Origin: Minisyncoccota bacterium
Lineage (GTDB): Bacteria > Patescibacteriota > Minisyncoccia > JAHIHE01 > JAGLIN01
Length of the DNA: 40,872 nt
Reading direction: 5' to 3'
Assembly: GCA_023142995.1 (NCBI GenBank)
Contig: JAGLIM010000041.1
Location: 1-40,872 of the forward strand
Positions 1 through 40,872 of the stretch are shown piece by piece. Below the pieces are notes generated by a model. The model ran no database searches, had not been told where the DNA came from, and saw nothing but the letters and a program-made list of their open reading frames with translations. The translations under genes and the position numbers were made by a program. Within the stretch, counting starts at the first letter, position 1; every line of letters begins with the position of its first letter.

Positions 1-1311
1 TGATAAATTAGCTGGAATTGTTGGAGATACCGTATCATCTGTGCAAGTGCCTGAACAACAATTGCTTGTACCACAAGCTCCTAATAATGGAGCACAATCT
101 ACATAAATTGAACAAGTATCAGCTTTGCACATTCCTCCCTGTCCAGCACAAGGTAAACTTGTTTCTGTAGTAAACGCCAAAAACAATGAATCATTATTTC
201 GATTATTATATTCTGTCAAAACCCATTCAGCAGAACGAGCAATATTATAGATATGAATGTAATCTATATTACCAATAATATCACCAATGATTAAGTTTGA
301 TGGAGATACACCTAATTCTCCAGTAATTAACGCGCTCTCTTTATCATTGCCATTAACATAAAGCCTCTGAGCTCCTGATTCTGCTGTAAATGTAATTATG
401 TGATGCTCATTTAATCCTGCCAACGCTATATTATTACTAACATAAGTAGATTCTGAAATAGTAGCAACGCGTCCTTGATAACTTGAATTAGAATATCTTC
501 TAATAAAAAACGGTTGCGTTTCCATACTAATAAAAGTTTCATAAAAGTCAGGATGCTCAGAAGTAACATTCAATTTGATAATAACTGACATTTCATCAGT
601 TATACCTAATTGTTTCTGGATGGTAGATGCGTCTAATGAGATTGTATCGCCTGTGAACATTAGTCCTCCTTCGCCCCATCTTCCGGTACAACTTGCAAAA
701 TCACTGCCATAGCTACTTGAATCATAAGCATAATCGCCTTCTGTTTCGTTAAATAACCAAATTCCTACTGCTCCTGTATTACTCCAAACATTATCTTTGC
801 CAAACTCACTACTTGCCAAAGGTTCGGTCGCACTGGAGTTACCATAATACATATAGATAACATCATTAGTTATATCTCCTGCATCTTTGGTAAGAGTTAA
901 TTTAACCCAAGCTTCTAAGTTTCCACTATCATAACTTTCTATCTCTCTTGGTATTTCTGTGATTCCATTAGCCATAGTAAATCTGATATCTGATCCGTTT
1001 GCATTGACATTAGACAATCCCGTGATTGAAACAAGCAATGGAAAGTTAGCGTAAGTAATGGATGGATTAGTTACATCTGCTACTTTAGTCCGATCAATAG
1101 TAATCTTCTTTCTATAGTTCCAAGTTCCACTATTGGCATACCAAGATTCACCTGCAGCTTTTGCTTCGTGTGTTTCCTGGATATCTACCTTTGGAGGGGA
1201 AAAAGAAATGTTTAAAAAAGAGGCTACAACAATTAAAATAAACATTATCAAAGAAAAGATGATTGAAATGTGGGTTGATTTTTTGATTGTTGATTTGGTT
1301 TTTTGGGACAT
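1..1311 (-). CDS. DUF2341 / LamG-like surface protein, 3' end outside window
   Basis: The frame is open from an ATG at 1311 to the left edge (437 codons seen), so the C-terminus is missing. Residues about 12-34 form one hydrophobic segment (signal or anchor). Then comes a WNYRKKITID start typical of DUF2341, followed by a beta-rich region ending near MYYGNSSAT. The next part (about 165-340) has the look of a concanavalin/LamG jelly roll, for example WLFNETEGDYAYDSS and HHIITFTAESGAQRLYVNG. The last visible residues are cysteine-rich (CAGQGGMCKADTC). DUF2341 plus LamG is a common layout in large secreted adhesin-like proteins; substrate and partner are unknown. It lies 67 bp downstream of the CAP gene on the same strand, so both may be surface-exposed products of one unit. 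Confidence 0.75.
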   Translation of the reverse strand, partial: MSQKTKSTIKKSTHISIIFSLIMFILIVVASFLNISFSPPKVDIQETHEAKAAGESWYANSGTWNYRKKITIDRTKVADVTNPSITYANFPLLVSITGLSNVNANGSDIRFTMANGITEIPREIESYDSGNLEAWVKLTLTKDAGDITNDVIYMYYGNSSATEPLASSEFGKDNVWSNTGAVGIWLFNETEGDYAYDSSSYGSDFASCTGRWGEGGLMFTGDTISLDASTIQKQLGITDEMSVIIKLNVTSEHPDFYETFISMETQPFFIRRYSNSSYQGRVATISESTYVSNNIALAGLNEHHIITFTAESGAQRLYVNGNDKESALITGELGVSPSNLIIGDIIGNIDYIHIYNIARSAEWVLTEYNNRNNDSLFLAFTTETSLPCAGQGGMCKADTCSIYVDCAPLLGACGTSNCCSGTCTDDTVSPTIPANLS

Positions 1312-1378
1312 AATAATATTGTTGACTATTTATAGTAAAGTATTCGTTTATTTGTTCTAGATTCCTGACAGAACTTAT

Positions 1379-2416
1379 TTAAAGATCTTTATAATACACA
1401 ATTGATATTACATTAGAAATTAACATAAAAAATATTAAAAATATTGATTTAATGTATAAATCATTTTTTATTATTTTAGTATTTGCTCTATTAGATAACC
1501 CTTGATCTCCAGAGTAAGTATCTCCTGCTAAAGCTTTATTAATAAAAATTATATTTTTAGATCCTACTAAATTATCTTCTGTTTTAATTTTACTATTTGA
1601 ATAATAGTTAGCTCTCATATTAAATACAAAACTAGTATCATTTTTTGGAATAATTCCCAACGCAGTATAAACTGTGTTTTCTATTTCGCAAACACCATTT
1701 AGATCAATTTCGGTTAAAAGTTCATTTTCACTAACACGATCTAAATTGCCTTCCTCTGTATCTAATTCTTCTCCTGGTCTCTGTCGAATATCTATTTTGA
1801 TATTTTTTTCTTCTATGTTCGTCTTTACTAACTCATTATTGATCTCATCCACCTTTTCTATGGTCTCAGTATCTGATTCTTTCGCAATAACAACAGAGAC
1901 TTTCTCTTTGATAAATAGAGACCCAAACTCCTCCACAATAATAATACTACTGCCATTTTTAAACTTTCCTTCAAGCACTGCAACACCGATCTCTGTATAT
2001 TTTACATTTAAAATATTCTTTCTATGAGATGAACTTTCCATTAAAGCCTTATGTGCGCTATGTGCTGTAATAAAATCTATTGCCAAATTTTCCCCTGCAA
2101 ATTTATATTCATATCCAGCAGACTTTATAAAATCCCAAGGAGTAAGTCCTTGAGGGCTATTATGATCAAAATATTGATTCTGGAACATATCATTTACTTT
2201 CGCCGTTGCAGCCTGAGTTAATTTATCATTTATAATAAGTGGATCAAGACCAGCCTCAACTCTTGATCTATTAGTTAGATCGATCACTTCTTGGACTTCT
2301 ATTGCTCTGCAAACAACTGTATGCGTAAAATTAATTTGAGCTAACACAAAAAATACAACTATAAGAAATCTAGCTTTGGTCTTATTTATATTTTTGTTTT
2401 TTGTTTTTAACTTCAT
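1379..2416 (-). CDS. CAP/SCP-domain secreted protein (YkwD-like)
   Basis: 345 aa. An N-terminal hydrophobic segment (about residues 15-36) serves as signal or anchor. A CAP domain follows at about 42-170, with the family motifs LTNRSRVEAGLDPL, FDHNSPQG, AGENLA and SSSHRKNIL. Residues about 175-300 are a low-complexity acidic linker. A second hydrophobic stretch (SIFLIFFMLISNV) lies at the C-terminus, so the CAP domain is probably held outside the cytoplasmic membrane. Bacterial CAP proteins of this type are common in Gram-positive-like envelopes, but their biochemical role is not settled. The spacing to the DUF2341 gene downstream is short. Family assignment is firm; function is not known. 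Confidence 0.85.
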   Translation of the reverse strand: MKLKTKNKNINKTKARFLIVVFFVLAQINFTHTVVCRAIEVQEVIDLTNRSRVEAGLDPLIINDKLTQAATAKVNDMFQNQYFDHNSPQGLTPWDFIKSAGYEYKFAGENLAIDFITAHSAHKALMESSSHRKNILNVKYTEIGVAVLEGKFKNGSSIIIVEEFGSLFIKEKVSVVIAKESDTETIEKVDEINNELVKTNIEEKNIKIDIRQRPGEELDTEEGNLDRVSENELLTEIDLNGVCEIENTVYTALGIIPKNDTSFVFNMRANYYSNSKIKTEDNLVGSKNIIFINKALAGDTYSGDQGLSNRANTKIIKNDLYIKSIFLIFFMLISNVISIVYYKDL

Positions 2417-2480
2417 TTTTGACCTATATATTTAAGGTCACCCTTTTTGTTTTTGTTTTTAATCCACAGTTAAATATAAA

Positions 2481-2520
2481 TATAGTATCTTTCCATGCGA
2501 TAGCATGGAAAGATACTATA
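2481..2520. repeat. perfect 18-bp inverted repeat with GATA loop
   Basis: TATAGTATCTTTCCATGC at 2481-2498 is exactly repeated in inverse at 2503-2520 around a 4-nt loop. It lies in the 181-bp gap between the CAP gene and the TsaB-like gene, both on the minus strand. Read on the minus strand it is followed by an AT-rich tract, not a clean U run, so it could be a weak terminator, an mRNA-stabilising hairpin or a palindromic element. Confidence 0.8.
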
Positions 2521-2597
2521 CCGCTTTCTAAACAAAAAAGCAGCGATAAGCCACCCTTCTTATTTAGATTCATTCATTATTATATCCTTAGTATACA

Positions 2598-3020
2598 CTA
2601 TTTTTTGGTTTTGGTCAACATCAAATTCATAGTCTTTGCAGTAACCTGTCCAAGTTGCCATGCCATAAAACCACATCTATTTTTCGAAGATATATTTTCA
2701 TTAAGTGAAATCTTTTTTGCTCTTTGAAAATAAGGAGAATCACAATTAAAATCAACTCTATTTAAATTTGAGAAAGAAACACTATTTTTTTTCAATAGCT
2801 TATCAATTTTAACAAGAATTTTTTCAGACAGATCTCTCTTGTCAATCCAAGAGCTTTTTGAAATTTCATTCCCCTTTTTATCTTCCAAAGTTAAACTTAC
2901 CTGGTCACAAATAATATTAATTTTTAAATTATACATCATATTTATATAATAATATTGTTCAAACACATTACCGCTTATCTTCATTTGAATCTTTGGCTCC
3001 TGCGACTCTTCCATTTTCAC
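2598..3020 (-). CDS. short TsaB-like (ASKHA N-terminal lobe) protein, tentative
   Basis: Up to 140 aa. The body aligns by eye with the first lobe of TsaB: a strand pair (INIICDQVSLTLEDKKGN), a helix in the position of the HSE..LP helix (DLSEKILVKIDKLLKKNSVS), the SFSNLNRVDF segment, then GFMAWQLGQVTAKTMNL where TsaB has the FTGLRIGLATAKGLAL-type helix. The glycine-rich RGPGSFTG loop is not conserved and the second lobe is absent (TsaB is usually about 220 aa). TsaD and TsaE are in this window, and TsaD normally needs a TsaB partner. The listed start is a GTG overlapping the upstream gene by 53 nt. An ATG at 2984, 12 nt after a GGAG, would reduce the overlap to 17 nt and is a good alternative. 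It may instead be an unrelated small protein. Confidence 0.5.
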   Translation of the reverse strand: MKMEESQEPKIQMKISGNVFEQYYYINMMYNLKINIICDQVSLTLEDKKGNEISKSSWIDKRDLSEKILVKIDKLLKKNSVSFSNLNRVDFNCDSPYFQRAKKISLNENISSKNRCGFMAWQLGQVTAKTMNLMLTKTKK

Positions 3021-3597
3021 TTATAGAATCATTATTTGGATCAAGATCGATCAAAGTTGAAAGATATTTTATATTTTTCGAACCCTGAACAGTTTTTGAA
3101 TATTTCGAAAGAGACTGATCAATAGCTGGAGAATATAAATTAAAAATAGCTAAATTTATAGCTACAAAACCAACTAATAAACCAGCTAAAACAATATCAT
3201 TGACAAATGAAAATTTATTTTGTGACTGATATGCCTGAACTGCATTTAATTTCTTACTATATTTTTGTTGCCTAGAACCCTTATTCTTTATAACTTTTAG
3301 ATTAACATCTTTGTCATCTATATTCTTTTGAATATTAGTTCTCTTTTTGATTTGAATACCTTTTTTTGTTTTAGCTTTAATATTAACTTTTACAGGAACA
3401 ACAAATTGCCCACTTCCTTTTGTTTTATTGATATAATTCTCAACCCACTGCACAGTTGTAACCCAGTTTCTTCCCATTTTAATTCCTTTGATCTTTTTTT
3501 GACGACAAAGCAAACTTATATACTCCTGAGAATAATTTGTAAGTTTTGCTGCCTCGTGAAGTGATATATAATCAACATTTATCTCTGAATTTCGCAT
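2968..3597 (-). CDS. HTH-domain protein with single transmembrane segment
   Basis: 209 aa. Residues 9-58 read as a MerR/excisionase-type helix-turn-helix (YISLHEAAKLTNYSQEYIS, then a wing with IKGIKMGRNWVTT). A lysine-rich linker follows, then one hydrophobic helix at about 132-153 (IVLAGLLVGFVAINLAIF) and a short C-terminal tail. The order suggests a DNA-binding domain in the cytoplasm anchored to the membrane, with about 55 residues outside. It overlaps the TsaB-like gene, so the two are probably translationally coupled. No target or ligand can be named. No Shine-Dalgarno is evident before the ATG at 3597. Confidence 0.7.
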   Translation of the reverse strand: MRNSEINVDYISLHEAAKLTNYSQEYISLLCRQKKIKGIKMGRNWVTTVQWVENYINKTKGSGQFVVPVKVNIKAKTKKGIQIKKRTNIQKNIDDKDVNLKVIKNKGSRQQKYSKKLNAVQAYQSQNKFSFVNDIVLAGLLVGFVAINLAIFNLYSPAIDQSLSKYSKTVQGSKNIKYLSTLIDLDPNNDSISENGRVAGAKDSNEDKR

Positions 3598-3714
3598 AAT
3601 ATTTCTATCAAAATAACTTAATGTATTAAACTAATATCATTATACAATAAAATTTATAAATCTTCAAACACACATCAAAAATATGTTCTAAACCGATCTT
3701 TACTTCATATAAAT

Positions 3715-3744
3715 CTTACATTTTTATGTAAATTATGATATAGT
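3715..3744 (+). promoter_or_regulatory. candidate promoter of the DUF212 gene, with overlapping palindrome
   Basis: A CTTACA box (3715-3720), 18-nt spacer and TATAGT -10 (3739-3744) preceded by TG give a plausible sigma70-type promoter 28 nt upstream of the start at 3772. TTACAT-tttt-ATGTAA (3716-3731) is a perfect 6-4-6 palindrome covering the -35 and could be an operator; that is inference. Confidence 0.4.
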
Positions 3745-3771
3745 AAACTTGCTTATAATTACTAATAAAAT

Positions 3772-4209
3772 ATGATAATGATCTATCCAATAATACTTAT
3801 ACCAATAATTGTAGGATTATCAGCTCAAATAATAAAATTTATATTCTCTATTTTCAGACACAAAGAAGTTAAACTAAAATTTCTTTTTATTTCAGGTCAT
3901 ATGCCTTCCGCTCATACAGCATTTGTTGTGTCACTAGCAACTTGTCTAGCATATCGTGATGGTATATATTCATCAACATTTGCAATTAGCGTGGTGTTTG
4001 CCTTTATCGTAATTCATGATGCCATTAGAATCAGAATGAATATTGGCGAAAATGGCAAAATTGTAAACAAACTTATTAAAGAAGTTCCTGGAATAAACAA
4101 AGAAGACTACCCAATACTAAGAGAAAGGGTCGGACACAAGCCATTAGAGGTTTTTGTAGGAGGTATCTTGGGAGTTTTCCTAACAATTTTCTTAATTCAA
4201 TTTTTTTAA
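3772..4209 (+). CDS. divergent PAP2 family (DUF212, YuiD-like) membrane protein
   Basis: 145 aa, close to the usual DUF212 length. It shows the family motif SGHMPSAHTAFV (about residues 42-53), a following hydrophobic helix with HDAIRIR, and a C-terminal membrane helix (FVGGILGVFLTIFLIQFF). Three to four membrane segments are visible. PAP2 relatives dephosphorylate lipid or small phosphate esters, but DUF212 members lack experimentally settled substrates. An alternative start is the second ATG at 3778. It is transcribed alone, divergently from the HTH gene, and ends in a hairpin terminator. Confidence 0.9.
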   Translation: MIMIYPIILIPIIVGLSAQIIKFIFSIFRHKEVKLKFLFISGHMPSAHTAFVVSLATCLAYRDGIYSSTFAISVVFAFIVIHDAIRIRMNIGENGKIVNKLIKEVPGINKEDYPILRERVGHKPLEVFVGGILGVFLTIFLIQFF

Positions 4210-4225
4210 ATAATATTTAAAAATT

Positions 4226-4257
4226 ATAAAAAAAGAGGGTTTGCGCCCTTTTTTTAT
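4226..4257 (+). terminator. rho-independent terminator after DUF212 gene
   Basis: An A-rich left arm with GAGGG, a TTTGCG loop, then CCC and a run of seven T. It lies 17 nt after the stop of the DUF212 gene. Confidence 0.8.
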
Positions 4258-4334
4258 TTTGCTAACTTCCGAACTTCTACGAAAGAAACTAGCCCTAATC
4301 TGACATTTAATTCTCAACAAACAATAAATATTTA

Positions 4335-4410
4335 AATCTACTCAATATTCTTTGATCTACTCAATATTCTTCGATCTACTCAATATTCTTCGATCTACTC
4401 AATATTCTTC
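4335..4410. repeat. tandem array, four copies of a 19-bp unit
   Basis: The unit GATCTACTCAATATTCTTC occurs four times head to tail (4335, 4354, 4373, 4392); the first copy has two changes. The last copy runs straight into the left end of the 63-bp palindromic element, and the unit contains that end (AATATTCTTC). Confidence 0.9.
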
Positions 4411-4463
4411 GACCTTGTGGAGAAGTTAGATGCGAATAGTTCTCCATAAAGTCGAACAATATT
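4401..4463. repeat. 63-bp palindromic element, family A copy 1
   Basis: An imperfect palindrome bounded by AATATT. The left arm is AATATTCTTCGACCTTGTGG, continuing AGAAG; the centre holds ATGCG; the right arm is TTCTCCATAAAGTCGAACAA plus TATT. Other copies in the window are at 5712, 5786, 12291, 15034, 21219, 30969 and 34189. Confidence 0.9.
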
Positions 4464-4493
4464 TAGACATGATTATTGAAATTTGATTATTGA

Positions 4494-5669
4494 TTATTTT
4501 TTTGATTTTATAAACCTTACAAACCTATACACCCAATATCTAACATTATCAAAGACTAGATCGTAAGAACCAATATAACTCTTTTCTTTGCCTCCGAATC
4601 CTTTCTTAAACTTTGTGATTCCCTGCCAATTCTTATTTTCTCCGTCAATTGTAATTCCCCAAAAATCATATTTTTTATATCCTTGCGTTTTCGCATCTTG
4701 AATCTGTTTCCATTGAAGCAAATATGGCGCCATCAAATTTCTATATTTGCTAGATGACGATCCATGCAAATAAACTGCCAAATCTCCAAAGTATAAAACA
4801 ATATTAGCTGCAATTATTTTTTTTTCATATTCTGCAAGATACAATCTGGCATAAAGATTTTGTTTATTATCTAAAGATCGACTTTTGTCATTCAAACTTT
4901 CCAACATCTTCTGATAGTATTCTTTATTATGAGAAATAAATTTATCACGCTTTGAAGTTTCTTCTGTCAAATCCCAAAAAAAATCAAGTTTTTTTCTAAA
5001 TTCTCCTTGATCTGTAATTCCTAATTTATAATCTTTAACTTCAACTCCTTTCTTTTTCGCCAATCTAACATTATAACGTGTTTTTTGTTTCATTTCTCTA
5101 GAGAGATCTTCTTCTGATTTTTCAAGATCTAATATTAAAGTGTCTTTTGGTTGAACCTCAGAAAACGATTTTCGAAAATTATTAAAACATTTCTGACTTA
5201 ATTCAACTGGCGGATCAATTTTTAAAAAAAAACTTTTTTCTTTTTTGGCAATTTTTTTAATTTCGCAAAATAATATATTAGAAATTCGTGATTCATTTAT
5301 TACTGGCCCACGCGGACAATATAAATAACTTTTTCCAAAAGGCAGATCGTATTTTATGATCAAAGCCACAGCAATTAGTTTTTCCGCCCGAGGCGGACCA
5401 ACCTTGGGCTGGGAATTTTTCTGTCCGAGGCGTAATTGCTCGTTTTGAGCTGGGAATTTTGAATTTATTTGTGATTTGATAGTTTCATTCTTGCTAGATA
5501 AATCATCAGTAACCATCAATCTCCACACTTTTCTGCCGATATTCTTCTGGAATTCTCCCCATTGCCAAGATTGCAAAAAGCTTTCTGAATTATTGAAAGC
5601 TATGAATTTATTCCAAATTTCTTTTTTATCTTCTTTGAATTGAATTACTTTCATATTATCAGTAAACAA
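4494..5669 (-). CDS. FemAB/FemX-type peptidoglycan bridge aminoacyltransferase
   Basis: 391 aa. Two GNAT-like halves typical of the Fem family are visible: QSWQWGEFQKNIGRKVWRLM near the start, YLYCPRGPV near 113, MKQKTRYNVRLAKKKGV near 195, and the C-terminal block YLHGSSSSKYRNLMAPYLLQ with YDFWGI and FKKGFGG. The family adds amino acids from aminoacyl-tRNA to the lysine side chain of lipid II, building cell-wall cross-bridges at the inner face of the membrane. The second ATG (5654, MKVIQF) is probably the true start; neither start has a clear Shine-Dalgarno. Residues about 57-97 look like an extra, repeat-derived insert between two conserved strands. Family call is firm; the amino acid added is unknown. 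Confidence 0.9.
   Translation of the reverse strand: MFTDNMKVIQFKEDKKEIWNKFIAFNNSESFLQSWQWGEFQKNIGRKVWRLMVTDDLSSKNETIKSQINSKFPAQNEQLRLGQKNSQPKVGPPRAEKLIAVALIIKYDLPFGKSYLYCPRGPVINESRISNILFCEIKKIAKKEKSFFLKIDPPVELSQKCFNNFRKSFSEVQPKDTLILDLEKSEEDLSREMKQKTRYNVRLAKKKGVEVKDYKLGITDQGEFRKKLDFFWDLTEETSKRDKFISHNKEYYQKMLESLNDKSRSLDNKQNLYARLYLAEYEKKIIAANIVLYFGDLAVYLHGSSSSKYRNLMAPYLLQWKQIQDAKTQGYKKYDFWGITIDGENKNWQGITKFKKGFGGKEKSYIGSYDLVFDNVRYWVYRFVRFIKSKK
5379..5459. repeat. palindromic repeat inserted in frame in the FemX gene
   Basis: Two diverged copies of a motif CCGAGGCG...GCTGGGAATTTT lie side by side, and the first contains CCGCCCGAGGCGG, a perfect short palindrome. Translated on the minus strand it gives KFPAQNEQLRLGQKNSQPKV and GPPRAEK, a stretch rich in Q, N and P that does not fit the Fem fold. 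Local base composition is far more GC-rich than the surrounding gene. Confidence 0.75.
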
Positions 5670-5711
5670 ACATTAGATAACTATTGATTAATATTTTTCA
5701 AACAAAATGGT

Positions 5712-5765
5712 AATATATTCAAGACAATCAGATGCGCAAAGTTCTCCATAAAGTCGAACAATATT
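5712..5765. repeat. family A palindrome, copy 2 (left arm decayed)
   Basis: The centre GATGCGCAAAG and right arm TTCTCCATAAAGTCGAACAA match copy 1; the left arm is degraded to AATATATTCAAGAC. Confidence 0.7.
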
Positions 5766-5785
5766 ATTGTCTAACTATTGTCCAT

Positions 5786-5846
5786 AATATTCTTCGACCT
5801 TGCTCCGAAGCCATACACACAAAGCTCTTTATAAAACTATTATAAT
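5786..5846. repeat. family A palindrome, copy 3 (right arm decayed)
   Basis: The left arm AATATTCTTCGACCTTGCTC is intact; the right arm is decayed (AAAGCTCTTTATAAAAC). Its end overlaps the tsaD stop codon at 5840-5842. Confidence 0.7.
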
Positions 5847-6913
5847 CTCAAATTCGCATCTGCTTTTATGCTTTTCCAATCTTTGATCCCCTTGTCGGCT
5901 TTAATATGTTTATACGCCGCAATAGCAATCATTAAAGCATTGTCAGTAGTCAGCTTTGACAGTGGAAAAGAAAAACCGCAAAATGGTAAATTTGATCTGA
6001 TCGCTTTTTTTAATGATCTTTGCAATTTTTTATTTGCTGAAACTCCTCCTCCTAAAACAATATTTTTTGCTTTATATTTTTGAGCTGCTTTTATGGTTTT
6101 AAAGATCAGTACATCAAAAGCAGCTTTTTGAAAAGATGCTGCCACATCTTGCTTGTACCTACTATCTATCTTTTTTCTAGAATTTACTTCGTATAAGACT
6201 GCTGTTTTTAATCCTGAGAAACTAAAATTATAATCATTACTGTCTATCATTGGTCGAGGAAATTTAATTTTTTCTTCATCTCCTTTTTTTGCCATTTTCT
6301 CAATAATAGGACCGCCAGGATAGCCTAATTTCAAAAGCTTAGCGATCTTATCAAATGCCTCTCCAACAGCATCATCTAGAGTTTCTCCTATAACCTTATA
6401 ATTCAAATCTTTTTTCATAAGAATGATTTGAGTATGTCCTCCAGATACTGTAAGACAAATAATCGGAAACTCTACTTTCCAAAGTTTAAAATAATTTTTG
6501 ACTTTATGAACTTTATGAACTTTTGACTTTATGGACTCTTTAAGCCAATTTGCATATATATGGCCTTCAATATGATGTATCCCAATTAAAGGCTTTTGGA
6601 GTCCATAAGCAAGAGTTTTTGCCGCTCCAGTACCAACCATCAGCGCAGGGATAAGCCCTGGACCATTAGTTATAGCAATATAATCAATTTTATTCTTACT
6701 TATTTTTGCATTTGCTAAAGATCTTTGTAAAACTGGAATTATATTTTTCAAATGCATTCTTGATGCCAAAGATGGAACAACTCCACCAAATTTACTATGC
6801 ATTTTTACTTGAGATGAAACTATATTTGCCAGCACCTTAGCATTTCCTCTCTTAAATTCAACAATAGCAACTGCTGTTTCATCACAAGAAGTTTCAATAG
6901 AAAGAATAATCAT
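5840..6913 (-). CDS. tsaD: tRNA N6-adenosine threonylcarbamoyltransferase TsaD
   Basis: 357 aa, near the normal length of about 340. Motifs in order: LSIETSCDETAVAIV (ASKHA phosphate loop), GGVVPSLASRMH, NGPGLIPAL, the metal-binding HHIEGH (residues 113-118), SGGHTQI, DDAVGEAFDK, GYPGGP, NFSFSGLKTA, GGGVSANK and TDNALMIA. TsaD transfers the threonylcarbamoyl group to A37 of ANN-decoding tRNAs, working with TsaB and TsaE. Residues about 126-146 (KSKVHKVHKVKNYFKLWKVE) are an extra loop coded by a tandem ACTTTATGA micro-repeat at about 6495-6535, placed between the metal site and SGGHTQI. A degraded family A repeat supplies the 3' end. Confidence 0.96.
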   Translation of the reverse strand: MIILSIETSCDETAVAIVEFKRGNAKVLANIVSSQVKMHSKFGGVVPSLASRMHLKNIIPVLQRSLANAKISKNKIDYIAITNGPGLIPALMVGTGAAKTLAYGLQKPLIGIHHIEGHIYANWLKESIKSKVHKVHKVKNYFKLWKVEFPIICLTVSGGHTQIILMKKDLNYKVIGETLDDAVGEAFDKIAKLLKLGYPGGPIIEKMAKKGDEEKIKFPRPMIDSNDYNFSFSGLKTAVLYEVNSRKKIDSRYKQDVAASFQKAAFDVLIFKTIKAAQKYKAKNIVLGGGVSANKKLQRSLKKAIRSNLPFCGFSFPLSKLTTDNALMIAIAAYKHIKADKGIKDWKSIKADANLRL

Positions 6914-7039
6914 AAAACTATTTTAATATTTTGATATACTAACATCTTAACAATACAACATATCTTACCTCTTTACAAATATATAATATATGATAATGTG
7001 TAACTTATAGTATATAATGTAATTAGTCATAAGAAACAA

Positions 7040-7133
7040 GGTTATTAGCAGTAGGAATAGTCATAAGGTTTAAGTTATAAGTTTATTCTTAAACTAATGA
7101 CTTACAACTAATGACCAGTCTTACTGCCAATGA
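7040..7133. repeat. long imperfect inverted repeat upstream of the tRNA/GIY-YIG locus
   Basis: GTTATTAGCAGTAGGAATAG... (7040-7074) pairs imperfectly with ...CCAGTCTTACTGCCAATGAC (7088-7133), including GTTTAAG against CTTAAAC near the centre. The 346-bp gap between tsaD and the GIY-YIG gene holds this palindrome, then the truncated tRNA-Glu copy; no protein gene is seen. Confidence 0.6.
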
Positions 7134-7152
7134 CTTAGTTACCAAAATTTCT

Positions 7153-7223
7153 GGCCCCTTCGTCTAGTGGTTAGGACATCAGGTTTTTCCGCCTTTGGCG
7201 GATCCGCTGTAAGCGGACATCCT
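7153..7223 (+). pseudogene. truncated tRNA-Glu duplicate interrupted in the anticodon loop
   Basis: 7150-7187 is identical to 7522-7559 of the intact tRNA-Glu locus (acceptor strand, D arm, and anticodon stem up to TTTT of the loop). A 30-bp double hairpin (7188-7217) follows, then CATCCT (7218-7223), which again matches the intact gene (7560-7565). After that the match stops: the 3' anticodon stem end, T arm and acceptor 3' strand are absent. It cannot make a tRNA. Confidence 0.9.
7188..7217. repeat. 30-bp double-hairpin insertion in the tRNA copy
   Basis: Two short palindromes in tandem, CCGCC-TTT-GGCGG and TCCGCT-GTA-AGCGGA, placed exactly between TTTT and CATCCT of the duplicated anticodon loop. 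It resembles the GC-rich palindrome inside the FemX gene. Confidence 0.8.
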
Positions 7224-7260
7224 ACAGTACGTAGTATAAATATGATTTAACAAGACTACA

Positions 7261-7518
7261 ATGTTCTATGTTTATCTATTACAAAGTATTAAAGATAAAG
7301 GAACTTATATAGGCTATACTTCTGATTTGAAAAAAAGATTTAAAGAACATAATCAAGGAAAGACAAAATCAATAAAACATAGAATTCCATTTATTCTTAT
7401 TTATTATGAAGCTTATTTAAATAAAACCGACGCCAGAAAAAGAGAATTAAATTTAAAAAATAATGGACAAAATAGAAATATTTTAAAAGAAAAAATTAAA
7501 AATTCATTAAACAGTTAG
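7261..7518 (+). CDS. small GIY-YIG endonuclease-domain protein (UPF0213/YhbQ-like)
   Basis: 85 aa, the standard size of stand-alone GIY-YIG proteins. Motifs: FYVYLLQS (GIY-equivalent strand), GTYIGYTSDLKKRFKEHN (YIG strand, catalytic-type Arg and the EHN segment), IPFILIYYEAY (metal-site Glu region) and ARKRELNLK. The fold cuts DNA; the biological substrate of this small subfamily is not established. The gene sits between the truncated and the intact copy of tRNA-Glu, so it is bracketed by 38-44 bp direct repeats, and it starts 37 nt after the broken tRNA copy ends. No Shine-Dalgarno is obvious. The context suggests the gene and the partial tRNA arrived together in one insertion. Confidence 0.9.
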   Translation: MFYVYLLQSIKDKGTYIGYTSDLKKRFKEHNQGKTKSIKHRIPFILIYYEAYLNKTDARKRELNLKNNGQNRNILKEKIKNSLNS

Positions 7519-7524
7519 TTATCT

Positions 7525-7596
7525 GGCCCCTTCGTCTAGTGGTTAGGACATCAGGTTTTCATCCTGAAAACAGGGGTTCAATTCCCCTAGGGGCTA
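7525..7596 (+). tRNA. tRNA-Glu (UUC)
   Basis: A full cloverleaf can be drawn: acceptor GGCCCCT with AGGGGCT (first pair G-U), D arm GTCTAGTGGTTAGGAC, anticodon stem TCAGG/CCTGA with loop TTTTCAT (anticodon TTC), T arm AGGGG-TTCAATT-CCCCT, discriminator A. CCA is not encoded. The G1-U72 pair is worth noting. A strong terminator follows directly. Confidence 0.95.
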
Positions 7597-7601
7597 CAAA
7601 C

Positions 7602-7632
7602 AAAATAATCCTTTTTAAAAAGGATTATTTTT
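7602..7632 (+). terminator. terminator after tRNA-Glu
   Basis: AAAATAATCCTTTTT is followed directly by its inverse AAAAAGGATTATTTTT. It is symmetrical enough to serve tRNA-Glu on the plus strand and the NadM-like gene (stop at 7658) on the minus strand. Confidence 0.85.
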
Positions 7633-7657
7633 TATATATCAATTAATATTAGCCCTT

Positions 7658-8143
7658 TTAAATTTCTAGCCCAAGCTCCTTATAAAGATCTCTGATTTGA
7701 GTGGCACAAGTGAAAATATAATTTTTGCCATCTGGTCCTTTATACTCAAATTGGTTTCTTTCTACAATTTTGATCTTAAATCCAAGCTCTTTCATATCAC
7801 TTATATAATCTTCTGGAAGATCATTGTCTCCTGTATAAAAAGTGTTTTCAGTATCATCTGTAATACCACATCTTTTCTTAAGATATACTGGCCACTCTTT
7901 ATCAGATTTAATGTCTTTCAAAGCTTTAATTCTGATCTTTTTACTTTCTAGATTAAGAGTCTCAAGAAAGTCTTTGACCTTTCTAACACGCTCTTCTATC
8001 GTAAACGGAGTTTTGATTTGAGCAGAACCTATACAGATAATAACTTCTCTATTCTCTTCAATCATTCTTTTTATCAAACGGTAATGTCCATTATGCTCTG
8101 GCTGAAATTTTCCGATAAAAAGTCCTAATTTATTTTTTTCCAT
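7658..8143 (-). CDS. nadM: NadM-type nicotinamide-nucleotide adenylyltransferase
   Basis: 161 aa from the ATG at 8143, chosen because AGGA lies 10 nt upstream; a GTG at 8152 is in frame. The nucleotidyltransferase loop LFIGKFQPEHNGH carries the (H)xGH motif. CIGSAQ with PFTIEER is the signature of the archaeal-type NadM family, and ATQIRDLY stands where the family has its second ATP-binding motif. The enzyme would join NMN and ATP to NAD. It may close the minus-strand nucleotide cluster that begins at 10974, after a 114-bp gap. Substrate could differ in this divergent lineage. Confidence 0.7.
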   Translation of the reverse strand: MEKNKLGLFIGKFQPEHNGHYRLIKRMIEENREVIICIGSAQIKTPFTIEERVRKVKDFLETLNLESKKIRIKALKDIKSDKEWPVYLKKRCGITDDTENTFYTGDNDLPEDYISDMKELGFKIKIVERNQFEYKGPDGKNYIFTCATQIRDLYKELGLEI

Positions 8144-8266
8144 ATTTATCACTTCCTAAAACTTAAAAACTTATTCTTAGATATAGAAATATCAATATAT
8201 ATCTTAGTGTCATCTATACACAGAGTATCAATAATAAAAAAAATGTCAACAATACTATAATTAGTT

Positions 8267-8776
8267 TTAGTTTCTATATTTCTCAAGGTATATTTCTATG
8301 ACACTACGTTTATCATGTTTTTCAGGATCAATATCTAATTCCTGCAGAAATCTTTCGACTTTTGATCGGTCCTTAAGATCAAACTTCACTTCTAAAAATG
8401 TTCCAAGTTCTTTCGTCGTATCAAGATCAAGCCGAATAAAATCCCCTATCCATGTTTGACGGTTTTTGTGAAAAGTAAAAATTACCTTGCAATTAATATG
8501 TTCCAAAATAGATTGCATCTGCTTCCTATCACTAATATCAGATTCAAAATGTTGCCATTTAGCAGAATTATTATCACGGATTTTCATATCTATTTTTTCT
8601 TTGCCACCAGAGGTTTTTATTCTAAGTACAGTAAAAGAGCTACTATCTTTATTTGGTATTTCAAAATAAGTATAAATATGTTTAACAGTTAAACCAAATT
8701 TAATGTTTTTTAATTTTGCGATATTCAAAGTTTTATCTTTTTCAACTTTGAACTTATATTGGATCTTTTTTATCAT
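8267..8776 (-). CDS. divergent CYTH-domain protein (first of two)
   Basis: 169 aa. The pattern of a triphosphate tunnel fold is visible: VLRIKTSGGKEKIDMKIRD in the middle, NRQTWIGDFIRLDLDTTKEL, GTFLEVKFDLKDRSKVERFL and a C-terminal IEIYLEKY. The N-terminal ExExK signature of active CYTH enzymes is replaced by IQYKFKVEK, so catalysis is doubtful. CYTH enzymes hydrolyse or cyclise nucleoside or inorganic triphosphates. Its start overlaps the stop of the upstream membrane-protein gene by 4 nt (ATGA), which indicates translational coupling. Confidence 0.75.
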   Translation of the reverse strand: MIKKIQYKFKVEKDKTLNIAKLKNIKFGLTVKHIYTYFEIPNKDSSSFTVLRIKTSGGKEKIDMKIRDNNSAKWQHFESDISDRKQMQSILEHINCKVIFTFHKNRQTWIGDFIRLDLDTTKELGTFLEVKFDLKDRSKVERFLQELDIDPEKHDKRSVIEIYLEKYRN

Positions 8777-9126
8777 AAAGGAAATTTAATAAAACCACTT
8801 AGCACAAATAAAATTACAATAATAGTATATACTACAGAAATTAAAATATCTTTTGTCAATTCTTTTTTTGTATATTTTTTAGTATCCTTTGATACCAAAT
8901 CTGAAACACCATGATGCATTAACATAAAACCAATTACATTGGTTATCCAATAACCTAAAATAATCATAGGTAGAAATAATTTTTCTGAAATAAGTCCGAA
9001 AGGCAATGCGAAAATATACGCCAATGGAATATTAACTAACAAATCATTCCACCACGAAAGAGGAGACAAAATAAATCCAATAGTCGCATGAATACCTCCT
9101 TTTATTTTTTTCTTCATAAATAACAT
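8773..9126 (-). CDS. small membrane protein of unknown function
   Basis: 117 aa with about three hydrophobic helices (about residues 12-25, 31-66 and 93-113). A conserved-looking loop (LMHHGVSDLVSKDTKKYTKK) contains His-His and several charges. I do not recognise the family. It starts 3 nt after the HAD stop and overlaps the CYTH gene by 4 nt, so it is a member of the operon. An in-frame ATG at 9117 is an alternative start. Confidence 0.6.
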   Translation of the reverse strand: MLFMKKKIKGGIHATIGFILSPLSWWNDLLVNIPLAYIFALPFGLISEKLFLPMIILGYWITNVIGFMLMHHGVSDLVSKDTKKYTKKELTKDILISVVYTIIVILFVLSGFIKFPL

Positions 9127-9129
9127 TAT

Positions 9130-9789
9130 TTAAGATTTTTTATTTAAGATTTTCAGAAGCAACAAATCTTTTTCAAATTGAACCATATCCTCAAACAAAG
9201 TTGCATTAATTCCAAATTTCAAAGCCACATCAACATTATTTTGAGTATCATCAAAAAAAGCTATTTCGTCTGATTTAACACCACTTAATTCTTTTTCCAA
9301 TTTGTTTATCAGATAACTCCAAAATTCATTATGACACTTTCTATAGCCTATAAAACATGAAATAAAATAATCATCAAATATATTTTTAAAATCCATTTCT
9401 TCTAAAAGAAACTCAGCCCTGAGCTTTGAGTTATCAGTACATAAATAGCATTTTATTCCCCGAGTGCGAAATTGCTTAATTTGTGATATTATATTTTGAT
9501 CCAAATATCTTTTTTCAAATTGAAATTGTTTTTGGAAATATTCCTCTGCTGTTCCTTTCCAAGCAAACTTTTCTAAATATGGCACGATCTTTTTTTCAAA
9601 ACTCGCTTTTCCTTCAATGCATTGTTGCTTATCGCTCCATTTGAAAAAAGAAGTTAAACTTTTTTCAGCTCCTTTGTAACCTTGCCTATCTGATTCCTGA
9701 CTAAAATAATTCGGAAGTCTAATTAAAACCCCATCTACATCGAATAAAATAACTTTTGGTTTGTTATTGTTATATTTATTAGTTTGCAT
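9130..9789 (-). CDS. HAD-superfamily hydrolase
   Basis: 219 aa. Motif I is VILFDVDGVLI (nucleophile D17, acid/base D19), motif II is YLCTDNSK near 118, and motif III/IV is IAFFDDTQNNVDVALKFG near 177. A helical cap lies between motifs I and II. This is a typical Cof-independent, phosphatase-type HAD protein; the substrate is probably a small sugar or nucleotide phosphate. It sits 21 nt downstream of the P-loop kinase gene and 3 nt upstream of a membrane-protein gene, so it is co-transcribed. Confidence 0.88.
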   Translation of the reverse strand: MQTNKYNNNKPKVILFDVDGVLIRLPNYFSQESDRQGYKGAEKSLTSFFKWSDKQQCIEGKASFEKKIVPYLEKFAWKGTAEEYFQKQFQFEKRYLDQNIISQIKQFRTRGIKCYLCTDNSKLRAEFLLEEMDFKNIFDDYFISCFIGYRKCHNEFWSYLINKLEKELSGVKSDEIAFFDDTQNNVDVALKFGINATLFEDMVQFEKDLLLLKILNKKS

Positions 9790-9810
9790 AATTTTGATAA
9801 ATTGACAAAA

Positions 9811-10422
9811 TTAAACAGACAATACCTTCAGTTCAGAAAGTTTTTTACAAACAATATTAAATACTTCATCCTTATTGTTTTTTACAACATCAATTAATAG
9901 ATTGGCCATATCTTTGGTAGGTATAACATATTTTGTATGCATAGGGATCAAAGTTTTAATATTGTATTCGTTGTCCTCGCCACAAATTATCTTATTTCTT
10001 CGCTTCATACTTTCAATGATCGGACAGTCTAAAAATATTTTTAGATCAAACAATTCTTGGATTTTTCTATCATAAAAAGCCATATATCCTTCAACAATTA
10101 TTATCTTCTTTGGTCTCAAAATATGTTTTGTTCTTCCTTTTTCCTCATAGTCAGAATTTAAAATAGTACTCTTAGTCATAACTTCAACTGATTCATTATT
10201 TATTAGTTGAATTAGATCTTGACATAATTGTTTAAAATTTATGGAATTAGGATGATCCCAATTTCTCATATTCTCGAAAAATGGAACATCTACTTCTTCT
10301 TTTTGATAATCATCAAAATGAACAACTTCAATCAAATCTGGATATTCATCTTTTAATCCATAAGCTAAAGTTGATTTCCCACAACCTGATCCTCCTGCAA
10401 TTCCTATAATAAAATGAGTCAT
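9811..10422 (-). CDS. P-loop kinase of the uridine kinase / nicotinamide riboside kinase type
   Basis: 203 aa. Walker A GIAGGSGCGKST lies at residues 7-18. VVHFDDYQKEE and NWDHPNSINF are the substrate-side motifs of uridine kinase-like enzymes; IIIVEGYMAFYDRKI, FLDCPIIESMKRR and MHTKYVIPTKDMANLLID are the later ones. These kinases phosphorylate nucleosides. With a NadM-like gene in the same cluster a nicotinamide-riboside kinase role is attractive, but that is inference. It is 18 nt downstream of the second CYTH gene. Confidence 0.8.
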   Translation of the reverse strand: MTHFIIGIAGGSGCGKSTLAYGLKDEYPDLIEVVHFDDYQKEEVDVPFFENMRNWDHPNSINFKQLCQDLIQLINNESVEVMTKSTILNSDYEEKGRTKHILRPKKIIIVEGYMAFYDRKIQELFDLKIFLDCPIIESMKRRNKIICGEDNEYNIKTLIPMHTKYVIPTKDMANLLIDVVKNNKDEVFNIVCKKLSELKVLSV

Positions 10423-10440
10423 AAAAAATCAATTAATAAA

Positions 10441-10974
10441 TTAGTTAAACTTAAATTCTTTAATAGCATAGATATCAATGCCATATTTCTTATAAACTTT
10501 CTTTACACTAATAGATGTAGCTTGAGATCTATTAAAACCAAGTTTCTTGATCATCAGTTCAACCTTTGCAACTGATCTTGCTTCAATTTCCAAATATGGA
10601 GGAATTTTTGGCCAAAAATCTATTTCAATCTCAACATCATCTAAAATGTAACTTATACGCCTATTCTCCTGATACGCTTTGGCGATATATCCTAATTTTT
10701 CTAAAAATAGATTTGTTTTTTTAAAATCACCAACATCAATTTCAAGTTCTTTTGTTCCATCAATATTATCATTTTGAATCTCTTTTATGGCCATTGTGGT
10801 TCTTTTTCCATCAGTTCGAAGTCTGATCCAGGAATTTTCTTTCGGAGGATTAAAATTATAAACAAATCTTTTTTGAAATTTCTCACCAATTCTTTTAGCG
10901 CCTAAAATATTTAGCTTAGCTATCATTTTTTCAACATCAATATCTAGTACCTTAACTTCAAATTCTGTTTGCAT
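10441..10974 (-). CDS. CYTH-domain protein, class IV adenylate cyclase (CyaB)-like
   Basis: 177 aa. The ExExK signature is intact (QTEFEVKV at the start). SWIRLRTDGKRTTMAIKE, TKELEIDVGD, YQENRRISYILDDVEIEIDF and PPYLEIEA are the successive strands of the triphosphate tunnel with their Arg, Lys and Glu residues. Related proteins include CyaB cyclases, thiamine triphosphatases and tripolyphosphatases; the sequence alone does not decide between them. It is the first gene of a tight minus-strand operon (kinase, HAD, membrane protein, second CYTH). Confidence 0.88.
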   Translation of the reverse strand: MQTEFEVKVLDIDVEKMIAKLNILGAKRIGEKFQKRFVYNFNPPKENSWIRLRTDGKRTTMAIKEIQNDNIDGTKELEIDVGDFKKTNLFLEKLGYIAKAYQENRRISYILDDVEIEIDFWPKIPPYLEIEARSVAKVELMIKKLGFNRSQATSISVKKVYKKYGIDIYAIKEFKFN

Positions 10975-11178
10975 AGTATTTTAAAAATATTTTTGATTAT
11001 AAAACCCTCTGAAAAACACAGTTTTTGTCATTCCTGCAAATGTTTACTGGTTCAGTGACAAAGTTTTGTCAGTGAATTAATAAACGTCTACAATCAGAAA
11101 AAAGAATCTAGAATTTAATGTAAAAAATAGATTCTAAGGTAAAAATTTATTAGCTTATCAGAACTTCCTATACAGAAT

Positions 11179-11619
11179 TTACTCAAATTTTTTATAGAAT
11201 TTATTTTCCAAGTAACACGCAACACCTCTTTTACTTGCATCAAAATGTGGCATTGGTAATTTTTTAGGATCTACCCACAACCATTTGTCACATTTATCTA
11301 CTTCCATATTTTTTAATGCACCAGAAAATTCATTCGCAAATAAAACAATCGAGATATAATGAAGTCCTTCATTTCGATAAGTTTCCAGATTGTTTGTTAC
11401 TGCGATCACTTTTGGATCTTTAATATCTAAATCCGTTTCTTCCTTGACCTCTCTTATTATCCCTTCTTCAAAAGTTTCTCCTGATTCAAGATGTCCTCCA
11501 GGAATTGAATAATATGGTGCATGACTGCCTTTTCTTTTGCCAATAAGCATTTTTCCGTCACAATTAACAATAACAACACCTAATCCAACTTTTGGTTTTT
11601 GTTCTTTTTTTGCTGGCAT
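11179..11619 (-). CDS. NUDIX hydrolase
   Basis: 146 aa. The Nudix box GHLESGETFEEGIIREVKEE is complete (G x5 E x7 REVKEETDL, about residues 42-64). Upstream GVVIVNCDGKMLIGKRKGSH and downstream HYISIVLFANEF and KWLWVDPKKLP fit a MutT/dNTP-type enzyme that hydrolyses nucleoside diphosphate derivatives, perhaps oxidised dNTPs or other house-cleaning substrates. It stands alone, 204 bp upstream of the CYTH operon. The gene diverges from the AAG glycosylase gene. Confidence 0.92.
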   Translation of the reverse strand: MPAKKEQKPKVGLGVVIVNCDGKMLIGKRKGSHAPYYSIPGGHLESGETFEEGIIREVKEETDLDIKDPKVIAVTNNLETYRNEGLHYISIVLFANEFSGALKNMEVDKCDKWLWVDPKKLPMPHFDASKRGVACYLENKFYKKFE

Positions 11620-11675
11620 AAATTTATATAAAGCTTATTAAACAGCCAATTTATACTTTAATGATAGCAGATATT

Positions 11676-11704
11676 TTGCAATTTATAAAGAAAATGTATA
11701 GAAT
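11676..11704 (+). promoter_or_regulatory. promoter predicted to give a leaderless glycosylase mRNA
   Basis: TTGCAA (11676-11681), 17-nt spacer, TAGAAT (11699-11704). A start site 7 nt downstream of the -10 falls at 11711-11712, that is on the ATG at 11712. Confidence 0.5.
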
Positions 11705-11711
11705 ATAAATA

Positions 11712-12290
11712 ATGAACGTTTTAACTAAACAATTTTATACTCAACCAACTACAGAGATCGCTAAACAATTGCTTGGCAAGTTTTTATGTAGAAAAATAAA
11801 CGGAAAATTATATATTGGAAAGATCGTAGAAACAGAAAGTTATCTTGGAAGAAAAGATCTAGCTTGTCACAGCGCAAAAGGGATGACAAAAAGAAATGAA
11901 GCAATGTTCGGACCAGCAGGATATGCTTATGTCTATTTCATATATGGAATGTATCATTGTTTTAATGTCGTGACAGAAAAAGAAAACGATCCCTGTGCGG
12001 TTTTGATCAGGGCTTTAGAACCGGTTGGAATGCCCAGATGTAAGAACACAAAATCTTGTGTTCCTACGACAAATGGACCAGCAAAATTATGCCGAGAATT
12101 CAAAATAGACAAGAAACTAAACAGCTATGATCTCACTCTTGGTAAAAAGCTTTGGATTGAAAACGGTGATACCATAGAACAAAACCAAATAAAAAGATCC
12201 AAACGCATTGGTATAGATTATGCTGGCGTCTGGAAGAACAAATTGTTAAGATTCTATATCAAAAATAATGAGTTCATTTCAAAAAGATAA
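11712..12290 (+). CDS. mpg: DNA-3-methyladenine glycosylase (AAG/MPG family)
   Basis: 192 aa, usual for bacterial members. Motifs: AKQLLGKFLCRKING, IVETESYLGRKDLACHS (catalytic Glu and Tyr region), GPAGYAYVYFIYGMYHCFNV, CAVLIRALEP, TNGPAKLCREF and RIGIDYAG. It flips and excises alkylated purines such as 3-methyladenine and hypoxanthine, the first step of base excision repair. The gene probably starts without a 5' leader. It converges on ruvA, with a family A repeat starting directly at its stop codon. Confidence 0.95.
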   Translation: MNVLTKQFYTQPTTEIAKQLLGKFLCRKINGKLYIGKIVETESYLGRKDLACHSAKGMTKRNEAMFGPAGYAYVYFIYGMYHCFNVVTEKENDPCAVLIRALEPVGMPRCKNTKSCVPTTNGPAKLCREFKIDKKLNSYDLTLGKKLWIENGDTIEQNQIKRSKRIGIDYAGVWKNKLLRFYIKNNEFISKR

Positions 12291-12362
12291 TTATTCTTCG
12301 AGCAGAGCGATAACGCAGTCGAGAAGTCAAACGCATAGTTCTCCACAAGGTCGAACAATATT
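12291..12362. repeat. family A palindrome, copy 4 (variant with longer left arm)
   Basis: The right half AGTTCTCCACAAGGTCGAAC plus AATATT is standard. The left arm is a variant carrying GAGCGATAACGCAGTCGAGA, also found in inverse orientation in copy 5 (15034-15109). It fills the space between two convergent genes. Confidence 0.8.
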
Positions 12363-12376
12363 GTATTGTTATATTG

Positions 12377-12955
12377 TTATCTCTTGCCCAGTTCTTTTAA
12401 TGCCATTTTAATTCTTTCACTAACATCTTTGATCTCAGCAGGAATTTCAGCAATCGCCTTTTTTGCTTCAGATGGACTATATCCTAAGCCAACCAAAGCT
12501 TCAATGGCATCTGTATGATCATTTATTTCTTTGCTCTTTTTTTGCAAAACTTCATCGCCTTCTATATTTGAAAATTTATTACGAAGCTCTAGAACAACTC
12601 TTTCTGCTGTTTTCTTTCCAATTCCAGAAACACGAGTAAGGATGCTTGAATCACCTTTGGCAATTGCAATTTTAACAGTTTCAGCATCTGCCAAAGATAA
12701 GATTCCGAGACCAGCTTTTGGACCAATTCCTGAAATTGAGATCAAATGCTCAAATAATTCAAGTTCCTGATAACTCATAAAACCATACAGAGCTAACGAG
12801 TCTTCTTTAACATTTAAATATGTAAAAAATTCCGTTTCATCATCAATCTTATTTTGACAAGACAACATAAAAACTTTATATCCAACACCACCAGACAATA
12901 ATATAATAAATTTTTCATTTTTAAAAATAATTTTTCCCTTTAAATAAGCAATCAT
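12377..12955 (-). CDS. ruvA: Holliday junction branch migration protein RuvA
   Basis: 192 aa, standard length. Domain I (OB fold) begins MIAYLKGKI with GVGYKVF. Domain II carries the two helix-hairpin-helix motifs ISISGIGPKAGLGIL and LTRVSGIGKKTAERVVLELR. Domain III is EALVGLGYSPSEAKKAI, the part that contacts RuvB. RuvA binds four-way junctions as a tetramer and recruits RuvB, whose gene is also in this window (27013), though not adjacent. No ruvC is seen here. Confidence 0.97.
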   Translation of the reverse strand: MIAYLKGKIIFKNEKFIILLSGGVGYKVFMLSCQNKIDDETEFFTYLNVKEDSLALYGFMSYQELELFEHLISISGIGPKAGLGILSLADAETVKIAIAKGDSSILTRVSGIGKKTAERVVLELRNKFSNIEGDEVLQKKSKEINDHTDAIEALVGLGYSPSEAKKAIAEIPAEIKDVSERIKMALKELGKR

Positions 12956-13242
12956 TAGTTTAGAATTTAGAGTTTAGAATTTGGAATAAAAAAAGAAGTT
13001 CTTAAAAAACGCATCTTTTAACTTCCATACTGATCTGAATTCAGTTTAAACTACAAATAGAATCAAATTTTAAAGACAGAAAACAAATTATAAAATATAA
13101 ACTTATTAGTTTTTTAAATATTTTTAAATTACTATTCTATATTCAAAATTCTATATTCTATATTCAAATATAACCCCATTTGACAATTCTAGCAAATTAT
13201 AATACCATTCAAGTATTAATAATAATTTAATTATCAACAAAT

Positions 13243-13554
13243 ATGCCTAATACTAAATCTGCAAAGAAAGAACTAAGAAAAAGCGAAAGAAGAAATAAGA
13301 TCAATACCAGATCTAAAGTTAAAATGAAAAAGATGATCAAAGAATTAAATGAACTTGCAACTACTCTCGAGAAAAAGACAGAAACTGTCACTGATAAAAA
13401 GCTTAAAGATATTGAAAAGATACTTAAGAATGCTTATAAGCAAATAGATAAAACTGCTAAGAAAGGAATAATCAAGAAAAATACAGCTTCTCGAAAGAAA
13501 TCCAATCTTGCTAAGAAGGTAAATTCCATCCAACAGAAAAAGTCTAAAAAATAA
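13243..13554 (+). CDS. rpsT: 30S ribosomal protein S20
   Basis: 103 aa, slightly longer than the usual 85-90. It has the typical S20 start (MPNTKSAKKELRKSERRNKI), long lysine-rich helices and the C-terminal KKGIIKKNTASRKKSNLAKK block. It binds 16S rRNA early in 30S assembly. The extra residues lie in the central helix (ELATTLEKKTETVTDKK). The upstream 286-bp gap holds AT-rich repeat-like sequence and a possible promoter around 13175-13195. Downstream come a 132-bp inverted-repeat element and a bidirectional terminator. Confidence 0.95.
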   Translation: MPNTKSAKKELRKSERRNKINTRSKVKMKKMIKELNELATTLEKKTETVTDKKLKDIEKILKNAYKQIDKTAKKGIIKKNTASRKKSNLAKKVNSIQQKKSKK

Positions 13555-13569
13555 CTTGAATTTAATAGA

Positions 13570-13701
13570 TTTATACTCCTTTGCTAAGATAATTTCGTAT
13601 AATACGCCGTAGTTTTTTATAAAGTTTTGTTTGATTTTAAATGAAAAAGTAATCTTTTTAAAATCTACAAAATCGGAATTCGAAAAGCGAAGGAGTATAA
13701 A
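13570..13701. mobile_element. 132-bp element with 16-bp terminal inverted repeats (family C, complete)
   Basis: The ends TTTATACTCCTTTGCT (13570-13585) and AGCGAAGGAGTATAAA (13686-13701) pair at 15 of 16 positions. The right half recurs in inverse orientation at 29197-29267 over about 71 bp with about three differences. It carries no gene, so it fits a MITE-like non-autonomous element or a dispersed hairpin. Confidence 0.7.
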
Positions 13702-13750
13702 AACAAAATAAAAAGACCGCTTTAAAAAACAAAATTCGAGGAATAGACCA

Positions 13751-13785
13751 AAAAAAATCACCTAAAAATTAAGGTGGTTTTTTTT
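13751..13785. terminator. bidirectional terminator between rpsT and holA
   Basis: An A run, ATCACCT, short AT loop, AAGGTGGT and a T run. It is symmetrical and sits between two convergent genes. Confidence 0.85.
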
Positions 13786-13804
13786 GTATTAGATCTATTA
13801 AACC

Positions 13805-14917
13805 CTATGCGATTGAAACCACAAGCAGATCAAGCGCCAACCTAGATTTGATCTTTCCAGATTTGATTGCTAAATCCGCATCAAAAAGCTTTTGATATAT
13901 TTTTTTCAAAGTTTCAATTTCAAACCTCTGACATTGCTGAATGCTTTTTTGAACAACATAAGGATGCATTTTTGTTTGAGAAATTATTTCGTTACTAGGA
14001 AATCCTTGGTCTAATAAACTTTTTATCTTAATTAAATTACGAAATTGATAGACAAACATTGTGAGAATATAATTTTCATTCAAACCTTCTTGAATCTGTC
14101 TGTTCAAAGATAGCACCGCCTTGCTTTTATTTTTCGAGCTTATATTATCAATTAAATTAAATATATTCATATCTACTTTAGATTTTACAAGCAAACCTAT
14201 ATCATCTTCTTTAATTTCATTTCCATCACAATAGTTCAGAAGCTTTTCAATCTCATTAGAAGTTTCCCATAAATTATACGACTGACTTACTTTTCCCCTT
14301 CTATCTTTTTGGGCAAACCCTTTTCCCAAAATGATCACAAAATTATTCAAAGCGTTTCTATTTATTTTCCCACCTCCTTTTTCAATTCTATTTTTGATCC
14401 AATTTTCAAATTGAGCTTCTGCCGGAACTAAAAATTCTTTCATCAAAACGACCCCTGATCTTTCCAATTTCACTAACTCTTTGTATATCTTTTTTCTTTT
14501 ATCTAGATTTTCTTCTATAAAAAATATTTTTGTCCCCTCCTGAATATCTTTAAAATATTTTAAGATCAGATCTTCAGAACAAAGTTCGGATTTTAAGCTA
14601 TGAGCTGGTTTAATTTGTTCAGATTCAGATCTATCAGACTCTGAAGAGTGAACTCCTGTTTTTACCAAAGGAAATAAGCTGTTTTTAATTATTACCAATT
14701 TATCACTGCTAAAAAGAGAAGACCCCATCAATGCAGATCGAAGTTTAGATATCTTTTCACTTTGTGAAAAACTTTGATCCTTCCAGTTAATTTCAATAAT
14801 ATTCATCTGATCTCCGCTTTTCTTAAAAAGCTCTTTCTCCTTTTTTATCTCCTCTGCCATAGAAAAGTCATCATCACCGAAATAGAGATGGACATTTGTA
14901 TTGTTATTGTTAATCAT
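13805..14917 (-). CDS. holA: DNA polymerase III delta subunit
   Basis: 370 aa. It begins VHLYFGDDDFSMAEEIKKEK, the family's variant nucleotide-binding loop, then LRSALMGSSLFSSDKLVIIK. The central IFFIEENLDKRKKIYKELVK and LKEFLVPAEAQFENWIKNR and the C-terminal helical collar domain (FVYQFRNLIKIKSLL, HPYVVQKSIQQCQRF, FDADLAIKSGK) are all present. HolA opens and loads the sliding clamp as part of the clamp loader. A polar insert of about 25 residues (HSSESDRSESEQIKPAHSLK) interrupts the first domain near residue 95 and may be repeat-derived. Confidence 0.9.
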   Translation of the reverse strand: MINNNNTNVHLYFGDDDFSMAEEIKKEKELFKKSGDQMNIIEINWKDQSFSQSEKISKLRSALMGSSLFSSDKLVIIKNSLFPLVKTGVHSSESDRSESEQIKPAHSLKSELCSEDLILKYFKDIQEGTKIFFIEENLDKRKKIYKELVKLERSGVVLMKEFLVPAEAQFENWIKNRIEKGGGKINRNALNNFVIILGKGFAQKDRRGKVSQSYNLWETSNEIEKLLNYCDGNEIKEDDIGLLVKSKVDMNIFNLIDNISSKNKSKAVLSLNRQIQEGLNENYILTMFVYQFRNLIKIKSLLDQGFPSNEIISQTKMHPYVVQKSIQQCQRFEIETLKKIYQKLFDADLAIKSGKIKSRLALDLLVVSIA

Positions 14918-15033
14918 AAAATAATTTTATTTCCTTGATAGCTAATAATTGTAGATAAATTTCTAATTAACCTAATTATTCTAATTTCTAACTAATGACC
15001 AAATCACAATTACCAATAAATAATCATATCTAA

Positions 15034-15109
15034 AATATTGTTCGACTTTATGGAGAACTTTGCGTGATAAACTTCTCGACTACGCTATCGCTCATTTCGG
15101 GATGATATT
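15034..15109. repeat. family A palindrome, copy 5 (inverse orientation, variant arm)
   Basis: AATATTGTTCGACTTTATGG then AGAACTTTGCGTG, followed by CTTCTCGACTACGCTATCGC, the variant arm of copy 4. The 318-bp gap 14918-15235 holds this copy, AT-rich sequence, a GATTCTGAAATAAATTCAGA partial repeat near 15150 and a TAATACTG-type repeat near 15207; no gene is seen. Confidence 0.8.
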
Positions 15110-15235
15110 ATATAATTTAGCGATTTATAGATTTGGTTAGAAATAAGAGAAAATAGATTCTGAAATAAATTCAGAATGACAAATTCCGTTGGAATTCATT
15201 ACATGCTTAATACTGTATACTTTATACTGAATACT

Positions 15236-16315
15236 CTATCCCACTTCCCACTTCACTTCCTGATTCGTCTGGACAACTTGAATCCAAATTTTTCCCGGTA
15301 CAAATTTAATTTCCTCTCCTGTTTCGTTATAAAAATATAATTTAGATCTCATATTCGTTTTATCCTTTTTCCATTTTCCCTTGATCTCCCAGCCATTTTG
15401 ATAGACAATCGCCTCGCCTTCTCCCTCAATATCCATGTCATTATACTGCCCCTGTATTTGCCTTGATGCGGCAAACATAATCACCACGTTTTTGGTGCTT
15501 ATTTGCTTTAATGTCAACTTATCTTTATCTATCTTATCTCCTTTAGTCCTAAAATAAAGATTTTTTTCAAAGTCATAAGTATAATTAACTTTATAAATTG
15601 AAGGATATCCAATGCTGATCTTTCCATTCTTATCTATCGGATCTTCTTTATCATAAAATTTATATCCTTCAAAATTGCTTTCCAATCTATATCCAACACG
15701 CTCAGAATATTCTCTGAGTTTTTCTACAGTTGTAAAGCCATCGTGCGGTTTTGGAAGACCTGGTTTCCGAAAAAACACACTACCGTCTAAATACAAAGCA
15801 TTTACATTATCCATAACCTTATTATTTAATTTATCCAGAGCATAATGAGAACCTCCCCAATGAGCATAAATCGCGTCAAATCCCATCGCTAGTGGAATAA
15901 AATCATGTCTGGCACTTCTTATACTGCCAATCTCTGCTGGCTCAGAACAAATATAAAGTGACATATAGCGAGTGATCCCATTTGTTACAACTGGCATTTC
16001 AACCACTAGATCTGCCTCGGATATTCCACTTAAAGGCCAAGCCTCTAGATCTCCCGCATGCATCACTGCGAATGGTCTTGCTTTAGCATTATCACACTTA
16101 ATTCCACTGATTAAATTTATGTCTTTTTCAAGCTCTTCTTCATTGTTATTTTCCTCAGTTACAACAATATCATCTTGATCTTTATTCTCAATCGTGATCG
16201 TTCTGCCCTTAAGCCATAGATCCAGAGTACTTATAAATATTATACATAAAACAACTATTACAACTGCTATAGCTATATAAATTTTTTGATTTTTGTTTAA
16301 TTTTATTGTTATCAT
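15236..16315 (-). CDS. DUF3048 domain protein (YerB-like), membrane-anchored
   Basis: 359 aa. One N-terminal membrane helix (about residues 11-31, IYIAIAVVIVVLCIIFIS) is followed by an acidic linker. The two DUF3048 halves show the family hallmarks: NAKARPFAVMHAGDLEAWPL, SEADLVVEMPVVTNGITRYM, IGSIRSARHDFIPLAMGFDA, HWGGSH, GFTTVEKLREY, and in the second half VVIMFAASRQIQGQYNDMDI and WIQVVQTNQEV. The protein sits outside the cytoplasmic membrane. Its biochemical role is not established. No neighbour points to a specific partner. Confidence 0.88.
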   Translation of the reverse strand: MITIKLNKNQKIYIAIAVVIVVLCIIFISTLDLWLKGRTITIENKDQDDIVVTEENNNEEELEKDINLISGIKCDNAKARPFAVMHAGDLEAWPLSGISEADLVVEMPVVTNGITRYMSLYICSEPAEIGSIRSARHDFIPLAMGFDAIYAHWGGSHYALDKLNNKVMDNVNALYLDGSVFFRKPGLPKPHDGFTTVEKLREYSERVGYRLESNFEGYKFYDKEDPIDKNGKISIGYPSIYKVNYTYDFEKNLYFRTKGDKIDKDKLTLKQISTKNVVIMFAASRQIQGQYNDMDIEGEGEAIVYQNGWEIKGKWKKDKTNMRSKLYFYNETGEEIKFVPGKIWIQVVQTNQEVKWEVG

Positions 16316-16465
16316 CTTTTATACGTTTTATCATTTTAAAGTTTTATGCATAAGTAACAGTCACAGAATTTTATCGCTAATCGCTCCTGACAACCATTAC
16401 CGTCCTAAGTGAAGCAATAGCAATACCAGATACCAAACCATCCTGAACGGAACGATGCAATACCT

Positions 16466-16590
16466 CGTCATCCTGAGTGTAGTGATAGCGAAGTGAAGGA
16501 TCCCGAAGCTAATATCACAAGATTTTATACTACAGTTCTGCGCGCATAGACTCGGGATTCTTCACTCCCTATGGTCATTCAGAATGACGA
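16466..16590. repeat. palindromic dispersed repeat, family B copy 1
   Basis: It opens CGTCATCCTGAGTG and closes CATTCAGAATGACG, with inner arms GGATCCCGAAG and GACTCGGGATTC. It shares GTTCTGCRCGCATAGAYTCG plus GGATT with copy 2 in the same orientation. Degenerate pieces of the same motif continue to the left (16386-16460). It overlaps the last codons and stop of the GIY-YIG gene. Confidence 0.8.
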
Positions 16591-16866
16591 TAAATCTTTA
16601 AACTCAAAATTTCCAGACTTAATCAATTCCATTTTCTTTTTTCTTGTCCATCCTTTTATTTTCTTTTCAGCCGTTATTGCTTCAATAGCGGTGTTGAATT
16701 CTTGAAAATATATTAATTTTTCAATATTATATTTTGATGTAAAACCTTTTATCAACTTATTTTTATGTTCATACATTCTTCTATTTAAATCATTTGTGAT
16801 CCCTGTATATAAAACAGTATTCCTTTTATTAGTCACAATATAAACATAACAATGTTTTTGGTTCAT
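16579..16866 (-). CDS. GIY-YIG endonuclease-domain protein (second copy, different subfamily)
   Basis: 95 aa. Motifs: HCYVYIVTNKRNTVLYTGIT (GIY and YIG strands), NDLNRRMYEHKNK (catalytic Arg), GFTSKYNIEKLIYFQEFNTA (active-site Glu) and AEKKIKGWTRKKKMELI. It belongs to the group with a GWTRKKK tail and is only distantly similar to the protein at 7261. The stop codon and last residues (LSSF) are coded by the repeat at 16466-16590, and another copy of the same repeat lies just upstream at 16881. The gene is therefore a cassette between two direct repeats. It probably acts on DNA; target unknown. Confidence 0.9.
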   Translation of the reverse strand: MNQKHCYVYIVTNKRNTVLYTGITNDLNRRMYEHKNKLIKGFTSKYNIEKLIYFQEFNTAIEAITAEKKIKGWTRKKKMELIKSGNFEFKDLSSF

Positions 16867-16880
16867 ATGATTGTTTTATT

Positions 16881-16989
16881 TGTCCTGAACGATAGTAAAG
16901 AATCCCGAATTTAGTTTCGCATAATGTAATAGAAAGTTCTGCACGCATAGATTCGGGATTGCCACGGTCGTTCCTCCCTCACAATGACA
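16881..16989. repeat. palindromic dispersed repeat, family B copy 2
   Basis: TGTCCTGAACGATAGTAAAG, arms AATCCCGAAT and ATTCGGGATT, core GTTCTGCACGCATAG, end CACAATGACA. It is direct with respect to copy 1. The rest of the 308-bp gap (16867-17174) shows only AT-rich sequence. Confidence 0.8.
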
Positions 16990-17174
16990 GCTTCTTTATA
17001 TCCTCATTATATAATATTACCCAAACAAAAACAAACTGATATAAGTTAAAAGTTTATAAAGTACCCATTTGTTGTAAAATTCTCAAAACCTGTCTGTCAA
17101 CACAAACACGCAAGTACAATAAAAAAAGAATAGAAATTTGCTTCTACAAACTTTCCATCCTTACAAACACAATT

Positions 17175-17576
17175 TTATTGTTCTGACAATACTGCTTTGA
17201 TTTCTTCGACAGCATCGTCAATATGTTTAATTGTTCCCGCTGGACCGCTTTCTGTAAAAAGGTCAGTACAATTTGCTGGAACAATATTTGTTACCTGTAC
17301 TACAATAAAGGCTGTATCAGCTCTTTTTGCAATAATACTGGATCCAGCACTCTCGATTTTGATTATTTCAAAATCAATATTCCTGTCGCTTATAGCATCT
17401 TCAATTGTTTCTATAGCAACATAAAACTTTGCGGCAGAAAGATCATCATCCATAGAAGGATTCTTTACCGAAGATTGAACGTTCAATTCCGTGCTAACAA
17501 CTAGAACATGTATAATCTCATCTGATCCTTTTTCCAGTTTTATTATTACATCTCTTATATCTTCTTTTTTTCCCAT
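17175..17576 (-). CDS. roadblock/LC7-like small protein, tentative
   Basis: 133 aa, soluble. The order of elements matches a roadblock/LC7 fold: N-terminal helix (DIRDVIIKLEKGSDEI), strand pair (HVLVVSTELNVQSSVK), helix (AAKFYVAIETIEDAI), strands (FEIIKIESAGSSIIAKRADT, AFIVVQVTN) and a C-terminal helix (IDDAVEEIKAVL). Such proteins (MglB type) regulate small Ras-like GTPases or serve as scaffolds; no cognate GTPase is in the window. It has the best Shine-Dalgarno I see here (AGGAGGTGA, 17580-17588), which suggests strong translation. Assignment is by pattern only and could be wrong. Confidence 0.5.
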   Translation of the reverse strand: MGKKEDIRDVIIKLEKGSDEIIHVLVVSTELNVQSSVKNPSMDDDLSAAKFYVAIETIEDAISDRNIDFEIIKIESAGSSIIAKRADTAFIVVQVTNIVPANCTDLFTESGPAGTIKHIDDAVEEIKAVLSEQ

Positions 17577-17579
17577 ATT

Positions 17580-17588
17580 TTCACCTCC
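17580..17588 (-). promoter_or_regulatory. near-perfect Shine-Dalgarno (AGGAGGTGA)
   Basis: The 9-nt match to the 16S rRNA anti-SD ends 3-4 nt before the ATG at 17576. Most other genes in the window lack a recognisable site. Confidence 0.85.
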
Positions 17589-17696
17589 TTTTATTACGCT
17601 TTAATATGGGATAACTAAAGAAATTATATATCACACACAAAAAATGTCAATTGAAACAACCTGCGCAGGAACCTGTTGGCTCAAGTTTTATGACCA

Positions 17697-17731
17697 TAGA
17701 GACGCAGCAGTACTGCGTCTCTACTTTTTTT
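17697..17731 (+). repeat. perfect 11-bp hairpin followed by T run
   Basis: TAGAGACGCAG (17697-17707), CAGTA loop, CTGCGTCTCTA (17713-17723), then CTTTTTTT. It has terminator form on the plus strand, but no plus-strand gene precedes it. The same GAGAC..GTCTC motif recurs inside the gene at 37744-40614, so it may be a dispersed palindrome. The 342-bp gap 17577-17918 also holds a GGCTCCA..TGGAGCC hairpin near 17762-17785; no gene is seen. Confidence 0.75.
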
Positions 17732-17918
17732 AATTTCAAAAAATCTTTCCAATTCACAAAAGGCTCCACACAGGAGTATGGAGCCAACGAAGTTTAGTAT
17801 AGGGAAACATTCAGAACGACTTACAAACCCGCAAAAATGCTCCGCATCTCATATTCGAAAATTAGGAATTGTTAAAATGTTAGTATGTCAAAATCCTAAA
17901 AAGATAAAAAGCTACAAC

Positions 17919-20726
17919 CTAAAAACCTAGATTCTCCATCTCCTCCCAATTATCCCCCACTTTTATATCAACTATGATCGGTACTGAAAAATCTATTTTT
18001 TTTCCATCAATATCCAGATGACTATTTTCCATAATTTTCTTGATCTCTTTTGTAACTTCTGTCAAATTTTCTTTTTTAATTGAAAAAAGTAATTCATCAT
18101 GAACTTGAAGAATAAGTTCTACCGCATCTTTGTTCTTTTTGTTATAATCATCTATCCACTGATCAACTTTCAACATCGCAATTTTCATAATATCAGCAGC
18201 AGCTCCCTGAATCGGCATATTGATTGCCATTCGCTCAGCTGCACTTCTGAGCATTCCATTAGAAGAGTCTAGTTCTGGCAAATATCTTTTTCTTCCCCAC
18301 AATGTTTTTACATATCCATCTTTCTTCGCATCTTCCTTGGTTTTTTCAATATATTTTGCAACACCCGAAAACTTCTTCATATAATTTTCGATAAATTCTT
18401 TTGCCTTGTCTCTCTGAATTCCCGCTCCCTGAGCAAATCCATAAACTCCCATTCCATAAATTACCCCAAAATTCAAAGCCTTAGCTGATCTTCTCATTTC
18501 AGTGGTCACGTCCTTAAGCGAAACTTGATTCACTTCTGCTGCTGTCGCACTATGAATATCCAGACCCTGATCAAATATTTCTTTCATCTTTTTATCATCA
18601 GACACCATAGCGATCACGCGAAGTTCAATCTGCGAATAATCAAGAGACACAAGAGCTCTTCCTTGCTCTACAATAAATGCTTTTCTAATTTTCCGTCCAA
18701 TATTCGTTCTTGTCGGTATATTCTGCAAATTTGGACTAGAAGATGAAAGTCTCCCAGTAGCTGTAATTGTCTGATTAAAAGTCGTATGAAGATGATTCGT
18801 TTTTTTACTCACTAATTTGGGTAAAGCATCAACATATGTGTTTTTCAATTTTACTAATTCTTTATATTCAGAAATAAAACAGATAATAATATGCTCTTCT
18901 TTAAGTTTTTCCATTTCAGGAGCAGCAACTGAATAACCAGTTTTTGTTTTCTTGATCCCCTCTGTAGATAATTTCATTTTGTCAAACAAAACATGCGACA
19001 ATTGCAAAGATGAATTTATATTGAAAGTTTCATCGCCTGAAAGAGTATGTATCTTTTTTTCAAGTTTTATAATCTTTTTTTCAAGTTCTTCTGATAGAAT
19101 CTCTAATAATTTTACATCTAGGTTAATTCCGTTTAGCTCCATTTTCACAAGCACTTTTATAATTGGCATTTCAATCTTATAGAATAGATATTCCATACCT
19201 TCTTCTTTCAACTTCGTATTCATAACTTGATAAAGATCAAAAAAATGACTAAGTTTTGCAATCATACTTGAATTTTTGATCTTTTCCTGAACTTCCTGCT
19301 TGTTCTCGATCTCTTCATTATTGCTATGTCCTAAATAATCAAATATTATCTTATCTTCGCTATAGTCTCTTTTCCCTGGATCAAGCAAATATGCCCCAAG
19401 CATTATATCAAATTCCAATCCTTTGACATCAATATTATGACTAGCAAGACTTTCAATATCACGCTTGAAAAAGTATCCAATTTTTTTATAATTCTCATCT
19501 TCTAGAATCGGCTTTAACTTCAAGAGCAATGAATTCTCTACTAAAGTAGAAACATTGAATAAATTAGGTTTATTATCCTTTAAAACCAGTGGAATAAAAT
19601 ATATCGGACTTTCTTTCCAAAGAAAAACCATCCCAGTCAGATCCCTTTGATTTATATCGTCATCACCGCTTCTAGTCTGAAAAACAAACTTCTTTTGCTT
19701 TCTTAATTCTACTAAAAATTCATCAACTTTCTTGTCCGTATCTAGAATTATATATCTTACATATTTTTTATCATTATCATTTTTAACTTTTAACTTTTTA
19801 CTTTTTACTCCATTCTTATTTGCTTTCTCAACCCTGTCCATTAAACTATAAAATTCTAATTCCCTGAATAGATCGTTTAACTCTCCTTTATTATAATCAC
19901 CCCAAATACAATCTTTCAGATCTAACTTTATATCCATATCAATTTTAATCGTTGCTAATTCCTTACTCATCAAGGCTTCTTTTTTTTGTGCGATCAATTT
20001 TTCTTTTACTTTTGGCTTTATCAAATCATCTGTCATATTTTGTTCAATCGCCTTGTAAAGTTTTTCGATTGAACCAAAGTTTATAAGCAAATCAATAGCT
20101 CCCTTCTCTCCAATACCCTTAACGCCAGGAATATTATCTGACGGATCTCCCCGTAATCCCTTAAAGTCTATAATCTGATCTGGCTTTAACCTATATCTTT
20201 CTTTAACAGCTTTCTCGTCATAGATAACTGTATCTTTGATTCCTTTGCGTAAAGTATAAACATCTGTATTCTTGTCTATAAGCTGCAAAACGTCCAAATC
20301 ACCCGTCACAATTGTAGTTTGTAGTTTGTAATTCTTAATTTGTAATTCATTGTTCGCTTGCTTTGCAAGCGTACCTATTATATCATCTGCTTCAAACCCA
20401 TTTCTTTCTATAATTATTATATTCAAAGCTTTCACAACTTCTTTTATTCTAGGAATTTGATCATAAAATTCCTGGTCTGGTTTTTTCCTGCCTGCTTTAT
20501 ATTCAGCATAGATTTCATCTCTAAAAGTTCCACCTTCTACATCAAAAGTACAAACGATATAATCAGGTTTTAATTCTTTTATAACTCCTAAAAGAACAGA
20601 AGTAAAACCATAAACAGCATTTATAAGCTCTCCTCTTTTTGTTGTTAGTGGCGGTACCGCGTGATACGCTCTATGCATCAATGCGTTACCATCAATAATA
20701 ATTAACTTTTTTACTTTATTTTCCAT
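17919..20726 (-). CDS. polA: DNA polymerase I
   Basis: 935 aa. The 5'-3' exonuclease domain occupies about 1-300 (IIDGNALMHRAYHAV, YKAGRKKPD, GFEADDIIGTLA, TGDLDVLQLID, RGDPSDNIPGVKGIGEKGA). The middle domain (about 325-515) has the place of the 3'-5' proofreading exonuclease, but its first metal-binding motif reads FVFQTRSGDDD instead of FDTET, so it is probably inactive. The polymerase domain has GRLSSSSPNLQNIPTR, DYSQIELRVIAM (about 693), RRSAKALNFGVIYGMG and QVHDELL (about 875). PolA fills gaps and removes RNA primers. Repeat-derived peptide stretches lie in two linkers: one near residues 120-138, the other near 304-320. Confidence 0.97.
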   Translation of the reverse strand: MENKVKKLIIIDGNALMHRAYHAVPPLTTKRGELINAVYGFTSVLLGVIKELKPDYIVCTFDVEGGTFRDEIYAEYKAGRKKPDQEFYDQIPRIKEVVKALNIIIIERNGFEADDIIGTLAKQANNELQIKNYKLQTTIVTGDLDVLQLIDKNTDVYTLRKGIKDTVIYDEKAVKERYRLKPDQIIDFKGLRGDPSDNIPGVKGIGEKGAIDLLINFGSIEKLYKAIEQNMTDDLIKPKVKEKLIAQKKEALMSKELATIKIDMDIKLDLKDCIWGDYNKGELNDLFRELEFYSLMDRVEKANKNGVKSKKLKVKNDNDKKYVRYIILDTDKKVDEFLVELRKQKKFVFQTRSGDDDINQRDLTGMVFLWKESPIYFIPLVLKDNKPNLFNVSTLVENSLLLKLKPILEDENYKKIGYFFKRDIESLASHNIDVKGLEFDIMLGAYLLDPGKRDYSEDKIIFDYLGHSNNEEIENKQEVQEKIKNSSMIAKLSHFFDLYQVMNTKLKEEGMEYLFYKIEMPIIKVLVKMELNGINLDVKLLEILSEELEKKIIKLEKKIHTLSGDETFNINSSLQLSHVLFDKMKLSTEGIKKTKTGYSVAAPEMEKLKEEHIIICFISEYKELVKLKNTYVDALPKLVSKKTNHLHTTFNQTITATGRLSSSSPNLQNIPTRTNIGRKIRKAFIVEQGRALVSLDYSQIELRVIAMVSDDKKMKEIFDQGLDIHSATAAEVNQVSLKDVTTEMRRSAKALNFGVIYGMGVYGFAQGAGIQRDKAKEFIENYMKKFSGVAKYIEKTKEDAKKDGYVKTLWGRKRYLPELDSSNGMLRSAAERMAINMPIQGAAADIMKIAMLKVDQWIDDYNKKNKDAVELILQVHDELLFSIKKENLTEVTKEIKKIMENSHLDIDGKKIDFSVPIIVDIKVGDNWEEMENLGF
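19770..19815. repeat. low-complexity repeat in frame in polA (linker)
   Basis: Repeated TTTTAACTTTTAACTTTTTA on the plus strand codes KSKKLKVKN on the minus strand, between the 5'-3' exonuclease and the central domain. Confidence 0.6.
20311..20370. repeat. repeat-derived segment in frame in polA exonuclease domain
   Basis: GTAGTTTGTAGTTTGTAATT and TTAATTTGTAATTC repeats, ending in a CGCTTGC-TTT-GCAAGCG hairpin. It codes for LAKQANNELQIKNYKLQTT, just before the conserved IVTGDLDVL strand. Confidence 0.6.
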
Positions 20727-20770
20727 AAATTTTATTTGATGTACAGTTATCTAAAAACAATTCTTTAAAA

Positions 20771-21082
20771 TCATATATCTGAAACAATTGAGTCCTCTTC
20801 ATTATCTGTTTTTATATCTTTTTTAAATTCAACTGAATTCTCAAGATTATATATCCTATCCTTTAATTCTTTTATTTCGTCCTCAAGGTCATTGTGCTCG
20901 CTCAAATAATTATTTATTATATCTTTGTTCTCTTCAGTTTTTTCTTTCAATAATTCAACATTCTCTTTTAAGCTCTTGGCTTCCATTTCATAAAATGTTT
21001 TTTCATCTTTTGTTTCAATTCCTTTTTTTAGCTTTTCTTCCAACTGCTTTAATCTTCCATCTAGATATGTTTTTGTAATCAT
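20771..21082 (-). CDS. small coiled-coil protein of unknown function
   Basis: 103 aa, almost entirely heptad-rich helix (RLKQLEEKLKKG, LKENVELLKEKTEEN, LEDEIKELKDRIYNLEN), with an acidic, disordered tail. No membrane segment, signal or known motif. It lies 44 nt upstream of polA on the same strand and could share its transcript. I do not recognise the family. Confidence 0.6.
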   Translation of the reverse strand: MITKTYLDGRLKQLEEKLKKGIETKDEKTFYEMEAKSLKENVELLKEKTEENKDIINNYLSEHNDLEDEIKELKDRIYNLENSVEFKKDIKTDNEEDSIVSDI

Positions 21083-21133
21083 AAATTTATCATTTTAATA
21101 TTTTAACATTCCAAGTATTTCCTTAATTTTTGT

Positions 21134-21385
21134 CATCCTAAACTTGTTTCAGGATCTTTTTTCTTTTAAGTTTAATTTATACTATTTACACTATACTTTC
21201 TTTTTTCACGCAAACACAATATTATTGTTCGACCTTGCTCCGAACTATATGCGATAAATTTCTCCACAAGGTCGAAAAATATTAAAACATTATTATATTT
21301 TCAGTCCAGTCAAAATATTTGAAGATTCATATGTTTAGTTATTGTATATAGACAATAGATTCTGAAACAAGTTCAGAATGACATT
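21134..21385. repeat. composite inverted-repeat region with family A copy 6 at 21219-21283
   Basis: GTCATCCTAAACTTGTTTCA plus GGATC at the left is answered by ATTCTGAAACAAGTTCAGAA plus TGACA at the right. Between them lies a family A palindrome (TTCGACCTTGCTCCGAAC, centre TATGCGATAA, then TTCTCCACAAGGTCGAAAAA plus TATT). This fills the 303-bp gap upstream of the coiled-coil gene and reaches the tsaE stop; no gene is seen. Confidence 0.75.
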
Positions 21386-21841
21386 CTAGAAATTTATCCT
21401 TCTGACATTTTCATCAATAAATTCAAATTTTAAATTTAATCTTTTTTTTGGTAAAATATTCTCAATTTTTTCTGGCCACTCAATAATTATAATATTATTT
21501 TCTCCGCTGATTATATCTTCCCAACCTAAATCCAAGATTTCCTGAGAATCAGAAATACGATAACAATCAAAATGATATAAAGTATATTTTTTATTTATTT
21601 TCTTTGAAGAAAGATATTTTTTTATAATCAAAAAAGTCGGACTGTTTACAATTTCCTTGATCCCCAATTCTTCTGCTATACCTTTAGCAAATATCGTTTT
21701 TCCTCCTCCCAGATCACCATAAAGACAAACAAGCCAATTAGAACTTTTAGCTTTATTTATTTCTAGCCATTGTCCAACCAGATCTTTCGCAAACTCTTTG
21801 GTTTGCTTAAAATCTTTACTTATAATTTGATTCTTTATCAT
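21386..21841 (-). CDS. tsaE: tRNA t6A biosynthesis ATPase TsaE
   Basis: 151 aa, standard size. Walker A YGDLGGGKTIF (residues 41-51), the PTFLIIKKY and YHFDCYRI motifs, LGWEDII and IIIEWPEKI are all characteristic. TsaE is the ATPase that binds the TsaB-TsaD dimer and resets it during t6A37 synthesis. TsaD is in this window at 5840, not adjacent. The last four codons abut a dispersed repeat. No partner overlaps. Confidence 0.95.
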   Translation of the reverse strand: MIKNQIISKDFKQTKEFAKDLVGQWLEINKAKSSNWLVCLYGDLGGGKTIFAKGIAEELGIKEIVNSPTFLIIKKYLSSKKINKKYTLYHFDCYRISDSQEILDLGWEDIISGENNIIIIEWPEKIENILPKKRLNLKFEFIDENVRRINF

Positions 21842-21880
21842 ACTAATAGATATTGGTTAATATTCTATGACTTTCGCGTT

Positions 21881-21983
21881 TGGAAGCTTAGCCTCTCCAC
21901 GCTAATCCTATTGTTACGGTTTATCTTTAATATAAAAAGTAATATTCTAAATGGAAAATAACTGTATAGAGGCTAAGCTTCCA
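21881..21983. mobile_element. 103-bp element with perfect 16-bp terminal inverted repeats
   Basis: TGGAAGCTTAGCCTCT (21881-21896) is the exact inverse of AGAGGCTAAGCTTCCA (21968-21983). The interior is AT-rich with no ORF. It lies in the 315-bp gap between the divergent tsaE and DHH-like genes, upstream of the latter's promoter. Confidence 0.7.
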
Positions 21984-22079
21984 TATACAGAACAAACTTA
22001 TAGATCTTAATCCTATCTAGGTTAATTTTAGCAAAACACTACAATAAAGCAATACAGATCTATAGAACGTACAAAGTCC

Positions 22080-22107
22080 TTGACAAAAATTCTAAATATG
22101 ATAAATT
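22080..22107 (+). promoter_or_regulatory. candidate sigma70-type promoter of the DHH-like gene
   Basis: TTGACA (22080-22085), 16-nt spacer, TAAATT (22102-22107) preceded by TG in extended -10 position. The expected start is near 22114, 43 nt before the ATG at 22157. Confidence 0.5.
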
Positions 22108-22156
22108 AGTTAATCAACATTAAATTATATAAAAATCCTTAATTTTAATCAAAAAT

Positions 22157-23302
22157 ATGGGACTTTCATCAAAAGAACAAATAATTGATCAAATAAATAA
22201 AAGCGAAACGATCCTACTTTGCACAAGCAAAAACCCAAGTGGAGATGCTCTTGGCGCTGCTCTTGGCTTTTATTCTATTCTAAAAAAGTTAGACAAAAAA
22301 ACAGACATAGTATGCCCAACTGCGATCTTAGAGAAATTTTCTTTTATGCCATCTTCAGAATTAGTTACACACAAACTTGAAGGAGCTCGTGATTATATAT
22401 TTTCTGTTGATATTAGAAAAGATAAACTGCAACAACTTAGATATGAAGTAGAAGACAGTAAATTGAAAATCTTTATAACAGCAAAAAATGGAGACCTAAA
22501 AGAAAAAAATATAAACCTAGAATCTTCAAAATTCAAATACGACCTGATAATAATTTTAGGAACTGTTGATCTAGAAAACTTAGGAAATCTTTATGATGAA
22601 AACCCAGAGCTTTTTTATGAAGCTCCGATTGTCAATATTGATAATAGTCCCTCAAATGAATATTTTGGAAAAATTAATCTAGTTGATGTTGCTACTTCTT
22701 CGTCTTCTGAAATTGTGTATGAAATAATTTCAAGTATTAATGAAAAATTAATTGATGATAAAATTGCCACAAACCTTTTGACTGGAATTATTACAAAAAC
22801 TGAAAGTTTTCAAAATAAAAATACAACACCAAAAGCTTTTCTAGCCGCTGCTTCACTTATCGCTAAAGGAGCGAAAAAAGAGGAAATCATAAGATATATA
22901 TATAAAACAAAATCCATATCAACTTTAAAGCTGATGGGTACTATAATGTCTAATTTAAAATACAATAAACAACATAGATTAGGTTGGAGCGTTATAAGCA
23001 AAGAAGACTTTTCAAGAACAAATACTACTCCTGAAAATATTAATTTAGTTGTCAGTGAATTAGCAAGTAGCTCTCCTGAGTTTGATTTAATGTTCTTATT
23101 ATATAAAAACAATGGAAAAATCAATGGAATAATAAATTTTTCTGAAAAAATAAAGATCAATGATTTTAAAAATATATTTAATGGAAAAATTGAAGATAAT
23201 CAAATATTTTTTACTTCCGATCAAGCTGATATCAAACTAGCTGAAAAAGACGTTTTGAAAAAGATAAAAGATTGGAAAGACGGAATAGCAACTATGAATT
23301 AA
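22157..23302 (+). CDS. degenerate DHH-family phosphoesterase-like protein
   Basis: 381 aa. The fold of NrnA/PAP-phosphatase relatives is recognisable: an N-terminal strand ending SKNPSGDALGAALGFYSIL (family form HxxPDGDALGS), IVNIDNSPSNEYFG where the family has the DHH motif, TSSSSEIVYEIISSI, GIITKTESFQ where the family has GIxTDTGxF, and a C-terminal DHHA1-like part (RLGWSVISKEDFSRT). Several metal ligands are replaced, so it is probably not an active nuclease. It precedes pilB on the same strand with a 409-bp gap, so co-transcription is doubtful. Confidence 0.75.
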   Translation: MGLSSKEQIIDQINKSETILLCTSKNPSGDALGAALGFYSILKKLDKKTDIVCPTAILEKFSFMPSSELVTHKLEGARDYIFSVDIRKDKLQQLRYEVEDSKLKIFITAKNGDLKEKNINLESSKFKYDLIIILGTVDLENLGNLYDENPELFYEAPIVNIDNSPSNEYFGKINLVDVATSSSSEIVYEIISSINEKLIDDKIATNLLTGIITKTESFQNKNTTPKAFLAAASLIAKGAKKEEIIRYIYKTKSISTLKLMGTIMSNLKYNKQHRLGWSVISKEDFSRTNTTPENINLVVSELASSSPEFDLMFLLYKNNGKINGIINFSEKIKINDFKNIFNGKIEDNQIFFTSDQADIKLAEKDVLKKIKDWKDGIATMN

Positions 23303-23392
23303 GAATAGTAGATAATAGAAATAAATCAGTTCAATGTCAATGGCTTGAGCTTTTTTGTTTTAATTCGAAAATTATTCCAAAATTAAAAATCC

Positions 23393-23640
23393 AAATTTAC
23401 CCTGTTAAATGCAAAGCAATTTTTGTAAAGAAAAATTATTTAACAGGGTGAATTCCAAATGAAATTAAAATGACAAAATTTAAAAAATAACTAATAACTT
23501 TTTGACATTTAAATTTTAGATTTGATTTGGAATACTTTAAACTTTGACATAATTTGAAATTAGATACTATCTGATTCGCAATTCAAAATTCAAAATTCTT
23601 TATTCAAAATTCAAAATTCTTTATTCAAAATTCAAAATCA
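23393..23640. repeat. intergenic hairpin and AT-rich tandem repeats
   Basis: TTTACCCTGTTAAAT pairs with ATTTAACAGGGTGAA (arms within 23393-23457). At about 23580-23640 the unit AAAATTCAAAATTCTTTATT plus C is repeated. The 409-bp gap 23303-23711 holds only these and AT-rich sequence. Confidence 0.65.
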
Positions 23641-23711
23641 GATCCATATTGCCAATTCTGCCACTATTTAGTAATATATAGATAAAGATCAATAATAAAT
23701 ATATTAATAAT

Positions 23712-25421
23712 ATGAAAAAAATACTTAAGGATACAACTAATAATGAAGAGAGAAAAGAACTCAAAGAAAAATTTCAAAGCGAAACAATTAGTAAATTGTA
23801 TCATAAAGGTGAAGAAGATAGAGCAACATCTTTAGCAGACAAACATCATCTTGCGTATGTTGATCTCAGCTTGGTTCCAGTAAATTCTGAAACTTTAAAT
23901 TCAGTTTCAAAAGAAGTAGCACAAAAAGCAAATTTAGCTGTAATTTATAAAGTTGGTAAAAAGTATAAGATCGCAGTTACTGATCCTGAAAACTATGAAA
24001 CAAAAAAATTCCTTAAGGATCTAAAAAAACAAGATGGCGCTAGCTATAGTTTGGTAATGGTTTCTGAAGATAGTTTAAAGAAAGCTTGGGCAAATTATGA
24101 CAAAGTGACTGTAACTGAAAAGTTTGAGAATCAGAATATAACCTTAAAAGAAGAAGATCTAACTGAATTTGAGAAAGGAATAACTACAATTATAGATTTG
24201 AAGAAAAGAATCTCTGAAATAAATACTACTGAAATCTTTAATATTATAATGGCAGGCGCTATAAAAACAAAATCTAGTGATATTCATATTGAACCTAATT
24301 TAGACTATGTCAGACTTCGATATAGAGTTGATGGAGTCCTTCAAGACATTGTAAATTTACCGAAAAAAGTACACGGCACAATCGTTTCAAGAGTAAAAAT
24401 GCTTTCAAAAATGAAACTTAACGTTTCTGATTCTCCTCAGGATGGTCATTTTGGCATTGATCTTGAAAATACGACTGTAAATATAAGATCTTCTATACTT
24501 CCAAGTAGTTTTGGTGAAAGTATCGTTCTGAGAATTCTTTCTGATGAAGGAACAGGATTGAAACTTGATGAACTAGGATTCAATCAATATTATTTAGAAT
24601 TACTAGAAGAACAACTTCTCAAACCTACAGGAATGATCCTTGTGACAGGACCAACTGGAAGCGGTAAGACTACTACTTTATATTCTTTTGTCCGAAGATT
24701 AAATCAACCCAGTATAAAAATAATCACATTGGAAAATCCTGTAGAATATAGAGTTGAAGGAATTTCTCAAACTGAAGTTGGAGAAGATACTGGAATGACT
24801 TTTGCAGATGGACTTAGAGCCGTGGTTCGTCAAGATCCAGATGTTGTTATGGTCGGAGAGGTAAGAGATGCTGAAACAGCAGAGATTTCCATTCAAGCCG
24901 CGCTCACGGGACATATGGTACTCTCAACGCTTCATACGAACAATGCAGCTGGTGCAATTCCAAGATTATTACATTTAAAAGTAAATCCAGCTCTGATCGC
25001 TCCTTCAATTAATATTGTTATTGCTCAAAGGCTTGTTAGAACATTATGTGAGCATTGCAAAGAAGAATATGTGCCTGCTCAAGAAACTATCGATAAGATA
25101 AAAAGTGTTTTTAAGAATATGCCACGAAATAATAGGCTGGAAGTTCCAAGTGATATAAAAGTTATTTATAGAAGTAGCGGGTGTTCTAAATGTAATTTCA
25201 TCGGATATAAAGGAAGAATAGGAATCTATGAAATGTTTGCTTTAACACCGCATATTGAGAAAATCATTCTTGGCAACACTTCTTCATCAGATATATCAAA
25301 AGCTGCAAGAGAAGAAGGAATGATATCAATACAAGAAGACGGAATCTTAAAAGCAATTGAAGGGAAGACTTCTTTAGAAGAAGTCAGAAGAGTAACAGGA
25401 GAGATCTTTGTTGCAAAATAG
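23712..25421 (+). CDS. pilB: type IV pilus / type II secretion assembly ATPase (PilB/GspE)
   Basis: 569 aa. An N-terminal MshEN/T2SSE_N-like domain covers about 25-130 (RATSLADKHHLAYVDLSLV). The ATPase core has SSDIHIEP, RYRVDGVLQDI, Walker A VTGPTGSGKTTT (about 313), the Asp box TLENPVEYRVEGI, Walker B VVRQDPDVVMVGEVRDAETA and the His box GHMVLSTLHTNNA. A zinc-binding tetracysteine element (CEHC near 446, CSKC near 491) and GRIGIYEMF finish the protein. It powers pilus extension. No pilin, PilT or PilC gene is in the window, so either name (PilB or GspE) is by family. Confidence 0.93.
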   Translation: MKKILKDTTNNEERKELKEKFQSETISKLYHKGEEDRATSLADKHHLAYVDLSLVPVNSETLNSVSKEVAQKANLAVIYKVGKKYKIAVTDPENYETKKFLKDLKKQDGASYSLVMVSEDSLKKAWANYDKVTVTEKFENQNITLKEEDLTEFEKGITTIIDLKKRISEINTTEIFNIIMAGAIKTKSSDIHIEPNLDYVRLRYRVDGVLQDIVNLPKKVHGTIVSRVKMLSKMKLNVSDSPQDGHFGIDLENTTVNIRSSILPSSFGESIVLRILSDEGTGLKLDELGFNQYYLELLEEQLLKPTGMILVTGPTGSGKTTTLYSFVRRLNQPSIKIITLENPVEYRVEGISQTEVGEDTGMTFADGLRAVVRQDPDVVMVGEVRDAETAEISIQAALTGHMVLSTLHTNNAAGAIPRLLHLKVNPALIAPSINIVIAQRLVRTLCEHCKEEYVPAQETIDKIKSVFKNMPRNNRLEVPSDIKVIYRSSGCSKCNFIGYKGRIGIYEMFALTPHIEKIILGNTSSSDISKAAREEGMISIQEDGILKAIEGKTSLEEVRRVTGEIFVAK

Positions 25422-25463
25422 AATATAATAGAAATCTCTTATTTTAGTAATTCAACTAGTCTA

Positions 25464-25496
25464 GCCTCTAAGTGACTTTTAAAGCCACTTAGAGGC
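25464..25496 (+). terminator. hairpin after pilB, member of a dispersed repeat (family D)
   Basis: GCCTCTAAGTG and CACTTAGAGGC pair perfectly around an 11-nt loop; TTTAAGTTTGTTG follows. Related copies are at 29063-29094 (with the same downstream TTTAAACTTGTTGAAT) and 34789-34821. Confidence 0.7.
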
Positions 25497-25560
25497 TTTA
25501 AGTTTGTTGAATAATTTCAAAAAAAGATTAACAAAATAAAATCCTTACACCTTGAATCTC

Positions 25561-26541
25561 TTAATATTTACTATATCTTTCCATATATTCAGCAGACTTT
25601 ATATTATTTCCCACCTGTTCATATACTCTCGCTATCCAAAATAATATTTCGGGATTATTACTATCTAGTTCCAAAGCTCTATTAAAATCATCTAACGCAT
25701 TATTATAATCTTTAACAACAAAATATGATTTTCCTAATTCAATCCAAGCATCACGATAACTCTGATCTAATTTAATTACTTCTTTAGTTTTATTTATAGC
25801 AAAATATGGTTCATTGATCTTATTAAATAGACCAGCTATTAAAATGTCATTATACTTTTTGTTTTTTATGCTTCGTTTGTTTTTTAAACTGTCTTCAATT
25901 ATAGAAATATTATTTTTGTATAAATCATTTTCGCTTGTTTCAATTCTCTCAAAATAGTCATTAAGATCATTATCACTATAAAACTCCAGAAGACCTAAAA
26001 GATATGTTATTTCAATATTATTATCATTCTGAGAGAATAAATTTAACAACAACTCAGATGCTTTACTGTTTTGATTATTTGCAATTAAGCTTTTTGCTAA
26101 TTTAATATTTAAGCTTTCTTTATCATCAAAGTCAATTGCTTTGTTATAATATTTTATCGCATTTAAAATATCTCCTTTCTTGTAATAAATATCACCCATA
26201 ATTTCATAAGCTCTATGATCATATTTATTTTCTCTTAATGCGCTATTTATTTCATTTTGAGCATTTTCTAATTGATTAAATCTAAGAAATATTTCTGCTC
26301 TTCTGATTCTTGCTTGATATATAATATCTCTATTCCCATCAATTACCGCAGCATATTTATAATCATTAAGAGAAGTAGTATAATTTCCAACTAAACTATT
26401 ATAGTCTCCTGATCTCAAATAGTTATTAGATGTAAAAACTTGCCATTTATGGAAAATAACCATTAATATAAATATTATAAAAATTGCAATAAATTTTTTA
26501 TTTTTTATTTTTTTATTCATACTTGATATAATTAACGACAT
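25561..26541 (-). CDS. membrane-anchored TPR protein
   Basis: 326 aa. One N-terminal hydrophobic helix (about 18-33, FIAIFIIFILMVIF) followed by about seven tetratricopeptide repeats, clearest at AYEIMGDIYYKKGDILNAIK, AWIELGKSYFVVKDYNNALD and ILFWIARVYEQVGN. It is a scaffold facing the outside of the membrane; the partner is unknown. Two starts are possible: ATG 26541 or 26520. An extended -10 (TGATATACT, 26548-26556 on the minus strand) ends exactly 7 nt before 26541, which would give a leaderless mRNA. Confidence 0.8.
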   Translation of the reverse strand: MSLIISSMNKKIKNKKFIAIFIIFILMVIFHKWQVFTSNNYLRSGDYNSLVGNYTTSLNDYKYAAVIDGNRDIIYQARIRRAEIFLRFNQLENAQNEINSALRENKYDHRAYEIMGDIYYKKGDILNAIKYYNKAIDFDDKESLNIKLAKSLIANNQNSKASELLLNLFSQNDNNIEITYLLGLLEFYSDNDLNDYFERIETSENDLYKNNISIIEDSLKNKRSIKNKKYNDILIAGLFNKINEPYFAINKTKEVIKLDQSYRDAWIELGKSYFVVKDYNNALDDFNRALELDSNNPEILFWIARVYEQVGNNIKSAEYMERYSKY

Positions 26542-26563
26542 ACCTCTAGTATATCATTTGAAC

Positions 26564-26749
26564 AAAAAAAATAAAACACTCAACAATTTGCAGACAGTTA
26601 GGTCCTCAGCTTTTAAAAGGATGAGGGTGGAGAAACTTCCGAGGAATAGACCAGAAATTCCATAACAGGAACCCAAACTACCCGGGTCTGGGATAATATC
26701 CCCGACTGTCTACAAATTATTAAGTGTTTTTAAGATTATTCTAGCTCAA
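26564..26749 (-). ncRNA. candidate structured small RNA, unknown family
   Basis: On the minus strand, arms 26705-26730 and 26573-26598 form a continuous 26-bp helix. Its only non-Watson-Crick pairs are three G-U wobbles; on the plus strand the same positions would be C-A mismatches, so the minus strand is the one under structural constraint. Inside are GGGATA-T-TATCCC, AGACC/GGTCT enclosing TTCC-TGTTAT-GGAA, and CCTCA/TGAGG around CTTTTAAAAG. The helix is followed by a run of eight U (26564-26571), and a promoter lies just upstream. Expected length is about 185 nt. The long closing helix and size recall 6S RNA, but I could not match any known family. No ORF lies in it. Confidence 0.6.
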
Positions 26750-26755
26750 CTGTCA

Positions 26756-26784
26756 ATACTATCACATAATCATAATCTTGTCAA
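26756..26784 (-). promoter_or_regulatory. near-consensus promoter of the candidate small RNA
   Basis: On the minus strand, TTGACA (26779-26784), 17-nt spacer, TAGTAT (26756-26761) with TG in extended -10 position. The start would be near 26749. A second TTGACA lies at 26751-26756. The rest of the 471-bp gap holds tandem and inverted AT-rich repeats (for example 26843-26874 against 26925-26947). Confidence 0.6.
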
Positions 26785-27012
26785 TACTCAAATCATACTC
26801 AAATCATACCCTGTATTCATACTGGATTCATACCCTAGATTCGTAGTATTAAGTATACAGTATTAAGTATTAAGCAAAATAAAATTACTTTCGTCTTAAA
26901 CATTAGATGCCACAGAATTAGTATTGCTTGATACTTAATACTAATACACTTATTGTTTAAAATGTTAATTATATGTTAAAATATTAGTATGTTAATATGT
27001 TAGTACGTTGTT

Positions 27013-28026
27013 ATGAAAACGACAGATCCAAAAGAAGAAACTGATGAAATAAACTTTGAACTATCATTAAGACCAAAATGTCTTGATGATTTTATAGGAC
27101 AAGAAAAAATTAAAAAAAACCTTGACATACTGATACAAGCTGCAAAAAAACGAAATGAAACTGTAGAACATATGCTTTTTCACGGATCTAGTGGATTAGG
27201 AAAAACCACTTTATCTTATTTGATTGCCAATGAAATGGGAAAAAATATCAGAATTACCTCTGGTCCTGCAATTGAAAAAGTAGGAGATCTCGGAGCAATT
27301 CTTACTAATATGGAAGATGGTGATATTTTATTCATTGATGAAATCCATAGATTAAATAAATTAATTGAAGAAGTTCTATATCCTGCAATGGAAGATTACG
27401 CTCTTGATATTATTGTTGGAAAAGGACCTTCTGCCAGAACTATAAGATTAGATCTTCCAAAATTTACTCTCATAGGAGCAACAACAAGAATTGATCTAAT
27501 TTCATCCCCTCTCTTAAATCGTTTTGGTATCTCTCAACGGCTTGAATTCTATAACAACGAAGAAATTGAATACATTATAAAAAGATCCAGCAAAATACTT
27601 GGCTTGAAGATTGATTCTGCTGGAGCAAAAAAAATATCTCAAAGCTCACGACAAACACCAAGAATTGCTAATCGCCTTTTAAAGAGAGTTCGTGATTTTG
27701 CTCAAGTTAAAGGCAATGGTATGATTGATGAAAATATTGTTGAAAAAACTTTCGATTATCTAGAAATTGATGAAACAGGACTTGAACATACTGATAGAAA
27801 GATCCTTGAAATTATAATTGAGAAATTTAACGGAGGTCCAGTTGGTGTTTCAACGCTAGCAGCATCTCTTAGTGAACAAGAAGATACTATTGAATATGTT
27901 TACGAACCATATCTTCTACAACTTGGGTTTATAGAAAGAACTTCTCGCGGTAGAAAAGTCACAAAACTTGCTTATAATCATTTGAGAATTGAATGTCCTA
28001 AAAGTAACGAAGATACTTTACTATGA
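27013..28026 (+). CDS. ruvB: Holliday junction branch migration ATPase RuvB
   Basis: 337 aa, standard. Begins [19 protein letters not shown], Walker [21 protein letters not shown] (residues 57-76), Walker [13 protein letters not shown], sensor TLIGATTR, arginine-finger region [14 protein letters not shown], and the C-terminal winged helix ([32 protein letters not shown]). It forms hexameric rings that drive branch migration with RuvA, coded at 12377. The region upstream (26930-27012) is built of repeated TATGTTAATATGTTAGT-like sequence and no clear Shine-Dalgarno is present. Confidence 0.97.
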
Positions 28027-28100
28027 ACACTATGAATTACAAATACAAATTCACTACTATTTGTTCATGATTCATAATTTATAATTTATAATTCTAATAT

Positions 28101-28346
28101 ATGTCTTTTCCTTTTGTAGATTTTCTTGCATTTGTATTTATTCCATTAAGTCTTTTTTTCATTTTCGGTTGGATTATTTCTCATCATCTACATAATTATG
28201 GAATAAAAGGAGATTCAACTAAAAATGTTGCTTATTTTTTTATGACAGTTCTGATTTTGATATCACTGATCATAATTATTATATTCTTCTCTATTAACTG
28301 GAATAGTCTTGATGTTCGAGATTTCATATCAAAAATCAACTTATAA
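28101..28346 (+). CDS. small two-helix membrane protein
   Basis: 81 aa. Two hydrophobic helices (about residues 4-26 and 44-66) with a short loop (HHLHNYGIKGDSTKNV). It lies 9 nt upstream of the PH-domain gene and probably forms an operon with it; it may be a membrane partner. I do not recognise the family. Confidence 0.6.
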   Translation: MSFPFVDFLAFVFIPLSLFFIFGWIISHHLHNYGIKGDSTKNVAYFFMTVLILISLIIIIIFFSINWNSLDVRDFISKINL

Positions 28347-28355
28347 ATATGAAAT

Positions 28356-28943
28356 ATGAAAAAAAAATCAATTAATTTATTCAAAGAAGAAAAACATAAG
28401 TTTCCTGGACAACATCATAACGAAAAAGTTGTTTTAGTAGTCAGAAAACATATTCTAGTTCTTCTTCCATACGCCATCCAAATTACAGCACTTTGCATCT
28501 TGCCAATAGTATTCTATACACTTATTGCTCCTTTTGTATTTCCTATCTTCTTAGAACCACCATATAATAGAGCTTTCTTACTTTTTACTATTATATATTA
28601 TGGTTTTTTATGGATTATGGTTTTTATAGTATGGGTAGATTATTATTTAGACATTTGGATCGTAACTAACCAAAGATTGCTAAATATAGAACAAATTGGT
28701 TTTTTTAATCGCGTTGTTTCTGAATTAGACTTAAAAAGAATTCAGGATATTACAAGCAGTGTTCATGGACTGATTCCTTCAATATTTGGTTTTGGAAATG
28801 TCCAAATTCAAACAGCAGCAGAAGAAAACAAATTTGAGCTTAAGTCAGTTCCCCATCCTGTTTCAGTCAGAAGAAAGATCATCAAGCTCAACACACAAGC
28901 AAAAGAAAAAGATAGACTTGTTTTCAGAGATAGAGATGAATAG
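28356..28943 (+). CDS. bacterial PH-domain (YdbS/DUF304-like) membrane protein
   Basis: 195 aa. Two membrane helices (about 34-60 and 69-93), then the PH domain with DIWIVTNQRLLNIEQIGFF, VSELDLKRIQDITSSVHGLI and FGFGNVQIQTA, the conserved pattern of bPH2 proteins. The C-terminus is basic. The function of such proteins is not settled; some have roles in envelope stress. It is preceded closely by a small membrane-protein gene and followed after 220 bp by a terminator. Confidence 0.88.
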   Translation: MKKKSINLFKEEKHKFPGQHHNEKVVLVVRKHILVLLPYAIQITALCILPIVFYTLIAPFVFPIFLEPPYNRAFLLFTIIYYGFLWIMVFIVWVDYYLDIWIVTNQRLLNIEQIGFFNRVVSELDLKRIQDITSSVHGLIPSIFGFGNVQIQTAAEENKFELKSVPHPVSVRRKIIKLNTQAKEKDRLVFRDRDE

Positions 28944-29062
28944 AAGTTATATTATTATATTGCTAAATTGTTAAATTGCTATATTGTTAAATTAGAATTA
29001 TTTATACTCTAAAAAGTGAACTCCAAATCTAAAATTTACTCTTTAGAAACTTCTAAAAAAAT

Positions 29063-29094
29063 AAAGCCACTTAGAGGCTTTAAACTTGTTGAAT
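29063..29094. repeat. family D repeat, half copy
   Basis: AAAGCCACTTAGAGGCTTTA then AACTTGTTGAAT matches 25482-25509 closely. The left arm is lost. The 345-bp gap 28944-29288 holds this, the terminator, a family C copy and AT-rich ATATTGTTAAATTG repeats. Confidence 0.75.
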
Positions 29095-29166
29095 GCTCTG
29101 TGGGAAAATAAATTCTAAAATAGAAATTTTAATCTTTACACAATCAATTAAATTTATATAAAAATA

Positions 29167-29192
29167 AAAAACGGTATGCGAGCCGTTTTTTT
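29167..29192. terminator. terminator between PH-domain and SGNH genes
   Basis: AAAAAACGG, 8-nt loop, CCGTTTTTT. It is symmetrical and lies between convergent genes. Confidence 0.85.
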
Positions 29193-29196
29193 TTAT

Positions 29197-29267
29197 TTAT
29201 ACTCCTCCGCTTTTCAAATTCCGATTTTGTAGATTTTAAAAAGATTACTTTTTCATTTAAAATCAAA
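29197..29267. mobile_element. family C element, truncated copy
   Basis: It is the reverse complement of the right half of the 132-bp element at 13570-13701, from the terminal TTTATACTCC through AAAATCAAA, with about three differences in 71 bp. The other end is missing. Like the complete copy it adjoins a terminator between convergent genes. Confidence 0.85.
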
Positions 29268-29288
29268 AGAAATTTCACATTTAAAAAA

Positions 29289-30032
29289 TTAAAATCTTGG
29301 GTTTTTTCTAGTGTTATCTTTTATATCTTCTATAAACTTATCAATATTAAATCTTATATCAAAACATTCTTTCAAAATAATAGAGGCAACTATCGCGTTA
29401 CCATACTTATTAAAATGAATAGTATCAATATCGCCTTTTTTTGAATTAGTGACCTTTTCATTACTTTCTTGAATTAAAGTATACATTCTATCAAAATGTT
29501 TTTCATTGATTGACTTAAAAAAATCAACAAACAAAAAATCAGAAATATCCTTATAATCAAAAGCGATTTTTCTATCATTTTCAACAAAAGCCATTAAATT
29601 ATTATTTCTCTTTTCATCAGAAGACGGAATACCTGTTGTAAAAATAATTTTAATTCCATTCTCCAATAGTTTGTCTATAATTTGTTTTGAATTATTTTTA
29701 GTTTCTTGCGTTTTAAAATTATAATAAAAATCATTTTTTGAAATATTTAAAATAACTAATTCTGGATTTTCTGCTATAACAAATCTTTCAAGGTTTTTGA
29801 GCAAATCTCTAGAACTAGCTCCATCCAGACCTGCATTAAACGATTGAATAAACCAAGAAGAAGACTTCCAGTCTCCTGTAATTTCATCTAATTTCTCTCT
29901 CAATACATATCTGATTATTTCAACCCAATTTGGAAAGGAATAAGTGACAGTAGTCGTTGATGTTCCATAAAACACAATTTTAAAAATATCCTCTTTTTTT
30001 ATCTTATTTTCTATTTCTCTTGTTAAGCTCAT
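29289..30032 (-). CDS. SGNH/GDSL-type hydrolase
   Basis: 247 aa. Block I is IVFYGTSTTTV (GTS in place of GDS), block II FNAGLDGASSRDLL, block III LVILNISKNDFYY (the N-x-x-N-D form) and block V DTIHFNKYGNAIVA. The Ser, Gly, Asn and His of the family are in place. No signal peptide, so it is probably cytoplasmic; it likely removes an acyl group from a small molecule or glycan precursor. It lies next to a second, frameshifted SGNH gene on the same strand. Confidence 0.82.
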   Translation of the reverse strand: MSLTREIENKIKKEDIFKIVFYGTSTTTVTYSFPNWVEIIRYVLREKLDEITGDWKSSSWFIQSFNAGLDGASSRDLLKNLERFVIAENPELVILNISKNDFYYNFKTQETKNNSKQIIDKLLENGIKIIFTTGIPSSDEKRNNNLMAFVENDRKIAFDYKDISDFLFVDFFKSINEKHFDRMYTLIQESNEKVTNSKKGDIDTIHFNKYGNAIVASIILKECFDIRFNIDKFIEDIKDNTRKNPRF

Positions 30033-30182
30033 ATGTTGTTAAAATAATTACAATATCATTTTATGTAAAACAGTAAACCTATTAATAAAGTTTTATGCCA
30101 TTAAGAGGGATCTTTCGACTCCTACCGTCGCTCAAGATGACAAAATTTTTTCAAAGCTTGCTTTAAAAACTTTTTGTATATT

Positions 30183-30864
30183 TCAATTAGTCTCGTTATT
30201 CACATTCTGCAATCTTTTATTTTTTTCCACGATCCCCTTCTTCAACAGAAAATCTCTGACAATTTCAAATATCTTTTTATGTCCAGTTGAATTCGGATGT
30301 ACACCATCTTCTAATAATCTTTTATAATCTAGCTTTTTAAACTCTTCACACATATCTATAAAATATATATTTTCTTCCTTGCAAACAAACTTAATTATTT
30401 CATTATACTCTTTGATATCTTTTCCTTTATATTCAATATTAGAATCCCACTTAGTAGGTATTGTTTTATTTTCATCAATTAAAGCAGGACCGATAAAAAC
30501 AACTTTTACAGAATATTTCTTAGCAATAACTAATAATTGTTTAATATTTGTTTCAAAATCATTTATTGATATATTTAAACTGTTTTTACTTTTTATAAAC
30601 GCCGCATCATTTTTCCCTGTTGATAAAATAATAATGATTTCCTCCTTTTCTCCAGTTTCTTCTCTCTCCCATAATCGATGTCTTATCTCATATTCAAACC
30701 TTTTAAGCAACTCGCGAGATGTATCTCCAGAAACCCCGATGTTAATAATCGGAATTATTTAAAGCCTCTTTCATATAAAAGCTTTTCAATCTATTAGCCC
30801 ATCCTCCTTGCTCATCCCAATTGCCGAAAACAATACTATCACCAAAAACTAAAATTCTTGCCAT
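30183..30864 (-). pseudogene. SGNH/GDSL hydrolase, split by a +1 frameshift
   Basis: The open frame 30183-30710 lacks block I. Upstream, an ATG at 30864 opens a frame with ARILVFGDSIVFGNWDEQGG, the GDS block, which stops at 30742. Skipping one base around 30750 (after KEALNN) joins it to PIINIGVSGDTSRELLKRFE, which carries block II and runs into the downstream frame with block III (LSTGKNDAA) and block V (DGVHPNSTGH). The joined protein would be about 226 aa, a normal length. Either a true frameshift mutation, programmed frameshifting or a sequencing error; the conserved blocks on both sides suggest a recent event or an error. Confidence 0.85.
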
Positions 30865-30968
30865 ATATTTTGATTAAAATTTATATTTATTATAACATTG
30901 GCTCTAGTCTCCTGACTGGAGCCTCTTGTTAAATTTAACTAAATAATCCTATTCCTCAATCTTGCCAT

Positions 30969-31031
30969 AATATTCTTCGACCTTGTGGAGAAGTCATACG
31001 CACAAAGTTCTCCACAAGGTCGAATAATATT
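30969..31031. repeat. family A palindrome, copy 7 (full 63 bp)
   Basis: AATATTCTTCGACCTTGTGG then AGAAGTCATACGCACAAAGT and TCTCCACAAGGTCGAATAAT plus ATT. This is the best-preserved copy: both arms match for about 24 nt. Next to it are hairpins GGCTCTAGTC-tcct-GACTGGAGCC (about 30900) and a GGCTCCACTC motif (31084). Confidence 0.9.
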
Positions 31032-31142
31032 ATATCTGTTTTTGTTTTCTTTATTTATTTTATGATTTATATTTTTCACAAGAGGCTCCACTCGGGAAAG
31101 TGGAACCAACGAAACTATTAAACAATTTAGCAATATAACAAT

Positions 31143-34115
31143 CTATTTAATCTCCAAAAATCTCTTATTGCTTTCATAAGACCTTCCTTTCTTATCTACC
31201 ATTTTAGCAAAAATCTTATATTTTCCTGAAATAAAATATTGTTTATCTTCTTCCCATAAGACCTGATATAACTTATCTTCTTCAGGTACAGGATATCGAG
31301 CTGAGCCAATTTTCTTTTTAATTCCTATCTTTCTAACCAAATTCATATCAGCATCATATATGCTGTCTAATTGGTAATAGAAATCAACATATCTTACATC
31401 TTCTGTTGAAGTTATAGCATTGATAATATACGGAAAGTCAGTTTCCATTATAGGCTTTATATATAGAGAAGAGTTGTCGCTTACCATTATTACTGGAATG
31501 TCTTTTTGCACTGAATTATCAACTTGATCGTATGCTTTTATCGACACATTATGCAAGCCTTCTTTTACACCAAAAGGAATAGTATATAATATTTCATATG
31601 GTGACTTTTTTCCAACTCCAACTAATACATCATCAAAATGTACATCAATTTGTTTAAATCCGAAAACCGTAAAAACTTCTGCACTTATAACAAGCTTATT
31701 ATTTTTAATTATCTGATCTTCTTGCGGATAAAAGATCTTTAAAATTGGCATCTTGTCGTCTTCTCTTACAGAACATATTTCACTCGGAGGATTGATATTT
31801 ACTTCTTCAGCATTCTCTTGCGCCCATTTTAATACTGCTTTTTCCCAATTCTGATAATGCGCATCTGAAATCAGATCTTCTGAAATTTCACCCTGAGGAT
31901 CATCCTTATTTAAATAGTGTAATATATTATGAGCTTCAATATATGTTTTCTCTTCAATTTGATTTTCAGGAGTAAGTTTACTTGCCAACTTGTCACCACA
32001 TGCTTTGTCAATTTTTATGACAACTTCATTTTTATATTCTCCATTTAAAACAGCTTTCTCGGTTTGGATCTTTTTTGGAGCAACAAACTTTTCAATTGGA
32101 TCATCTTCTAGAACACTAGAAATAAAATTATACCAAATAGGTGCCGCCACTGTTATTCCTCCTCCTTTTCTCATCTTTTCGCCTTTAGTATTTCCTGCCC
32201 ATACTCCTACAGCTAAACTTGGAGTATATCCAACCGTCCAACCGTCCTTATAGTCGCTTGTGGTTCCAGTTTTTGCAGCTACTGGTCTTTGCTCGAGATA
32301 TAATTTGTTTTTTGCTCCAAATGTTGGAGTTCTCGCTACATTATCAGATAGCATACTATTTATATTTCTAGCAACTTCAACATCCAGTACTTGTTTTTCA
32401 TTTTTCTCAAATTGCTTAATAATTTCTCCGCTTGAATTTTCAATTCTTAAAATTGTTTCTGATATGTTTCTTTTTCCTTCATTTGCAAAAACACTATAAG
32501 AAGAAACCATATCAATTAATTTTACCTCTCCAGTCCCTAGAACCAATGACAATCCATAATTATCTGGGTCATTCAGTGTAGTGATCCCTAAATTATGAGC
32601 CATTTGTACACTACCATTAATTCCAGCAAGATAAAGAGCTTTTACTGCTGGGATATTCAAAGAACGTGCTAAAGACGACCTCATAGTAGCAGGCCCAGAA
32701 AATTTAAAGTTATAATTTTGCGGAATATATTCTCTTCCACTTCCATCTTTTCCAAAATTTGTCTCTACGTCAAATAAAATCGTATCAGGAGTATAACCCT
32801 TCTTCAATGCTGTCGCATAAACGAAAGGTTTGAATGACGATCCTGGCTGCCGGTTTGAAATTGCCACATTAACATTTCCGTCTTCTTCAATATTAAAATA
32901 ATCCTTACTACCAACCATTGATAATACTTGTCCTGAGCGAGGATCAATCGCAACTAGAGCTGCATTTCTTGCATTGTGATTTATTGTATTTTCTTCAGCT
33001 CCGCTTTTAACAACGTCTTCCGCAATTAATTGCATATCATAATCCAAAGTTGTATAAACATTAAGTCCTCCTTTTTCGATTTTCTCTTCTCCAAATTCAT
33101 CAACTAATTGTTGGCGAACATACATCACGAAATGAGGCGCTTTTATATCCTCTACAAAAGGTTTAATTTCTTTTAATATCTCAAGGTCTTTAGCTTTTCT
33201 AGCTTCTTCTTCACTGATATATCCTTCATCTTCCATTTGATTGATTATATTCTTATAGCGAAATTCCAACGCTTCTGGATGCGCACCATATGGCGAGTAA
33301 TATGTCGTTGCTTTTGGAAGTCCTGCCAGTAGCGCCGCTTCTGAAATATCAAGATCTTTAGCTGATTTTCCAAAAAATGTCTGTGCCGCCGCTTCTATAC
33401 CATAAGCATTTGATCCATAAGGAATCTGGTTTAAGTACATCTCCATAATTTCGTCCTTGTTAAACTTTTGTTCTGTCTCAATCGCCAAAATTATCTCTTT
33501 TATTTTCCTCGTAAAAGTTCTCTCTGATGTAAGAATTGAATTTTTTATTAATTGTTGAGTAATTGTTGACCCACCCTGAAGTCTTTCTCCACTTATTACA
33601 TCCTTATATATCGCTCTTGCTATTCCACGAAAATCAACGCCATGATGCTTATAAAAGTCTTGATCCTCAGTAGCAATTGTCGCATTTATCAAGTGTTGCG
33701 ATATCTGATCAAGCTTTATGACTGTCCTTCTTTCTTCTCCATGTATTTCATATAAGAGATGCTCTCCACTGCGATCATAAATCTTTGTAGATTCCGCAAC
33801 ACTACGATCAACAATTTTATCCGGATTTGGTATATCTTTTGAAAAATATATGAATACACCCGTTATCCCAATAATACCAATCACAAACATTGCAATTGAC
33901 AGTTTTAATAATATTCTAAATATCTTTTTAGATCTCTTATTCTTCTTTTTTGATCTAGTTTTAAATATCTTTTTAAATAATGATGTAGAAAAACTTTTTT
34001 TAATCAATCTTTTTTTAGTTTTTATTGTTGGCAAACTTAAAACAGACCGTTTTTTTCTGACGATCTTCTTTCTAGCATTTGAACCACTTGTTCTATATTT
34101 CTTTCTAACGGCCAT
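31143..34115 (-). CDS. class A penicillin-binding protein (PBP1A type)
   Basis: 990 aa. A very basic cytoplasmic tail (1-68, dozens of Lys and Arg) precedes one membrane helix (69-91). The transglycosylase domain has ATEDQDFYKHHG (catalytic Glu 150), GGSTITQQLIKN, TRKIKEIILAIETE and GLPKATTYYSPY. The transpeptidase domain has the SxxK motif GSSFKP (Ser 426), SLARSLN, and KTGTT near 625. About 250 C-terminal residues form Ig-like beta domains (IDVHFDDVLVGVGKKSPYEI). It polymerises and cross-links peptidoglycan outside the membrane and so uses the lipid II that FemX modifies. The long basic tail is unusual in length. Confidence 0.95.
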   Translation of the reverse strand: MAVRKKYRTSGSNARKKIVRKKRSVLSLPTIKTKKRLIKKSFSTSLFKKIFKTRSKKKNKRSKKIFRILLKLSIAMFVIGIIGITGVFIYFSKDIPNPDKIVDRSVAESTKIYDRSGEHLLYEIHGEERRTVIKLDQISQHLINATIATEDQDFYKHHGVDFRGIARAIYKDVISGERLQGGSTITQQLIKNSILTSERTFTRKIKEIILAIETEQKFNKDEIMEMYLNQIPYGSNAYGIEAAAQTFFGKSAKDLDISEAALLAGLPKATTYYSPYGAHPEALEFRYKNIINQMEDEGYISEEEARKAKDLEILKEIKPFVEDIKAPHFVMYVRQQLVDEFGEEKIEKGGLNVYTTLDYDMQLIAEDVVKSGAEENTINHNARNAALVAIDPRSGQVLSMVGSKDYFNIEEDGNVNVAISNRQPGSSFKPFVYATALKKGYTPDTILFDVETNFGKDGSGREYIPQNYNFKFSGPATMRSSLARSLNIPAVKALYLAGINGSVQMAHNLGITTLNDPDNYGLSLVLGTGEVKLIDMVSSYSVFANEGKRNISETILRIENSSGEIIKQFEKNEKQVLDVEVARNINSMLSDNVARTPTFGAKNKLYLEQRPVAAKTGTTSDYKDGWTVGYTPSLAVGVWAGNTKGEKMRKGGGITVAAPIWYNFISSVLEDDPIEKFVAPKKIQTEKAVLNGEYKNEVVIKIDKACGDKLASKLTPENQIEEKTYIEAHNILHYLNKDDPQGEISEDLISDAHYQNWEKAVLKWAQENAEEVNINPPSEICSVREDDKMPILKIFYPQEDQIIKNNKLVISAEVFTVFGFKQIDVHFDDVLVGVGKKSPYEILYTIPFGVKEGLHNVSIKAYDQVDNSVQKDIPVIMVSDNSSLYIKPIMETDFPYIINAITSTEDVRYVDFYYQLDSIYDADMNLVRKIGIKKKIGSARYPVPEEDKLYQVLWEEDKQYFISGKYKIFAKMVDKKGRSYESNKRFLEIK

Positions 34116-34188
34116 AAATAGTAGTATTTACAATCCTTTGTTAAAATAAATTTTAAAATTATTATAGATTATAAAAGATTATATTATA

Positions 34189-34251
34189 AATATTGTTCGA
34201 CTTTATGGAGAACTATGTGCGTCTGCTTTCTCCACAAGGTCGAAAAATATT
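34189..34251. repeat. family A palindrome, copy 8 (full 63 bp)
   Basis: AATATTGTTCGACTTTATGG then AGAACTATGTGCGTCTGCTT and TCTCCACAAGGTCGAAAAAT plus ATT. It lies upstream of the PBP1A start, between it and the small secreted-protein gene. Confidence 0.9.
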
Positions 34252-34301
34252 ATAGAAAGATTGAAAGATATTATAGGTTAAAATCATATTCTTGACACAG
34301 T

Positions 34302-34583
34302 TTAATCACAAGATCCACCACCCATTTTAGTTGTAATGCATTTTAACATTTCTGAAGCATTACCATCACCCTTACTAGCTGTAGTAGAAGAATCATGAAC
34401 TGCAAATAAAACATCATATATTTCACCTAGACTTCTCATTGTCGGTGCCACAGGCGAAGTTGGATTGAGAGTCCCAGCTTGTACTGCCAACACAAAATAA
34501 ATAATCAACGAAGAAACTGAAATTAGCGCAAAATAGTAAAGTATTTTTTTTCCTTTCTTCAGTGATTTTGTTTTATTCAACAT
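34302..34583 (-). CDS. small secreted or membrane-anchored protein
   Basis: 93 aa. A basic start (KTKSLKKGKK), one hydrophobic helix (about 14-34) and an exported part with TLNPTSPVAPTMRSLGEIYD, a Pro/Thr-rich segment of a kind often seen next to large surface repeats. The C-terminus has two cysteines (KCITTKMGGGSCD). It lies between the PBP1A and ligase-like genes, each separated by repeats. Function unknown. Confidence 0.6.
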   Translation of the reverse strand: MLNKTKSLKKGKKILYYFALISVSSLIIYFVLAVQAGTLNPTSPVAPTMRSLGEIYDVLFAVHDSSTTASKGDGNASEMLKCITTKMGGGSCD

Positions 34584-34614
34584 AAAAATAATTTAAAATT
34601 GGTCTTTGATGGCT

Positions 34615-34768
34615 TATACACAATTTAACCCTATTTTAATTTTCTTGTTTTATTTTTCTATTCTCAAAAAACTCTGTCCTAAATATAGCAATAGAGAAAT
34701 ATCGTCATGAGTGGAACGACAAATCATAATGAAGTTCTCATTATTGGAATAGGGTTAAATTGCGTATG
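34615..34768. mobile_element. 154-bp element with 21-bp terminal inverted repeats
   Basis: TATACACAATTTAACCCTAT plus T at the left pairs with AATAGGGTTAAATTGCGTAT plus G at the right (19 of 21 positions). The interior has no ORF. It has the form of a MITE. The 305-bp gap 34584-34888 holds this and a family D hairpin (34789-34821). Confidence 0.7.
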
Positions 34769-34788
34769 ACCCAGATCTAAAGCTTAAA

Positions 34789-34821
34789 GCCTCTAAGTGG
34801 CTTTGAAAGCCTCTCAGAGGC
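34789..34821. repeat. family D hairpin, copy 3
   Basis: GCCTCTAAGTGGCTTT, G, AAAGCCTCTCAGAGGC: an imperfect inverted repeat related to 25464-25496. Confidence 0.75.
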
Positions 34822-34888
34822 TAGACACCACAAAGTAGCTAGAAACTGAAAGATAAATAACAAACTTCATCTTGCATAGTAAGCTTCT

Positions 34889-37468
34889 CTATTCAACAGG
34901 CACCACAAGGTCTTCAGCGGTCAAGTCATCATCAATTTGGTCTGATTCTGGTGAATCTAAAGATTGATCTATTGGCGGAGTTAATATTGGCTCATCATCC
35001 ACAAAAGCTGAACCTCTGGTTCTTAGATTATTTAAAATTTCTTTTACCTCATCATTATTTGGATTAAGTTCTAATATTTTTTCAAACTGGTCAATAGCAC
35101 TATTTTTATCACCTTTTTTATCATAGATTAGACCTAAAACATATCTAGCATTAGAGAAATCTGAATCCAAATCAACTGCACTTTCCATCTCATCTCTCGC
35201 CTTATCTAAATTATTATTATTATAATACATCATCCCAAGCTGAAAGTTCATAGAAGCATCAAAATTAGCCAATGTTCTTGTAAACTCTAATTCTCTAATA
35301 GCTTCGTCAGTACGCTCAGCTAACATATAAGCCAAACCTAACTGAAAATGAGACGCCGCATAATTAGATTTTAATTTCACTGCTTTTTCTAAAGCGTCAA
35401 TTGCACTATTTACTTTCTCTTCGTCAATTTGACCATCTTGAGCTTGTCGAGCCATAAACATTAATATCTTCGCTTCTCCGATTAATGGATTAGGATCCTT
35501 AGGACTAAGTTCTGATGCTTTATGATAATTACTCTGTGCGAAAGAGTCAGCACCGTCTACAATATTGATGATCTTTTCATAAATACTTCCCAAATTATAC
35601 CAATTTTCAGCTTCAGCTGGATCAACTTCCGTTGCTCTTTTAGCAAGCTTAACAGAATCAGCAATTTTACTTTGAAACTTATTATCTTCTCCTAATTCAA
35701 TATTTGGATCTCTAGAATTCTGCGCATCAACGATCATAAACTGACTTGCGGAACGCAAATATTGATCATTATCTTGATCTAAAGATATCGCTTTTAATAC
35801 ATCTTCCGTTGACTCAGTTATATCGCCTTGATTATATTTATTCAATCCAGTTTGAAAATAAAATGCAGCAACATATCTTTTCCCAGAAATATAGAATAAA
35901 GATGTTGCTCCAGCTGCAAAAATAGAAATAATCAGAAGACTTGCAGCTATGTGTTGTTTCTTTGTGCGAGAAAGATTAATTTCCTTAAGATCAGAATTTA
36001 AAACTATCAGAAAGCCTAATGCCACAAACGAAAAAAGAAGGTTTATATAAGAAGAAGGAAAATAAAACCACCCTAAAATCATAAAAAGTATCCCAACAGA
36101 AACAACCATTGATTTTTTATCATTTATGTTTCTTGCTGCTAATTGCATAAAAGCAAAAACAATAAACAAAATCGACAAAACTCCAAAAATACCAGCGGTC
36201 ACTAAATATGTACTAGCAAAGCTAAATCCTTGATTAAATTTAATTTGCCAAAAATTTGACTGATTTAATTCCACCAACCGATAAGCATCATACTGAGAAG
36301 AAAAAGTAGCCAGACCTGTACCTGTTAAAATACGAGTACCTTCTAAGGCGTTCTTAGAAATATCAATTGTTGATGAAAAATTAGGTTTTATATCAATAGG
36401 AATATCAGGCATATCCATTATTTTCGGCAAAGATGGACTAACCATTGCAAACAAGAAAGCGATAATACCTATTAATAAAGGAATGCTTGAACTGATTAAA
36501 GAAAATTTATTATTTTCTGAGTTAAAGATAAACTTATAAATTGCATAAATTACCATTACAGCCATTAACAAAACCCAGATTGGTTGATAATTTATTAAAA
36601 GTAAATTCAATCCTATTAGTAAACCAGTGAAAATCAAACCAGCTTTAACTTTTAAAGAAATATTCAATTCTGTCAGTGCTGCAATGATCAGTACCAATCC
36701 AAAAGTAATATATATATCAAAATTAATTACAGAACCAAAAACATTAAATCCAGCTTGCTTAGCAAAATCATAAGGAAAAATGTACATTCCAAATAATTGA
36801 AATAAACTTAAAATTGATATTAAGATCGTACTAGCTAAAAATATGATTCCAATTTTATTAAAATCTTCTTTTTTGAAAAAGGCAATTGCAAGATATAGTG
36901 CCAAAGCATACACAACAAAATTAATAAAAACATTTGCTTGAGTTAAATCTCCATAAAAGCTAATATTTGGAGAAACAGAGAAAAAGGCACTAAGTCCGCC
37001 AAAGATCACAAAACTTGCCACAGCAACACTAAGCATTGATTTTGAATAAACAATTTTTCGAGAAAAATAAAAGTTTACCAAATAACAGATTAAGGATATT
37101 GAGATAAGGAAAATAGCTAAAAACTGTTTATTTGCATCAACTGGGTAGATCGTTATTGGTAAAAAGAATAAGGGTAATAGAAAGATAAGGAGTAATAGAA
37201 AAAATCTGCCAGTTCTAAACCAAATAGTACTTGTTTGAGAAGAAGAAGCTTTATGAAAAACATCTTTTTCAGCAAGAGAAAAATTACTAACTGTTTCCTC
37301 CTTGTTTTCATTTTCTTTTTGAAATACTAATTCAGCTTCATCTCTAATTTTTTTCTGATTTTCTAATTGTTGTTGTTCTAATTCAGCCAAATGTTTTTTA
37401 ATTTCAATTGATTCATCTTTCTTTTTAGGTTGAAAGTTTTTTAAATCAATTATATTATTATTTTCCAT
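34889..37468 (-). CDS. O-antigen-ligase-like membrane protein with C-terminal TPR domain
   Basis: 859 aa. A charged cytoplasmic coiled region (1-85) is followed by about twelve membrane helices (about 88-535). A loop with RILTGTGLATFSSQYDAYRL resembles the GxGPGTF motif of O-antigen ligase/Wzy_C proteins. After the last helix come several TPR units (AENWYNLGSIYEKI, ASHFQLGLAYMLAERTDEAI, ARYVLGLIYDKKGDKNSAID) and an acidic tail. These proteins are thought to polymerise or ligate surface glycans; the TPR part faces outside. A paralogue follows at 37744. It contains no in-frame repeats, unlike that paralogue. Confidence 0.82.
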   Translation of the reverse strand: MENNNIIDLKNFQPKKKDESIEIKKHLAELEQQQLENQKKIRDEAELVFQKENENKEETVSNFSLAEKDVFHKASSSQTSTIWFRTGRFFLLLLIFLLPLFFLPITIYPVDANKQFLAIFLISISLICYLVNFYFSRKIVYSKSMLSVAVASFVIFGGLSAFFSVSPNISFYGDLTQANVFINFVVYALALYLAIAFFKKEDFNKIGIIFLASTILISILSLFQLFGMYIFPYDFAKQAGFNVFGSVINFDIYITFGLVLIIAALTELNISLKVKAGLIFTGLLIGLNLLLINYQPIWVLLMAVMVIYAIYKFIFNSENNKFSLISSSIPLLIGIIAFLFAMVSPSLPKIMDMPDIPIDIKPNFSSTIDISKNALEGTRILTGTGLATFSSQYDAYRLVELNQSNFWQIKFNQGFSFASTYLVTAGIFGVLSILFIVFAFMQLAARNINDKKSMVVSVGILFMILGWFYFPSSYINLLFSFVALGFLIVLNSDLKEINLSRTKKQHIAASLLIISIFAAGATSLFYISGKRYVAAFYFQTGLNKYNQGDITESTEDVLKAISLDQDNDQYLRSASQFMIVDAQNSRDPNIELGEDNKFQSKIADSVKLAKRATEVDPAEAENWYNLGSIYEKIINIVDGADSFAQSNYHKASELSPKDPNPLIGEAKILMFMARQAQDGQIDEEKVNSAIDALEKAVKLKSNYAASHFQLGLAYMLAERTDEAIRELEFTRTLANFDASMNFQLGMMYYNNNNLDKARDEMESAVDLDSDFSNARYVLGLIYDKKGDKNSAIDQFEKILELNPNNDEVKEILNNLRTRGSAFVDDEPILTPPIDQSLDSPESDQIDDDLTAEDLVVPVE

Positions 37469-37671
37469 AATATTTTTAATTTATTACCATATAAAAGTAT
37501 CTTTGAAATTATGCTAGCTTAAATCCGTTATATTAGCCAAAGTTAACACCAAAGACAATCCTATACTTTTTTATATAATATCATAAAATCAAGAGAATAG
37601 CCAATTAATATTCAAGCTCATCACGAAAGCTAGTTCCAGCACAAGGACTTCATAACTGGAAGCCATAATTC

Positions 37672-37702
37672 AACAGGGATGGATTTGAAATCCATCCCTG
37701 TT
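37672..37702. repeat. perfect 15-bp inverted repeat hairpin
   Basis: AACAGGGATGGATTT, G, AAATCCATCCCTGTT, followed by TTATTATATTT. It lies just beyond the stop of the ligase-like gene ending at 37744. The T-rich side is on the plus strand, so it is not a simple terminator for that gene. Confidence 0.8.
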
Positions 37703-37743
37703 TTATTATATTTGATAAACTAATTTCCACGATAAAGAATAAT

Positions 37744-40614
37744 TTATATTCCATCCTCTTCTACTGCCCCGTCTTCGGCACTTCCCTCTTCAACTATTGG
37801 TTCTGGTTCTGGAATTGGATCTGGTTTTCTATTTGCTTTTTCAATAATTTTTTTTAACTCTTCGATCCTTTCTACGACTTCCTGATTATCAGGATTCAAA
37901 AGTAGAACTGTTTCAAATTCTTTTAAAGCTTCTTCACTATTTTTTTCTTTTTCATAGATCAGACCAAGACTATATCTCGCATTTGAATTTCTCGGCTGAA
38001 GTCTTTTTATCTCAAGAAATATATTTTTTGCTTCGGTAATACTTCCAGAGTTATAATAGATTCTTCCTAATTGAAATGCTATATTCATATCCGCTGTTCC
38101 ATTTTCCATAAAAGAACTTAACTGACTGATCGCTTTTTCCTTATCACCTTTTATTTCATAAGCAAGTCCAAGCTGAAGTCCTGCGTCTAAATAATTCTTT
38201 TTAAGTTCTAATGCTTTTTCAAACTCACCTATCGCACTATTTATTCTATCTTCTTCCTTTGATTCTGCATATTGCAGAACAAAAATCTTACCAAGTTCTG
38301 TATATAATATCGGATTAGAAGGTTCCAAACTTATTGCTTTATTATATTTCTTAATTGCCCACTCATCTGCATATGCAATTCTTATATTACTAGACATAAA
38401 AGCATAGATATTTCCAAGTCTTTGTTGAAAGAATATATTATTAGGATAAGCATCCGCAGCAGCTTTTGCGTGATCAACTACACCTTTCATTTCTTGCGCA
38501 ATGATTTGATTATTCTTTTCTTCATCGCTTTTCTCGCTTTCTTCCTGAATAGCAATGGTCAAACGATTGAAATAAACATCTGAAAGAAAAGATTTATAAC
38601 TTCCATTATAAGGATTCTTTTTGGCTACTTCTTCAAGATCTTTAACGCTTTCATCCAAAAAGATTGAAGCGTTTTCTTTGGTCAAATTCTTATCTTTCGT
38701 AGCTTTATCATATGCAAAAATTGCGGTTTTATAAGACGCTTCTGCTTGATAAAATCTGATCTGATAATAATAAGAAACCAATATCGGTACTGCTACTGCT
38801 AATAATAAGGATAAATAGAGAATATAATTCGATTTTCTGATCTTGAATTCCCAAAAAATGTTTTTTCCATCAGCTTCTATATCCCCCTCTCCAGAAGGGT
38901 TTGGGTGTCTATATTCCCCTCTTGAGAGGGGTTGGGGTGTGTTACTTGATGCAATAATATATTCAATTGCCAAAATTATAGTTAATATCCAAAAAACAAA
39001 TTTTATAGTTATTGACTCAAGATATATAAATTGAAAAAGTAAAAGAGAAAGCCAAGCAGAGAAAAGATATATCCTAGGTGCGAGACACTGTTTTGTTCCT
39101 ATGTTACGAGAGATTATTTTCAAGAACATCCATATTGTTAAGAATATGATCAATAAATAACTAAAAACTCCTAAAATTCCAATTGTAGAGATTTTTTCGA
39201 TCATCTCGCTTCCAGCTTTATCAAATCTAATATTCCAAAGAACGCTACTATTGAATTCAACAGGTTTAAACTTAGAAAAATTATATAAATAAGTTCCTGG
39301 ACCAGTTCCAACAATACCACTTATCGGATCTTTTTTTATCCCTTCAACTGCTACAGAAATAACGGTTTTTTTATCTAAAATGATTTCTTTTGTAAATCTA
39401 CTACCACTATTACTATCCGTAGAAGTTATCCTATTTTTTATCGAAGAAGATATTGAAGAACTTTCAAAATTAGATTCAACATCCTTGTTTATAAATGTTA
39501 AACTCGTAGCAACAAAAATAAAAGAAATTATAACCACTAATCCCGTAGAGATAAAACAATGCTTCACTTCTACAACGTTTTTGTCATATTCAAAACACTT
39601 CTTTTTTGCCATAGACATTAAGATCAAAGGAATAGACAAACAAATCATCAAAACGATCCAAGCTGGCACGAAATCAATTATTGCCAAAAGGATAAGCGAC
39701 ATCACAATAAGTGCAAAAATTAAATATTTAATAAACGCATTTGTGTTTTCTAAAAGAAAATAGAAAGCAACAATGATAACTGAAACCAAATAGATTCCCA
39801 GAACATTAGACGAACCAGCAACAAGATTAAAAGAATCAAATTGAGTTTCATTCCATGGAATAAATTTAAGACCAAGAGAATAAAACAAACTTACGATAAC
39901 TACAATAGATGACGAAATGAGAAATGTTTTAATAAGATTTATACTCATCGTATGAGTAATACATTGCTTCGTCTCTGTGGTTTTTACCGCGCTGTTTACT
40001 CCTAGAAAATACAGCATTGCTAGACTTAGATACACCATTAGAGATTCTGAAAATCTTCCATAAAATCCTAAAATGCTGGAAATCTTATCAACACTTAAAG
40101 CGCTTGAAAGCAGAACTATAAAAATAAAAATAATTATTGGGATATCCAGTGGAGTCCTGACAAATCTCAAACGCTTATCTATAACGATCATTTTAGCCAT
40201 CCAAGTCAAGAATGCTAAAGACGATAAAACAAAAAGCAAGATCGTTTTATTAAATTCATAGATTTCCACCGAAAATGGCAAAACAAAAATAGGTAGCAAG
40301 AAAACAAGAAAATAAATAAAATATCTCAAAAAATAATTACTTTTAATATCTCTCTTGTCGTCAATTTCGTCAATTTCATCCTTTTTATCTTGTCTATTTT
40401 TTTTAGCAGAAGATTGCGATGAAAAAGCACGCAATTTGTTCTTCGTCACGTTTTTCAAACTTTTCATTGAACTTGATTCAGATTCAGATCTTTGCGCATC
40501 TTCAGTCAATTCTTCAAGAGATCTATTCTTTTTCTCGCTATGGCTAGCACTTATTTTTGCCTTAAGATCTACAACATTATCTTTTGGGATATTACCAATT
40601 TCTCTGTTATCCAT
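37744..40614 (-). CDS. O-antigen-ligase-like membrane protein with TPR domain, carrying in-frame repeats
   Basis: 956 aa. Same layout as the gene at 34889: charged N-terminal region (1-90), about twelve membrane helices, an IVGTGPGTYLYNFSKF ligase-type loop, then TPR units (ILYTELGKIFVLQYAESKEE, AGLQLGLAYEIKGDKEKAIS, ARYSLGLIYEKEKNSEEAL) and an acidic tail. Peptides rich in Lys-Gln-Cys (TETKQCITHTM, VKHCFISTG, GTKQCLAPRI) and an NTPQPLSRGEYRHPNPSGEG insert break the membrane part; each is coded by a palindromic repeat. The inserts fall in loops between helices and keep the frame. Glycan ligase or polymerase by family; substrate unknown. Confidence 0.82.
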   Translation of the reverse strand: MDNREIGNIPKDNVVDLKAKISASHSEKKNRSLEELTEDAQRSESESSSMKSLKNVTKNKLRAFSSQSSAKKNRQDKKDEIDEIDDKRDIKSNYFLRYFIYFLVFLLPIFVLPFSVEIYEFNKTILLFVLSSLAFLTWMAKMIVIDKRLRFVRTPLDIPIIIFIFIVLLSSALSVDKISSILGFYGRFSESLMVYLSLAMLYFLGVNSAVKTTETKQCITHTMSINLIKTFLISSSIVVIVSLFYSLGLKFIPWNETQFDSFNLVAGSSNVLGIYLVSVIIVAFYFLLENTNAFIKYLIFALIVMSLILLAIIDFVPAWIVLMICLSIPLILMSMAKKKCFEYDKNVVEVKHCFISTGLVVIISFIFVATSLTFINKDVESNFESSSISSSIKNRITSTDSNSGSRFTKEIILDKKTVISVAVEGIKKDPISGIVGTGPGTYLYNFSKFKPVEFNSSVLWNIRFDKAGSEMIEKISTIGILGVFSYLLIIFLTIWMFLKIISRNIGTKQCLAPRIYLFSAWLSLLLFQFIYLESITIKFVFWILTIILAIEYIIASSNTPQPLSRGEYRHPNPSGEGDIEADGKNIFWEFKIRKSNYILYLSLLLAVAVPILVSYYYQIRFYQAEASYKTAIFAYDKATKDKNLTKENASIFLDESVKDLEEVAKKNPYNGSYKSFLSDVYFNRLTIAIQEESEKSDEEKNNQIIAQEMKGVVDHAKAAADAYPNNIFFQQRLGNIYAFMSSNIRIAYADEWAIKKYNKAISLEPSNPILYTELGKIFVLQYAESKEEDRINSAIGEFEKALELKKNYLDAGLQLGLAYEIKGDKEKAISQLSSFMENGTADMNIAFQLGRIYYNSGSITEAKNIFLEIKRLQPRNSNARYSLGLIYEKEKNSEEALKEFETVLLLNPDNQEVVERIEELKKIIEKANRKPDPIPEPEPIVEEGSAEDGAVEEDGI
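38881..38941. repeat. tandem palindromic repeat in frame in the ligase-like gene
   Basis: Two diverged copies of ACACCC(C)AACCC..GAGGGG.ATATAG stand side by side on the minus strand; CCCCTCTTGAGAGGGG is a palindrome within. It codes NTPQPLSRGEYRHPNPSGEG in a loop after a membrane helix. Confidence 0.8.
39077..39111. repeat. palindrome-derived insert in frame, Lys-Gln-Cys type 1
   Basis: GTGCGAGACACTGTTTTGTT on the plus strand, coding GTKQCLAPR on the minus strand. It resembles the GAGAC..GTCTC hairpin at 17697-17723. Confidence 0.5.
39545..39573. repeat. palindrome-derived insert in frame, Lys-His-Cys type
   Basis: GTAGAG..CTTCTAC with AAACAATGCTTCAC inside, codes VEVKHCFISTG. Imperfect palindrome. 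Confidence 0.5.
39941..39985. repeat. palindrome-derived insert in frame, Lys-Gln-Cys type 2
   Basis: ACTCATcgtATGAGT is a palindrome, followed by AATACATTGCTTCGTCTCTG. It codes for TETKQCITHTMSIN. Confidence 0.55.
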
Positions 40615-40872
40615 ATTTTTTTATAAATTACTTATAAATTACTTATATTTTAGCATAATTTTCGTGAATTGAGAAATATAATATTAGTATGATTCGACTT
40701 TATTAATGTCTTGTGGAATCCTTGCGAAAGCAAGGGTGTAAGTCTTAAGCTCATCAGCCTTGGGATGGAAGTTTCATTAGTTTTATGAAAATCATTAGTT
40801 TCACGATACTTCATCCTCACTTTCGTGAGGAGTCCATTGGAACTTAAAGACTCTCCCCCACCCCATAACAAT
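40615..40872. other. right-edge intergenic region with short hairpins, no gene seen
   Basis: Contains CCTTGC-GAAA-GCAAGG near 40711-40726 and CCTCAC-TTTC-GTGAGG near 40814-40829, the usual shape of dispersed palindromes. A 73-codon frame at 40650-40871 on the minus strand runs through these repeats and is not a convincing gene. Confidence 0.5.

Follow-up and report, generated by a model that had tools for sequence, protein, structure and literature searches.

A minimal GIY-YIG nuclease gene beside a rebuilt tRNA-Glu gene: a probable homing-like cassette of bacterial tRNA loci

How does a small nuclease gene come to lie between a broken and an intact copy of the same tRNA gene? The question is raised by a 40,872-nucleotide contig of a Minisyncoccota bacterium (JAGLIM010000041.1), the whole of which is called the window here. 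Comparison of the window with itself shows that positions 7150-7187 of the forward strand (TCTGGCCCCTTCGTCTAGTGGTTAGGACATCAGGTTTT) are identical in 38 of 38 bases to positions 7522-7559, which hold the 5′ part of a tRNA-Glu. In this relic the tRNA is interrupted between the second and third anticodon bases by two abutting 15-nt hairpins, TCCGCCTTTGGCGGA at 7188-7202 (TCCGCC-TTT-GGCGGA) and TCCGCTGTAAGCGGA at 7203-7217 (TCCGC-TGTAA-GCGGA), after which it resumes as CATCCT at 7218-7223. A GIY-YIG nuclease gene encoding 85 aa follows on the same strand (7261-7518) and leads into an intact tRNA-Glu(TTC) at 7525-7597, the sole intact one called by ARAGORN and Rfam. The sequence-only reading had described the 38-bp repeat, the 30-bp double hairpin, the resumption at CATCCT, and the gene between the copies, and it was right to the base. 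An interrupted tRNA-Glu of this type was present in 2 of 384 genomes of the class (the source genome and G015), and the hairpin motif had no match in 100 shuffled windows, so the arrangement is not a product of chance.

We rejected a group I intron, as an intact tRNA is present and Rfam returned no intron match, and no known RNA except tRNA, between 6900 and 7700. An island integrated at the tRNA by a tyrosine recombinase was likewise rejected, as the GIY-YIG gene is the only ORF between the two tRNA copies. Between a conserved promoter-like block and the broken tRNA there is also a long imperfect inverted repeat (7045-7131), and the segment at 7100-7143 resembles a small dispersed repeat, with about nine further genomic matches at 80-94% identity.

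The 85-aa protein belongs to the GIY-YIG domain family, as judged by its match to PF01541 (E = 2.8e-16) together with the catalytic Tyr, Tyr, Arg, and Glu; these residues, Y5, Y16, R26, and E62, are invariant in an alignment with its relatives. The nearest solved structures by sequence are UPF0213 proteins and SLX1 (PDB 1zg2, 1ywl, and 7cq2). Unlike the tRNA-associated GIY-YIG genes, the UPF0213-like clade in this analysis has no close tRNA neighbours. A second GIY-YIG gene of the window (16579-16866, minus strand) falls in that clade and has no tRNA neighbour. The viral contigs searched yielded no relative of the tRNA-associated family.

Which part of the tRNA-Glu is native can be read from its surroundings. 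The TsaD gene (5840-6913, minus strand; PF00814, 8.1e-93) is a conserved neighbour of tRNA-Glu and marks the native locus; in 13 relatives the two genes adjoin with no nuclease gene between them. Match coordinates place the tRNA about 150-310 bp from TsaD in the same-family relatives compared. In the window the broken copy lies 236 bp from TsaD and the intact tRNA-Glu 611 bp. The promoter-like block CTCTTTACAAAT, at 6969-6980 on the forward strand, was located by alignment with four empty relatives, where it precedes the tRNA-Glu; in the window it precedes the broken copy. On the other side, a terminator-like hairpin with a T run (7604-7634, forward strand) follows the intact tRNA and is shared with the empty relative G003, marking the native 3′ side. 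From the TsaD distance, the position of CTCTTTACAAAT, and the shared terminator, the broken copy is identified as the native 5′ part. On this sequence comparison, the insert is read as spanning from the broken copy through the nuclease gene and as supplying a new tRNA 5′ part, and the intact tRNA-Glu as composed of a 5′ part from the cassette joined to the native 3′ part. The source genome, whose assembly may be incomplete, showed no second tRNA-Glu(UUC), and the rebuilt gene is therefore probably essential. The supplied and native parts are identical in the window, so a foreign origin of the supplied part is not demonstrable there; the two parts do differ at four other loci (L112, L128, L129, and L133) and in a tRNA-Thr relic that lacks a nuclease gene.

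The cassette thus occupies a TsaD–tRNA-Glu locus that is uninterrupted in relatives, as expected of a free-standing homing element, and equivalents are found at other tRNA genes. We gathered GIY-YIG relatives from 54 related small-genome bacteria, giving 101 distinct genes. For 26 of these a same-strand tRNA starts between -45 and +60 nt from the stop codon, where 0.28 would be expected at an assumed density of 45 tRNAs per 0.85 Mb. A scan of named species genomes, run with a consensus query since the family alignment was too diverse to serve as one, added 79 loci, mostly from Patescibacteria and Bacteroidota. When both collections were combined, 53 loci from Patescibacteria, Bacteroidota, and other groups were adjacent to a tRNA, and 48 of them carried a partial copy of the same tRNA 5′ of the nuclease gene (p <= 0.02 by shuffling), the recurrence that the sequence-only reading had proposed to look for in related genomes. 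The relic usually begins at tRNA position 1 or a few bases earlier, and relics and tRNAs agree at 1644 of 1725 aligned bases (about 95%). The targets include tRNAs for Glu, Gln, Ser, Leu, Arg, Met, Val, Lys, Thr, Cys, Ala, and Trp. In the controls, such a repeat was absent from most tRNA-Glu loci that lack a nuclease gene, and most GIY-YIG genes far from tRNAs have no flanking direct repeat. The window locus is one case of an architecture that is widespread in two large bacterial groups.

Some loci have mirror polarity. Those of Maribacter, Cellulophaga, and Algoriphagus begin with the intact tRNA, continue with the nuclease gene, and end with a 3′ copy of the tRNA, again with hairpins; in most cases this 3′ copy continues into the native 3′ flank. 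The mirror loci include isolate genomes (Maribacter and Algoriphagus), which makes an assembly artefact unlikely. In Maribacter caenipelagi a second nuclease start after the relic indicates a tandem array; the locus (L151, 1860-2460) reads as tandem tRNA-Arg, terminator, nuclease gene, hairpinned tRNA 3′ part, terminator, and second nuclease start. The plan also extends to tmRNA, as at L083, where a tmRNA (1835-2192, minus strand) is followed by a GIY-YIG gene and then by 18 bases that repeat the tmRNA 3′ end. At L073 a GIY-YIG gene lies directly after tmRNA. Rfam analysis of 40 GIY-YIG loci without a close tRNA showed insertions in 16S and 23S rRNA as well as tmRNA neighbours, and in two cases (L074 and L079) the GIY-YIG gene overlaps an rRNA gene.

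The type of tRNA is related to the type of nuclease. A tree of 170 proteins, built on a short alignment and with many forks left unresolved, needs 29 changes of tRNA type across its 64 labelled rows; shuffled labels need 44 on average and 39 at least. When labels were shuffled inside the Bacteroidota-like set and inside the rest, the mean was 39 and the minimum 34. The 13 rows of the UPF0213-like clade serve as an internal control, having no adjacent tRNA relic. Nuclease clades thus appear to follow tRNA type, which on this poorly resolved tree is indirect evidence for the target specificity of a free-standing homing element.

Taken at the sequence level, the locus is probably a free-standing, intron-less, homing-like cassette composed of a minimal GIY-YIG nuclease and a tRNA part that rebuilds its target, and homing is in our judgement the likely mechanism, ahead of the others considered here. 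The nuclease would cut a cassette-free tRNA gene, and the break would be repaired from a cassette-bearing copy with the tRNA parts as homology arms. Repair would deliver the cassette and a restored tRNA, and the native part that was displaced would persist as a relic; the stacked relics seen in G015, L222, and Maribacter L151 would come from several such rounds. At L222 relics stand on either side of the nuclease gene, which suggests such repeated rounds. Support for a homing-like process comes from tRNA adjacency, remnants of the same tRNA, the mirror class, empty sites, clustering of clades by tRNA, the tmRNA target, intact catalytic residues, and published parallels. Insertion into a tRNA gene with a working tRNA left on one side, as originally suggested, agrees with the empty TsaD–tRNA-Glu loci of the 13 relatives and with recurrence at many tRNA types, isolates included. 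The original idea of a minimal cassette of nuclease and tRNA part is in line with this recurrence, the empty sites, and the tRNA-type specificity of the nuclease clades. The homing-like reading is weakened by the intact tRNA, which holds the same bases around the supposed target as a cassette-free gene and so should itself be open to cutting, and by the size of the protein, as 85 aa leaves little room for sequence recognition. It is also weakened by relics without a nuclease gene and by the many GIY-YIG genes of the family that are not beside a tRNA. Both observations had been named beforehand as grounds for refutation, and each applies in part: GIY-YIG genes do occur elsewhere without a tRNA copy, mainly in other subfamilies, and hairpinned partial tRNAs without the gene occur at a tRNA-Ser of the source genome and in G014 and G015.

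These nuclease-less relics bear on the strongest rival. On contig C48 of the source genome (L262, 1420-1608), a tRNA-Ser(GCT) follows a relic whose D-loop region carries a double hairpin, and AAATTAAATAAAT upstream of the tRNA is duplicated too. On contig C8 (L286, 1428-1580), a tRNA-Thr(CGT) follows a relic of its own 5′ part that has no hairpin and differs in the acceptor strand (GCCGTCT against GCCACTC). Genome G014 holds a hairpinned tRNA remnant, and in G015 a nuclease-less relic is fused to an apparent remnant of the nuclease C-terminus. Such relics may be deletion derivatives, or duplication may be primary. In the latter case, partial tRNA duplication and hairpin insertion would form a process of their own, through mobile palindromes or slippage, and GIY-YIG genes would settle later in the spacer. 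The relics at the source-genome tRNA-Ser(GCT) and tRNA-Thr(CGT) and in G014 and G015 favour this account, as do similar palindromes scattered through these genomes: TCCGC(3-8)GCGGA has 17 copies in the source genome against 1 for the control, and by these copy counts its hairpin repeats have the genome-wide dispersal of repetitive hairpin-forming elements. The same motif is over-represented in most of the 54 related genomes, for example 82 against 10 in G017. We nevertheless consider a separate duplication process unlikely. The nuclease gene abuts the tRNA on the same side at dozens of loci, the nuclease clade follows tRNA type, relics are present at only 3 of 33 source-genome tRNAs tested, and the fused C-terminus in G015 is what would be expected after loss of the gene.

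The hairpins in the relics are a puzzle separate from the cassette itself. Their location in the anticodon loop had been taken as a possible mark of nuclease cutting, a proposal not borne out in this form: the hairpins of other relics number one to three, sit at several loops, and have tRNA sequence on either side. Of 49 clean insertions at 37 loci, 44 touch an unpaired position of the cloverleaf; 25.7 would be expected, and none of 20,000 simulations reached this number. When folded, 42 of the 49 are at least half paired. Exact sites recur in relics of Glu (GGTTTT^CATCC), Gln (GGTTTT^GG), Ser (GAGT^GG), Arg (GGATA^GAGC and CAGA^TTTCGG), and Leu (GCGGAA^TTGG and GCAGA^CGC), several of these loci being close relatives and not all independent. 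In the 160 nt 5′ of tRNA-associated nuclease genes there are 6.8 hairpins per kb, compared with 1.7 per kb in the remaining intergenic DNA of these loci, and 1.0 per kb 5′ of GIY-YIG genes far from tRNAs. The comparison at the tRNA-Glu site covered five double hairpins; 98% of their cells are paired, and they show 13 double-sided changes (0 of 500 shuffles). These five sequences may have been inserted separately instead of descending from one structure.

Several roles for the hairpins were considered. They do not mark the insertion boundary, as tRNA sequence runs on past them. Shielding of the relic from re-cutting is a weak explanation, the intact tRNA having the same site and 35 identical 5′ tRNA bases. 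Nor did RNA folding support the idea that they keep the relic from misfolding the downstream tRNA; the mean acceptor-stem probability was 0.20 with hairpins, 0.17 without, and 0.19 with shuffled inserts. Hairpin insertions in relics are of the same order in number as base differences, which points to a process coupled to the cassette or to selection. Hairpins would most likely be gained at relic loops through such a coupled process or through selection against loss of the cassette. Their placement in loops, with pairing kept despite sequence change, suggests palindromes that were inserted according to a folded structure or selected for. A more far-reaching reading, which we put forward only tentatively, is that bacterial tRNA and tmRNA genes host a hitherto unrecognised class of minimal mobile elements. 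In it a nuclease of ~80 aa would act on the gene folded as a cloverleaf, and its activity or the ensuing repair would plant loop hairpins in the displaced copy and so tie the cassette to an essential gene.

Alternatively, the hairpinned relic could be a functional RNA that works as a decoy, regulator, or guide, either in concert with the nuclease or upon the downstream tRNA. The ~95% identity of relics to the tRNA and the loop hairpins that stay paired through sequence change would fit such a role, but relic length and hairpin sites vary widely, the relic lies 3′ of the gene in mirror loci, folding shows no gain for the downstream tRNA, and nuclease-less relics exist; we regard a functional RNA as quite improbable. 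Bacteria often have tRNA genes in tandem as well as pseudo-tRNAs, but the simple account, in which a tRNA gene was duplicated in tandem and decayed while an unrelated small gene happened to lie between the copies, is scarcely credible and already refuted by the survey, given the 26 adjacent genes and 48 relics reported above across many tRNA types, two phyla, and both polarities.

A homing-like cassette remains our preferred reading, and it can be set against known systems. In the open-access literature we found nothing on GIY-YIG genes with partial tRNAs or on GIY-YIG genes at tRNA genes of Patescibacteria; such absence is not proof, and the tRNA-gene cassette architecture appears not to have been described before. 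Patescibacteria and Bacteroidota commonly carry small GIY-YIG genes, which as a rule stay listed as uncharacterised nucleases. The present analysis offers a context for many of them, as parasites of essential tRNA genes for which the price of entry is restoration of the gene, and Maribacter and Algoriphagus provide cultured hosts for homing tests.

SegB is a phage GIY-YIG nuclease encoded beside tRNA genes, with cuts mapped inside tRNA genes, microhomology between the segB 3′ end and the tRNA 5′ end, and no tRNA type favoured (PMC13096335, PMC2988022). As far as its published description goes, it resembles the cassette in the adjacency of a GIY-YIG gene to tRNA genes and differs in being a phage protein of phage tRNA arrays, with no hairpinned partial-tRNA relics described in the passages considered. 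GIY-YIG insertion sequences in CPR rRNA genes, which are sparse and for which homing has been doubted (PMC11270868), involve the same kind of organisms, the same domain, and stable-RNA genes, as do L074 and L079, but that report makes no mention of tRNA. Mitochondrial double-hairpin and repetitive hairpin-forming elements are short single or double hairpins, dispersed in the genome and also present inside RNA genes (PMC2800124), whereas the hairpins here are concentrated at loop positions of tRNA relics beside nuclease cassettes. Together with SegB, the closest mechanism is that of the endonuclease (mORF) hybrid genes of fungal mitochondria, known from atp6 of Allomyces and from atp6, atp9, cox2, and nad3 of Glomus, the atp9 case being a GIY-YIG enzyme (PMC3630166). 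In both systems a free-standing endonuclease ORF comes with a replacement part of its target, the gene is restored, and the displaced native part is left as a relic. The cassettes described here differ in having tRNA and tmRNA genes of bacteria as targets, in the size of the nuclease (~85 aa), in supplying the 5′ part at some loci and the 3′ part at others, and in relics that are interrupted by hairpins. The comparison would extend a mechanism of fungal mitochondria to bacterial tRNA genes and helps to explain partial tRNA genes in small genomes.

Follow-up and report, generated by a model that had tools for sequence, protein, structure and literature searches.

Here, we report a free-standing small RNA gene in a 40,872-nucleotide stretch of DNA from a Minisyncoccota bacterium (assembly GCA_023142995.1, contig JAGLIM010000041.1; the whole stretch is referred to below as the window). 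Comparison of homologous sequences shows a single-copy gene with a predicted, near-consensus sigma-70 promoter and a predicted terminator of its own, belonging to a new family of structured RNAs that extends across most of the class. The genome of the window amounts to 1.48 Mb in 95 contigs, and we infer its class to be the Paceibacteria/Parcubacteria. An earlier note, made from the letters of this DNA, had read the site as an independent small RNA gene of unknown family. This interpretation is supported by the conserved promoter, the U tract, covariation, the single copy, and the lack of an Rfam match, each of which is described below.

The gene is encoded on the minus strand. A -35 element TTGACA (26784–26779), read directly from the letters, and a -10 element TAGTAT (26761–26756) are separated by a 17-nt spacer and give an expected start at about 26749, i.e., with this putative start site the small RNA gene occupies 26564–26749, and the expected transcript runs from about 26749 to 26562 with a length of about 185–190 nt. 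The RNA begins with the 5' arm of a closing helix (26730–26705, containing AATTTGTAGACAG; class consensus AATCTGTAGGCAA), followed by an apical arm (26703–26629), a hairpin on the 3' side of the junction (26626–26604) with covariation, and the 3' arm of the closing helix (26598–26573), which pairs with 26730–26705 in 26 pairs. A U8 tract, likewise read directly, lies at 26571–26564, and a T-rich end is also found in the homologues of the same taxonomic family (own family hereafter); the tract and the closing helix likely form an intrinsic terminator. The promoter with its 17-nt spacer, the 26-bp closing helix, its three G-U positions (C-A on the other strand; exactly three were found), and the U8 tract are thus all present as the earlier note had described them. 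We surveyed the best promoter-like site upstream of 64 homologous loci, scored against the consensus out of 12. The mean score was 10.4/12 for the RNA strand, compared with 8.2 for the opposite strand and 7.9 for shuffled sequences. TTGACA is exact in 55 of the 64 loci with 17-nt spacing in nearly all, and the pattern TTGACA-17-TANNNT stands upstream of nearly all homologues, on the RNA strand only. The -10 box is located about 0–55 nt ahead of the modelled helix in the homologous loci.

The fold energy of the RNA is -65 kcal/mol, vs -36.6 ± 3.8 kcal/mol for shuffled sequences (z -7.56; 0 of 200 shuffles as strong). The structure was then evaluated over 36 sequences and 50 pairs with 500 shuffles and five measures, using an alignment that was not fitted to the structure. 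Double compensatory changes occur in 34 of the 50 pairs (191 doubly changed cells), and 91.0% of cells are paired, a measure that favours the structure because the structure was drawn from one member; none of the 500 shuffles was as high on any of the five measures. When the pairs are slid by one column, pairing falls to 50%. The closing helix is 97% paired with double changes in 12 of 16 modelled pairs, and the 3' hairpin (helix 6) has double changes in 3 of 4 modelled pairs with 72% of cells paired. In the conserved pairs across the class, there are 278 G-U cells vs 41 A-C cells, which fixes the RNA strand as the minus strand and agrees with the footprint of a selected RNA that had been suspected from the three G-U positions alone. 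The covariance model proposed in the earlier note has hence yielded both homologues and compensatory changes. As far as aligned sequences can tell, we consider it nearly certain that this RNA gene is under structural selection.

Within the closing helix lies a conserved, multi-branched structure of about 105 nt. In the apical arm, a small internal loop lies between two helices, and the arm is capped by a UNCG-type loop in most families and by an enlarged loop in the own family; it carries the most conserved motif, with the class consensus GGRUAGNNUGGNUUCGNCUGGNCUAYUCCUCGG, in which U-G and G-U pairs are conserved. A 5' hairpin is optional. It is absent in the family of the window, where a single base lies between the closing helix and the apical arm, so that a three-way junction is formed there and a four-way junction in many other families. 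The usual type of closing helix, CUGUAGGCAA/UUGCCUACAG, is replaced in a GC-rich subgroup (L153, L154, L159, L125, and L131) by a GC-rich helix of the CCCUGGCUG/CAGCCAGGG type with the same apical arm. Please note that the predicted minimum of the window copy has a different inner fold, i.e., three local hairpins within the closing helix, and that the conserved rod is 5 kcal/mol weaker (-59.6 vs -64.7 kcal/mol). This minimum-energy fold was considered as the conserved fold and rejected, as class-wide covariation favours the rod-like apical arm; within the own family, 95% of cells are paired in the conserved fold vs 86% in the alternative. By these energy predictions, a second conformation in the own family is possible, which may be a two-state RNA or a prediction artefact.

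The stand-alone gene with its promoter and terminator would also suit a small RNA whose exposed segments base-pair with mRNAs and so regulate them in trans, and the C-rich UCCUC could in principle pair with Shine-Dalgarno sequences. However, nearly all of the conserved positions are paired and this holds class-wide, whereas base-pairing small RNAs have single-stranded seed regions and targets that turn over quickly. We regard such a regulator as very unlikely.

A DNA search found the RNA in 12 of the 13 other genomes of the own family, and these copies, once oriented, align over their full length, promoter included. The sole own-family genome without a model match (G005) is a draft assembly, so this is either a loss or a gap. 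A first model, R1, built from 13 sequences, reached beyond the own family; since R1 is too narrow and antisense matches reach up to 39 bits, its weak matches were not trusted without the motif. The sequences gained through R1 share AATCTGTAGGCAAT ... GGGATATTATCTTAG-TTCGGATAGTTTGGTTCCGACTGGACTACTCCTCGGAATTATCC ... TTGCCTACAGATT. A covariance model, R2, was built from 36 sequences and matches 240 of 383 class genomes at E<=0.001 (209 of 337 among the high-quality ones), these E-values being rough because the calibration was shortened. Antisense matches at the same loci reach 27–39 bits because the closing helix is palindromic. In a phylum-wide sample, among the matches listed, R2 is found in 15 of about 32 class members and in 6 of about 347 others (E<=0.01). 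The outside-class matches are mostly compact, about 105 nt; two of them (L172 and L177) are convincing members of the family, three (L179–L181) are plausible, and the case for L182 (155 nt) is weak. The compact forms L172, L177, and L179–L181 keep the inner closing helix and the apical arm and lack the 3' hairpin, and L179–L181 have CACGACAAGCA in common as an unpaired stretch on their 5' side.

There is one copy in the genome of the window, and second matches in other genomes are, where coordinates are given, the antisense strand of the same locus. The many copies per genome that the earlier note had associated with a palindromic repeat were looked for, and only this one was found; being single copy, the RNA is not a repeated palindrome, and that candidate is rejected. 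Searches of phage records for homologues and of IMG/VR for the exact core motif gave no match.

On the plus strand, the gene is flanked by ruvB (27013–28026; Pfam RuvB_N, 4.2e-75) as the divergent neighbour and by a PilB/GspE-type ATPase gene (T2SSE; 23712–25421; Pfam PF00437, 1.2e-119) as the convergent neighbour; in the own family, a TPR gene (25561–26541, minus strand) lies between the RNA and the ATPase gene. We clustered the flanking proteins of the homologous loci into families. Two families dominate with 51 members each, ruvB (divergent, upstream) and the T2SSE/PilB-type ATPase (convergent, downstream), and about two dozen taxonomic families retain the order ruvB–RNA–pilB. Neither the class-wide extent of the family nor its place between ruvB and the pilus-ATPase gene had been within view of the earlier note. 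The in-class matches first gained through the phylum-wide sample all lie next to ruvB, the ATPase gene, or both; as they were chosen regardless of context, this is independent support for them. Several loci have only one of the two neighbours or neither, and the RNA persists without an adjoining ruvB at L123, L147, L166, L175, and L176. Since the downstream gene converges and the upstream gene diverges, the RNA serves neither of them as a leader. A functional link between the pilus ATPase and the ruvB product is conceivable, as both could have a part in DNA uptake and recombination.

This conserved order could be read differently, i.e., as a cis-acting or antisense element. Transcription from the promoter, or the palindromic helix as read on the other strand, would then control the initiation of ruvB or end the transcript of the pilus ATPase, and the RNA itself would be secondary. 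In several genomes, the promoter overlaps the start region of ruvB, and the terminator helix often abuts the ATPase stop codon (distances from -9 to about +20); both fit such an element, as does the order kept in about two dozen families. However, G-U keeps the conserved pairs intact on the RNA strand, the promoter is on that strand only, the apical arm is far more elaborate than a terminator requires, and the RNA persists despite the TPR insertion in the own family and at loci missing the neighbours. Taken with these points, a cis-acting role is unlikely, and we think it very probable that the RNA acts in trans.

The earlier note had seen no 6S, SRP, RNase P, or tmRNA signature and had proposed an Rfam comparison. 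In our scans, no family matched the site at its gathering score and nothing meaningful appeared around it at E<=5; the whole window gave only a tRNA, and the homologues tested gave no family, only chance matches. The 6S model (RF00013) did not match the window at E<=5, nor did it match the genome of the window. With sensitive filters at E<=0.1, it matched 0 of 40 carrier genomes, which is weak evidence for the absence of 6S from the class because the same model matches only 5 of 14 control genomes; probably, the Rfam 6S model misses many 6S RNAs. It matches 22 of 239 phylum genomes, three of them above the cut-off and all outside the class. The 6S genes of the sibling classes (L204–L211) often fall below the Rfam cut-off. 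They have an open 5' bulge and mostly adjoin M50-peptidase-like (site-2-protease-like) genes, named from sequence, rather than ruvB. R2 matches neither these loci nor E. coli ssrS, and the new RNA, with its other neighbours and no R2 match, did not prove orthologous to the sibling-class 6S genes.

For a diverged SRP RNA, the new RNA has a fitting size and loops of the UNCG type, and it would fill a gap, as the Rfam models of both types (RF00169 and RF01854) find no SRP RNA in any of 40 class genomes (0/40). However, the helix-8 motif is absent from the new RNA, and tblastn with Ffh found no match in the single-contig genome G117, where trmD was found at 5e-49. These SRP RNA and Ffh negatives agree with the loss of SRP published for Parcubacteria, in which neither ffh nor 4.5S RNA is reported to occur (PMC4508563), and the possibility of an SRP RNA is close to nil. 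On model, motif, partner, or orthology tests, SRP RNA and 6S membership were both rejected. RNase P RNA and tmRNA were rejected as well: RNase P RNA is a separate gene in 38 of 40 carriers, and the tmRNA of G117 is separate, with the new RNA elsewhere in that genome (R2 match, 114 bits). The Rfam scans of G117, covering 28 of 31 20-kb stretches (L214–L244) or about nine tenths of its 615 kb, gave only rRNAs, tRNAs, RNase P RNA, and tmRNA, so that, beyond these, we know of no class-wide structured RNA in that genome other than the new one. We found no description of it in the Patescibacteria literature covered, which included few subscription journals and no preprints; an earlier description is possible.

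Same-fold relatives are present in about two thirds of the sampled class genomes, and for this reason the new RNA is probably a basic regulatory RNA, perhaps one standing in for 6S RNA. We would expect it to be stable, abundant, and constitutively made, acting in trans and not as a leader of either neighbour, and a conserved protein would hold it by reading the apical arm and the inner closing helix. That it is, as a whole, a trans-acting, protein-bound regulatory RNA is somewhat probable. The best specific guess for the partner is the RNA polymerase holoenzyme, i.e., the job of 6S, whereby the closing stem, apical stem, and 3'-side hairpin would imitate promoter DNA and the RNA would sequester the housekeeping polymerase. 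This guess is made because 6S, a near-universal bacterial RNA, was not found in the class and because the overall plan and the fixed neighbourhood of the new RNA are 6S-like. Drawn by analogy, a 6S-like mechanism is put forward tentatively.

In our judgement, it is evenly balanced whether the RNA is, instead, a new housekeeping RNA that is not 6S-like, confined essentially to Paceibacteria in the class-kept order ruvB–RNA–pilus ATPase. Neither its partner nor its function would then match any known bacterial RNA; it could be, e.g., a scaffold for a protein particular to reduced, host-dependent bacteria. The apical consensus matches no motif known to us, no homologue tested has an Rfam match, and a 5' bulge is missing from both the three-way and the four-way junction forms; in a class without SRP, unusual RNA biology is plausible (PMC4508563). 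Against a housekeeping RNA of this kind, the size, single copy, strong promoter, and general plan all fit 6S, which the class seems to be without.

The Candidate Phyla Radiation makes up a large share of bacterial diversity, and to our knowledge few of its non-coding RNAs have been described. The genomes of this class are reduced to 0.5–1.5 Mb. An RNA retained by most of such a genome-stripped, SRP-less class is likely important. A 6S equivalent of this form would show that promoter-mimic RNAs can be rebuilt around a closed junction. Otherwise, it is a new housekeeping RNA, and a partner other than RNA polymerase would make it categorically new. In both cases, the covariance model can be used at once on co-cultured Paceibacteria.

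Canonical 6S is built from a closing and an apical stem, a 5' central bulge, and a hairpin facing the bulge, and its neighbours are fixed too, e.g., rarA in lactic acid bacteria (PMC8414754). The likeness to 6S that the earlier note had seen in size and closing stem holds for the architecture and fails for the Rfam 6S match and the 5' central bulge. Like 6S (ssrS, RF00013), the new RNA is a single-copy stand-alone gene of about 165–190 nt with a strong promoter, a long closing stem formed from both ends and an apical stem, both with covariation in the new RNA, a hairpin on the 3' side of the junction (helix 6), and a stable neighbourhood by a recombination-type AAA+ gene, which is rarA for 6S and ruvB here. 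Unlike 6S, it has one base or a third hairpin in place of the 5' central bulge, its closing helix is near-perfect, its conserved sequences differ with no sequence match either way, its neighbours are unlike those of the sibling-class 6S genes, and it is most conserved in the apical arm rather than at the junction. In some of the compact outside-class forms, about 10 unpaired bases are located at the position of the 5' bulge. With bacterial SRP RNA (RF00169 and RF01854), it shares size and paired ends but not the helix-8 motif, a model match, or the presence of Ffh in G117. Intrinsic terminators and palindromic repeats share the helix followed by a U tract; the new RNA differs from these in its single copy, its own promoter, and the roughly 105 nt of enclosed structure. 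With a 6S-like architecture but neither the 5' bulge nor sequence homology to 6S, it is therefore placed in a new RNA family.
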